47,780 nt of DNA from an uncultured Halieaceae bacterium (GTDB taxonomy: Bacteria; Pseudomonadota; Gammaproteobacteria; Pseudomonadales; Halieaceae). Both the position numbers and the translations under genes were made by a program. Below are positions 1 to 47,780 of this stretch, piece after piece. Where the stretch lies: contig CAJXDE010000003.1 of assembly GCA_913052635.1 (NCBI GenBank), positions 1-47,780 on the forward strand, given 5' to 3'. The stretch's first letter is position 1. Each line of letters begins with the position of its first letter. The notes beneath the pieces were generated by a model. That model did not search any database and was not told the origin of the DNA. It was given only the letters and a program-made list of their open reading frames with translations.

Positions 1-127
1 GCTTGAAGTGCTGCAGGTCGTCCGGCAGCTCCCATGGCAACGCATCGCCCCGGCCGATGACGCCGTTTTCGGCCGCCGCCAGCACCAACACCACGGGCAC
101 GTCGTTTTCTGGGCGCTGCCCTGTCAT
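1..127 (-). CDS. folA: Dihydrofolate reductase, N-terminal part (cut by window edge)
   Basis: Reduces dihydrofolate to tetrahydrofolate with NADPH. Only the first 42 codons are in the window, read leftwards from an ATG at 127-125. They hold the family N-terminus: a hydrophobic first strand ([14 protein letters not shown]) followed by the substrate/cofactor loop with LPWELPDDL, where W and the LPxDLxxF pattern are typical of DHFR. The ATG overlaps the thyA stop codon as ATGA, so translation is probably coupled. Pairing with thyA is functional: thymidylate synthase makes dihydrofolate and DHFR recycles it. The C-terminus lies outside the window, so integrity cannot be judged. Confidence 0.93.
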
Positions 128-957
128 ATCGCCACCGGCGCCGGGATGTTGGAGGCAGGATCGTAACCCGTGAGCTGGAAGTCTTCGAATCGGTAGCCAT
201 AAATGGAATCCGGTTTTCTAAGTATCCCCAGCGACGGCAACGCACCAGGGGTTCGCTCCAGTTGGGTGCTGACCTGATCACCATGGTTGCTGTAGAGGTG
301 CGCGTCGCCCAGCGTCACCACCACTTCCCCGACTGCCAGGTCACACTGCTGTGCCAGCATATGAACCAGCAGCGCCACCGAAGCAATGTTGAAGGGCAGG
401 CCCAAAAAGACGTCGCTTGAGCGGATATAAAGCTGCGCGGACAGCGCGCCGCGCCCCACATAAAACTGGTAGAGCAGATGGCAAGGCGGCAACGCCATGC
501 GCCCTGCTCGGACGTTTTCCTGCGGACTCACAGTCTCATCCGGCAGGTATTCGACATTCCAAGCATGAAAAAGGATGCGGCGGCTCTCCGGGCGGTGCTT
601 CAAGCAGTCCACAACGTACTCAATCTGATTGATACTGCCGCCGTCCCGGGTGGGCCACGCGTGCCACTGTGCACCATACAGTGGACCCAGTTCGCCTTCT
701 TCAGTCGCCCACTCATCCCAGATACTGACGCCATTTTCTCGCAACCACTGGGTGTTGGTATCGCCGCTCAAAAACCAAATCAGCTCGTTGACGACGCTTT
801 TAAAATGCACCCGCTTGGTGGTCAGAATGGGAAACCCTGCTGTGAGGTCGAATCGCAATTGACGCCCGAACACCGAACGCGTGCCCGTGCCGGTGCGATC
901 ACCACGGTCTATTCCGCTGTCGCGAATGTCTTTGAGTAAGTCGAGATACGCCTGCAT
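124..957 (-). CDS. thyA: Thymidylate synthase
   Basis: Cytosolic enzyme that methylates dUMP to dTMP using 5,10-methylene-THF, producing dihydrofolate. At 277 aa it is slightly longer than the usual 264 because of an insertion around residues 138-152. Visible motifs: the phosphate-binding loop [12 protein letters not shown] (19-31), the catalytic Cys159 in [11 protein letters not shown], the dUMP-binding [15 protein letters not shown] and [10 protein letters not shown] near the C-terminal third. The ATG has a GAGG ribosome site 7 nt upstream. It follows lgt after 7 bp and overlaps folA by 4 bp (ATGA), the order lgt-thyA-folA also seen in pseudomonads. Confidence 0.98.
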
Positions 958-964
958 AGCAGCC

Positions 965-1753
965 TCATCGGTTGTTAGGGCGATAAACCCAGTAGAGTAG
1001 ACACAGTCCGGCGATCAGCATGGGCACACACAGTAGCTGCCCGCGTGTCATCCAGCCCAAAGCATCGAAGCCGATATGCGCATCGGGCTCGCGGAAAAAC
1101 TCCGCGATGAACCGGAGAACGCCATAGCCCATCAGGAAGACAGCTGATACCACCCAGGCGGGTCGAGGCCTGCGGCTAAACCACAGCAATACCAGAAACA
1201 GCAAACACCCCTCTAACGCGAACTGGTAAAGCTGGGAGGGATGGCGCGCCAGTGCCAACGGGTCATTGGGGAATATCATGGCCCAGGGTGCGTCGGTGGG
1301 CCTGCCCCATAACTCTTGGCCAATAAAGTTGCCGAGCCTCCCCAGGGCCAAACCCACCGGCGTCAGCGGTGCAACAAAATCCATCAGCCGGCCCCATTGA
1401 ATGTCGCGCTGGCGGGCAAACAAGGCCATCGCCGCCAACACGCCGAGAAGACCGCCATGAAAGGCCATACCACCCTCCCAGACGCGAAATAGCCACAGTG
1501 GGTCAGACGCCAGCCGCTCAAAGCCATAGAAAAGGGCGTATCCCATGCGCCCGCCCAGCACCACGCCGATCGCCGCATAAAAAATGAGATCATCGACCTG
1601 GTCTCTTTTTAAAGGCGAATGGGGCTGCACGGTTCGCAGGCGCGCCAACCACCAGGCAAATGCCAGACCACCGATATAGGTGAGGCCATACCAGTGCACC
1701 TTGATCGGGCCCAGCGCCACCGCCACCGGATCTATGTCTGGGTAGGGCAGCAC
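965..1753 (-). CDS. lgt: Prolipoprotein diacylglyceryl transferase
   Basis: Inner-membrane enzyme that transfers diacylglycerol from phosphatidylglycerol to the lipobox cysteine of prolipoproteins, the first step of lipoprotein maturation. 262 aa with about seven hydrophobic segments. The N-terminal [11 protein letters not shown] is typical. The Lgt signature lies at 138-151 ([14 protein letters not shown]), with the conserved Arg139, Asn142, Glu147 and Gly150 intact; the usual FING is FIGQ here, a tolerated-looking change. The start is GTG, directly abutting the ptsP stop (TAG then GTG, no gap), so translation is likely coupled. Next gene is thyA, 7 bp on. Confidence 0.97.
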
Positions 1754-4030
1754 CTAAACGGCACTCCCACGACGCAGGAAAATATCCAGACCGCGATCGC
1801 CAAGCGCTTGATCCAAGGCGCTCACGACTTCCTGCGCCGATCTCAGGGGCCGCACGATTGCCAGTAACTGTGACAGCTCATCGCGGCTGAACGCGCTCAA
1901 TACCCGCTTGATCACCGATAAGCTCCCGGCATTCATGGACAGTTGATCGAAGCCCATGGCCACTAGCAGCGGCGCGGCACGCGGATCTCCCGCCAGCTCG
2001 CCGCAAATGCTGACTGACTTATCGTGATGGTGTGCCGCGTCAATAATGTCACGCAAGGCAGCCAAGACAGCCGGATGCAGGGCCTGATACAAATCCGCCA
2101 CCCGCGCGTTGCCTCGGTCGACCGCGAGCAGATACTGGGTCAAATCATTGGAACCCACTGAGAGGAAACCCGCTTCTTCCGCCAACGGACCTGCCAGATA
2201 CACCGCAGCAGGCACCTCAATCATCACACCAATAGGGGGCAGCGCCGCACTGAAACCCTCGCTCATTACCTCGCTATGGCAACGCAAAATCAACTCTCGC
2301 GCTGATCGCAACTCATCTATCGCTGTCACCATGGGGAGCAGAATGCGCAGGTTATCCAGTCCCTCGTTGGCCTTGAGCATGGCACGCACCTGGGTCAAGA
2401 AAATCTCCGGGTGGTCAAGGGTGACTCGGATGCCCCGCCACCCCAGAAAAGGGTTGGATTCCTCAATCGGAAAATAGGGGAGCGCCTTGTCGCCACCGAT
2501 ATCCAATGTTCGCATGGTCACGGGGGAAGGGTGCAAGGCCTCCAGCTGCTCGCGATACAGCTGACGCTGCTCCTCTTCGCTGGGAAACCGGTCGCGCAAC
2601 AGGAAACTGACTTCGGTGCGATACAGCCCGACACCCCCTGCACCAAACTCCCGAGCGCGCTGCACGTCGGCTGCAACCCCCGTATTGACCCACAGTGGCA
2701 CAGCGTGTCCGTCAGAGGTCGCCGCCGGCTGCTGGGCCAGCGGCGCCAGTTCCTCAAAGAGCGCCTCATCCTCGGCCAGTAAGCCCTCAAATCGCGACAG
2801 CAAATCGGGGTGGGGATTCACATAGACCCGACCGTTGTAACCATCGACAACCAGCTGACGATCGGGCAACTGCTTGAGCGGCAAATCCTCCACGCCCACG
2901 ACAGCGGGAATACCCATCGCCCTCGCGAGGATAGCGGTATGGCTGTTGGCGCTGCCGCGCATCGACACAATGCCGACCAACTTTTCGCGCGGAACCTCTC
3001 CCAGCGCAGAGGCGGTGAGCTCCTCAGCCACCAGCACCGTCGCATCTGGATAATCGACTTCTTGCCGGTTGGCATCCTGCAGATATCCAAGCACCCGGGT
3101 GCCAAGATCGCGGACGTCCACTGCGCGCTCGCGCAAATAAGAGTGCTCCATACGCTCAAAGTGACGAATGTGGCGCAGCATGACCTGACTCAGTGCGCCC
3201 TGCGCCCATTCACCAGCTTTAATCAATGCCGCCACTTCTCCGCCCAGCGCAGAATCATCCAGAATGCTCAGATAAACCCCAAACAGCGCGCGATCCTCGG
3301 GACCCAGTTCTTCCTCGAGGTTCTCGGCAACCTGCTGAATATCGCTGCGCACACTCGCCAGCGCTTCTCTGAATGCTTTTAGCTCAGCCCGACGATCCGA
3401 TGATTCCCTCGATGGCACCGTTTGCAAGTCGGCATGGGGCGAAACCCATGCTGCGATGCCGATACCGATCCCCGAACACGCGGCTACCCCAGACAGGCGT
3501 GCACCGCCCTCCGAATCCTCAGGCACCGTCGCAGACTCCCGGATCACTCCCGCAAGCTCCGCATGGGCAATGAGGCCTGCCAGCTGCGCTGAGACAGTGA
3601 TCAGAAAGGCTTCTTCGTCCTCCGAGAACCGGCGGTGATCGCCCTGCTGCACCACCAAGACACCCAGCAGATCGCGCTGATGCACGATGGGTGCACCCAG
3701 AAAAGCATTGAAAGGCTCCTCGCCCAGGCCCTCAACCAACTGAAACTGGGGGTGCGCACTGGCATCGTCCAGATTCAAAGGTTCTTCGCGGGTGGCGACC
3801 CAACCTACCAAACCTTCATCGAAACCCAATCCAAACTGACCGACCTTTTCCGAGTTCAAGCCCTCGGTCGCGCGAAAGACCAGTTTTTGTGTGGCTTTAT
3901 CGTGAAGGTAGACCGTGCAGACGTCGGTGCGCATCGCGGCTCTGACCTGGGCGACGATCAGGGCGAGTGCGTCTTCAAGGGAATCCGCAGCGTTCACGTC
4001 CTGAATCAGGCGACGCAGTACCTCAAGCAT
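1754..4030 (-). CDS. ptsP: Phosphoenolpyruvate-protein phosphotransferase PtsP (EI-Ntr)
   Basis: First enzyme of the nitrogen PTS phosphorelay: it autophosphorylates from PEP and passes the phosphate to NPr (PtsO). 758 aa. Order: N-terminal GAF sensor domain (about 17-160), HPr-binding helical part (about 210-330), swivelling phospho-His domain with His364 in SANSHTAILARAMGIPAVVG, and a C-terminal PEP-binding TIM barrel with GGDKALPYFP, FLGWRGIR, SVGSNDLTQY and SICGELAGDP. The GAF domain separates it from sugar-type EI. Its ATG shares one base with the rppH stop (TAATG), and lgt follows without a gap. rppH-ptsP linkage is widespread in gammaproteobacteria. No sugar PTS genes are nearby, which fits a regulatory role. 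Confidence 0.97.
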   Translation of the reverse strand: MLEVLRRLIQDVNAADSLEDALALIVAQVRAAMRTDVCTVYLHDKATQKLVFRATEGLNSEKVGQFGLGFDEGLVGWVATREEPLNLDDASAHPQFQLVEGLGEEPFNAFLGAPIVHQRDLLGVLVVQQGDHRRFSEDEEAFLITVSAQLAGLIAHAELAGVIRESATVPEDSEGGARLSGVAACSGIGIGIAAWVSPHADLQTVPSRESSDRRAELKAFREALASVRSDIQQVAENLEEELGPEDRALFGVYLSILDDSALGGEVAALIKAGEWAQGALSQVMLRHIRHFERMEHSYLRERAVDVRDLGTRVLGYLQDANRQEVDYPDATVLVAEELTASALGEVPREKLVGIVSMRGSANSHTAILARAMGIPAVVGVEDLPLKQLPDRQLVVDGYNGRVYVNPHPDLLSRFEGLLAEDEALFEELAPLAQQPAATSDGHAVPLWVNTGVAADVQRAREFGAGGVGLYRTEVSFLLRDRFPSEEEQRQLYREQLEALHPSPVTMRTLDIGGDKALPYFPIEESNPFLGWRGIRVTLDHPEIFLTQVRAMLKANEGLDNLRILLPMVTAIDELRSARELILRCHSEVMSEGFSAALPPIGVMIEVPAAVYLAGPLAEEAGFLSVGSNDLTQYLLAVDRGNARVADLYQALHPAVLAALRDIIDAAHHHDKSVSICGELAGDPRAAPLLVAMGFDQLSMNAGSLSVIKRVLSAFSRDELSQLLAIVRPLRSAQEVVSALDQALGDRGLDIFLRRGSAV

Positions 4031-4542
4031 TAACGCGGTCTCCTGCGTCTGCGCTGACTGCGTGACTTTGGCACCAAACGGCCTGCCAGCTGGCTCAATG
4101 CCTGCCGGTATACGGCCTGCTTAAAGTCCACCACGGCCGTCACGGGATACCAGTAACTCACCCACTTCCAGTGATCGAACTCAGGGTCATCGTGGGCCGC
4201 CAGATCGATATCACTCTCAGCGCCTATGAGACGAAGCAAAAACCAAATCTGCTTCTGGCCAATACAGACGGGGTCCTCGGTTTTGCGAATGAATCGCTTG
4301 GGCAGACGATAGTGAAGCCATCCTTGGGTGCGGCCCAGCAGGTCCACCGACCCCGGGCGCAGCCCCATCTCTTCCTCCAGCTCCCGGTACATGGCCGCCT
4401 CGGGGCTCTCATCACGGTTCATGCCGCCCTGGGGGAACTGCCAAGAGTCGCGGCCATTGATGCGACGCCCCCACAAAACCTGATCCTCGTCATTACAGAC
4501 CACAATTCCAACATTGGGACGAAAGCCGTCGCGGTCGATCAC
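4030..4542 (-). CDS. rppH: RNA pyrophosphohydrolase (Nudix)
   Basis: Removes pyrophosphate from the 5' triphosphate end of mRNAs, starting RNase E dependent decay. The Nudix box is complete: [20 protein letters not shown] continuing to MGL. Other family blocks are [32 protein letters not shown] and WVSYWYPV. A basic Arg/Lys-rich tail ends the protein. The start chosen is GTG at 4542, because it places [13 protein letters not shown] where homologues have MIDxDGxRPNVGI, giving 170 aa (E. coli 176). The frame stays open upstream, and a GTG at 4641 preceded by AAAGGAGG would add 33 residues; this alternative is real. Head of the rppH-ptsP-lgt-thyA-folA run. Confidence 0.95.
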
Positions 4543-4645
4543 GCGTTCTTTGTCTTCTGCTTGCTCCAAAATCGCTTTCCGGAAGTTGATCAAATATTGG
4601 CCCGGGATTGAGACACAGGCCTGCAGACCGTATTCTTCCACACAT

Positions 4646-4653
4646 CCTCCTTT
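4646..4653 (-). promoter_or_regulatory. Strong ribosome binding site (AAAGGAGG) upstream of rppH
   Basis: On the minus strand the octamer AAAGGAGG is a near-perfect anti-16S match, unusual beside the weak sites of most genes here. It lies 4 nt before an in-frame GTG (4641-4639) and about 100 nt before the homology-supported rppH start. It either marks a longer RppH or sits in the rppH leader by chance. Confidence 0.4.
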
Positions 4654-4702
4654 GACGGCACGTGGGGAGACATCTTTCTTCGATAGCGAATCGGGCCACC
4701 CT

Positions 4703-5362
4703 ATGGCACTGGCGATTTTTGACCTCGACAACACGCTGCTGGCGGGCGACTCCGATCACCGATGGGGAGAGTTTCTGTGCGATGCCGGCTTAGCCAATGC
4801 CGACTCTTTTCGCCAGAAAAACGACGCGTTTTACGCCGATTACCAGGCCGGGAGCCTCGACATGACGGCCTATCTCGACTTTGTGCTCGAACCGCTAACC
4901 GGAATGACGCGCTCCGCCGTCAGGTCACTGCAACGTCAGTTCGTTTCAGAGTGCATCGAGCCGATGCTACGCGACAAAGCATTTGACTTGCTTAACGAAC
5001 ACCGCATTAAGGGGGATACGCTGCTGCTGATGACTGCCACTCACACCGTGGTGGCCGAGCCGGTGGCGGCGAGGCTGGGGTTTGAGCACTGGCTTGGCAG
5101 CGGGGTCGGCGTGCTGGACGAATGCTATACCGGTAAAGCCGAGGGCAGTCCTTGCTTTAGGGAGGGCAAGGTCAGTCATCTCGCAGCTTGGCGGCAAAGC
5201 TACCCCGAGGCCGGAGAGCCGACGGACAGCTGGTTCTACTCTGACTCTCACAATGATCTGCCGCTATTGAGTGCAGTGGGGCATCCCGTCGCCGTGGACC
5301 CCGACGACACCCTGCGCGCGCACGCCGAAGCACATCATTGGCCAATATTGTCACTGCGCTAG
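4703..5362 (+). CDS. HAD-IB family phosphatase (SerB-like)
   Basis: Cytosolic haloacid-dehalogenase phosphatase, 219 aa. Motif I is DLDNT (Asp7 nucleophile, Asp9 acid/base), motif II Thr111 in LLLMTATHT, motif III Lys156 in REGKVSHL, and motif IV is [11 protein letters not shown] (Asp181, Asp185). The helical cap between motifs I and II marks subfamily IB, which includes phosphoserine phosphatases. Substrate is unknown; the same gene sits divergent to rppH in Pseudomonas. The start is the ATG at 4703, directly before the motif-I strand; the frame is open further upstream but that part is not conserved-looking. The intergenic region to rppH (4543-4702) must hold divergent promoters, but I see no convincing pair. 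Confidence 0.9.
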
Positions 5363-5475
5363 TACCAGAAATATCAAACAGTGAGGGGTGATTCTCTCGC
5401 CGCGGCAACAGCAGTGACTGTCAACCGCCCTGCCTTACTTAGATAACAGTTCAGCGCACGCCACGACAATCAAGC

Positions 5476-6663
5476 TCAGCTAAGCGCCTGCCCCATGAAC
5501 CACCGTTTCAGCCAGGCTTGTTGGTCCACCAGACCCAGTCCGATATTGCGCGCAATGACCGTCAGCGGATTCCGGCTGCCAAAACCGCGCTTGAATCCTT
5601 CCATCGCCGCCATCATGGCGAGATTTTCGGTCTTTCGCTGGCGCTGATAGCGCTTGAGTGCGACCGGGCTGTCGATCGCCAAACCTTTGGCTTTGCCCGC
5701 GGTCAACTCCTCGGCCAGCACCCTGACATCACTGAGGCCCAGATTGATGCCCTGGCCTGCGAGAGGATGAAGGCTGTGGGCCGCATCGGCCACCAGCACC
5801 AAACCTTCATCGATATAGTCAACTGCATGGGACTGCTTGAGGGGGAAGCTTGCTCTCGGGCCGACGGCCTTGGCCCGCGGCCCGTCATCCCCCAGCGCCC
5901 GATTCAGCGCCGATACAAATGCCTCATCCGACAACGCCGCGATTGGCTCGTGCTGCGACTCATCGAGCGACCAGACGATGGCCACTTTGTCCTCGTCCGC
6001 TAGCGGCAACAAAGCGAGCGGACCGGTATCAAGAAAAGCCTGCCAGCAGGCGTCCTGATGATGGGATGCCAGTGTCACGGTGCCCACGATAGCGCTCTGT
6101 TCGTAGCTCCAATCGCGCGTGGGCATGGCCGCCCACTCCCGCACTCGCGAATGCGCACCATCCGCCCCTACGGTGAGGGGCGCGCAAAAGGTCGAGCCAT
6201 CCTCGCAGTGAATTCCCCAGCCGGAAGCAGTGAGCGTCATGTTCTCCATGGCGCACTCCCACCGCACCTCAACGCCCGGACAGGTCTCTGCGCATTGCAA
6301 CAGCGCCTGCAGCGTCAGCCGGTTTTCAACAATGTGTCCAAGATAGGGGGCATTGACCTCGCTGGCGTCGAAGCCAATGCGACCGCTGCCGTGGCCGTCC
6401 CACACCTTCATGCCGGTATAGCAACCGGTGCGGTCGCCAGGTATGGCTGACCAGGCACCCAGCCTCTCCAGAAACTCAATCGAAGCCGGGGTCAGCGCAC
6501 TGACGCGCAGGTCCCAGTCCGCAATCGCTCTGTCGGCCGTGGGTGGCGGCGGACGCTTTGCGCCATCGATCACCGTGACACGAAATTCCTCTCGCCCCAG
6601 CGCGGTCGCCAGCGACAGACCGGCGACCCCTGCGCCGACAATCAGGATATCGGGATGTGTCAT
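5476..6663 (-). CDS. ubiI: Ubiquinone biosynthesis FAD hydroxylase UbiI/VisC type
   Basis: FAD-dependent monooxygenase that hydroxylates the aromatic ring of ubiquinone precursors (C5 in E. coli UbiI). 395 aa. N-terminal Rossmann motif GAGVAGLSLATALG (10-23), the DWDLRVSALTPAS block typical of UbiI/VisC, the middle DG motif TVGADGAHSRVREW, and the second FAD motif LVADAAHSLHPLAGQGINLG. ATG start 16 bp after ubiH. Last gene of ygfB-pepP-ubiH-ubiI. The family has three paralogues (UbiH, UbiI, UbiF) with shifting regiospecificity, so the exact ring position is inferred from position and motifs only. Confidence 0.93.
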   Translation of the reverse strand: MTHPDILIVGAGVAGLSLATALGREEFRVTVIDGAKRPPPPTADRAIADWDLRVSALTPASIEFLERLGAWSAIPGDRTGCYTGMKVWDGHGSGRIGFDASEVNAPYLGHIVENRLTLQALLQCAETCPGVEVRWECAMENMTLTASGWGIHCEDGSTFCAPLTVGADGAHSRVREWAAMPTRDWSYEQSAIVGTVTLASHHQDACWQAFLDTGPLALLPLADEDKVAIVWSLDESQHEPIAALSDEAFVSALNRALGDDGPRAKAVGPRASFPLKQSHAVDYIDEGLVLVADAAHSLHPLAGQGINLGLSDVRVLAEELTAGKAKGLAIDSPVALKRYQRQRKTENLAMMAAMEGFKRGFGSRNPLTVIARNIGLGLVDQQAWLKRWFMGQALS

Positions 6664-6679
6664 TGCCCGCTCAGCCTAA

Positions 6680-7894
6680 TCAACCGAGAGCGTTGCCGGC
6701 ACTGCGCTGACCGGTGCCAAGGTTGGCAACCCGGGCGCGCACCGCTGGAACCAAGTCGAGCAGAGCCAGTGACAGATTTCTCGGTGCATCAAGCAGTGGG
6801 CCCCGGCGATTGAATAGTGTCGCCAGCAGGTCCGTGCTGCTTGTGATGAAGTACTGCTCATCAGTTGCCCGCTCAAGGTAGCGCTTCAGACTGCCCAATT
6901 GGCCAATGGGCTGACCTTCGCGCACCGCAATCGCCAGCTCGGATGCCAACAGATCCGCCTCTCGTAACGACAGGTTGAGGCCCTGGCCTGCCACAGGGTG
7001 CAGTGTGTGCGCCGCATTCCCCACCAAAAGAAAGCCTGATCGATATTGCTCAGAAGCAGTCAAGCGCAGCAGCGGCCACTGGCTACGCTGCCCCACATCG
7101 CTGACTCGGCCAAGTCGCCAGCCAAAAGCATTTTGAAACGCGGCGATAAAGGTCTCGTTCTCCAAGCTGCCCAGGGTTTCGATCTCCTTCTCCGGTACCG
7201 ACCACACCACATTAAAACGTTGCTCTGATCGCGCCAGGGAGGGCAGTGGCAGCACCGCCAGAGGACCATGGGGTGTGAAGCGCTCGAAGGCGCGCCTCTG
7301 CTGCACTCCCGGAAAGCTGGCATTAAACACCACCGCGTGATTGCCCGTGGGCCGCTCTTCCACGCCGATACCTAACCCCTCAAACCACTCCTTGACAACG
7401 CCCGCCGCGAGCAGCACCAGATCTGCAGTGAGTCGGTCACCCTCGTCGGTCAGCACAGCCGGCTTCTCTGCACCAGTCTCCAGCGAAACACAGCGGACAG
7501 GCGCGCGGACGTTCACCCCCAGTTGTTCGGCGCCCGCCAGAAGTGCCCGACCCAGTTCGTGATTTTCCACCACGTAACCCAGTGCAGGCACGTCGAGCTC
7601 TTCGGCCGTCATCAGAGCGCTGCCAAAATGCCCGCGATGGGACACATGAATATCGCCTATCGCGCCGGTGTGGGATGCCAGCGCAGACCAAAGATCCCAG
7701 CGCTTTAAAAGCTCAACGGAGTGAAGGTTCAGCGCTGAGCCCCGGGTGTCCATAAGGTTGGGTGTTCCCGATCTAAAGGGATGCGCCTCCAGCAACGTGA
7801 CATCCAAGGTCGGGGCTTCTGTTGCCAGCGCAATAGCAAACGAGAGGCCTGCCAGACCTCCACCGAGAATCAGGACCCGCTGCCCGTCCCTCAT
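6680..7894 (-). CDS. ubiH: 2-octaprenyl-6-methoxyphenol hydroxylase UbiH
   Basis: FAD monooxygenase of ubiquinone synthesis (C1 hydroxylation in E. coli). 404 aa. FAD-binding GGGLAGLSFAIALA (11-24), the DTRGSALNLHSVELL block, FTPHGPLAVLPLP and LLVGNAAHTLHPVAGQGLNL, all characteristic of UbiH. The ATG overlaps the pepP stop as ATGA, so translation is coupled. The DG motif region reads LLAAGVVKEWF rather than the usual GADGxxS, a degenerate form of the middle motif; this is odd for an active flavin hydroxylase and worth an alignment. The other conserved FAD blocks are intact. Confidence 0.92.
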   Translation of the reverse strand: MRDGQRVLILGGGLAGLSFAIALATEAPTLDVTLLEAHPFRSGTPNLMDTRGSALNLHSVELLKRWDLWSALASHTGAIGDIHVSHRGHFGSALMTAEELDVPALGYVVENHELGRALLAGAEQLGVNVRAPVRCVSLETGAEKPAVLTDEGDRLTADLVLLAAGVVKEWFEGLGIGVEERPTGNHAVVFNASFPGVQQRRAFERFTPHGPLAVLPLPSLARSEQRFNVVWSVPEKEIETLGSLENETFIAAFQNAFGWRLGRVSDVGQRSQWPLLRLTASEQYRSGFLLVGNAAHTLHPVAGQGLNLSLREADLLASELAIAVREGQPIGQLGSLKRYLERATDEQYFITSSTDLLATLFNRRGPLLDAPRNLSLALLDLVPAVRARVANLGTGQRSAGNALG

Positions 7895-9210
7895 GACGCC
7901 TCGGACATCAGTGCTTCAATATCGTCAGCGCGCTTGGGGACATCCGCGGTGAGCACGTCGCAGCCGGTTTCTGTCACCGCGACGTCGTCTTCAATACGAA
8001 TACCAATGCCGCGCCAGCGCTTGGCAACCTTGGTGTTGTCGGCCGCTATATAAATACCCGGCTCGATAGTCAGCACCATCCCGGGCTCGAGCTGCCGCCA
8101 GCGGCCGTCGACACGGTAATCGCCCACATCGTGCACATCGAGACCCAGCCAGTGGCCCGCGCGGTGCATATAGAAATCCCGGTAAGCCTCAGCCTTGATC
8201 AATTCCCGCTCTTTCCCCTTCAGAAGGCCTAACTTAATCAGGCCCCGAGTGATCACGCGCACCGTGGCATCGTGGGGCTGATTCCAGGTATTGCCCGGGC
8301 GCACTTTGGCAATCGCGGCGCGCTGCGCCTCGAGTACCACGTCATATATCGCCCGCTGCTCTGGAGAAAATCGGCCGCTGACCGGAAAGGTTCGCGTGAT
8401 GTCGGCGGCGTAGCCCTGATACTCGCAACCCGCATCAATCAGCACCAGGTCGCCGGACTTCATCCGCGATGCGTTCTCCGTGTAATGCAGCACACAGGCG
8501 TTAGCACCTGACCCGACAATGGAGTTATAAGCCGGAAACCGCGCGCCGTGCTCAGAAAAGGTGTGCTGAATCGCGGCCTCAAGATGGTACTCGTATCGTC
8601 CCGGTTGGCACTCCTGCATGGCCCGCACGTGTGCCGCCGCGCTGATTTCCCCCGCCTTTTTCATCACGCGAATTTCCGCCGCGGATTTGATCAGGCGCTG
8701 CTCGTGGAGCAAAAACGCCAGATCGGTAAAGTCAGCCGGCGGGGCCGCGCCCGAACGCACCAGCCTGCGGATTTGATTCACCCACCCCATCACGCGCTGG
8801 TCGAACACATCGTCATGGCCCATGGAGTAGTAAATGCGCTGGGTACCTTCAATTAGCCCGGGAAGGATTTCGTCGAGGTCGTCGATCGGAAAAGCATCGT
8901 CGACCCCGAGGTAAGCAGCGGCACCCTCCGGCCCGAGACGGTAGCCATTCCACAGCTCCATTTCTGGGTCCCGCTCTCTGCAGAAAAAGACGACCTGACC
9001 CTGGCGACGTCCGGGCACCAGCACTAGCACCGCATCGGGCTCCTCGAAGCCTGTGAGATAGAACAAATCGCTGTTCTGGCGAAAGGGGTACTCGGTATCG
9101 CGGCTGCGGGTCACCTCACGCGCGCCGGGAATGATAGCGATGCTATGGCGATCCATCATCGCCATCAGTTGTTTGCGGCGGCGGATAAATTCAGCTTTGG
9201 AGATTTTCAC
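7891..9210 (-). CDS. pepP: Xaa-Pro aminopeptidase P
   Basis: Metallopeptidase releasing N-terminal residues that precede proline. 439 aa, matching the E. coli enzyme (441). N-terminal creatinase-like domain (1-170, with TRSRDTEYPFRQNSDLFYLT) and C-terminal pita-bread domain. Dinuclear metal ligands are visible: Asp in LIDAGCEYQGYAAD, Asp in ADITRTFPV, His in HRAGHWLGLDVHDVG, Glu in LTIEPGIY and Glu in GIRIEDDV. The start is GTG at 9210, chosen because an AGGAAGG site lies 7 nt upstream and the protein then begins like E. coli PepP; the open frame upstream lies inside ygfB. It overlaps ygfB by 20 bp and ubiH by 4 bp. Confidence 0.96.
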   Translation of the reverse strand: MKISKAEFIRRRKQLMAMMDRHSIAIIPGAREVTRSRDTEYPFRQNSDLFYLTGFEEPDAVLVLVPGRRQGQVVFFCRERDPEMELWNGYRLGPEGAAAYLGVDDAFPIDDLDEILPGLIEGTQRIYYSMGHDDVFDQRVMGWVNQIRRLVRSGAAPPADFTDLAFLLHEQRLIKSAAEIRVMKKAGEISAAAHVRAMQECQPGRYEYHLEAAIQHTFSEHGARFPAYNSIVGSGANACVLHYTENASRMKSGDLVLIDAGCEYQGYAADITRTFPVSGRFSPEQRAIYDVVLEAQRAAIAKVRPGNTWNQPHDATVRVITRGLIKLGLLKGKERELIKAEAYRDFYMHRAGHWLGLDVHDVGDYRVDGRWRQLEPGMVLTIEPGIYIAADNTKVAKRWRGIGIRIEDDVAVTETGCDVLTADVPKRADDIEALMSEAS

Positions 9211-9793
9211 TGTTGCCTTCCTGTAAAGATTGCGCCTCAGTGACGATGTTGATCGCCGCAAAGCGAATATATTCGATGATGTCTTCGAGTTGACGCTCTG
9301 CGTCTTCAGAGTCGCTTTCCTCGGTGTCGACCTGGGCAATCACTGCCATGTCCTTGAGTGCCTCAGCGGTCATAGTCGGGATGGGCTCACCCGCTGCCTC
9401 TCTGAGCGTAATGCCCTGAGTAAATCCCGATAAAAACCCCCGGCTCCATTCGGCAATAGACAACAGGCGCTCCTCCAGCGAGCCGTCATCCTCCGGCAGT
9501 AAGGGCTGAAAGGTGTAATCGGCATCTTGTATCGCGGACAGGGTCGCCAGGCTCAGGCGAGAAACAAAATCGACCAGATCGCCCGTGAGATCAATGGCAA
9601 GCGCTTTCTCCAGCGCCGCAACCGTCGCCGAAAAATGATGTTCCGTGTGGGGACTAAACCCCGCTCCTAACAAACCTGCCATTGCTCCATGCAGCGCCGA
9701 GGGGTTCAACGTCTGGCCAGCGTTGAAAAGACTATCCGCCGCATCACCCCAAGACGGCATATCTTCAAAGGCGCCGAGTGCATCTAGTAACAC
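9191..9793 (-). CDS. ygfB: YgfB/YecA family protein (UPF0149)
   Basis: All-helical acidic protein of about 200 aa. Family features are SALHGAMAGLLGAGF near the N-terminus, the acidic linker, and the C-terminal LEDIIEYIRFAAINIVTEAQ, matching E. coli YgfB LEEIIEYVRVAALL. The biochemical role is not settled; in Pseudomonas YgfB has been linked to repression of an amidase and beta-lactam resistance. Start is GTG at 9793 with GAGGA 10 nt upstream; an internal ATG at 9760 is possible. First gene of ygfB-pepP-ubiH-ubiI, divergent from the zap genes, as in E. coli. Confidence 0.93.
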   Translation of the reverse strand: MLLDALGAFEDMPSWGDAADSLFNAGQTLNPSALHGAMAGLLGAGFSPHTEHHFSATVAALEKALAIDLTGDLVDFVSRLSLATLSAIQDADYTFQPLLPEDDGSLEERLLSIAEWSRGFLSGFTQGITLREAAGEPIPTMTAEALKDMAVIAQVDTEESDSEDAERQLEDIIEYIRFAAINIVTEAQSLQEGNSENLQS

Positions 9794-9905
9794 TGTGAGT
9801 CGTTCCTCAATCAGGATGAATGTGGGGTCATCAGGGTCAGGCGCCTGGCAGTCGGGCTACCCAAACCTGATCAGGCGAAAGCAGTCTGCTCGACACGGCG
9901 GCACG

Positions 9906-9935
9906 TTGACCCAATGAAACAACGGGCATTATAGT
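9906..9935 (+). promoter_or_regulatory. Sigma-70 promoter for the zapB-like/zapA genes
   Basis: TTGACC (9906-9911), an 18-bp spacer and TATAGT (9930-9935) form a strong-looking promoter 31 bp before the GTG start at 9967. Because a GTG at 9934 lies inside the -10 element, that earlier codon cannot be the gene start. Confidence 0.65.
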
Positions 9936-9966
9936 GCTGGCTTGCTCGCAACGCAGTGTACCCTCC

Positions 9967-10176
9967 GTGGCTGATAACCTCATCCAGGCGCTGGAAAAAA
10001 AAGTAAACGACCTGATCGAACTCAGCCGCGAGCTGAATCGTGAGAACCGCGCCCTGAAGCTTCGTGCTGCAGAGTTGCAACGAGAGCGCAGAGAATTGTT
10101 GGAGCGCCAAAGACAGGCCAGCGAGCACGTAGAGAATTCGCTTGCCAGGCTGCGTTCTCTGGATGGCAGCGCGTGA
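9967..10176 (+). CDS. Small coiled-coil protein, TIGR02449 family (ZapB-like)
   Basis: 69-aa all-helical protein: VADNLIQALEKKVNDLIELS followed by heptad-rich Leu/Glu/Arg sequence to the end, a single long coiled coil. It matches the TIGR02449 family, always found just before zapA and resembling the FtsZ-ring factor ZapB. Function is inferred from position and shape. The start is GTG at 9967, the first usable codon after the promoter; no clear ribosome site precedes it, so the start is moderately certain. Its stop overlaps the zapA start as GTGA. Confidence 0.82.
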   Translation: MADNLIQALEKKVNDLIELSRELNRENRALKLRAAELQRERRELLERQRQASEHVENSLARLRSLDGSA

Positions 10177-10490
10177 GTCGCCCCAGCACCGTCAGCGTCG
10201 ATATCCTCGACAAAGAATATCAGGTGACGTGCCCCCCCGATGAGGAGGCAGCATTGACTCAGGCAGCTCGATATCTGGATCAGCACATGCGTGACATTCG
10301 CTCGACCGGTAAGGTCATCGGTTTGGAGCGCGTTGCGATCATGGCGGCACTCAATATCAGCCACGAGCTACTGGCGCTCAAGACCGGGGACAATCCTGTT
10401 GAGACCAGCGAAGAGCAAGAGCGCCTCTCCGCGCTGAACAGTCAGCTCGATGAGGTCCTTTACCAGCTCAGACAACTTGAGATTAACTGA
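10173..10490 (+). CDS. zapA: Cell division protein ZapA
   Basis: Z-ring associated protein that bundles FtsZ protofilaments. 105 aa. N-terminal beta-rich head STVSVDILDKEYQVTCPPDE, then the conserved helix AARYLDQHMRDIRSTGKVIG and LERVAIMAALNISHELL, and a C-terminal coiled coil LNSQLDEVLYQLRQLE. GTG start overlapping the preceding stop by 4 bp. The 6S RNA gene follows directly, as in most gammaproteobacteria (zapA-ssrS-ygfA). Confidence 0.95.
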   Translation: MSRPSTVSVDILDKEYQVTCPPDEEAALTQAARYLDQHMRDIRSTGKVIGLERVAIMAALNISHELLALKTGDNPVETSEEQERLSALNSQLDEVLYQLRQLEIN

Positions 10491-10510
10491 ATCTCTGATT
10501 CAGCTATACT
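10483..10510 (+). promoter_or_regulatory. Promoter of 6S RNA
   Basis: TTAACT (10483-10488), 16-bp spacer, TATACT (10505-10510). It overlaps the end of zapA and places the transcription start near 10517, where the terminal stem of the 6S RNA begins. E. coli ssrS also has a promoter inside this junction. Confidence 0.55.
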
Positions 10511-10516
10511 GTGCAC

Positions 10517-10690
10517 GGCCTGAAGTATTCGCCAGACGATTTGTCCTCGAGCCGATAATGCAGTACCCGGAGGTCACTTCCGCGACTGTTGAGCAAGCCT
10601 GGCCAGAACCGGGAAGCCTGAAGTCGCGTGGTGGTCACCACCTTGAGCCGCAGGGGTTCAAGGGCCTATTCGTCAGCGGTACCGCGGGTC
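10517..10690 (+). ncRNA. ssrS: 6S RNA
   Basis: Global regulator that mimics an open promoter and binds sigma-70 RNA polymerase in stationary phase. About 174 nt (E. coli 184). Evidence: position between zapA and ygfA; segments like the E. coli RNA (TCGAGCCGATAATGCAGTAC near the 5' side and CACCTTGAGCCGCAGGGGTT then CAAGGG near the 3' side); and a closing stem pairing GGCCTGAAGTA (10517-10527) with TACCGCGGGTC (10680-10690) through G-U wobbles and a 2-nt internal loop. GACGA further in pairs with TCGTC. A T-run (ATTTTTTC) follows the 3' end. Ends are accurate to a few bases. Confidence 0.9.
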
Positions 10691-10744
10691 ATTTTTTCTC
10701 GCTCCTCCCTCCCCCTCGATCATCTGCATATCAATGCACGCGTC

Positions 10745-11323
10745 ATGACCGCTGCTTTTGACACGGTTCAGCAAAAACGGGCCCTGCGAGGACGCCTACG
10801 ATCAGACCGGGACGCACTCAGTGCAGCTCATCGAGCCGATTGCGCGAAAAACGCCCTGCAACATCTGGTTACTTGGCAGCCCTGGGCGGACGCTACGCTG
10901 GTTGGCAGCTATCTGAAACATGAATCGGAATTTGACCCTTCGCTGTTGGCGCAGGCAGCGCGCGATCGAGGTGCTGACATTGTGTACCCAAGAGTGAATG
11001 GCAAGTCCATGTCATTTCATCACTGGCAGGCAGGTGACGACGTGGAGGCAACCATCGGCGGTGTCCTGCAACCTATACCTGCAGCGCCAATGGTCGATGC
11101 AGCCGCCATTGATCTATTCCTGACACCCCTTTTGGGTTGTGGCAATAGCGGCATGCGATTGGGGTATGGCGGCGGTTTTTATGACCGGCTTTTTACACAG
11201 GTCAGCGGTCTCAGATTGGGGGTGGGTTTTGCCCTGCAACGTGTGAACGATTGGGAGAGCGAAGCACACGATCAGCGACTGGATGGTTTTTTAAGCGAGG
11301 AAGGCCTGACCTTGTTCGAGTGA
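10745..11323 (+). CDS. ygfA: 5-formyltetrahydrofolate cyclo-ligase
   Basis: Converts 5-formyl-THF to 5,10-methenyl-THF with ATP; in E. coli it also affects persister formation. 192 aa. Motifs: KRALRGRLRSDRDALS near the start (ATP-binding Lys/Arg), GSYLKHESEFDP, and the signature GMRLGYGGGFYDR. Start is ATG at 10745; the frame stays open upstream through the 6S RNA but that part has no protein-like sequence. The ssrS-ygfA arrangement is conserved and the two are often co-transcribed. No strong ribosome site is visible. Confidence 0.95.
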   Translation: MTAAFDTVQQKRALRGRLRSDRDALSAAHRADCAKNALQHLVTWQPWADATLVGSYLKHESEFDPSLLAQAARDRGADIVYPRVNGKSMSFHHWQAGDDVEATIGGVLQPIPAAPMVDAAAIDLFLTPLLGCGNSGMRLGYGGGFYDRLFTQVSGLRLGVGFALQRVNDWESEAHDQRLDGFLSEEGLTLFE

Positions 11324-11377
11324 ATCCCGGCCGCGCCTCCACACGGCTGGGAGAGCGCCGGCCAGGTTACGCGAGGT

Positions 11378-12910
11378 TTAGGTTCGCTCCACTGAGCCCA
11401 GGTATTCGCGATAAGCGGGGTTGTCGGTCTCTTCCCAAAACCGGTATCCCAAACGATTCAACGCTTTTCTAAGGCCGGCACGTTTACCCTCGGGCACCTG
11501 CATTCCCACCAGAATGCGCCCAAAAGCGGCGCCGTGGTTGCGGTAATGAAACAGCGAAATACTGTATTCGTTGCCCAGCACGGTCAGGAACTGGAGCAGG
11601 CTGCCGGGCCGCTCCGGAAACTCCACCCGGAACACCATCTCATCACTGATGTCTTTTGAGAGACGTCCGCCCACCATATGCCTGAGGTGCAACTTGGCGG
11701 TTTCATTATCGGTCATATCCAGCACCCGATAACCCTTTTTTCTGAGCGTATCCTGCAAGGCGTCCAGACTCTGATCCCCAGGCGTGACGGTGAGGCCGAC
11801 AAACACCCTCGCCTCGGCGGCGGTCTCGTATCGGTAGTTGAACTCTGTCACATTGCGCTTGCCGATATCATTACAAAAGGCCTTGAATGCACCGGGCCGC
11901 TCCGGAATCGTCACACTGAGCACTGCCTCGCGCCGCTCACCAATCTCTGTGCGCTCCGAGATGTAGCGCAGCCGGTCAAAGTTGGTATTGGCGCCGCTGA
12001 CGGTCGCCGCCATCGAGGCGCCAGTCACATCATGCTCCGCCGAGTATTTCTTCATGCCGGCCACCGCCAGCGCGCCGGCCGGCTCGGCAATCGCGCGGGT
12101 ATCCTCGAAAATATCCTTCACCGAGGCACAAATTTCGTCGGTGCTGACGGTGATCACGTCATCAACGCACTCACGAATCAGCCGAAAGGTCTCCTTCCCC
12201 ACCTGCGCCACAGCACAGCCATCGGCAAAAAGCCCTACCTCGCGGAGCGTAACGCGACGGCCTTTGTTCAAGGCGGCCTGAACGCAGGCGGCGTCCTCCG
12301 GCTCCACACCGATAATCCGCGTCTGTGGCCAGACGTATCGCAGATAGGCAGCCATGCCGGCCAGCAATCCGCCGCCGCCGCAACAAACAAATACGTAGTC
12401 CAGGGGCAGTTGAGCTTGCCGCACCAGCTCAACTGCCACAGTCCCCTGGCCGGCAATCACATCGGGGTCATCAAAGGGGTGAATAAAGGTGAAGCCTTCC
12501 GATTCTGTCAGCGCCCGGGCACACACCGCGGCTTCTTCGAATGAATCACCGTACATCACCACTTTGGCACCCAGCGCCTTCACCGCATCCACCTTTATTA
12601 CGGGTGTGGTGACGGGCATCACGATCGTCGCCTTGATTTCCAGCTTCGAGGCCGCCAGCGCGACACCTTGTGCGTGATTGCCTGCCGAGGCCGCCACGAC
12701 GCCCCCGGCCCGAGCGGCCTCGTCGAGGTGAACCATCTTGTTATAGGCGCCACGGCACTTGAAAGAAAAGACCGGCTGCAAGTCCTCGCGCTTCAGAAAG
12801 GCCTGATTACCCAGACGGGCAGATAACAGCGGCGCCGCATCCAAAGGCGTCTCCCGCGCCACGTCGTAGACCTGCGCGTTGAGAATGCGTTTGATGTAGG
12901 ACTGCGCCAT
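11378..12910 (-). CDS. ilvA: Threonine ammonia-lyase, biosynthetic
   Basis: PLP enzyme converting threonine to 2-oxobutanoate, the committed step to isoleucine. 510 aa, the long biosynthetic form. PLP lysine Lys51 in FSFKCRGAYNKM, the SAGNHAQGVA substrate loop, and the glycine-rich phosphate loop VCCGGGGLLAGMAAYL. Two C-terminal ACT-like regulatory domains (about 320-410 and 420-505), each with an (F/V)PERPG motif, indicating isoleucine/valine allostery. ATG start. Convergent with ygfA; the 54-bp gap holds an imperfect GC-rich inverted repeat (GGCCGCGC with GCGCCGGCC) without a T-run. ilvA near rpiA is also seen in Pseudomonas. Confidence 0.97.
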   Translation of the reverse strand: MAQSYIKRILNAQVYDVARETPLDAAPLLSARLGNQAFLKREDLQPVFSFKCRGAYNKMVHLDEAARAGGVVAASAGNHAQGVALAASKLEIKATIVMPVTTPVIKVDAVKALGAKVVMYGDSFEEAAVCARALTESEGFTFIHPFDDPDVIAGQGTVAVELVRQAQLPLDYVFVCCGGGGLLAGMAAYLRYVWPQTRIIGVEPEDAACVQAALNKGRRVTLREVGLFADGCAVAQVGKETFRLIRECVDDVITVSTDEICASVKDIFEDTRAIAEPAGALAVAGMKKYSAEHDVTGASMAATVSGANTNFDRLRYISERTEIGERREAVLSVTIPERPGAFKAFCNDIGKRNVTEFNYRYETAAEARVFVGLTVTPGDQSLDALQDTLRKKGYRVLDMTDNETAKLHLRHMVGGRLSKDISDEMVFRVEFPERPGSLLQFLTVLGNEYSISLFHYRNHGAAFGRILVGMQVPEGKRAGLRKALNRLGYRFWEETDNPAYREYLGSVERT

Positions 12911-12980
12911 CTGCTCAATGTGCCGCCGAAAAAACCGAGATCATACGGCTTAGTGCCCGGCAACACACGATCGGTACTTG

Positions 12981-13010
12981 GCAAAATGCCCACTCCCCGA
13001 GGGAGTGAGC
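12981..13010 (-). terminator. Rho-independent terminator after fba
   Basis: On the minus strand GCTCACTCCC, loop TCG, GGGAGTGGGC form a 10-bp stem (one T-G pair), followed by ATTTTG. It begins 6 bp past the fba stop codon and closes the tkt-epd-pgk-fba operon before ilvA. Confidence 0.75.
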
Positions 13011-13016
13011 CTCACA

Positions 13017-14057
13017 CTATGCGGCGTAGCGGGCCTGCATATCGGCGAGTGACAGCGGCTTAATCTTGTATGCATTGCCCGCGGTGCCGAACGCTTCGTA
13101 TCGGTCAACACAAATCGCTTTCATGGCCTCAAGACTGGCGGCAAGGTACTTGCGCGGGTCAAATTCAGCGGGGTGCTCCGCCAGAAAACGTCGAATCGAG
13201 CCTGTGGAGGCGAGACGCAAATCAGTGTCGATGTTGACCTTCCGCACCCCATGCTTGATCCCCTCAACCACCTGCTCAACCGGCACGCCGTAGGTTTCGG
13301 GAATCTCGCCTCCGAATTCATTGATCACCGCCAACCAGTCCTGAGGAACGGCTGACGAGCCGTGCATCACGAGATGCGTGTTGGGAATGCGGGTGTGGAT
13401 CGCCTTGATGCGATCCATCGCCAGAATATCGCCTGTGGGCGGACGGGTGAACTTGTAAGCCCCGTGACTCGTGCCACAGGCAATCGCCAAGGCGTCCACG
13501 CCAGTGTCTGCGACAAACTGTGCCGCCTCTTCCGGATCGGTCAACAGCTGGTCGTGACTGAGCTTACCAGCTGCGCCAATACCGTCTTCTTCACCCGCCT
13601 CTCCGGTTTCCAGTGAACCGAGACAGCCAATCTCTCCCTCAACCGACACGCCACAAGCATGTGCCATGTCCACGACCCGGCGGGTCACACCGGCGTTGTA
13701 GTCGTAATCCATGGGGGTTTTACCGTCCTCCCCCAGAGAACCATCCATCATCACCGAGCTAAACCCGAGCTGAATGGAGCGCTGGCATACTCCGGGAGAG
13801 GTGCCATGATCCTGGTGCACCACAACCGGGACATGAGGAAACTCGGCCATGGCCGCCTCCATCAGTGCGCGGAGAAACGGCGCTCCCGCGTATTTTCTTG
13901 CTCCGGCACTCGCCTGCATGATCACCGGCGAGTCGGTCTGGTCCGCCGCCTCCATAATGGCACGCGTCTGCTCAAGATTATTGACGTTGAACGCCGGCAC
14001 GCCGTAACCGTGCTCAGCGGCATGGTCCAATAGTTGCCTCAAGCTGATCAGTGCCAT
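13017..14057 (-). CDS. fba: Fructose-bisphosphate aldolase, class II
   Basis: Zinc aldolase interconverting fructose-1,6-bisphosphate with DHAP and glyceraldehyde-3-phosphate. 346 aa, of the class IIB (Calvin-cycle CbbA-like) type also used in pseudomonad glycolysis/gluconeogenesis. HQDHGTS at 81-87 holds catalytic Asp83 and zinc ligand His84; further zinc His residues are in [10 protein letters not shown] and VMHGSSAVP; the DHAP phosphate loop is near [16 protein letters not shown] start. It is last in tkt-epd-pgk-fba, 34 bp after pgk and ahead of a good terminator. Confidence 0.97.
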
Positions 14058-14091
14058 GTGTATTTCCTCTTTTGTCGAAAGTAGCGCTGAC

Positions 14092-15255
14092 TTATCGGCC
14101 CTTGCGCTCGTTCACTTCTGCGCGGGCTTTCAATGCCGAGACCGCCGGTAGTTCCTTGCCCTCAACATACTCCAGAAAAGCTCCGCCGCCAGTAGAGATA
14201 TAGGATATCGCGTCGGCCACGCCAAACTGATCGATGGCCGCCAGCGTATCGCCGCCGCCCGCCAGAGAGAAAGCATCGCTCGATGCGATAGCTTCGGCCA
14301 GCACCTGCGTGCCGTTGGCGAAGGCCTCCTGCTCAAATACTCCGAGCGGACCGTTCCATAAAATCGTTGCCGCTTGCTGTATGCGCTCTGCAATGCCTGC
14401 CGCCGTCTCCGGGCCCACATCCAAAATCATGTCCTGCTCCGTCACCTCCGCGGCAAGCTTGACCTGAGCCCGGTGACCCTCGTCAATACCCGGCGCCACC
14501 ACCACATCGAGGGGCAGGGGAATGTCGACCTGATCCATGAGCCGCCGCGCCGTCTCTATCAGATCCCATTCACACAGTGACTGGCCCACCGGGTATCCGG
14601 CGGCAGCGAGGAAGGTATTGGCAATACCGCCACCCACGACGAGACTGTCACATTGCTTGGAGAGCTGATCCAGTACTTCCAGCTTGGTCGACACCTTGGA
14701 GCCGCCAACGACCGCCAGCATCGGTTTTTGCGCTCCGGTCAAAGCGCGCTCCAGTGCCGTCAATTCAGCGTGGAGTAGAGGCCCCGCACATGCCACCGGG
14801 GCACTGTGCACTACGCCGTGCGTTGATGCCTGCGCCCGATGCGCCGTGCCAAAGGCATCCATCACAAATACATCACATAGCGACGCGTAATCCGCAGACA
14901 GCAAGGCGTCGTCGGCCGCCTCGCCGGTATTGAAACGCACATTCTCCAGCAACACGACATCGCCCGGCAGCGGCGCCACCTGCCGCCACGCGGTCGCCAG
15001 CAACACATCTCGCTCCAGGAGCTCAGCCAGTCGGCGGGCAATGGGCGCCATGGACGCCTCCTCGCTCCATTCCCCCTCCGTCGGCCGGCCAAGATGTGAC
15101 ATCACGATGACCGCGGCACCTTGCTCAAGCACCGCCAGTATCGAGGGCGCTGCCGCGCGCAATCTCGCATCGTTTGTAATCTCGCCATCTCGCAACGGCA
15201 CGTTCAAATCTTCCCGGATCAGCACGCGGCGACCCGAGAGATCGAGCTCGCTCAT
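14092..15255 (-). CDS. pgk: Phosphoglycerate kinase
   Basis: Transfers phosphate between 1,3-bisphosphoglycerate and ADP. 387 aa, the same length as E. coli Pgk. Substrate-binding [12 protein letters not shown] and [11 protein letters not shown] in the N-domain, the [19 protein letters not shown] block, WNGPLGVFE, and the nucleotide loop [12 protein letters not shown] with [16 protein letters not shown] at the C-terminus. The ATG at 15255 is chosen over longer frames because it starts directly before the conserved [10 protein letters not shown] and lies 5 bp after the epd stop. Confidence 0.98.
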
Positions 15256-15260
15256 TAATC

Positions 15261-16310
15261 TCACTGTGTGCTCTCCGCCGTCGCGGGCCGGGCGGCGTTG
15301 ACGAGCTGCTCCCATGCGAGTGCCACGTCGATCATACGGCTGGCATAGGCCCACTCGTTGTCGAACCAGATCAAGATTTTCGCGAGTCGGCCTGCCGCCA
15401 CCTGTGTCTGCTGGGCATCCACAATCGCCGATGCCGCCTCACCGGCGAAGTCACAGGAGGCCAAGGGCTCGAGGGAATAGTCCAATACCCCCAACAGGCT
15501 GGCCTCTGCTGCATCCCGGAGTGCGGCATTGATGCTCTTAGTGTCACAGGCACGCTCTGTCGCCACCGTTAACTCGATCGCCGACACCTTGGTAGTGGGG
15601 ACCCTGAGCGCGTGGGCAGACAGCTTGCCTGCCAGCGCCGGTAGAATGCGCTCTATGCCGACCGCCAGTCCAGTATCGACAGGAATAATCGATTGCGAGG
15701 ACGCTCGGGTCTTGCGCAAATCCGTATGGTGATAGGCGTCCAATACCGGCTGGTCATTCATCAGCGAGTGAATGGTGGTTATGGTGGCCGCTTCAATGCC
15801 AAATGCCTGAGACAACGTCGACAACACGGGCACTACCGCATTGGTGGTGCAAGATGCCGCCGAAACAACGTCCATCTCAGCGGTAAGGTCTTGGTCGTTT
15901 ACGCCAAAGACAATCGTGGCATCAACATCCGATTCGGCCGGGTGTGAAAACAACACTCTTTCAGCGCCCGAATGCAGGTGCTGCTCGGCGGTAGCGCGGT
16001 CAGTAAACGCACCGGTGCACTCAAAGACCAAATCAATATCGAGTGCGCGCCACGGCAGCGCCGACACCTCTGGCACATGGCTCAGTGGAACCAGCAGCTG
16101 ATCAATCGCTAACAGCTCGCCGGAGCGGGCGATGCGTCCGGGGTAACGGCCATAGTTCGAATCGTAGCGCGCCAGATGCACCACAGTATCGGCATCGGCG
16201 ATCTCATTGATGGCCGCCAGCTCCAGACGCCCGCGCGCATCTTCCCGGGAGTGGTACACCCGCAGAAGCGTTCGCCCGACCCGCCCGAAGCCGTTGATCG
16301 CAAAACGCAT
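15261..16310 (-). CDS. epd: Erythrose-4-phosphate dehydrogenase (Epd type GAPDH homologue)
   Basis: NAD-dependent oxidation of erythrose-4-phosphate to 4-phosphoerythronate for pyridoxal phosphate synthesis. 349 aa. Rossmann motif INGFGRVGR, catalytic Cys154 in AASCTTN and His181 in [10 protein letters not shown]. Epd rather than GapA is favoured by [19 protein letters not shown], the [18 protein letters not shown] block and [12 protein letters not shown], all matching E. coli Epd. The ATG at 16310 lies 2 bp after the tkt stop; pgk follows 5 bp on. Epd and GAPDH activities overlap, so a glycolytic role in vivo cannot be excluded. Confidence 0.9.
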
Positions 16311-16312
16311 GG

Positions 16313-18313
16313 TCAATCGAGTATCACGTCCTCGACTGCGGCCACCACATTGTCCGCCGTCAGGCCGAAGTGCTTGAAGAGTGCCTCCGCTGGTGCAGAT
16401 TCCCCAAAAGAGGACATCCCCACCACGCGGCCGTCGAGACCCACATACTTGTACCAAAAGTCGGTATGGCCGGCTTCCACTGCCACCCGGGCCAGCACAT
16501 CGCTGGGCAGCACGGCCTCACGATAGCCCGCCTCCTGCGCTTCGAAGACCTCGGCGCACGGCATGGAAACAACTCGGACGCCCCTACCTGCCTGAGTGAG
16601 GCGGCCAGCGGCCTCGACGGCCAAGGCCACCTCGGAGCCGGTCGCAATGACAATGGCATCGAGATCGCCCTGCTCGCGCATCAGTACATAGCCACCACGA
16701 TGAACGCCTTCTACCTGCTCCGAAGTGCCGACCTGATGGGGCAAGGTTTGGCGGGAGAAAATCATAGCAGTGGGGCCATTGTCGCGAAGTAACGCCTGCT
16801 TCCAGGCAATCGCGGACTCCACCGCATCAGCGGGTCGCCAAGTCTGCAGATTAGGCGTGGCGCGCAGCGCTGTGAGCTGTTCGACCGGCTGGTGCGTCGG
16901 GCCGTCCTCTCCCAGACCAATCGAGTCGTGAGTGAAGACATACAGCACCCGTTGACCCATCAGCGCCGACATGCGCACCGCATTGCGCGCGTACTCCATA
17001 AAAATGAGGAAGGTGGCGCCATAGGGAATGAAACCACCATGTAAAGCCACCCCGTTCATGATCGCCGCCATGGCGAACTCTCGCACTCCGTAATAAACGT
17101 AATTGCCTTCAGCGCTCACCGCCGAAACCCCCTGAGCACCGGACCACAAGGTGAGGTTGGAGCCCGCCAGATCGGCAGACCCGCCGAGTAATTCGGGCAA
17201 GTGAGGGCCCAGCGCGTTGAGCGCCTGCTGGGACGCCTTGCGTGAGGCCACGTCGTTCGTCGCGGCCACACAGTCAGAGATATAGGCGTCCGCGTGATCC
17301 GAGAAATCGGCGGGTAGCTCTCCACGGAGTCGTCTCAACAACTCATCTGCCAAGTCGGGATGCGCGTCGCGATAGGCATCGAAACCTTGCTGCCACTCGG
17401 CTTCCATCTCCGCACCCGCGGGTCGTCGATCCCAAGCTTCTCGCACCTCATCGGGGATTACGAACGGATCATGGCGCCAGCCCAGCGCCTCGCGCGTGAG
17501 CGCAATTTCTTCCTCGCCCAGAGCGGCGCCATGGCAGCTCTCAGTCCCCTGTTTATTGGGGCTACCTTTACCGATCACGGTTTTACAACAAACCAGCGTC
17601 GGTCTGCCCGTCTCGGCCTTTGCGGCCAGCAGCGCTGCCTCAACGGCAGCCGGGTCGTGGCCGTCGACGGCGGGTATCACATGCCAACCGTAGGACTCGA
17701 AACGTTTGGGCGTATCGTCAGTGAACCAGCCCTCGACTTCACCGTCGATAGATATCCCGTTGTCGTCATAGACCGCAATCAGTTTGCCCAAGCCGAGCGT
17801 GCCTGCCAAAGAGCAAGCCTCGTGAGATACGCCCTCCATGAGGCAGCCATCGCCCAAGAAGACCCAGGTATGGTGATCGACGATGGTATGGCCATTGCGG
17901 TTGAATTGGGCAGCGAGCGCTTTCTCTGCCAGCGCCATCCCGACGGCATTCGCGATGCCCTGTCCCAGCGGCCCGGTCGTGGTCTCAACGCCAGGCGCAT
18001 AGCCATATTCCGGGTGACCCGGCGTCTTGCTATGGAGCTGCCGGAACTGTTTCAAGTCTTCAATGGAGAGTTCATACCCCGTGAGATGTAACAAGGCATA
18101 AATCAGCATTGATCCGTGGCCATTGGACAACACGAACCGGTCGCGATTGGGCCAATCCGGATTCGCCGGATTGTGTCTCATGAGCCGATTCCAAAGCACC
18201 TCTGCAATATCCGCCATACCCATCGGCGCACCGGGGTGCCCAGATTTCGCTGTCTGGACCGCGTCCATGGCAAGGGCACGAATAGCGTTGGCCAGTTCAG
18301 TTTGAGACGGCAT
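16313..18313 (-). CDS. tkt: Transketolase
   Basis: Thiamine-diphosphate enzyme of the pentose phosphate pathway moving two-carbon units between sugar phosphates. 666 aa, normal size. N-terminal ThDP domain with [15 protein letters not shown] and [13 protein letters not shown] (GDG...N motif), middle pyrimidine-binding domain with [18 protein letters not shown], and the C-terminal transketolase domain. ATG start with CGGAG 6 nt upstream. First gene of tkt-epd-pgk-fba. It makes erythrose-4-phosphate, the substrate of the next gene product, so the order is metabolically sensible. Confidence 0.98.
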
Positions 18314-18337
18314 GAAAACTCCGGGATCGCGGGCTGT

Positions 18338-18366
18338 ATTTTCAGGGAAGCGAGATCATTGGGCAA
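18338..18366 (-). promoter_or_regulatory. Possible promoter of tkt operon
   Basis: On the minus strand TTGCCC (18366-18361), a 17-bp spacer and GAAAAT (18343-18338) precede the tkt ATG by 24 bp. Four of six bases match in each box, so support is moderate. The rest of the 294-bp gap (to 18607) shows no gene; a small hairpin GGGCGAT/ATCGCCT at 18592-18609 overlaps the end of the oxygenase gene and lacks a T-run. Confidence 0.4.
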
Positions 18367-18607
18367 ATTTTCTAGCAGAACAATGGCCACAGCCGTTGGT
18401 GCTAAGCAGGGGTACCCACGCCTCCCAACATGCGACGCATGCTACCCGATACTCAGCACAAAAGCTCAACGGCCCTCACCAACGGGCTGGAACTGCTGTC
18501 ATCAGGGTATCTCTCATCAGTAAGGCAGCGCGGTTATGATGAGGTTACGAGAATGCGCCTCCGAGACGTTTTCGCGAAACATACCGCCACAGGGCGATCA
18601 CTATCGC

Positions 18608-19231
18608 CTATTGGCTCGGCGGGTTCACAAAATCAATCCACCCCGTAAAAATCATCTTTTCATGGGTGTTGGACACAACGCCATGGTGCATATGCGTCAT
18701 ATCGCTCGGCCAGACAATTAATTTGCCTTTCTCGCACGGAGTGATCACCTCTTGATGAGGAAACGCTGTGCCGCCGCCAGGTGTATCGGTGAGGTATAGC
18801 ATCCATACCAAGGCGCGCTGGCAGTACTCGATACGATCGCGTTCACAGTGAACAGCGGGGTAGCCTCCGCCCTTCGGATACCACTGAATATTGGCATGCT
18901 GGGAGAACCACAGTGCGCCCAGACCATCTGCTCCGGTATCGTAGTAATAAGTCTGGAGATACGTTTTGACATGCTCTATGAGACAGTCGAAAAATGTTTC
19001 GAATTGTCCATATGACTTGATGGAGATAGTGATGTCGAGCGAGTCCTTCATGGCCTTATCAACACGGGGTTGTTCGCCGAGTCGGCCTGGCTGTGCATGA
19101 TCACGGTTGCTCTCGAAGAACTCGACGATCTCGTCGCACACCGAGGGGTCGATTTCATACGTTTCGATAAAAGTGCTGACAGCCATAGATTGGGCGCTAG
19201 ACAGGCCTTGAGACGACCATTGATCGCTCAT
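18608..19231 (-). CDS. 2-oxoglutarate/Fe(II)-dependent oxygenase, prolyl-hydroxylase-like
   Basis: 207 aa, predicted cytosolic. The double-stranded beta-helix motif is visible: iron ligands His128 and Glu130 (VHCER, an HxE variant of HxD), distal His182 in MTHMHHG, and Lys192 ten residues later as the 2-oxoglutarate carboxylate ligand, before IFTGWIDF. Cores such as HANIQWYPKGGGYPAVH and LIVWPSDMTH fit the P4H/PKHD-like group. Substrate is unknown. The start ATG has GAGAG 3 nt upstream. It lies downstream of a TPR-sulfotransferase and a TonB-dependent receptor on the same strand, suggesting a shared task such as modifying an imported or secreted compound or a peptide. Confidence 0.85.
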   Translation of the reverse strand: MSDQWSSQGLSSAQSMAVSTFIETYEIDPSVCDEIVEFFESNRDHAQPGRLGEQPRVDKAMKDSLDITISIKSYGQFETFFDCLIEHVKTYLQTYYYDTGADGLGALWFSQHANIQWYPKGGGYPAVHCERDRIEYCQRALVWMLYLTDTPGGGTAFPHQEVITPCEKGKLIVWPSDMTHMHHGVVSNTHEKMIFTGWIDFVNPPSQ

Positions 19232-19371
19232 GCTCTCTCGAAGTTAAAAAATAAACAAGCAATGCCATCCTGATCGAGCCTCTGGAAACCTGGCAGGAGA
19301 GCACCTGGGAGCGCTGTAAAGCCGCCATTCGGTGCGCCTGTGAACACTGCTATCAGCGAGCGCAGTAACAC
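19228..19371 (-). CDS. Doubtful 47-codon open frame before the oxygenase gene
   Basis: A GTG-started frame (19371) ends in a TGA that overlaps the oxygenase ATG as ATGA, the coupling pattern used by real pairs in this window. The peptide contains GGFTALPGALLPGFQRLDQD then a hydrophobic stretch GIACLFFNF. No good ribosome site precedes it and I recognise no family. The opposite strand also has a short open frame here, so chance is likely. The remaining gap (19372-19403) shows nothing. Confidence 0.12.
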   Translation of the reverse strand: MLLRSLIAVFTGAPNGGFTALPGALLPGFQRLDQDGIACLFFNFERA

Positions 19372-19403
19372 CGCCTAGGCTTCAGGGTGCACTCCACTCC
19401 TGT

Positions 19404-20801
19404 TCAGGACAGTAACTTAGGCGGAAACGGGTCGTCCAGAGCCGCACCAAAGAGCTGTCGAAGGGGCTCCTCGTAAAGTCGCCAGCGGCCTTTCCGACCG
19501 CTGCCCAGAGGCTCCCTTACCTGCCAAACGCTCGCCGTACGAACCGAATTATTGAGCTTGTAAAACTCCAGGCAAGAGGGATCCCATTGCTCTCCCAGCC
19601 AAACAAAAAGCGCCTCAAGCGTGGAGTGGGGATCATCCACCAGCGCTTCGTAACTCACCTTCTTTACCCGGTCAGGGAATGCCTCAACCCAAAAATCGGC
19701 GATTTGATGGCACAAATGGGTATGGTCGGCAATGGCCGCTGGGTCCGTGGCATAGCCATGCTGGGCGTGGAGGCGCGTCCCGTAAACCGAAACAAGGGTG
19801 TCCCGCCAATCGCGCTCAGTGACAAGAATTCTGGCGTCAGGAAGCACGTCAAGAATAGTGGCGATATGAAATAAATTGTCCGGGCGCTTGTCAGTCACTC
19901 TCACTCCAACCGGGATACTCCTCTCATGGAGGTGTTTCTCCCACCGCGCCTTAATCTCTGCTCGTTGAGTGGGACTGGGCTGCCGACCCGGCTTGAGCAT
20001 TCCGCCGCCAAGTGAGTGGATCTCCCGCGGCCAGAATTCCGACTCTCCCAATGGCTTGAATCGAGCATGAGCCGCATGAATTTGTTCGAGCAAGGTAGAA
20101 CCTGTGCGAAGCATCCCAAGAATAAAAACCGGCGCACTATCCTCGGAAAGACTCAGGACATCAGGAAGAGGAAAAGTCTCAAGCTGGCTGATCATCTGAT
20201 GGCGACACTGAGATGAAGACCACGCCGGCTGCTTGAGCCGATCGGCCTCGTTAGCCTTTATAAGCGATTCCCATGCTTTTACATAATGCCCTTCCCGCTC
20301 CTGCAAACGAGCTAATCCAATGAGGGCATCGACATCCGTTCCAGCAAGCTCACTTAATTTTTTCGCGACCCCAGAGGCCATTGTCAGTTCTGGATCGGCC
20401 TCAACCAGACGGGCAAGCGCAGAGGGATCCCCGGGGGAGAGCTTGGCCGCGCGTGCGAAGAGTTGACAGGCCAAATCGCGATCACCCGTTTGCTCCGCGA
20501 TATGCGCACGATTGAACAAGGCTTGGTAGTAATCAGGGCGAATTTCCAATGCACGATCAAGCCAGTGGACTGCCATAGGTGCGTTAGCAAGGCGCTCCGA
20601 ATAAACAGAAGCAAGGTTACTCATTGCCTCCTCGGGCTCGCTAATACCCAAAGATACTGAGGCCTCGTAGGCTTTTACCGCCTGAGTGTAAAGACCGGCC
20701 TTATTGGACCACCAGCCTAGATTAAACCAGGCGGTCGCATTGTTAGCCTCTGCAGCCACTTTTGCCTGCCAATGTGCCAGCTGCCGGCGAAGACGGTCCA
20801 T
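19404..20801 (-). CDS. TPR-repeat sulfotransferase
   Basis: 465 aa in two parts. Residues about 20-125 are tetratricopeptide repeats (AWFNLGWWSNKAGLYTQAVK, ALFNRAHIAEQTGDRDLACQ). Residues about 224-460 are a PAPS-dependent sulfotransferase: 5'-phosphosulfate loop VFILGMLRTGSTLLEQ (225-240) and the 3'-phosphate site around Arg330 and Ser338 in TERDWRDTLVSVYGTR. Such fusions are related to tyrosylprotein sulfotransferases, with the TPRs probably binding a protein or peptide acceptor; the acceptor here is unknown. No signal peptide is seen. It follows the TonB-dependent receptor behind a terminator and precedes the 2OG oxygenase. Similar trios occur in marine gamma- and alphaproteobacteria, as far as I recall. 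Confidence 0.88.
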   Translation of the reverse strand: MDRLRRQLAHWQAKVAAEANNATAWFNLGWWSNKAGLYTQAVKAYEASVSLGISEPEEAMSNLASVYSERLANAPMAVHWLDRALEIRPDYYQALFNRAHIAEQTGDRDLACQLFARAAKLSPGDPSALARLVEADPELTMASGVAKKLSELAGTDVDALIGLARLQEREGHYVKAWESLIKANEADRLKQPAWSSSQCRHQMISQLETFPLPDVLSLSEDSAPVFILGMLRTGSTLLEQIHAAHARFKPLGESEFWPREIHSLGGGMLKPGRQPSPTQRAEIKARWEKHLHERSIPVGVRVTDKRPDNLFHIATILDVLPDARILVTERDWRDTLVSVYGTRLHAQHGYATDPAAIADHTHLCHQIADFWVEAFPDRVKKVSYEALVDDPHSTLEALFVWLGEQWDPSCLEFYKLNNSVRTASVWQVREPLGSGRKGRWRLYEEPLRQLFGAALDDPFPPKLLS

Positions 20802-20816
20802 AATTTAGTCTAGCAG

Positions 20817-20847
20817 GTAAAAAAAAGCGGGCATGAAGCCCGCTTTA
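20817..20847 (-). terminator. Rho-independent terminator after the TonB-dependent receptor
   Basis: Minus strand: AAAGCGGGC, loop TTCAT, GCCCGCTTT, then continuous T's (the stem T's run into a T8 tract). A textbook terminator 37 bp past the receptor stop codon and 16 bp before the sulfotransferase start, so downstream genes need read-through or their own promoter. Confidence 0.9.
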
Positions 20848-20883
20848 TTTCACGCAGCATCTGCTGCTCTGGACGGCTGCCGC

Positions 20884-23751
20884 TTAGAAGCGGAAGGTGG
20901 CCTGTGCATACAGGTACTGACCCAGCGTGTCGTAGAAACCAGCGACCGCGTTGGCGTTCGACGATAGCGAGCCACCAACCAGCGGGGGCTCTTCGTCCAG
21001 GATGTTGTTGATACCTACCAGGATCTCGGTGTTATCGAGAATGCGGAGGGTCGCATTCAGATCGAGATAGCTCTCGCCGCTATCGACCTCACCCTGGACG
21101 ATGGTATCAACACCGTCACTCTTGCCGTTGCTCAGACTACCGTCATAGTCAATGCCACCGAAGTAACGCCAGCGTGCCGTGACAGCCCAGAAGTTGTTGC
21201 TGTCATAGCTTGCTGTGATGGTATGACGCCACTCAGGCGAGGCGTAGCAACGGCTGCTGATGATACCAGTGCAGTCGTAGGTATCGGCTGCGGGGATCTC
21301 GGTTTCCTTAGTCAGCATGTAAGTACCAATCAGGCTTACGTCGAAGGTGCCACCCAGCGCATCCTTGGTCCAGGTACCGGCAACGTCAACACCTTCCCAG
21401 GTGTTCACACCACCGTTCAGGCCAGCATTAATGACGTAACCCGTCTCACCCTGCCAGAGTGAACCGGAACCAGACCGCACGATTGCGTCACAGAAAAGGC
21501 CGTTCTCGGCACACTGGCGCACGATGTTCTCTGCACCGATACCTGTGATCGTTTCTTCAATCTCGATGCTCCAGTAATCAACGGAGACCGACAGGTCGTC
21601 AGTCGGAGTCAGCACCACACCCACGGTGATGGTGTCAGCTTCCTCTGCTTGCAGATCGGGGTTACCACCTGTGATCTGGTTGTACTGGTCTGCCGGACTC
21701 AACGAGATGTTGCCGTACTGAGCAGCAGTCACACCCGTATTGGCACACTGTGCTGCCGTGTACTCAGGAGACTCTCCGGTGGCGATGATACCCCCACAGG
21801 GGTCAACACCGGCCCACAGGCCGAGGTTCTGCACGGTGTAAAGTTCAGATACGTTGGGTGCACGCACCGCTCTGTTGAAACCAACACGGAAACGGGCGAG
21901 ATCAACCGGCTGCCAGTCCAGACCCAATCGGTAGGTGTCCTGACCGCCCACTGTGCTGTAGTCGGAGTAACGGTATGCCAAGTCAAGTGCCAGACTGTCT
22001 AGCAGCGGCACGTTCGCCTCACCGAAGAATTCAGTGACGTTGTAACCACCAACCAGTGAGGGTGTCGGACCACCCTGACCCAGCAACTGACCTTCTTCGA
22101 AGACCGTATCAGACAGTCGTTCGAACATTTCCTCGCGCCACTCATAACCCACAACCACTTTGATGGGCTCGCTGGCCGTTGGCAACGCGAACAGGTCGCC
22201 CGTCGCGAAGCCTTGAAGGACCTCGGTGCTGGTATTACCGTTCAGGATACCGACACCGCCGAGTCCTGCTGCCTGTTCTGGGGTCACGCCCTGATAGGTG
22301 AATACGTCATAGAGAATGTCAGCCGTATCGGGATCGATGTTCTTCCTGATCTTAGGTGCAAAAAAGTCGTTAACGTAGGTCGAAGTCGACCGCGTGTTGG
22401 CATAAAGGTAGCTAACGTCATACGACCATTCGTCGTTGATGTCGCCCTTCAGGCCAGTGACGATGCGGAAAGCGTCGTGTGAGGTGTTATCAGAACGCGG
22501 ACCACCCTCAACATTCCGCTTGCCGACATACACGCCAAACTCGTCGTAACCCGCGCCAAACTCATCAACCAATGCAGCCTGGAAGGGCTCCGGGAAGTCG
22601 TCAAGATCGAGAATATAAGCTTCTACGAAGAACGTGCCTGATTCCGCGATTTGCGCGCGAGACGTGTTGCTAGCAAACATCGTCTCAAAGTAAGGCGTAA
22701 AGTGCTCGTTTATTTCGTACTCGGCGAACGCACCCACAGACCACTGCTCGATCGGACGCAGGAAATGATTAACCGGCGCATAGTTGTAGCGGTTGCTGCC
22801 ATCCCAGGGCGCCAAGCCACCATCAGGGGTGATGTTGCCAAAGAACTCCTGACCATAGTCATAGGCGCGTCCGTTAGTGCCAGCTGGACCTTGTCCGCCC
22901 ACTACCGTCGGCGCAATAAAATAGTTCGGGATGATCGCGTTTGCGGATCCGCCTACGCCCGTGGCGCTACCAGTCAGAGCGCCTGCAGAATAGTCCCTGG
23001 ACGCTTGTGTCAGCTCTTTCTGCTCGCGCCAGGTACCGTAAATCGTGGCGTTACCCTTGCCGTCGGAAAAGTCACTACCCATGATGAAATCGATCTGGTA
23101 GTTCTCTCCGTCGGGGCCTTCAGTGCCCGAGGGGTAGTCAAAGCTTCTGGCGTCCAGCCGCTCTTGGATATAGCTGTTGTCGTTTTCATGGCGATAACCA
23201 GACCATCCAGCGCGGATCTCAACACCATCCATCTTGCGTGTCACGAAGTTCACAACACCCGCAACCGCGTCGCCACCATAGGTAGCCGATGCACCACCGG
23301 TCAGAACATCAACGCGGTCGAGTGCGATTGTCGGGATCTGGCCTACGTCAGGGGCAATGATCTGCGCGCCACCCGACTGCATACGGCGGCCATTAATGAG
23401 CACCAGCGTTCGGTTAGTGCCAAGACCACGCAGGTCGATCGTCGCCGTACCCGAGGAGCCATTGGAAATATTGGCATTCTGGCTAGTCTCAATCGACGGC
23501 AAGCTGTTCATCACCTGCTCGATGTTGACGAAACCAAGGTTGGCAATTTCTTCTGCATTGACCACGGTTACCGGGCTGGTGGCACCAAAGCCATCAACGG
23601 TAGCAATACGCGAACCGGTTACCAGTACCTCTTCGGTGGTCAACACCTCATCATCGGTGTCCTCCTGCGCCAGCACAATGCCGCTGGTCAGAGACGTGCT
23701 GAGCGCTGCGGCAACCGCAATACTCAAGTGGGATTTTCTGAGTGACTTCAT
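20884..23751 (-). CDS. TonB-dependent outer-membrane receptor
   Basis: 955-aa beta-barrel transporter driven by TonB-ExbBD. Signal peptide residues 1-28 (positive MKSLRKSH, hydrophobic core, cleavage near VLA-QED). A TonB box-like EEVLVTGSRIA follows at about 41-51, then the plug domain with IEQVMNSLPSIETSQN, IDLRGLGTNRTLVLINGRRM and the end block DRVDVLTGGASATYGGDAVA. The barrel fills the rest, with VRAPNVSELYT and a C-terminal aromatic (ATFRF) for BAM recognition. The plug style is that of large receptors for organic substrates in marine and sphingomonad-like bacteria, often peptides or glycans; substrate unknown. No siderophore genes are near. It is followed by a terminator, a TPR-sulfotransferase and a 2OG oxygenase. 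Confidence 0.95.
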   Translation of the reverse strand: MKSLRKSHLSIAVAAALSTSLTSGIVLAQEDTDDEVLTTEEVLVTGSRIATVDGFGATSPVTVVNAEEIANLGFVNIEQVMNSLPSIETSQNANISNGSSGTATIDLRGLGTNRTLVLINGRRMQSGGAQIIAPDVGQIPTIALDRVDVLTGGASATYGGDAVAGVVNFVTRKMDGVEIRAGWSGYRHENDNSYIQERLDARSFDYPSGTEGPDGENYQIDFIMGSDFSDGKGNATIYGTWREQKELTQASRDYSAGALTGSATGVGGSANAIIPNYFIAPTVVGGQGPAGTNGRAYDYGQEFFGNITPDGGLAPWDGSNRYNYAPVNHFLRPIEQWSVGAFAEYEINEHFTPYFETMFASNTSRAQIAESGTFFVEAYILDLDDFPEPFQAALVDEFGAGYDEFGVYVGKRNVEGGPRSDNTSHDAFRIVTGLKGDINDEWSYDVSYLYANTRSTSTYVNDFFAPKIRKNIDPDTADILYDVFTYQGVTPEQAAGLGGVGILNGNTSTEVLQGFATGDLFALPTASEPIKVVVGYEWREEMFERLSDTVFEEGQLLGQGGPTPSLVGGYNVTEFFGEANVPLLDSLALDLAYRYSDYSTVGGQDTYRLGLDWQPVDLARFRVGFNRAVRAPNVSELYTVQNLGLWAGVDPCGGIIATGESPEYTAAQCANTGVTAAQYGNISLSPADQYNQITGGNPDLQAEEADTITVGVVLTPTDDLSVSVDYWSIEIEETITGIGAENIVRQCAENGLFCDAIVRSGSGSLWQGETGYVINAGLNGGVNTWEGVDVAGTWTKDALGGTFDVSLIGTYMLTKETEIPAADTYDCTGIISSRCYASPEWRHTITASYDSNNFWAVTARWRYFGGIDYDGSLSNGKSDGVDTIVQGEVDSGESYLDLNATLRILDNTEILVGINNILDEEPPLVGGSLSSNANAVAGFYDTLGQYLYAQATFRF

Positions 23752-23999
23752 AGGTTTAAAACCTCATTTGTTGTGTTGTGGGGCTGGCGTCCCACCCCCT
23801 TACTCTGCAGATTGAAGGCGCCATGCACCTTCCTTACTCGTGGACTACTTTCCCAGCCTAGAAAAAAGGCAGCGGAATATCCCAAGATTACTTCAAGGGC
23901 CGCCACAAAAACATCATTTTGATGAAGAAATTGTGAAAAAATCCCGATGACAGAAACGCGCTGAAAACGCTTATTTATATAGCTTTTCGAGGTCTCTTG

Positions 24000-24605
24000 T
24001 CAGTCGATTCGGCGCACTGGCACGCTCCGCCCGGTGGAGAGCACTTTCATCTGCCACATGCCGAGGAGATTCTTGTAGATTCGCACCCTGTGATCGTCAT
24101 CGGTGTGACGGTACCTGCCACCGTGCCGCTGCCGCCATACCTGACCATTATCCAGCGGGAACACGGTCTTGCCCGACCATCCAGAAAAACGACCCTGAAC
24201 CACGGCCTCAAACGGCTCACTGACCGCGGGCTCAGAGGGCGCGTCGACAATCTCCTGCTTCGCTGCCTCAACCTCAATAGCGACGCGACGTTCAATTTCC
24301 GCTTCGCGCTCTGCCGCATCGGCTTCACGCACTTCCTCTAGGACTGCTTCCCGGACCTCTTCCCTCACCTCGGCGCTGACAGTCTCTTGCACCTGATCAA
24401 AGCGCTCTATTAACCATTGGTTGAGTGCGTCGAGCTCATCTGCCGATAACGAGTCGATCCCGGTTGCGCGACGCTCTTCTGCCGACATTTCTCGCTCTAT
24501 GGCGCTGAAGGCAGCACCGTTGCGCTCCTCAGCAAATGCCTGCGGGGCGATCACCAGTGCGACAAGCAGGTAACACAAGCGGTAAATATGGCTTTGACAT
24601 CTCAT
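24000..24605 (-). CDS. Secreted coiled-coil protein with C-terminal SH3-like domain, unknown function
   Basis: 201 aa. Residues 1-25 are a signal peptide (hydrophobic LCYLLVALVIAPQAFA). Residues about 60-120 are highly charged Glu/Arg/Ala-rich helix (VREEVREAVLEEVREADAAE), a likely coiled coil. The C-terminal 70 residues hold FSGWSGKTVFPLDNGQVWRQ followed by VRIYKNLLGMWQMKVL, a small beta-rich module I have seen in hypothetical exported proteins of gammaproteobacteria, here tentatively SH3-like. ATG at 24605 has AAGGAA 7 nt upstream. It lies 83 bp downstream of rpiA, a place where Pseudomonas also has an uncharacterised gene. Function unknown. Confidence 0.8.
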   Translation of the reverse strand: MRCQSHIYRLCYLLVALVIAPQAFAEERNGAAFSAIEREMSAEERRATGIDSLSADELDALNQWLIERFDQVQETVSAEVREEVREAVLEEVREADAAEREAEIERRVAIEVEAAKQEIVDAPSEPAVSEPFEAVVQGRFSGWSGKTVFPLDNGQVWRQRHGGRYRHTDDDHRVRIYKNLLGMWQMKVLSTGRSVPVRRID

Positions 24606-24688
24606 TTTTCGGTTCCTTTTTGACCAGCTTTGGCGCGCACGAGTTAGCCAGTCCGCCACGCGCATGCCTGCGCGGCGTTTCGCACCGG

Positions 24689-25369
24689 CTATTGCGAGGG
24701 CGGTAGCACTCTCTCGATACCAGAGGGCGCACCCAGCAACAAAATGTCTGCTGGCCTTGCGGCAAAAAGCCCGTTGCACACAACACCAGTGATTTGATTA
24801 ATGCGGGCTTCCATCTCCAAGGCATCTTCGATTGCCATACCGTGGACGTCCAGTATCAGATTTTGATTATCCGTAATTACACCCTCGCGCCATACCGGCT
24901 GACCTCCTAGCGCATGAAGCTCCCGCGCCACATGGCTGCGCGCCATGGGAATGACCTCTACGGGCAAGGGGAAAGCACCCAATACTGCTACGCGCTTGCT
25001 CACATCAGCGATGCAGATAAATTGCTTTGAGGCGGCGGCAACAATCTTTTCTCTCGTTAACGCCGCGCCACCACCTTTAATGAGGTGAAGCTGGGAGTTG
25101 GCCTCGTCAGCGCCGTCGATGTAGACGTCCAAGGGGCCGACACTGTTGAGATCGACAACCGGCAGGCCCAGCTCCGACAGCAGTGACGCTGAACGCTCCG
25201 AGCTGGCCACAGTGGCCTCGATCCGCGATTTGAGTTGGGGTAGCAAGCGAATGAAACACTCGGCTGTCGTGCCCGTCCCAATGCCCAACAGAAGCTTGTC
25301 GCTGTGTTCCGCGGCGACGCACTCAAAAGCGGCCTCAGCGACCTTTTCTTTTAATCGTTGTTGGTCCAC
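24689..25369 (-). CDS. rpiA: Ribose-5-phosphate isomerase A
   Basis: Interconverts ribose-5-phosphate and ribulose-5-phosphate. 226 aa (E. coli 219). Phosphate loop [12 protein letters not shown], catalytic loop [20 protein letters not shown] with Asp, Lys and the general-base Glu in ALTREKI, and [18 protein letters not shown]. The GTG at 25369 is chosen because GGAG lies 5 nt upstream and the protein then starts like E. coli RpiA; a TTG at 25393 is an alternative without a ribosome site. Divergent from the SAM-cycle operon, with 246 bp between starts. Confidence 0.97.
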
Positions 25370-25518
25370 CCAAACTCCGACAGTGCCAACCAATTATTAA
25401 TGAAGAGTATATCGCTGATGCCATCGAGCGGGACGGCTTTTCACTAACCGGCCATCGACAGCCCTCTTACCGGTGGCGAAACTTGCGAGCAGTCGTCAAA
25501 TCCAACGCCTCACTTTGT

Positions 25519-25560
25519 GCGAGGCAAGTGGCACCCCATGCGAGAGCCGGGGAGCCTCGC
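25519..25560 (+). other. Potential structured element upstream of the SAM-cycle operon
   Basis: GCGAGGC (25519-25525) pairs perfectly with GCCTCGC (25554-25560). Inside, CCCC (25534-25537) pairs with GGGG (25549-25552) around the loop ATGCGAGAGCC, leaving an 8-nt left bulge and one right A. It sits just before the SahR-type operator. It does not carry the conserved bases of the SAH riboswitch, so no class is assigned. It could act as RNA only if transcription starts upstream of it. Confidence 0.3.
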
Positions 25561-25565
25561 CCTGT

Positions 25566-25587
25566 TTCATCAATAATTTTTGATGAA
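25566..25587 (+). promoter_or_regulatory. SahR-type operator overlapping the promoter of sahR-metK-ahcY
   Basis: TTCATCAA (25566-25573), 6-nt spacer, TTGATGAA (25580-25587) is a perfect 8-bp inverted repeat. The right arm supplies a -35-like TTGATG with TAGGCT (25603-25608) 17 bp on; the -10 match is weak and would put the start of transcription almost at the ATG (25616). An ArsR-family dimer encoded next door is the natural ligand, giving autorepression of the operon. Symmetry is seen; the protein-site pairing is inferred. Confidence 0.7.
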
Positions 25588-25615
25588 TTAACCTGAAGGT
25601 GCTAGGCTCTGCGCC

Positions 25616-26617
25616 ATGCCTCAGAAAGCCCAAATCATTGCGCTGGATCCCCAGCGCGCGCCTGACGCTGTCAGCGACAAAAACGCCGAGTCACTGAATG
25701 TCCTTTTCAGTGCGCTGGCGCACCCGCTGAGAATGCAGGTGCTCAGAGTGATGAGAGCTGACTCGTTCAGTGTGTCAGAGCTCTGCGCCGCCTTCTCTGT
25801 GCGCCAAAGTGCGCTGAGCCATCACCTCAAGATTTTGACCGACGCCGGATTTCTGGCCCGGCGACACGAGGGCACGGCAACGTTTTACCGGCGGCAACTG
25901 CCTGATGGCAGATACCAAATACTGCGGCAGCGGATTCTGGAGGAGATTGACGAGGAGGCGATGCCGGCCGATCTCACCTCCGGTCTGGAAGCGGTTCAGC
26001 GGCTCAGGGAGGGCCACTCTGCGGCATTCTTTCGCGACCGTGGCAAAGAAATCCGCAAACAACAGGAATCCATTGCCTCATGGGAAGACTACAGCCGAGC
26101 CACGCTTCACCTGTTGGATCGCGCGGGCGATTTTGAGCAGAGCGCGGTCATCGAGGTGGGACCCGGCGATGGCGCCTTGCTCGGCGACCTCGCCAAGCGC
26201 TCCGCCACGGTGTGTGCGCTTGATAATTCAGAAGAGATGCTCCATGCGGCGCAGCACAATACCCAAGAGATCTCCAATATTAAGTACTGCCTCGGTGAGC
26301 CCAAAACACTGATCGAGCAGCGCGGGACCTTCGCGGCTGCTGTGGTCAACATGGTGCTGCATCATGTCGCCGAGCCCGCGGCGCTGGTGCGCGATACGAC
26401 ACTGCTACTTCGACCGGGGGGAGACTTAATTATCAGCGATCTCTGCCCCCACGATCAGGCTTGGGCACGCGAGCATTGCGGCGATCTCTGGCTCGGCTTC
26501 TCGCCAGAAGATTTGCGTGCCTGGGCAAGCGCGGCCGGGTTAAAACACTGCGCCGAGCTCTTCCTCGCACAACGTAACGGTTTTCAAATTCAAGTGCACC
26601 ATTTTAAGCGCTGCTGA
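25616..26617 (+). CDS. sahR: ArsR-family regulator fused to SAM methyltransferase domain (SahR type)
   Basis: 333 aa. Residues about 25-95 form an ArsR winged helix (FSALAHPLRMQVLRVM; recognition helix SVRQSALSHHLKIL). Residues about 160-270 are a class I methyltransferase fold with motif I VIEVGPGDGALL (178-189) and VVNMVLHHVAEP. No metal-binding Cys pairs typical of metal-sensing ArsR are seen. SahR regulators control SAM-cycle genes in Proteobacteria and respond to S-adenosylhomocysteine; the fused domain would be the sensor of SAH or SAM. Location directly before metK and ahcY and the palindrome upstream support this. Whether the methyltransferase domain is catalytic is unknown. Confidence 0.85.
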   Translation: MPQKAQIIALDPQRAPDAVSDKNAESLNVLFSALAHPLRMQVLRVMRADSFSVSELCAAFSVRQSALSHHLKILTDAGFLARRHEGTATFYRRQLPDGRYQILRQRILEEIDEEAMPADLTSGLEAVQRLREGHSAAFFRDRGKEIRKQQESIASWEDYSRATLHLLDRAGDFEQSAVIEVGPGDGALLGDLAKRSATVCALDNSEEMLHAAQHNTQEISNIKYCLGEPKTLIEQRGTFAAAVVNMVLHHVAEPAALVRDTTLLLRPGGDLIISDLCPHDQAWAREHCGDLWLGFSPEDLRAWASAAGLKHCAELFLAQRNGFQIQVHHFKRC

Positions 26618-26638
26618 ACATTCCCAGGGAATTTTGCC

Positions 26639-27811
26639 ATGAGCGACTATTCACTTTTCACTTCGGAATCCGTATCCGAAGGCCACCCCGACAAAATGTC
26701 GGATCAGATTTCCGATGCCATTCTGGATACCTACCTGAGCAAAGACCCCGATGCGCGGGTCGCCGTTGAGACGCTTGTCAAAACCGGCATGGTGGTGGTG
26801 GCAGGAGAAGTCACAACAGCGGGTAATGTGACCCCTGGCGACCTCGAGAAGATCATTCGCCAAACCGTGCTCGATATTGGCTTTGACTCTTCCGACGTGT
26901 GCTTCGATGGCAAAACCTGCGCCGTCATCAATGCCATCGGTCAGCAGTCGGTCGACATTGCGCTGGGCACCCGTGAGGCAGATGAAGCCAACCAAGGTGC
27001 TGGGGATCAGGGTCTAATGTTTGGTTTTGCCTCGGATGAAACCGACGTGCTGATGCCGGCGCCGATTCACTATTCGCACAGACTGGTGGAACGGCAAGCT
27101 GAGTTACGCAAATCGGGCGCGCTACCCTGGCTACGACCTGATGCGAAAAGCCAGCTCACTATGCGCTACAGCACCGGTGGCAAACCTGAACGCGTCGAGG
27201 CCGTTGTGCTCTCCACGCAGCACGACCCCGATATCGCACAGGCAGACCTCCGCGAAGCGGTGCGCAAGGAAATTATCGAACCCACTCTGCCCTCCGAGTG
27301 GCTGCACGCTGACACGCTCTTCCATATCAACCCGACGGGTAATTTTGTGATCGGTGGTCCGCAGGGTGACTGCGGCCTCACGGGACGCAAGATCATTGTC
27401 GATACCTACGGCGGCATGGCGCGGCACGGCGGCGGTGCGTTCTCGGGCAAGGATCCTTCCAAGGTGGATCGCTCCGCGGCCTATGCAGGTCGCTATGTCG
27501 CAAAGAACATTGTGGCCGCAGGCCTGGCCCGGCGCTGCGAGGTACAAGTCTCTTACGCCATTGGTGTAGCGGAGCCCACGTCAATCTCCGTCAACACCTT
27601 TGGCACCGCCACACTGGCCGACGATGCCATCGTGGAATTAATCCGCGGGCACTTTGATCTGCGGCCAAAAGGCCTTATCAATATGCTCGATCTGAAGCGC
27701 CCCATTTACCGTGCTACCGCGGCATACGGCCACTTTGGCCGATTGGGCGAAAGTTTTACCTGGGAGCGCACGGACAAAGCCGATGCGTTGCGCACGGCCG
27801 CCAGCCTTTAA
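26639..27811 (+). CDS. metK: S-adenosylmethionine synthetase
   Basis: Makes SAM from methionine and ATP. 390 aa. Motifs: [18 protein letters not shown] near the start (catalytic His and Mg-binding Asp), the hexapeptide GAGDQG and the P-loop-like [22 protein letters not shown] start with AGGGA about 9 nt upstream, 21 bp after sahR. ahcY follows 25 bp on, so one operon holds synthesis of SAM and removal of its product SAH. Confidence 0.98.
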
Positions 27812-27836
27812 CCCTCGAATCCTGAGAGAAATAACT

Positions 27837-29228
27837 ATGAACACTGCCCTTGAGCAAAGCGTTTTCGCCGACTACAAAGTCGCAGACATTCACCTCGCCG
27901 ATTGGGGTCGCCGAGAGCTGGAGATCGCCGAGAGCGAAATGCCGGCGCTTATGGCGTTACGGGAACACTACCGCGACGCACAGCCGCTTGCTGGCGCAAA
28001 GATACTGGGCTGCATCCACATGACGATCCAGACCGGCGTGCTGATTGAGACCCTGGTTGCTCTCGGTGCGGAAGTGCGGTGGTCGTCCTGCAACATCTTC
28101 TCGACCCAGGACCACGCCGCGGCGGCCATCGCTGCTGCCGGCATACCTGTTTTTGCCTGGAAGGGCGAAACGGAAGAAGAGTACGACTGGTGCATTGAGC
28201 AGACGATCCTTGCCGACGGCAAGCCCTGGGATGCCAATATGGTGCTGGACGATGGCGGCGATTTGACAGCCATGCTCCACGAGCATTACCCGCAGATGCT
28301 CGAGCAGATCCACGGCATTACAGAGGAAACGACCACCGGGGTGCATCGCCTTTACGAGATGCTAGCCAATGGCGAGCTGAAGGTCCCTGCGATCAACGTT
28401 AACGACGCCGTGACCAAGTCAAAGAATGACAACAAGTACGGCTGCCGACACAGCCTGAACGATGCGATCAAACGTGGCCTCGACCACCTGCTGGCGGGAA
28501 AACGCGCTATTGTCATCGGCTATGGCGACGTCGGCAAAGGCTCGGCCCAGTCGCTGCGACAGGAAGGGATGATCGTGCGCGTTACCGAGTGCGACCCTAT
28601 CTGTGCAATGCAAGCCTGCATGGACGGTTTCGAGGTGGTATCTCCCTTCATTAACGGCGTCGACGACGGCTCTGACAGTTGCATCAACACCGCCCTATTG
28701 GGCACTACCGACATGCTGGTGACCGCAACGGGCAATTTCAACGTCTGCACAGCCGCCATGCTGCGCGCACTGAAATCCGGCGCCGTGGTCTGCAACATCG
28801 GGCACTTCGACAACGAAATTGATACCGCCTACATGCGCGCCGAATGGCACTGGGAAGAAATCAAGCCGCAGGTGCACAAGATTGTGAGAGATGCAGAAAC
28901 CAATGATCACCTGCTGCTGCTATCGGAGGGCCGCCTAGTGAATCTGGGTAACGCGACGGGACATCCCTCACGCATCATGGATGGGTCTTTTGCAAATCAG
29001 GTGCTCGCACAGATCCATTTGTACGAGAAGCGTTTCGCAGATCTATCCGGCGATGCGCGCCAAGTAGCCATCACGGTAGAAGTGCTGCCCAAGCAGCTCG
29101 ACGAGCAGGTGGCGACCTTCATGGTGCAAGGGTTCGGCGGCGTGATGACCAAGCTTACCACCAAGCAGGCCGACTATATTGGCGTAGGCGTGGACGGTCC
29201 GTTCAAAACCGACAGCTACAAGTACTGA
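27837..29228 (+). CDS. ahcY: Adenosylhomocysteinase
   Basis: NAD-dependent hydrolysis of S-adenosylhomocysteine to adenosine and homocysteine, relieving inhibition of methyltransferases. 463 aa, with the ~40-residue insertion of the long bacterial form. Substrate residues in [15 protein letters not shown] and [19 protein letters not shown] motif [16 protein letters not shown]-terminal TDSYKY supplies the Lys and Tyr that complete the partner's NAD site. The ATG at 27837 has GAGAG 9 nt upstream. Presence of AhcY rather than only the Pfs/LuxS route is typical of pseudomonads and marine gammas. No metF follows. Confidence 0.98.
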
Positions 29229-29338
29229 GCAAATTACTCGCTGCTACTGGCTGCTCTGTGCGACGAGGCCCTTAGAACAGGCCGCTCAATGCCGCTACTG
29301 AATCAGCGTACACTGGCGCCTCATCTTGAGGTGTGATT

Positions 29339-30082
29339 GTGCGCAACCCCCGACTATTCACTGATCAACCGTTGACGCCCGGTAATCAAGTGGTGCTGAA
29401 GGGTAACGTTGCCCAGCATCTGGGCCGCGTGCTCAGGGCCCGCGCCGGAGACCACATTGCGTTGTTCAGCGGCGATGGGCAGGAGTTCGCCGCTACTGTG
29501 CTCACGGTTAGCAAGCGCGAGGTCACCGTTGATATTGGCGAAGCCGCGACCCCCCAAACGGAGTCGCCGGTCTACACCGCGCTGGGCTTGTGTCTGAGCA
29601 AAGGCGACCGATTTGATTGGGCGATTCAGAAAGCAACCGAGTTGGGCGTGGGTGCCATCGCACCACTCCAAAGCGAGCGCGTTGACTTCAGCATCCCCCC
29701 GGACCGTATGGAAAAGCGCATCGCTCACTGGCAGCAGATTGCCATCAGTGCCTGCGAACAGTGCGGGCGGGTCAAAGTGCCCTCTATAACTCCACCTCAA
29801 TCCTTGGTGTCTTGGGTAGAAAACGTATCAGCAGAGCAAAAGTGGGTACTTCACTGCGCGGAAGATACCAGCGCATCTGCCTCAGCCGTTACCCACGGTG
29901 GTCCCCGGGATGCGGCGCTCCTCATCGGTCCCGAGGGCGGATTGACCGACCAGGAGTTTGCTGCCGCAAGCGCAGAGGGCTTTCAACTGTTGCAGCTAGG
30001 GCCACGGGTGCTGCGCACAGAAACGGCGCCGGCAGCGGCGTTATCCGTTCTCAGTGTTTTCTGGGGAGAGATGCCGTCCTGA
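29339..30082 (+). CDS. rsmE: 16S rRNA m3U1498 methyltransferase
   Basis: SPOUT-class enzyme methylating U1498 in 16S rRNA with SAM. 247 aa. N-terminal PUA-like part beginning VRNPRLF, as E. coli MRIPRIY; SPOUT knot motifs LIGPEGGLTDQEF and LLQLGPRVLRTETAPAAAL at the end; KATELGVGAIAPLQSERV and ISACEQCGR in the middle. The GTG at 29339 is preferred over GTG 29333 because GAGG (29328-29331) is 7 nt upstream of the former and only 1 nt from the latter. It lies 110 bp after ahcY, close enough for partial co-transcription. Confidence 0.95.
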   Translation: MRNPRLFTDQPLTPGNQVVLKGNVAQHLGRVLRARAGDHIALFSGDGQEFAATVLTVSKREVTVDIGEAATPQTESPVYTALGLCLSKGDRFDWAIQKATELGVGAIAPLQSERVDFSIPPDRMEKRIAHWQQIAISACEQCGRVKVPSITPPQSLVSWVENVSAEQKWVLHCAEDTSASASAVTHGGPRDAALLIGPEGGLTDQEFAAASAEGFQLLQLGPRVLRTETAPAAALSVLSVFWGEMPS

Positions 30083-30090
30083 ACGCAGGG

Positions 30091-30891
30091 CTACAACCCA
30101 TAGACCCGTCGAGCGTTATCCTCGAGGAAGCAAGACCGTGCCGTTTCATCAAGGCCTAGCGAGTCGAGGCTGGCCAGTGCTTTAGACGGCGTAATCATCG
30201 GATAGTTACTACCAAACAGCACCTTTTGACTGCCGTGGTGTTTGAGGTAGTCCACCAATTGAGATGGATAGCGGTCCACGGTGTACGCCGAAGTATCGAT
30301 ATACACATTGCGATGTTTGGTCGCCACCGCGATCGCCTCATCGGTCCACGGATAACCAATGTGCCCCCCGACAATGGTCAGTTCCGGGAACTCCAGTGCC
30401 ACCTGATCGAGATAGATAGGCCTGCCAACTTCCGACGGCATTAGCGGTCCGGTATGACCAATTTGGGTACAGAACGGCACACCCATTTCGCAACAAGCGA
30501 CATAAACCGGGTAAAAACGCCTGTCGGTGGGCGGCAGAGACCACAGCCACGGCAAGATGCGAATCGCCTTGAAGCCCAGTTCCTCCACACAGCGCCGGAT
30601 CTCTCTCACAGCTTCCATAGGTTTACTGATATCGGCTGAACCCACACCTACAAGACGGCCACCGGACTCGGCAACGAAGCTAGCCACCTCATCGTTGGAA
30701 ATCAAGACGTTGTTGGGGCCGTACCACGCGGACGTCAGCGCCGTCGAAATACCCGCGGCGTCCAAAGCGGCGACGGTGTCGGCGACGGTCGGCACTGCGC
30801 CCAGGTCCGATTTCGTCCAGCGACGCAATGAGTCAAATATCGGGTCACCAGAGTGTCTGGCTGTCGGGTGCTGTATCCAAGCATCAATCAT
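30091..30891 (-). CDS. Amidohydrolase_2-like protein lacking usual metal ligands
   Basis: 266-aa TIM-barrel protein of the amidohydrolase_2 group (relatives are decarboxylases and hydrolases such as ACMSD). The N-terminal HxH motif is replaced by MIDAWIQHP (Trp and Gln at the His positions) and the C-terminal metal Asp (FGSDYP) by Asn in VLFGSNYPMI. His residues remain in FCTQIGHTGPL and VGGHIGYPW. A subfamily with the same N-terminal DAWIQHPT is, as I recall, common in actinobacteria and marine proteobacteria, so this is probably a family trait rather than decay. Substrate unknown. Its start overlaps the esterase end by 8 bp, suggesting joint action, for example in degrading an ester substrate. 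Confidence 0.8.
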   Translation of the reverse strand: MIDAWIQHPTARHSGDPIFDSLRRWTKSDLGAVPTVADTVAALDAAGISTALTSAWYGPNNVLISNDEVASFVAESGGRLVGVGSADISKPMEAVREIRRCVEELGFKAIRILPWLWSLPPTDRRFYPVYVACCEMGVPFCTQIGHTGPLMPSEVGRPIYLDQVALEFPELTIVGGHIGYPWTDEAIAVATKHRNVYIDTSAYTVDRYPSQLVDYLKHHGSQKVLFGSNYPMITPSKALASLDSLGLDETARSCFLEDNARRVYGL

Positions 30892-32203
30892 GCGGGTTGC
30901 CCCTGTGCGGCTCTGCGGTCGGCGGCTCGGATCTGTCCCCGGAAGCCGCGGATTTTTCAGCATGCTGCGCGCGAACCCACTCCAACCAAGCTGACCCCGC
31001 GTTTAAAAAATGGCTGGTACGGGGCGAATGGAAAATCTCAAACGCATGCTGCGCCCGTGGCAGCTCTGCGTAGACGAGCGGCACACTGCTGAGCGGCGCA
31101 AATTCAGCAACGAAGCGTCGCACCTCCTCAACCCACACCAGCGAATCATGGGTCCCCTGAACAATAAAAAACGGGGGGGCTGACTTGGCGACACCTTCAC
31201 GATGGATCCAGGAGATGGGTGAGCCGTCCTCGAACACCTCCGGTGCCGCCTCTCGGGTCTGCTGAATGATCTTTCTGCTGATGAATCCATCCATTCTGGC
31301 TTGCTGTCGAATGCCGTGCCGGTTGGTGAGATCCACAACCGGATACATTGCCAGCACACCTTGCACCGCTGTATCCACGCCCTCAAAACCTGCCTGCCAG
31401 TCGGCATTTCCGGAGGTCAGGCCTGCAAGGAGAGAGAGATGCCCCCCGGCCGAGCCACCCGTGACGACGACGAAGTCCGGGTCGCCGCCGTATTCCTCTA
31501 TATGGGTTTTCACCCAGGCAATCGCCTTTTTGACGTCAATAATTTGAGCGGGATAAGCGTCTCGGGGGGCCAGCCGGTAATTGATAGACACCCCAACCCA
31601 ACCCAGCTCCACCATCCGGTGCAGTAGTGGCTGTCCTTGTTGAGACTTGTGGCCCATCATCCAGGCGCCGCCGTGCACATGCAGCAATACCGGTCGTCGC
31701 TCTCCCTCAGTCACGGGGGCGTAGATGTCCAGCAGCCCCCGCTTTCCGGCAGTGGAATAACTCACATTGCGCACATAGCGCACGCCAGGGCGACGAAAAC
31801 GAAACGGCCACAACCACTCTTGGCTATGAATCTGTTCGGTCAGCTTGGCCCGCCTCGTCTCCGGAATCTGATTCAAAAAATCTGCGCCGAGCGCAACACA
31901 CAGCGCCCGGTGAAAAGCCGAGCCAGCATCAAAGCCATCCCTGAGGGCCCACGCCAACAGACCCCAGGCCGCCAAAAAGCAGGACAGTCCGAAGGCAAAG
32001 CCCGATGCCCCCGTGCCGATCCACAGCGCGCAGAGTGCAACAAAAATCATCTGTGACCCGATAATCCAGGCGGCCAACTCGCCGGCTACCCATCCGGAAA
32101 AAAACCACAGCCAGACTGCCCAGCCGATCTGGCGAACCTGCAACACGGCAGTGACGGCACATAAAAGGCTCACGCACGCGACAATGACAAACAACAGCTC
32201 CAT
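30884..32203 (-). CDS. Membrane-anchored alpha/beta hydrolase (esterase/lipase family)
   Basis: 439 aa. Residues about 1-95 hold three to four hydrophobic segments (MELLFVIVACVSLLC, WAVWLWFFSGWVAGELAAWI, FGLSCFLAAWGLLAWAL). The rest is an alpha/beta hydrolase of the hormone-sensitive lipase type: oxyanion HVHGGAWMMG, nucleophile Ser in VVTGGSAGGHLSL, Asp in QGTHDSLVW and His in AQHAFEIF. The start is ATG at 32203 with GAGAGG 4 nt upstream. An acyl ester substrate is likely but unknown. The last codons overlap the amidohydrolase start; divergent from gshB with 108 bp between starts. Confidence 0.88.
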   Translation of the reverse strand: MELLFVIVACVSLLCAVTAVLQVRQIGWAVWLWFFSGWVAGELAAWIIGSQMIFVALCALWIGTGASGFAFGLSCFLAAWGLLAWALRDGFDAGSAFHRALCVALGADFLNQIPETRRAKLTEQIHSQEWLWPFRFRRPGVRYVRNVSYSTAGKRGLLDIYAPVTEGERRPVLLHVHGGAWMMGHKSQQGQPLLHRMVELGWVGVSINYRLAPRDAYPAQIIDVKKAIAWVKTHIEEYGGDPDFVVVTGGSAGGHLSLLAGLTSGNADWQAGFEGVDTAVQGVLAMYPVVDLTNRHGIRQQARMDGFISRKIIQQTREAAPEVFEDGSPISWIHREGVAKSAPPFFIVQGTHDSLVWVEEVRRFVAEFAPLSSVPLVYAELPRAQHAFEIFHSPRTSHFLNAGSAWLEWVRAQHAEKSAASGDRSEPPTAEPHRGNPHD

Positions 32204-32311
32204 AGCGCCTCTCAGCAGACCACAAAATACCCCGCTTTTGGGGCGATGAGAGCTTGCGGGGAATTGCTGTGGATCGCAAGATATCCAGACCCGTTCCCAC
32301 GAGGACCGCAA

Positions 32312-33265
32312 ATGAGCGTCAAGCTCGGTGTGGTAATGGATCCCATTGGCTCCATTCACTACAAAAAAGATACCACTCTGGCACTGCTGTGGGCGGCACA
32401 GGATCGTGGCTGGACGCTATTTTATATCGAGCCGGATGACCTGTTTCTCGACGCAGAGCAACCTACGGCCTCTGCCCGACCCTTAACGGTTCACCGCAGT
32501 GCTGACCACTGGTTTGACCTGGGTGAAGAAACCACGCTGCGGCTCACCAAACTCGACGTGGTACTCATGCGCAAAGACCCGCCCTTCGATATGGAATACA
32601 TCTACGCCACTTATCTACTGGAGCGGGCCGAGCAGAAAGGAACCCTGGTGGTTAACCGCTGTCAAAGTCTCAGAGACTGCAACGAAAAGTTGTTCGCCAC
32701 CGAATTTCCCGGTTGCTGCCCACCGCTTTTGGTCAGCCGGGACATGGGCCGTTTACGGGCCTTTCACTCACAACAGGGCGACGTGATATTCAAACCATTG
32801 GATGGCATGGGTGGCAATGCGATCTTCCGCGCGCAGCAGAGTGACCCGAATGTCAGCGTCATCTTAGAGACACTCACCCAATCCGGCAGTCAAACGATCA
32901 TGGCGCAGCAGTATCTACCTGCCATCCAGGAGGGTGACAAACGAATTCTGATGATCAACGGTGAAGCGGTACCATGGTGTCTGGCACGAGTCCCTCTCGC
33001 AGGCGAAAGCCGTGGCAATCTCGCCGCCGGTGGTTCCGGAAGAGTGCAACCGCTCACAGCGCGAGATCAATGGATTGCCAATCAGGTTGGGCCTACCCTC
33101 AGAGAGCGCGGTCTCTACTTTGTTGGCCTCGATGTGATCGGCGACTACCTCACCGAAATAAACGTCACCAGCCCGACCTGCCTCCGGGAAATCGAGGCAG
33201 AAACCGGCCTGGATATTGCCGGCCAGCTGCTCGACAGCTTACCCCTGACAGGAGCGGCCTCCTGA
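32312..33265 (+). CDS. gshB: Glutathione synthetase
   Basis: ATP-grasp ligase joining gamma-glutamylcysteine and glycine. 317 aa (E. coli 315). MSVKLGVVMDPIGSIHYKKD is the classic N-terminus; MRKDPPFDMEYIYATYLLE, KPLDGMGGNAIFR (ATP-grasp loop) and GLDVIGDYLTEINVTSPTC at the C-terminus are all present. ATG at 32312 with GAGGA 6 nt upstream. First of gshB-tonB-algH-ruvX, an order shared with Pseudomonas. Confidence 0.98.
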   Translation: MSVKLGVVMDPIGSIHYKKDTTLALLWAAQDRGWTLFYIEPDDLFLDAEQPTASARPLTVHRSADHWFDLGEETTLRLTKLDVVLMRKDPPFDMEYIYATYLLERAEQKGTLVVNRCQSLRDCNEKLFATEFPGCCPPLLVSRDMGRLRAFHSQQGDVIFKPLDGMGGNAIFRAQQSDPNVSVILETLTQSGSQTIMAQQYLPAIQEGDKRILMINGEAVPWCLARVPLAGESRGNLAAGGSGRVQPLTARDQWIANQVGPTLRERGLYFVGLDVIGDYLTEINVTSPTCLREIEAETGLDIAGQLLDSLPLTGAAS

Positions 33266-33936
33266 ACCGCACAACACCCGCGGTGGTCCTGGCACCTCGC
33301 GCAGGACTGCCACCCGCTTTCCTGCTATCGCTGGGCATCCACCTGGTCGTGATTTTTGGCTTCCTGCTCTCTCCAGCAGGAGACTCGGCACGGGAGGTCG
33401 CCCATCGCGCGGTTACCGTAATTCTGACACCCGCCGCTGAGGCCCCCGAGATATCGCAAGCTAAAGCGGCGGCGAATCAAAGAGGTTCTCTCAATCAGAC
33501 GCTGCCTGAGGCGTCGCTTTTTCAGAGCCCGTCACCAAAGCCCATCGAGACCGTTAGTGCCGCGATGACACAATCTGGTCTCACCATGTCGGCAGCCGTC
33601 AGCACCACACCGCCACAACCCCCCGTGGCCGCGCGAGCAGCGCTGGACGCCGATTATCTACTTCAGTGGCAAGATGACATCGAGCGTTTCGGCAACGCCT
33701 ACTACCGGGGCCTGGCACTTCGCCACGGTGATGGCGATGTGCGACTGAAGGTAAGCGTCCACAGTGATGGCAGTTTGCGGCAAATTGATTTGTTGCAAAG
33801 CTCAGGATCCGCTGCGCTCGACCGGGCGGCCGTCGATACCGTCGAGAAGCTCGCGCCGTTTGCACCCTTTCCCGAGGCCTTGGCGCGCGAGACACAGCAG
33901 CTCGATATCGTCCGCACATGGCAATTTCGGCGCTGA
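33262..33936 (+). CDS. tonB: TonB-like energy transducer
   Basis: 224 aa if read from CTG 33262. One N-terminal membrane helix (LPPAFLLSLGIHLVVIFGFL) carries the Ser-x-x-x-His pair of TonB (SLGIH). A periplasmic linker of ~90 residues follows, poor in the usual Pro-Lys/Pro-Glu repeats, then a C-terminal TonB domain (VRLKVSVHSDGSLRQIDLLQ, SSGSAALDRAAVDTV, WQFRR). In Pseudomonas the gene at this place is tonB3, needed for twitching motility. No ATG, GTG or TTG exists at the frame's start; CTG overlaps the gshB stop (CTGA) and has AGGAG 7 nt upstream, so a CTG start is likely. GTG 33283 is the next choice but lacks a ribosome site. Confidence 0.88.
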   Translation: MNRTTPAVVLAPRAGLPPAFLLSLGIHLVVIFGFLLSPAGDSAREVAHRAVTVILTPAAEAPEISQAKAAANQRGSLNQTLPEASLFQSPSPKPIETVSAAMTQSGLTMSAAVSTTPPQPPVAARAALDADYLLQWQDDIERFGNAYYRGLALRHGDGDVRLKVSVHSDGSLRQIDLLQSSGSAALDRAAVDTVEKLAPFAPFPEALARETQQLDIVRTWQFRR

Positions 33937-33950
33937 CGGAGCCGCCCGCC

Positions 33951-34535
33951 ATGTCAGGCCATCGCGCAAATCCCGATCAGTCTCCGGTATCGCTAAAGGA
34001 TCACTTCCTCATGGCCACGCCAGTGATCGGTGGCGGCTTTTTCAACCGCTCACTCACTTATCTTTGTCACCATGATGAGCAAGGCGTAATGGGCATTGTC
34101 GTGAATCACTGTCTGGATGTTGAGCTTAGCGATATGTTGACTCATCTTGATATTGAGATCTCTTCAGCGTGTCCGGACACATCGATCCTGGCCGGGGGGC
34201 CGGTGGCTACCGATCACGGTTTCGTCCTGCATCGCGGTGAACCGCACTGGGAGGGGAGCCAGAGGGTAACGGATGAAATCAGTCTGACGGGGTCACGGGA
34301 TATTCTCTGCGCCATCGCTGCCGGGGAGGGGCCCAAAGATTATTTGGTGGCGCTGGGCTATGCCGGGTGGTCGGCAGGCCAACTCGAGGCAGAAATGGCT
34401 GAAAACAGTTGGCTAACCGTGCAAGCAGACCTCGATATTCTGTTCCGGAGCGCCGCCGAGGACCGACTCACTGCGGCAGGCCGACAACTGGGTATCGATA
34501 TCGATCTATTGAGTACTGAAGCGGGGCATGCCTGA
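33951..34535 (+). CDS. algH: YqgE/AlgH family protein
   Basis: Conserved protein of unknown biochemical function (UPF0301), once linked to alginate regulation in Pseudomonas. 194 aa. Typical blocks: LKDHFLMATPVIGGGFFNRS, LTYLCHHDEQGVMGIVVN, ILAGGPVATDHGFVLH and ALGYAGWSAGQLEAEM. ATG at 33951 is chosen because GGAG lies 9 nt upstream; an ATG at 33918 is inside tonB and lacks a site. ruvX follows 2 bp on. Confidence 0.94.
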   Translation: MSGHRANPDQSPVSLKDHFLMATPVIGGGFFNRSLTYLCHHDEQGVMGIVVNHCLDVELSDMLTHLDIEISSACPDTSILAGGPVATDHGFVLHRGEPHWEGSQRVTDEISLTGSRDILCAIAAGEGPKDYLVALGYAGWSAGQLEAEMAENSWLTVQADLDILFRSAAEDRLTAAGRQLGIDIDLLSTEAGHA

Positions 34536-34537
34536 CT

Positions 34538-34957
34538 GTGACCGCCCACGAAACCGTTTTGGCAATTGACTACGGCTTGCGCAACATGGGGGTTGCAGTC
34601 GGCAACACGCTGTCGCGAACAGCACAGCCTTTGGCGATTATCAAGGCTCGCGACGGGGTGCCGGACTGGGGCACATTGGCCAAACTGATTGAGGAGTGGC
34701 AACCACACCGCGTGGTCGTCGGTCATCCCCTCAATATGGACGGCTCTGAAAGCGACATCAGCCAGAGAGTGATGAAGTTCGCGCGTCAAATCGAGGGCCG
34801 GTATCAGCGCATCGTAACGCTGGTCGACGAGCGGCTCTCCAGTCGCGAAGCCAAGGCGGCAGCGCTGGCGTCCGGGCACGATGGCGATTTCGCAACCAAA
34901 CCAGTCGATGACGAAGCCGCAGCCATCATATTGACCACCTGGCTCAACGAACAGTGA
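34538..34957 (+). CDS. ruvX: Holliday junction resolvase-like RuvX (YqgF)
   Basis: RNase H-fold nuclease involved in 16S rRNA 5'-end processing and proposed as a Holliday junction resolvase. 139 aa. Acidic residues in VLAIDYGLRNMGVAVG, the VVGHPLNMDGSESD strand, VTLVDERLSSREAKA and C-terminal KPVDDEAAAIILTTWL are the complete family set. GTG start. In Pseudomonas pyrR-pyrB-pyrC follow; here they are absent and the next sequence is the pilT relic, 3 bp beyond the stop on the other strand. Confidence 0.95.
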   Translation: MTAHETVLAIDYGLRNMGVAVGNTLSRTAQPLAIIKARDGVPDWGTLAKLIEEWQPHRVVVGHPLNMDGSESDISQRVMKFARQIEGRYQRIVTLVDERLSSREAKAAALASGHDGDFATKPVDDEAAAIILTTWLNEQ

Positions 34958-34960
34958 GCG

Positions 34961-35302
34961 TCAGAACGTAATGCTGTCGGGCTCCCGCACTTTTTCGCGG
35001 GCCGCTTCCACCGTGATGATGCGCTTCTCAAGCAGCCCTTACAGGCATTGATCCATGGTTTGCATACCGATAGCCTGGCCCGCCTGAATGGGTTAATAAA
35101 TCTGCGCGACTTTGTCTTCGCGAATCAGATTTCGGGTTGCCGACGTGCCGCGCATGATTTCGTGCGCCGCTACCCGTCCCCCACTTTTTTTCATGCGCCG
35201 CACGTCTGCATCGACACGTATCATCGGTGGCAGGCCTGCCGAGAGGTCAAGGTCTGATGTACCCGGCTGGACGCTAAATGCCAGAACTTCAGTGATATCC
35301 AT
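34961..35302 (-). pseudogene. pilT: Decayed pilT (twitching motility ATPase), internal deletion plus two stops
   Basis: Read leftwards from ATG 35302 the frame gives the PilT N-terminus (MDITEVLAFSVQPGTSDLDL then SAGLPPMIRVDADVRRM), joined in frame to the PilT C-terminus (GGRVAAHEIMRGTSATRNLI then REDKVAQIY). About 245 codons are missing, including the Walker A, Asp box, Walker B and His box. The C-terminal frame goes on past TAA at 35095-35093 (IQAGQAIGMQTMDQCL), hits a second TAA at 35041-35039, and ends with GLLEKRIITVEAAREK and a TGA at 34963. A GGAG ribosome site remains 9 nt before the ATG. It lies divergent from yggS, the ancestral pilT place in Pseudomonas. pilU is absent. Confidence 0.93.
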
Positions 35303-35363
35303 TTCACAGTCTCCGCTTGTGTCGGGCTAGCACATGGCGAATCAACTTCCTTATGATGCGACC

Positions 35364-36056
35364 ATGATGCAGACTGAACTCGAGCGCAACATATCAGAAG
35401 TCGACCGCCGGATTCGGGCGGCAGAGAAGGCGTCGGGGCGCGCTACAGGGGTAGTTTCGCTGCTGGCAGTCAGTAAAACCAAAGCCTCCGAGCTGGTCCG
35501 ACAGGCGCACGGATTTGGTTTGTCTGCGTTTGGTGAAAATTACGCACAGGAAATGGTAGAAAAAGCGGCCGCGCTCGCCGACCTGCCGCTGAGCTGGCAC
35601 TTCATTGGTCCAATCCAAAGCAATAAAACCGCTTTGATCGCCGAAGTCAGTGACTGGGTGCACAGTATCGATCGCCTAAAAGTGGCACGACGGCTGAGTG
35701 AACAGCGGCCAGGCGACAAAGCGCCGCTGAATGTATTGGTGCAGATCAACACCTCCAACGAGGACAGCAAATCCGGTGTCGGGCCCGATGCGGCACCCGA
35801 GCTGATGGCAGCCATCAACGAGCTTTCGGGGCTGAGGCTTCGTGGATTAATGACGATCCCCGCGGCGACCACCAACCAGACCGAGCAACGCGAGCCCTTC
35901 CGTCAGTTACGAGAACTCATGAATCAGCTGTCTGACTCCCTGCCTCAGCTCGACACCCTGTCGATGGGTATGTCGGGAGATCTGGAGGCTGCTGTCAGCG
36001 AGGGCGCCAACATCGTTCGTGTCGGCACAGATATTTTTGGGGCGCGGTATAATTAA
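35364..36056 (+). CDS. yggS: YggS family PLP homeostasis protein
   Basis: PLP-binding protein (PLPBP) that buffers pyridoxal phosphate; no catalytic activity is known. 230 aa from ATG 35364. TIM-barrel fold like alanine racemase N-domain. Lys38 in LLAVSKTKASE binds PLP; WHFIGPIQSNKT, VLVQINTSNEDSKSG, LRGLMTIPA and LSMGMSGDLEAAV are family blocks; ends VRVGTDIFGARYN. The start is 35364 or 35367 (tandem ATG); no clear ribosome site, but a -10-like TATGAT at 35352-35357 would give a very short or leaderless message. A frame-open ATG at 35334 is less likely. Leads the run to hemW. Confidence 0.95.
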   Translation: MMQTELERNISEVDRRIRAAEKASGRATGVVSLLAVSKTKASELVRQAHGFGLSAFGENYAQEMVEKAAALADLPLSWHFIGPIQSNKTALIAEVSDWVHSIDRLKVARRLSEQRPGDKAPLNVLVQINTSNEDSKSGVGPDAAPELMAAINELSGLRLRGLMTIPAATTNQTEQREPFRQLRELMNQLSDSLPQLDTLSMGMSGDLEAAVSEGANIVRVGTDIFGARYN

Positions 36057-36085
36057 GCTCGTTTGTGACGGATACCCGCCATCCC

Positions 36086-36913
36086 ATGTCTTCTGAAGTG
36101 GCACCTATTATCGCGTTTCTGGGCGCGGGCAATATGGCCAGCGCCATGATCAGCGGTCTGATCGCCGAGGGAGCTTCTCCGAGCCAGCTCCGGGCCAGTG
36201 ACCCCAGTGAGGCAGCATTGTCGCGTCTGGAAGCCATGGGTCTATCACAGCTCAGCACCTCACCTGACAAGCTTTTCGAGGACGCAGACTTGGCGGTGGC
36301 TGCAGTGAAACCTCAGGTAATCCCCGCGGCGCTGACTGCTATCAGAGACCAGCTGGGGCCCCGCACTGCGCTGCTCTCTATTGCTGCGGGCATCCCGATC
36401 AGTTCACTCCAGTCTCAGCTGGGCGAGGACGTCGCGATCATTCGCTGTATGCCCAATACGCCAGCCATGATTGGCTTGGGTGCGAGTGCGTTGTACGCAG
36501 CCGACTCGGTCAGCGCTGCCCATCGGGAGCTCGCGGAAAAGGTCACCAACGCCGCAGGTAACACCGTTTGGGTAAGTCGCGAAGAGCTGCTCGATGCCGT
36601 GACGGCCGTATCGGGGAGCGGCCCCGCCTACTTTTTTGCACTGATTGAAGCCATTGCCCGCACCGGCATGGAACTGGGGCTTGAAGAGGAGGTTGCGATG
36701 GCGCTGACGGTGCAGACCGCTCTCGGCGCCGCATCATTGGCAGCTCAGGCCAACGAGCCGGTTGCCACGCTGCGGGAAAACGTGACGAGCCCCGGCGGTA
36801 CCACCGAGCAGGCGCTGCAAACACTTCAGGCCAATCATTTTGATGCCGTGGTGGCCGAGGCTGTGCGGCAATGCGCCGCGCGGGCTAAAGCCCTGGGGGA
36901 GGAGTTCGGCTGA
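36086..36913 (+). CDS. proC: Pyrroline-5-carboxylate reductase
   Basis: Last step of proline synthesis, NAD(P)H reduction of pyrroline-5-carboxylate. 275 aa. Rossmann motif FLGAGNMASAMISGL, IRCMPNTPAMIG, AVSGSGPAYFFALIEA and the C-terminal TSPGGTTEQALQTL are diagnostic. The ATG at 36086 is chosen because the protein then starts like Pseudomonas ProC; GTG 36065 would add seven residues. Follows yggS (30 bp) and shares one base with yggT (TGATG). Confidence 0.97.
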   Translation: MSSEVAPIIAFLGAGNMASAMISGLIAEGASPSQLRASDPSEAALSRLEAMGLSQLSTSPDKLFEDADLAVAAVKPQVIPAALTAIRDQLGPRTALLSIAAGIPISSLQSQLGEDVAIIRCMPNTPAMIGLGASALYAADSVSAAHRELAEKVTNAAGNTVWVSREELLDAVTAVSGSGPAYFFALIEAIARTGMELGLEEEVAMALTVQTALGAASLAAQANEPVATLRENVTSPGGTTEQALQTLQANHFDAVVAEAVRQCAARAKALGEEFG

Positions 36914-37506
36914 TGAGTGCCGGCACGGAAATAGCGCTGTATCTGATTCGCAATCTGGGCGCTTTGTTGCTGTTCGTTGTCATACTCCGCGGGGTCCTTC
37001 ACGCATCTCGGGTGAACTTCTACAACCCTCTGTCACAGATGATTGTAAAACTGACCAATCCGCTGCTGACGCCCCTGCGCGGAGCGCTGCCCGCCGCCGG
37101 CCGAATTGACTGGGCTGTGTGGGTGCTGGCTGTGCTACTTCAGTCAATGATTCTGGTGGGCATCGCCTGGATAGCGGGGGAGCGCTGGACGCTACCTGGC
37201 ATCGCAACCGTGCTGCTCTGGGGCGTTATAGGCGTCATCGCAGTGCTGGTTAATCTCTACTTTTTCATTCTGATCGCCATGATCGTTGTCAGTTGGATAG
37301 CGCCCGGAAGCCGGCATCCCGCCATCGAGCTGATCTGGCAAATCTCCGAACCCGTCATGTCGCCCTTCCGCTCGCTGCTTCCCAATATGGGCGGCATCGA
37401 CTTCTCGCCGGTCCTAGTGTTCATCGGCATTAACGTAGTGCAAATCGGTCTCCGACACGCTGCGCTCACCGTCGGCTTGCCTCCGGGTCTGGTTTTCGGG
37501 CTCTGA
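36913..37506 (+). CDS. yggT: YggT family inner-membrane protein
   Basis: 197-aa membrane protein with two YggT repeats (about 15-90 and 110-185), each with paired hydrophobic helices; visible blocks are LLFVVILRGVLHASRVNFYN, NPLLTPLRGALPAAGRIDWA and the second copy SEPVMSPFRSLLPNMGGIDF. The family is linked to osmotic response and, in other phyla, to division and thylakoid organisation; function in gammas is unclear. The start overlaps the proC stop by one base and metX follows after 1 bp, so it is in the operon. Confidence 0.94.
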   Translation: MSAGTEIALYLIRNLGALLLFVVILRGVLHASRVNFYNPLSQMIVKLTNPLLTPLRGALPAAGRIDWAVWVLAVLLQSMILVGIAWIAGERWTLPGIATVLLWGVIGVIAVLVNLYFFILIAMIVVSWIAPGSRHPAIELIWQISEPVMSPFRSLLPNMGGIDFSPVLVFIGINVVQIGLRHAALTVGLPPGLVFGL

Positions 37507-37507
37507 C

Positions 37508-38653
37508 ATGAACGAGAAGATCCCCGCAAACAGTGTCGGTCTGGTCACGCCACAGATCGCCAAATGCGACACACCCTTCACTTTTGCCAACGGAGCTGTG
37601 CTCGGTAGCTATGAATTGGTATTCGAAACCTATGGCGAACTGAACAGCGCCGGCGACAATGCTGTGCTGATCTGCCATGCGTTATCGGGTTCGCATCACG
37701 CTGCCGGTTTTCATGCGAGCGATGACCGCCGCCCCGGCTGGTGGGATCTGGCAATCGGCCCGGGTAAACCGATCGATACCGAGCGTTTATTCGTGGTCTG
37801 CTCCAATAATTTGGGATGTTGTGACGGTTCCTCAGGCCCCATTACGATCAATCTGGACACAGGGAAGCCCTGGGCCGGTCAATTTCCACAACCTCAGGTT
37901 CAGGATTGGGTTCGCAGCCAGAAGTGGCTGGCCGAACACTTGGGGATTTCACGCTGGGCCGCCGTCATGGGCGGGAGCTTGGGCGGTATGCAGGCCCTGC
38001 AGTGGGCGATCGACTTTCCAGATTGGGTCGAGCACTGCGTCGCGCTGGCCGCAGCACCTGGCCTCACGGCCCAGAATATTGCCTTCAACGAAATCGCGCG
38101 TCACGCCATCCTCTCCGACCCCGATTGGCATAAAGGCGATTATCTGGCAGCGGGTGCACTGCCGACGCGGGGGGTTGCCCTGGCGCGAATGGTCGGCCAT
38201 CTCACATATATGTCTGCCGACGGCATGAGTGATCGGTTTGGCCGGGAGTTACGAGAGGGCAGTTTTTCGCCAGACGACAACGCCGAGTGGGTATTTCAGG
38301 TAGAGAGTTATCTGCGCCATCAGGGCAGCCGCTTCTCCACCCAATTCGATGCCAACACCTACGTCCTGATGACACGAGCACTGGACCTGTTTGATCTGGC
38401 CGCCGAGTATGGCGCTGACCTCACTGCTGCCCTGTCGAACGCTCAGGCCAATTTCCTAGTAGCCTCATTCAGTTCGGACTGGCGGTTCCCACCTCAGCGG
38501 TCAATCGAGATTCGAGATGCGCTGATGGGAGCGGGCAAATCCGTTACCTACGCCAACATCGATACCGATAATGGTCACGACGGGTTTCTGCTCCCGAATC
38601 CTTACTACGAGCAGCTGTTGGGTGAGTGGATGCGCCGGGTAGGTCCATCATGA
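37508..38653 (+). CDS. metX: Homoserine O-acyltransferase MetX
   Basis: Acylates homoserine for methionine synthesis. 381 aa alpha/beta-hydrolase fold: LICHALSGSHHAAG, CSNNLGCCDGSSGP, nucleophile Ser157 in VMGGSLGGMQALQW, and His357 in DTDNGHDGFLLPNP. Homologues in gammaproteobacteria paired with MetW are mostly homoserine O-succinyltransferases despite the MetX fold, so the acyl donor is probably succinyl-CoA; sequence alone does not settle this. ATG start 1 bp after yggT; stop overlaps metW as ATGA. Confidence 0.96.
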   Translation: MNEKIPANSVGLVTPQIAKCDTPFTFANGAVLGSYELVFETYGELNSAGDNAVLICHALSGSHHAAGFHASDDRRPGWWDLAIGPGKPIDTERLFVVCSNNLGCCDGSSGPITINLDTGKPWAGQFPQPQVQDWVRSQKWLAEHLGISRWAAVMGGSLGGMQALQWAIDFPDWVEHCVALAAAPGLTAQNIAFNEIARHAILSDPDWHKGDYLAAGALPTRGVALARMVGHLTYMSADGMSDRFGRELREGSFSPDDNAEWVFQVESYLRHQGSRFSTQFDANTYVLMTRALDLFDLAAEYGADLTAALSNAQANFLVASFSSDWRFPPQRSIEIRDALMGAGKSVTYANIDTDNGHDGFLLPNPYYEQLLGEWMRRVGPS

Positions 38654-39249
38654 ATCGACTGGATCTGAACACCGTGCTTGGCTGGATCACGCCGGGTAGT
38701 CGGGTGCTGGATCTCGGCTGCGGGGATGGCGCCTTTCTGGCGCGCCTGCGGGACGAGCGTAACGCCAGCGGTGTCGGCGTGGATATCGACCCCGACAACC
38801 TCATCGCGTCAGTCAGCAAGGGGCTGGATGTAATTCAGGAAGATATCAACGACGGTCTGCATTGCTTTACCACCAAAGGTTTCGATGTCGTCGTGTTGGC
38901 ACATGCCCTGCAGGAGCTGACTCATCCGCATATCGCACTGGAGCGTATGGTCGACATTGGCGATGAGGCCATTGTGTCCTTCCCAAATTTCGGACATTGG
39001 CTGTGCCGCGTACACCTAGGATTGAAGGGCAGTATGCCCATGTCCCGGGCCATGCCTCGGCACTGGTACGACACCCCGAACATTCACTTTTGCACCGTCA
39101 AGGACTTCGAGTCGCTGTGTTCAGATTTAGACATCGATATCATCGAGCGAGCGACCATTGCTGGGCCCGCTCAGCGCCTGTTGGGCAGATGGCTCCCCAA
39201 CCTATTTGCCACCAGCGCGATCTATCGCATTCGTCGCGCTGGCACCTGA
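38650..39249 (+). CDS. metW: MetW methyltransferase-fold protein
   Basis: 199-aa class I methyltransferase-like protein always coupled to metX and needed for MetX-dependent methionine synthesis; it seems to act as a partner of MetX more than a free methyltransferase. SAM-fold motif VLDLGCGDGAFLARL, VGVDIDPDNL, VVLAHALQELTHPHIAL and ISFPNFGHW-like VSFPNFGHWLCR, then PRHWYDTPNIHFCTVKDFE. ATG overlaps the metX stop (ATGA), so the two are made together. Confidence 0.95.
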   Translation: MNRLDLNTVLGWITPGSRVLDLGCGDGAFLARLRDERNASGVGVDIDPDNLIASVSKGLDVIQEDINDGLHCFTTKGFDVVVLAHALQELTHPHIALERMVDIGDEAIVSFPNFGHWLCRVHLGLKGSMPMSRAMPRHWYDTPNIHFCTVKDFESLCSDLDIDIIERATIAGPAQRLLGRWLPNLFATSAIYRIRRAGT

Positions 39250-39668
39250 TTGCCGGACTGTTGCTGGCGTGCTGCGTGCTGCCCGCCGCGGCACAGCAGT
39301 CAACGCGATACGAACAGTTCGAGCTGCACCACAGCATTGTCTACACCACCTTTCTGTCTCCAGAAGTCGCCGCTGAATACGGCATTGCGCGCGGCGCAGA
39401 CAAGGCCATCCTGACACTGTCGGTTCGCGATGCCGACTCTGGAGACGTCGCAGGTCGACCGATGAAAATCGAAGGGCGTACCTGGGACTTGATCACGGGT
39501 GGTGATATGCGGGTCAAGGAGATTCGCGAGGGTCGCGCCACGTATTACATCGTGCCGTTTGAGTTTCTGGATCGCGAATACCGTTTTTTTGAGTTCACCT
39601 TTCAGCCGGAGGACGCAACCTCTGTCTTTGAACACAAAATGAAAGTGCAGCTGTGGCGTCAGAGCTAA
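39189..39668 (+). CDS. Exported DUF4426 protein
   Basis: Small periplasmic protein of unknown function, always next to metW. Mature part about 125 aa: YEQFELHHSIVYTTFLSPEV, EYGIARGADKAILTLSV, and YFxFTF-like RFFEFTFQPEDAT near the end. The signal core is LIAGLLLACCVLPAAA. The start is unsure: ATG 39189 gives a 35-residue signal peptide and overlaps metW by 61 bp; a CTG at 39246 overlapping the metW stop (CTGA) would leave the signal peptide without positive charge. No clear ribosome site for either. Confidence 0.82.
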   Translation: MAPQPICHQRDLSHSSRWHLIAGLLLACCVLPAAAQQSTRYEQFELHHSIVYTTFLSPEVAAEYGIARGADKAILTLSVRDADSGDVAGRPMKIEGRTWDLITGGDMRVKEIREGRATYYIVPFEFLDREYRFFEFTFQPEDATSVFEHKMKVQLWRQS

Positions 39669-39671
39669 GCG

Positions 39672-40268
39672 ATGTCTGACGACGCACGACCGCGCTTGAT
39701 CATCGCCAGCCACAACCCGGGCAAAATCCTTGAGTTTCAGGCAGTGCTCGGTCACCGATGGCAGGTACGCCCTAAAGCGGATCTATATGTCGGCGACGTA
39801 GAAGAGACTGGCAGTACCTTTGTCGAAAACGCGCTGATCAAGGCCCGTCATGCCTGCGCACGGACCGGCTGTGCGGCGCTGGCCGATGATTCTGGCTTGG
39901 TGGTGCCCGCTCTGGAGGGCGCGCCCGGCCTGCGATCGGCGCGTTACTCCGGAGGCGACGACGAGGCCAACAACGCGCTGCTTCTGAAGAACATGGCGAC
40001 ACTCGAGGCTGACGATCGGGCCGCCTTTTATGTGGCGGTGGTGGTGTTACTCGAGCATGCAGACGACCCCACACCCCTCATTGCTGAGGGACGGTGGCAC
40101 GGGCGCATTGCCGCCGCACCCCGCGGCACAGGTGGCTTTGGCTATGACCCTCTGTTTGTAGCAGATGGCTATGAGCAGCACGCCGCCGAGTTGTCAGCAG
40201 AGGAAAAAAATCGCGTCAGTCATCGCGCACTGGCTGTTCAACAGCTGCTGCAACAACTGGCAGCATGA
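39672..40268 (+). CDS. rdgB: Non-canonical purine NTP pyrophosphatase (RdgB/HAM1)
   Basis: Hydrolyses dITP, XTP and related damaged nucleotides to monophosphates, keeping them out of DNA. 198 aa. ASHNPGKILEFQAVL (nucleotide-binding Lys), ETGSTFVENALIKARHA, DDSGLVVPALEGAPGLRSAR and GTGGFGYDPLFV with the C-terminal NRVSHRALAVQQL are complete. ATG 3 bp after the DUF4426 stop; its stop overlaps hemW as ATGA. Confidence 0.97.
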   Translation: MSDDARPRLIIASHNPGKILEFQAVLGHRWQVRPKADLYVGDVEETGSTFVENALIKARHACARTGCAALADDSGLVVPALEGAPGLRSARYSGGDDEANNALLLKNMATLEADDRAAFYVAVVVLLEHADDPTPLIAEGRWHGRIAAAPRGTGGFGYDPLFVADGYEQHAAELSAEEKNRVSHRALAVQQLLQQLAA

Positions 40269-41419
40269 TCGATCCACAGGCAGTGCCGCTGTCGCTCTAT
40301 GTGCATCTGCCCTGGTGCACGCGCAAATGCCCCTATTGCGACTTCAATAGCCACGAAGGTTTTACCGAGTCTCTGCAACAACCCTACGTCGAAGCCCTTC
40401 TGGCTGACCTAGGCAGCCAGAAGGCATGGTGGCGTGACCGACCTATCGAGTCGATTTTTATTGGCGGCGGCACACCCAGCCTGTTCGAGGGTCGCTGGCT
40501 TGGCGCGCTCCTCGAGGGGGTATCAAACAGGGCAACGCTATCCCGCCATGTCGAGATCACGCTGGAAAGTAACCCCGGTAGTGCCGAGAGTAGCCGCTTC
40601 GCGGAGTACCGGGCTGCTGGCGTGAACCGACTCAGCATTGGTGTGCAAAGTTTTGATGACCGCGCGCTCAATGCCTTGGGGCGGATCCACTCCGGCGACG
40701 AGGCGCGCCGCGCGCTGGACATGGTCGCCGCCGCCGGCTTCCATCGATGGAACATTGATCTGATGCATGGCTTACCCGGACAGGACGCGCAATCGGGGGC
40801 CTCGGATCTCACCGAGGCCGTTGGCAGAAGCGCCGGCCACATCTCCTGGTACCAGCTGACGCTCGAGCGCAACACGCGCTTCTGGTCGGCACCACCGGTT
40901 CTCCCCAATGAGAGCGAGTTGGAATCGATCCAGCAGGCAGGCGAGGCCATTCTTGCTGACGCCGGGCTTCATCAATACGAGGTATCTGCGTTCAGCCGCG
41001 AAGGACAAGAGAGCCGGCACAATCTAAACTACTGGCGCTTTGGCGATTACATTGGATTGGGAGCGGGCGCCCACGGCAAGATCTCTCTGCCCGACGGCGC
41101 CATTATTCGAACGCAGCGCACCCGGGCGCCCGCAGACTATCTTTCGGTGACGACGTCATCGGCTCCGTCACCGCCGCAGGGTGTCGTGATTTCGCCTGAG
41201 GAGAAAATCACCGAATTCGCCATGAATACCTTAAGACTCAAATCGGGCGTGCCGCTCATCCACTTTAGGCAAACAACGGGCACTGCCGTCGACCAACTGA
41301 CCGCTGCGGCCGAAACCGCAGTATCCCTAGGCTGGCTTGAAGCGCCCGGCACAGGCCAGTTTGTCACCACGCCGCTGGGATATCAGTTTTTGGATAGCGT
41401 CATCGAAACCTTTCTTTAG
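40265..41419 (+). CDS. hemW: Heme chaperone HemW (radical SAM)
   Basis: Radical-SAM protein, earlier called oxygen-independent coproporphyrinogen oxidase-like, that binds heme and inserts it into respiratory enzymes. 384 aa. Cluster cysteines Cys18, Cys22, Cys25 in WCTRKCPYCDF; FIGGGTPSLF, SIGVQSFDDRALNALGR and NIDLMHGLPGQ are typical, and a C-terminal HemN domain follows. The CxxxCxxC cluster lacks the fourth Cys of true HemN. ATG overlaps the rdgB stop. The last gene of the yggS-hemW run; the 92-bp gap to convergent trmB shows no strong terminator. Confidence 0.96.
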   Translation: MIDPQAVPLSLYVHLPWCTRKCPYCDFNSHEGFTESLQQPYVEALLADLGSQKAWWRDRPIESIFIGGGTPSLFEGRWLGALLEGVSNRATLSRHVEITLESNPGSAESSRFAEYRAAGVNRLSIGVQSFDDRALNALGRIHSGDEARRALDMVAAAGFHRWNIDLMHGLPGQDAQSGASDLTEAVGRSAGHISWYQLTLERNTRFWSAPPVLPNESELESIQQAGEAILADAGLHQYEVSAFSREGQESRHNLNYWRFGDYIGLGAGAHGKISLPDGAIIRTQRTRAPADYLSVTTSSAPSPPQGVVISPEEKITEFAMNTLRLKSGVPLIHFRQTTGTAVDQLTAAAETAVSLGWLEAPGTGQFVTTPLGYQFLDSVIETFL

Positions 41420-41511
41420 CCGGCCCTGCAACAGGTAATAGACCGAGGCGACACCGGGACGCTTAGCCAGCGGGGCAGCAGCAGTCCACTATGGTGGGTA
41501 GCAGCAGCGTC

Positions 41512-42204
41512 TCACGGACGCTTGCGGTAAATGAGATCCTGTACGACGTGCCCCAACCGTTCGCCACGCGCCTCAAATTTGGTGAGAGGACGGTAATCCG
41601 GTCGAGGCACCGCGGTGGCCGGCTCGCCTGTCGTGTTCACAAGGAGTGGCTCTGCATCAAGCACGTCAAACATGTGCTCAGCATAAGGCACCCAGTCGGT
41701 GGCGAGGTGCAGATAGCCATCTGCCCGTAACAGCGTCGCCAGGTCGTGAACCAGCTTGGGCTGAATCAGCCGTCGCTTATGGTGACGTTTTTTATGCCAG
41801 GGGTCGGGGAAAAAAATATTAATAGCGTCCACTGTATTGGGTGCCAGGCACTGCTCCACCACTTCCACAGCATCCTCGGCATAAACGCGCAGGTTTCCGG
41901 TTTCAGCTGCAAGCAGCTGAGATAACAGTCTGCCGACACCGGGCCGATGGACTTCTATGCCGATGAACTGAGCGGCGGGATCGGCTTGTACCATCCTCAG
42001 CAGGCTATCACCCATACCAAACCCAATCTCAACAATGCGTCGACCCGCAAAGCCAAAGGCTTGATCCCAGTCGAGTTGCCCTGCTTGTAGCGTGAGGCCA
42101 AAGCGCGGAAATCCATCTTGCCAGCCACGCTCCTGAGCAGGTGTCATCCTGCCAGCGCGCATCACAAAACTGCGAATACGGTGGGTCAGCGGGGGCTCCC
42201 ACAA
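41512..42204 (-). CDS. trmB: tRNA (guanine-N7)-methyltransferase
   Basis: Methylates G46 of tRNAs with SAM. 230 aa. HRIRSFVMRAGRMT near the start corresponds to E. coli RRIRSFVRRQGRLT; SAM motif VEIGFGMGDSLLRM; IGIEVHRPGVG; catalytic NIFFPDPWHKKRHHKRRLI; TDWVPYAEHM and a C-terminal TKFEARGERLGH. The start is TTG at 42204, since no ATG/GTG precedes the conserved IRSF; no clear ribosome site, so the exact start is doubtful. It lies 37 bp downstream of rpoH on the same strand. Confidence 0.95.
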   Translation of the reverse strand: MWEPPLTHRIRSFVMRAGRMTPAQERGWQDGFPRFGLTLQAGQLDWDQAFGFAGRRIVEIGFGMGDSLLRMVQADPAAQFIGIEVHRPGVGRLLSQLLAAETGNLRVYAEDAVEVVEQCLAPNTVDAINIFFPDPWHKKRHHKRRLIQPKLVHDLATLLRADGYLHLATDWVPYAEHMFDVLDAEPLLVNTTGEPATAVPRPDYRPLTKFEARGERLGHVVQDLIYRKRP

Positions 42205-42241
42205 CGTCAGGTTGAAATGAGATGAATTTTTCAGGCCGTCG

Positions 42242-43117
42242 CTATGCGACCATGGCGGCGCGCAGTTTTTTCATCGCATTGGATTCCAGTTGCCGAATGC
42301 GTTCTGCCGACACTTCATACTCCGCCGCCAGTTCGTGTAGCGTGGGCTTGTCTTCTGCCAGCCAGCGACGTTCGAGAATATCGCGGCTTCGACCATCCAG
42401 CTCTGTAAGCGCAAGCTGCAGTCGCGCCGAGCTGTCCTCTGCGAAGTCCTCCGCCTCGACCAGCTGACCGGGATCCGCCTGACCGTCCGTCAGAAAATAT
42501 TGCGGTGCCTGCCAGGCATCGTCTTCGTCACTGTCGGTCGGCGCATCGAAGGCTACATCCCGACCGGCCAGACGTCCCTCCATGCGCGTGACCTCTGCCT
42601 CATCAACGCCAAGGTCAGCGGCAACAGCACGGGTCTCCTCAGCTGACAGCCACCCCAGCGCTTTTTTCTGACTGCGCAGATTAAAAAACAGTTTTCGCTG
42701 GGCCTTGGTCGTCGCCACTTTGACAATGCGCCAGTTGCGGAGAATATACTCATGCATCTCGGCCTTGATCCAGTGAACTGCAAAAGACACCAGCCGCACG
42801 CCTTTGTTGGGGTCAAAACGCTTTACCGCCTTCATGAGGCCAACGTTGCCCTCTTGGATCAGATCAGCTTCAGCCAGACCGTAACCGGAATAACTGCGGG
42901 CAATGTGTACGACGAAGCGAAGATGCGCGAGCACCAGCTCTCTCGCCGAATCAACGCACTCCTCATAAAACAGGCGCTCTGCCAGCTCGCGCTCCCGCTC
43001 AGCGGACAGCAAGGCAATACTGCTCACCGCCTGAACATAGGCGGACAAGTTGGCGCCGGGCGCCATATTCAGCACCGCGCTGTTAGGCAGCGCCAGTGTA
43101 CGCGTTGTATCGGTCAT
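42242..43117 (-). CDS. rpoH: RNA polymerase sigma-32 factor
   Basis: Heat-shock sigma factor. 291 aa. Region 2 has LIQEGNVGLMKAVKRFDPNK and VSFAVHWIKAEMHEYILRNW; the RpoH box QRKLFFNLR marks the family and its DnaK/FtsH control; region 4 helix-turn-helix ERRWLAEDKPTLHELAAEYE followed by VSAERIRQLE. The ATG at 43117 is chosen because GGAGG lies 8 nt upstream; ATG 43141 and GTG 43159 are further options, and the last overlaps the CIRCE site. Downstream of ftsX, as in E. coli, but preceded by a perfect CIRCE element covering the promoter. Confidence 0.98.
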   Translation of the reverse strand: MTDTTRTLALPNSAVLNMAPGANLSAYVQAVSSIALLSAERERELAERLFYEECVDSARELVLAHLRFVVHIARSYSGYGLAEADLIQEGNVGLMKAVKRFDPNKGVRLVSFAVHWIKAEMHEYILRNWRIVKVATTKAQRKLFFNLRSQKKALGWLSAEETRAVAADLGVDEAEVTRMEGRLAGRDVAFDAPTDSDEDDAWQAPQYFLTDGQADPGQLVEAEDFAEDSSARLQLALTELDGRSRDILERRWLAEDKPTLHELAAEYEVSAERIRQLESNAMKKLRAAMVA

Positions 43118-43149
43118 GTCAGCCGCCTCCAAAAGGCTCATGGCCGCGT

Positions 43150-43179
43150 ATTTTAGCACTCTCCCATGCAGAGTGCTAA
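43150..43179 (-). promoter_or_regulatory. rpoH promoter (sigma-70 type)
   Basis: Minus strand: TTAGCA (43179-43174), 18-bp spacer, TAAAAT (43155-43150). Matches are 4/6 and 5/6. Transcription would start near 43142, giving a leader of about 25 nt to the ATG at 43117. Both boxes lie in or touch the CIRCE arms. Confidence 0.6.
43153..43179 (-). promoter_or_regulatory. CIRCE element (HrcA operator) at rpoH
   Basis: TTAGCACTC, 9-nt spacer, GAGTGCTAA: an exact match to the CIRCE consensus in both arms and spacing, with one more T/A pair outside. CIRCE is the operator of the HrcA repressor, whose activity depends on GroEL. It covers the predicted rpoH promoter, so HrcA should block rpoH transcription until unfolded protein occupies GroEL. 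hrcA is not in this window. Confidence 0.92.
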
Positions 43180-43180
43180 A

Positions 43181-43205
43181 CCCTGAAAAATACCGTTTTT
43201 CAGGG
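43181..43205 (-). terminator. Inverted repeat after ftsX, likely terminator
   Basis: CCCTGAAAAA and TTTTTCAGGG form a perfect 10-bp stem with a 5-nt loop, 12 bp past the ftsX stop. On the minus strand it is followed by TTTAGC, so the T-run is short. It ends one base before the extended CIRCE repeat and separates ftsX from rpoH. Confidence 0.6.
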
Positions 43206-43217
43206 AGTTAGCGGCAC

Positions 43218-44171
43218 TCAATGCGCGGCAAGGCGGTTGAAATAGCATGCTGAAGCGACCCAAGAGGTCAGCCACCCCAGGCCCGCGCCAAGCGCGATCA
43301 GCGCTAACACGTACCCGACGCCCGGGCCCTGAATCTCGCCAGGACTGCCGTAAAGGACAAATAATGCGTTGACCGGGCCTGCAATCCAAAGGCTTAACAC
43401 CCACAACATCAGGCCGGCAAGTACCCCGCCGCCTGCACCAAAATACAAGCCCGTATACAAAAAAGGCCTGCGGATAAAACCCGGGGAGCCGCCGATCACT
43501 CGCACCACCAAAATCTCCTCCCGCCGGGCATCAATCGCCAAATGCAGGGTATTAGCCAACGCAAGGATCGCACCCAGCACCATGGCAGCCCCCAAAGCGA
43601 GGCCCCAGCGCTCTGTCGCGAGCAGGGCCTGATCGAGGCGGCTCATCCACTGGCTGTCGACAATGACCCTGTCCACGCCTGACAGGGCACCGATCGCTTC
43701 AACCAACTGGCTCAGGGCCGTGTCGGTGCGGGGTGCAGTGGGCGATACCAATAGCGCGTGGGGCAGTGGATTATGATCCAGTGACGTCAACACCGCTGAC
43801 AATCCGGTTTGCTCGCCAAATACAGCTAGCGCCTCGTCTCGACGCACCAGGGTCGTGTCTTCGACGCTAGCCCATGTCACCAACTCGCGCTGCAGCGCCT
43901 CGGCCTGCTCGAGGTTGAGCTCCCCGCCCAGCATGACCGATACCTGTGCCGGTCGCTCCAGATCGGGCACCAGTGGTCTCAAATTATCGAGTGTCAGCAG
44001 CATAGCGCCCGGCAGCGCCAGGGAGATCGCCACAGCGAGCCAGACCATGCCTGTTGCGAGGGGCCTGGCCATTAATTTTTGCCAGCTACGGGTGGCCGCA
44101 GCCCGATGCTGCGAGCGCCAAGCCGCTATTCGACTCCATTCTTCTCTGGTCTGCCGCGCTGAAGAACTCAT
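43218..44171 (-). CDS. ftsX: Cell division protein FtsX
   Basis: Permease-like partner of FtsE in the divisome; transmits ATP-driven change to periplasmic amidase activators such as EnvC. 317 aa. A cytoplasmic N-terminal tail, TM1 (about 40-63), a large periplasmic domain (about 65-185), and three more TM helices in the last 130 residues (LALGAAMVLGAILALANTL, GAGGGVLAGLMLWVLSLWI, VLALIALGAGLGWLTSWVA). ARREEILVVRVIGGSPGFIRR is the coupling loop facing FtsE. ATG overlaps the ftsE stop (ATGA). Confidence 0.96.
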   Translation of the reverse strand: MSSSARQTREEWSRIAAWRSQHRAAATRSWQKLMARPLATGMVWLAVAISLALPGAMLLTLDNLRPLVPDLERPAQVSVMLGGELNLEQAEALQRELVTWASVEDTTLVRRDEALAVFGEQTGLSAVLTSLDHNPLPHALLVSPTAPRTDTALSQLVEAIGALSGVDRVIVDSQWMSRLDQALLATERWGLALGAAMVLGAILALANTLHLAIDARREEILVVRVIGGSPGFIRRPFLYTGLYFGAGGGVLAGLMLWVLSLWIAGPVNALFVLYGSPGEIQGPGVGYVLALIALGAGLGWLTSWVASACYFNRLAAH

Positions 44172-44830
44172 TCAACCGGCGCGCCAGCAAGACGCCCTTC
44201 ATGCAGCGTAATGATCCGATGCCGGAACCGGGAAATCAGCGGCAAATCGTGGGTCGCCACCAGCACCGTCACGCCCACCTGATTGAATGCCTCGAATAAC
44301 GACATGATCTCGGAGGACAGTTGGGGATCCAGATTACCCGTGGGCTCATCGGCGATGAGAAATTCGGGCCTTGCGACGACCGCCCGCGCAATACCTACCC
44401 GTTGCTGCTCACCCCCCGACAACACAGCGGGATTCGTCCGCTCGTGGGGCAACAGACCCACCTTGTCTAGTGCGGCTCTCACCCGGCGGGCGGCGTCGGT
44501 TGGGGAGAATCCCGCCATGACCAAAGGCAGCGCCACATTGTCGTGCACACTGCGATCAAAGAGCAACCTGTGGTCCTGGAACACCACCCCAAAACGTCGG
44601 CGATAACGCGGCACCATGCGCGACCGGATCTTGCTGGTCGGCTCACCATTCACGCGGATGTCTCCGCTACTGGGTCGATCTAGTAATAATAGAAGGCGCA
44701 GCAAGGTGCTCTTACCCGCACCCGAGTGACCGGTCAGAAAGGCCATTTCTCCCTGCTCGATCGTCAAATTGAGATTGCGCAGTGCGTCCTGATCACCAAA
44801 ACAGCGGCTCACTCGCTCAAACTCAATCAC
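44168..44830 (-). CDS. ftsE: Cell division ATP-binding protein FtsE
   Basis: ABC ATPase of the FtsEX complex. 220 aa. Walker A GHSGAGKSTLLRLLL, Q-loop VFQDHRLLFDRS, signature LSGGEQQRVGIARAV, Walker B FLIADEPTGNLD and switch His in VLVATHDLPL. Start is GTG at 44830, 12 bp after ftsY; stop overlaps ftsX. Standard ftsY-ftsE-ftsX order. Confidence 0.97.
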   Translation of the reverse strand: MIEFERVSRCFGDQDALRNLNLTIEQGEMAFLTGHSGAGKSTLLRLLLLLDRPSSGDIRVNGEPTSKIRSRMVPRYRRRFGVVFQDHRLLFDRSVHDNVALPLVMAGFSPTDAARRVRAALDKVGLLPHERTNPAVLSGGEQQRVGIARAVVARPEFLIADEPTGNLDPQLSSEIMSLFEAFNQVGVTVLVATHDLPLISRFRHRIITLHEGRLAGAPVE

Positions 44831-44842
44831 TGCCGCACAACC

Positions 44843-45940
44843 CTAGCCATCATCCAATAGCGCATCGACAAAGTCCCGGGCACTGAAGTCACGGAGATCT
44901 TCGGCTTGCTCACCCACGCCAATAAACCGTATTGGACGCTTCAGCTTGTGTGCAATGGCGAACAGCACGCCGCCTCGAGCGGTGCCGTCGAGCTTGGTCA
45001 CTGCGACGCCCGTGACACCGACGGCCTGGTCAAATTCCACCGCCTGGGAGACCGCGTTCTGGCCAGTGCCCGCATCGAGCACCAACAGCGTTTCATGAGG
45101 CACAGTCTCGTTCTGCTTGCGCATTACCCGCACGACCTTACTGAGCTCATCCATCAAGTGGGACTTGTTCTGAAGCCGCCCCGCAGTGTCCGCGATCAGA
45201 ACATCCACGTCACGAGCGGCCGCCGCCTGCAACGCATCAAACAACACTGAAGCGCTATCAGCGCCTGTGTGCTGGGCAATCACCGGCACATCATTACGCT
45301 CGCCCCAGGCCTGCAACTGCTCTACCGCTGCCGCCCGAAAGGTGTCGCCGGCAGCCAGCATTACGCTGTGCCCCTGTTGCTTGAAGCGGTGCGCCAACTT
45401 TCCAATAGTCGTGGTCTTTCCAGCGCCGTTCACGCCCACCACCAGAATCACAAAAGGCCGATGCTCCTTGATGCTGAGGGGAGATTCCTGATCGGCCAAT
45501 AGCTCGGTGAGCGTCTTCTTCAAGGCCGATATGACCGTCTCTTCCGCAGACAGCTCACTGCGGCCCAGTCGCAGGCGAAGTGACTCCAGCACCCGATCAG
45601 TGGCCTCGAGCCCCAGGTCGGCCATGATCAGCTGTTCCTCAAGCGCCTCCAAGAGTGCCGGGTCCAATTGCTTCTTACCCAGCACGAGACTGGCAAGCCC
45701 TTCAGACAGTTGACCTCGACTGCGACTTAGCCCGCTTCGCAACCGCTCAAAAATACTCGAGCCTGTATCTGACGCAGCAGCCCCCCCCGCTTCGCCTGTC
45801 GATGCAGACGAAGCGTCCGTGGCCTGCTCGGAGCCCGAATCAGCATTGTCAGTGGATGTTTGGGTATCCGAGGAATCGCTGTCAGTGAGTGCCTCGGTTT
45901 TGATCTCGTCAGGCTTGGCGCGGCGTTTGAATAGCTTCAT
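44843..45940 (-). CDS. ftsY: Signal recognition particle receptor FtsY
   Basis: GTPase receptor of SRP at the inner membrane. 365 aa. N-terminal acidic A domain (about 8-60) rich in Asp/Ser/Thr, shorter than E. coli's; then the NG domain: helical N (about 63-140) and G with GVNGAGKTTTIGKLAHRFK, DTFRAAAVEQLQ, DTAGRLQNKSHLMDEL and TKLDGTARGGVLF. The start is ATG 45940; GTG 45946 two codons upstream is possible. MKLFKRR at the very start is a likely membrane-binding basic patch. Divergent from rsmD, with 87 bp between. Confidence 0.97.
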   Translation of the reverse strand: MKLFKRRAKPDEIKTEALTDSDSSDTQTSTDNADSGSEQATDASSASTGEAGGAAASDTGSSIFERLRSGLSRSRGQLSEGLASLVLGKKQLDPALLEALEEQLIMADLGLEATDRVLESLRLRLGRSELSAEETVISALKKTLTELLADQESPLSIKEHRPFVILVVGVNGAGKTTTIGKLAHRFKQQGHSVMLAAGDTFRAAAVEQLQAWGERNDVPVIAQHTGADSASVLFDALQAAAARDVDVLIADTAGRLQNKSHLMDELSKVVRVMRKQNETVPHETLLVLDAGTGQNAVSQAVEFDQAVGVTGVAVTKLDGTARGGVLFAIAHKLKRPIRFIGVGEQAEDLRDFSARDFVDALLDDG

Positions 45941-46027
45941 GATCACTCTGACTCGGTTGGGCGTGGCAAAACACGGACGCTCCGTTGATTCACATGCAGT
46001 CTAGCACCCAGAAAAACAGGAGCCAGC

Positions 46028-46603
46028 ATGCAGCGCGGCGCGAAACAGGCTACCTTTCAGCTCCGAATCATTGGTGGGCAGTGGCGTGGGCGGAAGCTCC
46101 CGTTTCCGGATCGACCGGGACTACGACCCACGGGAGACCGGATCAGAGAGACCCTTTTTAACTGGCTGGGGCCCCATCTTCAGACTGCAAAGTGTCTCGA
46201 CCTGTTCGCCGGTTCGGGCGCGCTGGGTATCGAAGCACTGTCCCGCGGCGCTGCGCACTGTGACTTTGTGGATGCAGACCGGGAAGCCATCACTGCCGTT
46301 GGCCACCACCTCAACACCCTCGACGCCAGCGAGTACAGCACTGTGAGCGGAGACATGGCAGAGCGCTATCTGCGCCAGACCAAGGACACATGGGACATTG
46401 TATTTGTAGACCCCCCTTTCGATGCGCGCCTCGGCGAGTCGACCCTGACATTATTGGCAGATAGCGCGCGACTGGCTGAAGCCAGCCGGGTTTATTTCGA
46501 GACATCGCGCTCACAGCCCGAGGCTGTCCCAGAGAGACTCTATGACGTGTTGCGCGAAAAAACCGCGGGAGATGTCTGTTACCGACTGCTGTCTCCGCGA
46601 TAA
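46028..46603 (+). CDS. rsmD: 16S rRNA m2G966 methyltransferase
   Basis: Methylates guanine-966 of 16S rRNA with SAM. 191 aa. RIIGGQWRGRKLPFP, GLRPTGDRIRETLFNWL, SAM-binding LDLFAGSGALGIEALSRGA and catalytic DIVFVDPPFDA. ATG with AGGAG 6 nt upstream. coaD follows after 74 bp; rsmD-coaD linkage and divergence from ftsY are standard. Confidence 0.97.
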   Translation: MQRGAKQATFQLRIIGGQWRGRKLPFPDRPGLRPTGDRIRETLFNWLGPHLQTAKCLDLFAGSGALGIEALSRGAAHCDFVDADREAITAVGHHLNTLDASEYSTVSGDMAERYLRQTKDTWDIVFVDPPFDARLGESTLTLLADSARLAEASRVYFETSRSQPEAVPERLYDVLREKTAGDVCYRLLSPR

Positions 46604-46656
46604 GGCGCATAGCCCGTGCGTTTGTTCAGCTAACGAGACTTGTGTAGGCTCAATGA

Positions 46657-47160
<504 letters not shown>

Positions 47161-47167
47161 ATCAGCG

Positions 47168-47179
47168 CCGAATATTCGG
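47168..47179. repeat. 12-bp palindrome between coaD and mutM
   Basis: CCGAATATTCGG is a perfect palindrome in the 54-bp gap between the convergent coaD and mutM. As RNA it would be a weak hairpin with no T-run on either side. It may be part of a poor terminator or chance. Confidence 0.25.
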
Positions 47180-47214
47180 GGCTCAGCGGGCGATAGCGCG
47201 ATGCGCACTCACGA

Positions 47215-47780
47215 TTAGCGCTGACACTGAGGGCACAGCACCGTAGTGCGTCCTCCCTGCCTGATTTCCTTCAATTGGGTCTGACACACTCGGCAAGGCT
47301 GGCCGTCGCGGCCGTATACCCTCAGCTGCTGCGCAAAATATCCGGGAGACCCATCGCCCCCGACAAAATCCCTGAGTGTCGTGCCGCCCTGCTCGATCGC
47401 GTCACCCAACACCTGCTTGATGGTGCTCGCTAACTGATCATAACGCGCCGCCGCGATGCGGCCGGCTCCTCGCGCGGGATGAATACCCGCCATGAAAAGT
47501 GCCTCACTGGCGTAGATATTGCCGACCCCCACCACCACCTTGCCGTCCATGATGAACTGCTTCACGGGAATCCGGCGCCCGCGCGATCGCTGATAGAGAT
47601 AGGCCCCATTGAAGGTGTCTGACATTGGCTCAGGACCCAAATGATCCAACAGCGGGTGATGCTGTGACTCAAGCCAGTGGAAACTGCCAAATCGCCTAGG
47701 ATCGTGGTACCTGAGGCAGCGACCATCATCCAACACCACATCGATGTGATCGTGAGAGAGCGGTGGGGTGTCAGCCGGCA
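47215..47780 (-). CDS. mutM: Formamidopyrimidine-DNA glycosylase, C-terminal part (cut by window edge)
   Basis: Base-excision repair glycosylase/AP lyase removing 8-oxoguanine and formamidopyrimidines. About 188 codons are present; the N-terminal ~80, with the catalytic Pro1, lie beyond the window. Seen: [20 protein letters not shown] then [18 protein letters not shown], the helix-two-turn-helix region [39 protein letters not shown], and the C-terminal zinc finger CRVCQ...CPQCQ. Convergent with coaD. Confidence 0.96.

Follow-up and report, generated by a model that had tools for sequence, protein, structure and literature searches.

We found a perfect CIRCE element, the operator of the repressor HrcA, directly before rpoH, the gene for the heat-shock sigma factor sigma32, and we consider it likely that this repeat serves as a functional HrcA operator overlapping the rpoH promoter, which would place rpoH in an HrcA-gated circuit. 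The first-pass annotation of the window (the whole 47,780-nt stretch of DNA analyzed here) had located such an element 36-62 nt before the rpoH ATG. The repeat was indeed found there with 0 mismatches, on the minus strand between ftsX and rpoH (Table 1), and it was the single match in the window, with no second CIRCE detected even at 3 mismatches. A chance origin was rejected on two grounds: shuffled windows gave a mean of 0.01 matches at up to 3 mismatches, and a perfect CIRCE is expected 3.5e-5 times per 2.39 Mb under equal base use. The rpoH product scored 385.4 bits against TIGR02392 (cut-off: 323.1; scanned from 43159) and contains sigma70 regions 2 and 4. The gene likely starts at the ATG at 43117, because a GGAGG motif precedes it and the proteins of close relatives start at this position with MTE or MTD. 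The product of the upstream neighbor, ftsX, scored 249.8 bits against TIGR00439, slightly below the cut-off of 255.

Table 1. Features before and around rpoH in the window, with predicted promoter elements.
Feature	Position	Strand	Basis or remark
rpoH, heat-shock sigma factor sigma32, 291 aa	42242..43117 (stop included)	-	TIGR02392, above cut-off
Shine-Dalgarno-like GGAGG, 8 nt before ATG	43126..43130	-	read from sequence
Predicted sigma70-type -10, TAAAAT, inside and just past the right arm of CIRCE	43150..43155	-	consensus scan
Perfect CIRCE (HrcA operator), TTAGCACTC-N9-GAGTGCTAA	43153..43179	-	0 mismatches
Decayed sigma-E -10, TCTGC, inside CIRCE	43168..43172	-	sigma-E scan
Predicted sigma70-type -35, TTAGCA, inside the left arm of CIRCE	43174..43179	-	consensus scan, weak match
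Palindrome between ftsX and CIRCE, CCCTGAAAAA-N5-TTTTTCAGGG	43181..43205	.	fold z -3.88
Decayed sigma-E -35, GGTATTT	43188..43194	-	9/12 jointly with -10
ftsX, upstream neighbor, same strand as rpoH	43218..44171	-	TIGR00439

The annotation had made its reading depend on the repeat being conserved before rpoH in close relatives, and this was the case: among the matches listed, CIRCE was present at 0-1 mismatch in 104 of 110 rpoH loci, the window included. These loci comprise 30 that represent 30 of the 53 matching genomes and 80 of 560 named matches, which are partly the same places. By mismatch count, 95 loci had 0, nine had 1, and one (L113) had 2, and five were without CIRCE. The best matches in the latter were at 7 to 9 mismatches (L106, L110, and L112) or 5 (L111), and L071 was counted among the misses with a contig that begins 22 nt before the match. 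The 105 loci kept at up to 2 mismatches represent 86 distinct contexts, as L005-L034 and L035-L114 overlap in part. Among these 86 listed contexts, the pairwise difference was 0.008 and 0.019 in the two arms, 0.562 in the spacer, and 0.698-0.719 in the flanks; CIRCE before rpoH is under strong constraint. Within this set, the window's clade is defined as L005-L017 and L035-L048, with the line drawn at an RpoH identity of at least 83%. An hrcA match was found in 52 of the 57 genomes of the genus sample, and in all 17 of those with a completeness of 90% or more and a contamination of 5% or less.

The genome itself (2.39 Mb in 214 contigs, 84% complete, so that sites may be missing), whose nearest named relatives among the matches listed are Luminiphilus and other Halieaceae, also holds the repressor that the annotation presupposed. 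It encodes one full-length HrcA (TIGR00331 equivalog, 313.6 bits against a cut-off of 197.2, residues 6-339), and hrcA is followed by grpE and dnaK, the latter two named from their translations. Scanning at up to 3 mismatches located CIRCE in three places, namely rpoH (0 mismatches), groES (1 mismatch), and a leuA-like frame (C52, 3 mismatches), the last of which was set aside because the reversed-pattern control also gave one match. Only rpoH and groESL therefore carry the element at up to 2 mismatches, leaving groESL as the one other good site that the proposed genome-wide search could add, and no CIRCE with 3 or fewer mismatches was found at hrcA. With the rpoH element (43153-43179) taken in plus-strand orientation, its spacer and that of the groES element (L003, 1501-1527) are identical at 8 of 9 positions. 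The groES element is followed by groES (Cpn10) and a groEL frame, and by a perfect 13/13 match to the sigma32 consensus (CTTGAAA-13-CCCCAT). Further sigma32 matches were found at grpE and dnaK (12/13 each), and the best match at hrcA was 9/13. When the sampled genomes described below were scanned from 60 nt before to 80 nt after CIRCE, sigma32 matches of at least 11/13 occurred in 8 of the 30 groES stretches of the order, and near the rpoH element in 2 of 36 cases in the order and none of 26 in the class. The predicted sigma32 arm at groESL thus looks clear in this genome, but most of the order did not show it. Before rpoH, no sigma32 match of at least 9/13 was present in 43001-43500, on which basis autoregulation by sigma32 was rejected for the window's rpoH.

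The annotation mentioned scattered reports of CIRCE near rpoH in Proteobacteria, but the arrangement was the usual state among the CIRCE-bearing genomes of the order and of the rest of the class that we sampled. In the order sample (145 genomes), CIRCE at up to 1 mismatch was found in 43 genomes, hrcA in 43, and both in 39. One site lay at most 295 nt upstream of an RpoH-profile match in 37 of the 43 CIRCE-bearing genomes, a hand-entered list that was recomputed from coordinates with the same 37 genomes. Those without an rpoH site were G057, G064, G094, G098, G103, and G141, with G098 counted so although no rpoH place is listed for it. The rpoH-linked element was present in 33 of the 43 genomes with hrcA and in 4 of the 102 without it (p = 2e-19, which is overstated as the genomes share ancestry). 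A groES element was found in 30 of the 43 CIRCE-bearing genomes; 25 carried CIRCE at both genes, 12 at rpoH alone, 5 at groES alone, and 1 at neither. Four genomes (G052, G123, G127, and G177; loci L144, L151, L145, and L150) had CIRCE at rpoH as their single site within 1 mismatch and gave no hrcA match, which may reflect an orphan operator, a recent loss of hrcA, or a draft gap (79 to 97% complete).

In the phylum sample (398 genomes), an exact CIRCE was found in 82 genomes, and the own-order genomes among these (the present genome, G000, and G079) both carried it at rpoH. Counting sites up to 500 nt upstream, the rpoH element occurred in 26 of 32 CIRCE-bearing genomes in the rest of the class, which in GTDB includes the former Betaproteobacteria, and in 3 of 48 in other classes. 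The latter three all belong to family f78 (G228, G234, and G363; L179, L181, and L180), in which CIRCE lies about 50 nt before RpoH matches that are themselves below the family cut-off; there, the link may be of independent origin or have persisted separately. One genome, G444, had four exact CIRCE sites, none of them within 500 nt upstream of rpoH.

The annotation's placement of -35 and -10 hexamers in the arms was reproduced by a consensus scan, which gave TTAGCA-18-TAAAAT over the repeat; the whole predicted promoter spans 43179-43150, with a TG at 43157-43158 forming an extended -10. The TTAGCA letters occur in every CIRCE, and the element itself fixes TTAGCA-18-TAA; a complete -10 requires NNT after it. 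The third base past CIRCE was T in 86 of 86 rpoH contexts among the matches listed, and in the samples a T stood there at 36 of 36 rpoH sites of the order and 25 of 26 of the class, compared with 6 of 30 groES sites. All 20 listed contexts of the window's clade had AAT at this place. Conversely, a TANNA stretch ending right at CIRCE was found at 21 of the 30 groES sites and none of the 36 rpoH sites of the order. Because the T is conserved at rpoH and not at groES, and TANNA is found at groES only, CIRCE seems to double as the promoter at rpoH, whereas its more frequent place at groES is after a promoter.

This promoter picture was incomplete as first drawn, because in relatives a predicted sigma-E promoter is nested in the operator and in the window's clade it has decayed. 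Candidates were scored out of 12 against GGAACTT-(15-17)-TCTRA. In most relatives outside the window's clade, the -35 site reads GGAACTT or TGAACTT; GGAACTT is conserved upstream of CIRCE, and a TCTAA-like -10 follows at 15-17 nt, inside the operator at CIRCE position 7 or 9. Outside the clade, 59 of 66 contexts among the matches listed scored 11-12, compared with 0.24% reaching 11 when the upstream part was shuffled. The rpoH region of the window scored 9/12 and did not qualify as an E. coli-type sigma-E promoter, and none of the 20 listed clade contexts reached 10. Scores of at least 10 were obtained for 31 of 36 fetched rpoH sites in the order sample, 30 of them nested (shuffled control: 4.2%), and for 16 of 26 in the class sample, 11 of them nested (control: 0.8%). 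None of the 30 groES sites from the same order genomes and none of the three rpoH sites of family f78 reached 10. In some branches, the sigma-E -35 and -10 shift jointly, an observation left unused because it is partly forced by the 15-17-nt scan. The genome encodes RpoE (above the profile cut-off), and its own rpoE keeps a 12/12 upstream match (GGAACTT-16-TCTGA), which suggests that sigma-E specificity has not drifted in this genome.

Five genomes of family f59 (G482, G411, G484, G488, and G417; L160, L163, L164, L165, and L167) carried an un-nested sigma-E-like match just upstream of CIRCE, with its -10 at -9 to -5; judged by these predicted elements, the same two inputs are arranged differently here. 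Among rpoH regions lacking hrcA in the genome (n = 15, hand-picked from the 102 genomes), 10 scored at least 10 for sigma-E (control: 5.9%), and in all 15 CIRCE was matched at best with 5 to 9 mismatches. In the genomes picked, the putative promoter has apparently often been kept and the operator is gone. Two hrcA-less loci, L193 (G070) and L182 (G037), show the left-arm remnant GCACTC at the sigma-E-like -10, like a CIRCE relic.

The palindrome between ftsX and CIRCE occupies the place of the relatives' sigma-E -35. An inverted repeat scoring at least 7 was found there in 6 of the 20 clade contexts listed (shuffled control: 0.4%); with only these 6 contexts and no terminator called, it was rejected as a conserved element and, as argued here, has no part in the proposed circuit.

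We considered whether the repeat could be kept only as a promoter, or by shared descent, in cells whose HrcA does not control rpoH. The right arm does give the -10, the end of the left arm gives the sigma-E -10 letters in relatives, and four genomes keep the site with no hrcA match. However, a promoter needs no two near-invariant 9-nt arms across the 86 diverged contexts listed, the site is absent in 98 of the 102 hrcA-less genomes, and the hrcA-less regions picked above mostly keep the sigma-E-like letters with CIRCE at many mismatches; such an origin for the conservation is highly improbable. HrcA might otherwise act at this site mainly as a block to ftsYEX read-through into rpoH rather than on initiation, as 38 nt separate CIRCE from the end of ftsX, which has the same orientation, and the scan calls no terminator between them. 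The third base after CIRCE speaks against this account: rpoH sites conserve it as the last letter of a -10, groES sites do not, and we think it very unlikely that a block to read-through is the main effect.

A role for an RNA stem-loop in mRNA stability has been proposed for transcribed CIRCE, and the arms of the present repeat can pair. A transcription start 6-8 nt past the predicted -10 would nevertheless exclude CIRCE from the transcript; no credible Rfam match was obtained, and the rpoH 5' end folded no better than its shuffles (z 0.07), so that an action of the repeat in RNA is hardly credible. The same two results give no support to an RNA thermometer at the rpoH 5' end. Because a cognate hrcA is present, the site is strongly constrained, and it tracks hrcA across genomes, we take HrcA control of rpoH to be the best reading of the sequence data, from which we infer HrcA binding, repression, release on heating, and promoter use at rpoH.

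Under HrcA control, the circuit would run as follows. In an unstressed cell, GroEL would keep HrcA active, and HrcA bound to CIRCE would cover both sigma70-type hexamers and hold rpoH transcription low. On heating, unfolded protein would fill GroEL, HrcA would lose activity, and rpoH would be transcribed, after which sigma32 would drive groESL, grpE, and dnaK. HrcA would also act at groESL, so that groESL would be raised both directly and via sigma32 in a coherent feed-forward loop. Newly made GroEL would re-arm HrcA and shut rpoH down; the feed-forward arm via groESL and the feedback via GroEL are proposed because of the sites found. The annotation had put forward a serial circuit in which the GroEL-sensing repressor controls synthesis of the sigma factor. 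Its HrcA-over-rpoH step stands as the best reading, but the circuit would not be only serial, because groESL has its own CIRCE and sigma32 match and HrcA would therefore act on it directly and through sigma32.

As long as GroEL is abundant, HrcA would veto envelope-stress (sigma-E) induction of rpoH in most of the order relatives examined outside the window's clade. Within that clade, where the sigma-E elements have decayed, rpoH would be left with the HrcA-gated promoter. Generalizing this, hrcA-bearing members of the order and part of the class would share a 27-bp composite gate at which HrcA and GroEL veto sigma-E-driven sigma32 synthesis, and the window's clade would have lost the sigma-E input but retained the veto; we offer this tentatively, with the doubts slightly outweighing our confidence. 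If true, both the extended sigma70 -10 and the sigma-E -10 would lie in one operator, and sigma32 could rise under envelope stress only if chaperonin were in short supply. This reading would also put HrcA/CIRCE upstream of the sigma32 system in many Gammaproteobacteria; the E. coli state, with a sigma-E promoter but no HrcA, may then be a remnant after hrcA loss.

The link between CIRCE and rpoH is itself not new: a perfect CIRCE before rpoH, at -51, was predicted in Geobacter sulfurreducens in 2004 (PMC545781, Table 8). Similar to the window genome, G. sulfurreducens has CIRCE at rpoH and also at groESL; there, the element is also present at hrcA-grpE-dnaK-dnaJ (PMC545781), whereas the window genome has none at hrcA at up to 3 mismatches. 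G. sulfurreducens belongs to a distant group, and the available part of that report, in which HrcA/CIRCE and sigma32 are set out as two separate heat-shock systems, does not mention a nested sigma-E promoter (PMC545781). Within the portions available of five papers, CIRCE at rpoH is reported in PMC545781 and not in PMC3989490, PMC10696704, PMC5904260, or PMC6032397. A literature search covering titles and the starts of abstracts returned no account of a sigma-E promoter nested in CIRCE. Permina and Gelfand (2003) reportedly described HrcA/CIRCE regulons in the beta, gamma, and epsilon Proteobacteria, and may already list rpoH sites. What appears to be new here, as far as the predicted elements go, is the composite promoter, with sigma-E nested in the operator, and the loss of sigma-E in the window's clade.

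In E. coli, rpoH has a known RpoE-dependent promoter (PMC5493296). E. coli resembles the window's relatives in having a sigma-E-type promoter before rpoH. It differs from the window genome in that the control search gave no hrcA match in K-12. The sigma-E promoter of E. coli rpoH is named P3, and its counterpart elements in the window itself are decayed. In B. subtilis and other bacteria, CIRCE is found at groESL and dnaK. The window shares this operator and repressor family, but its target is a sigma factor gene. GroE raises the affinity of HrcA for CIRCE-like operators in H. pylori, in agreement with B. subtilis and C. trachomatis (PMC6032397). Sites of the window's type also differ from the groES sites of their own order, in that at rpoH the predicted promoter elements lie inside CIRCE.
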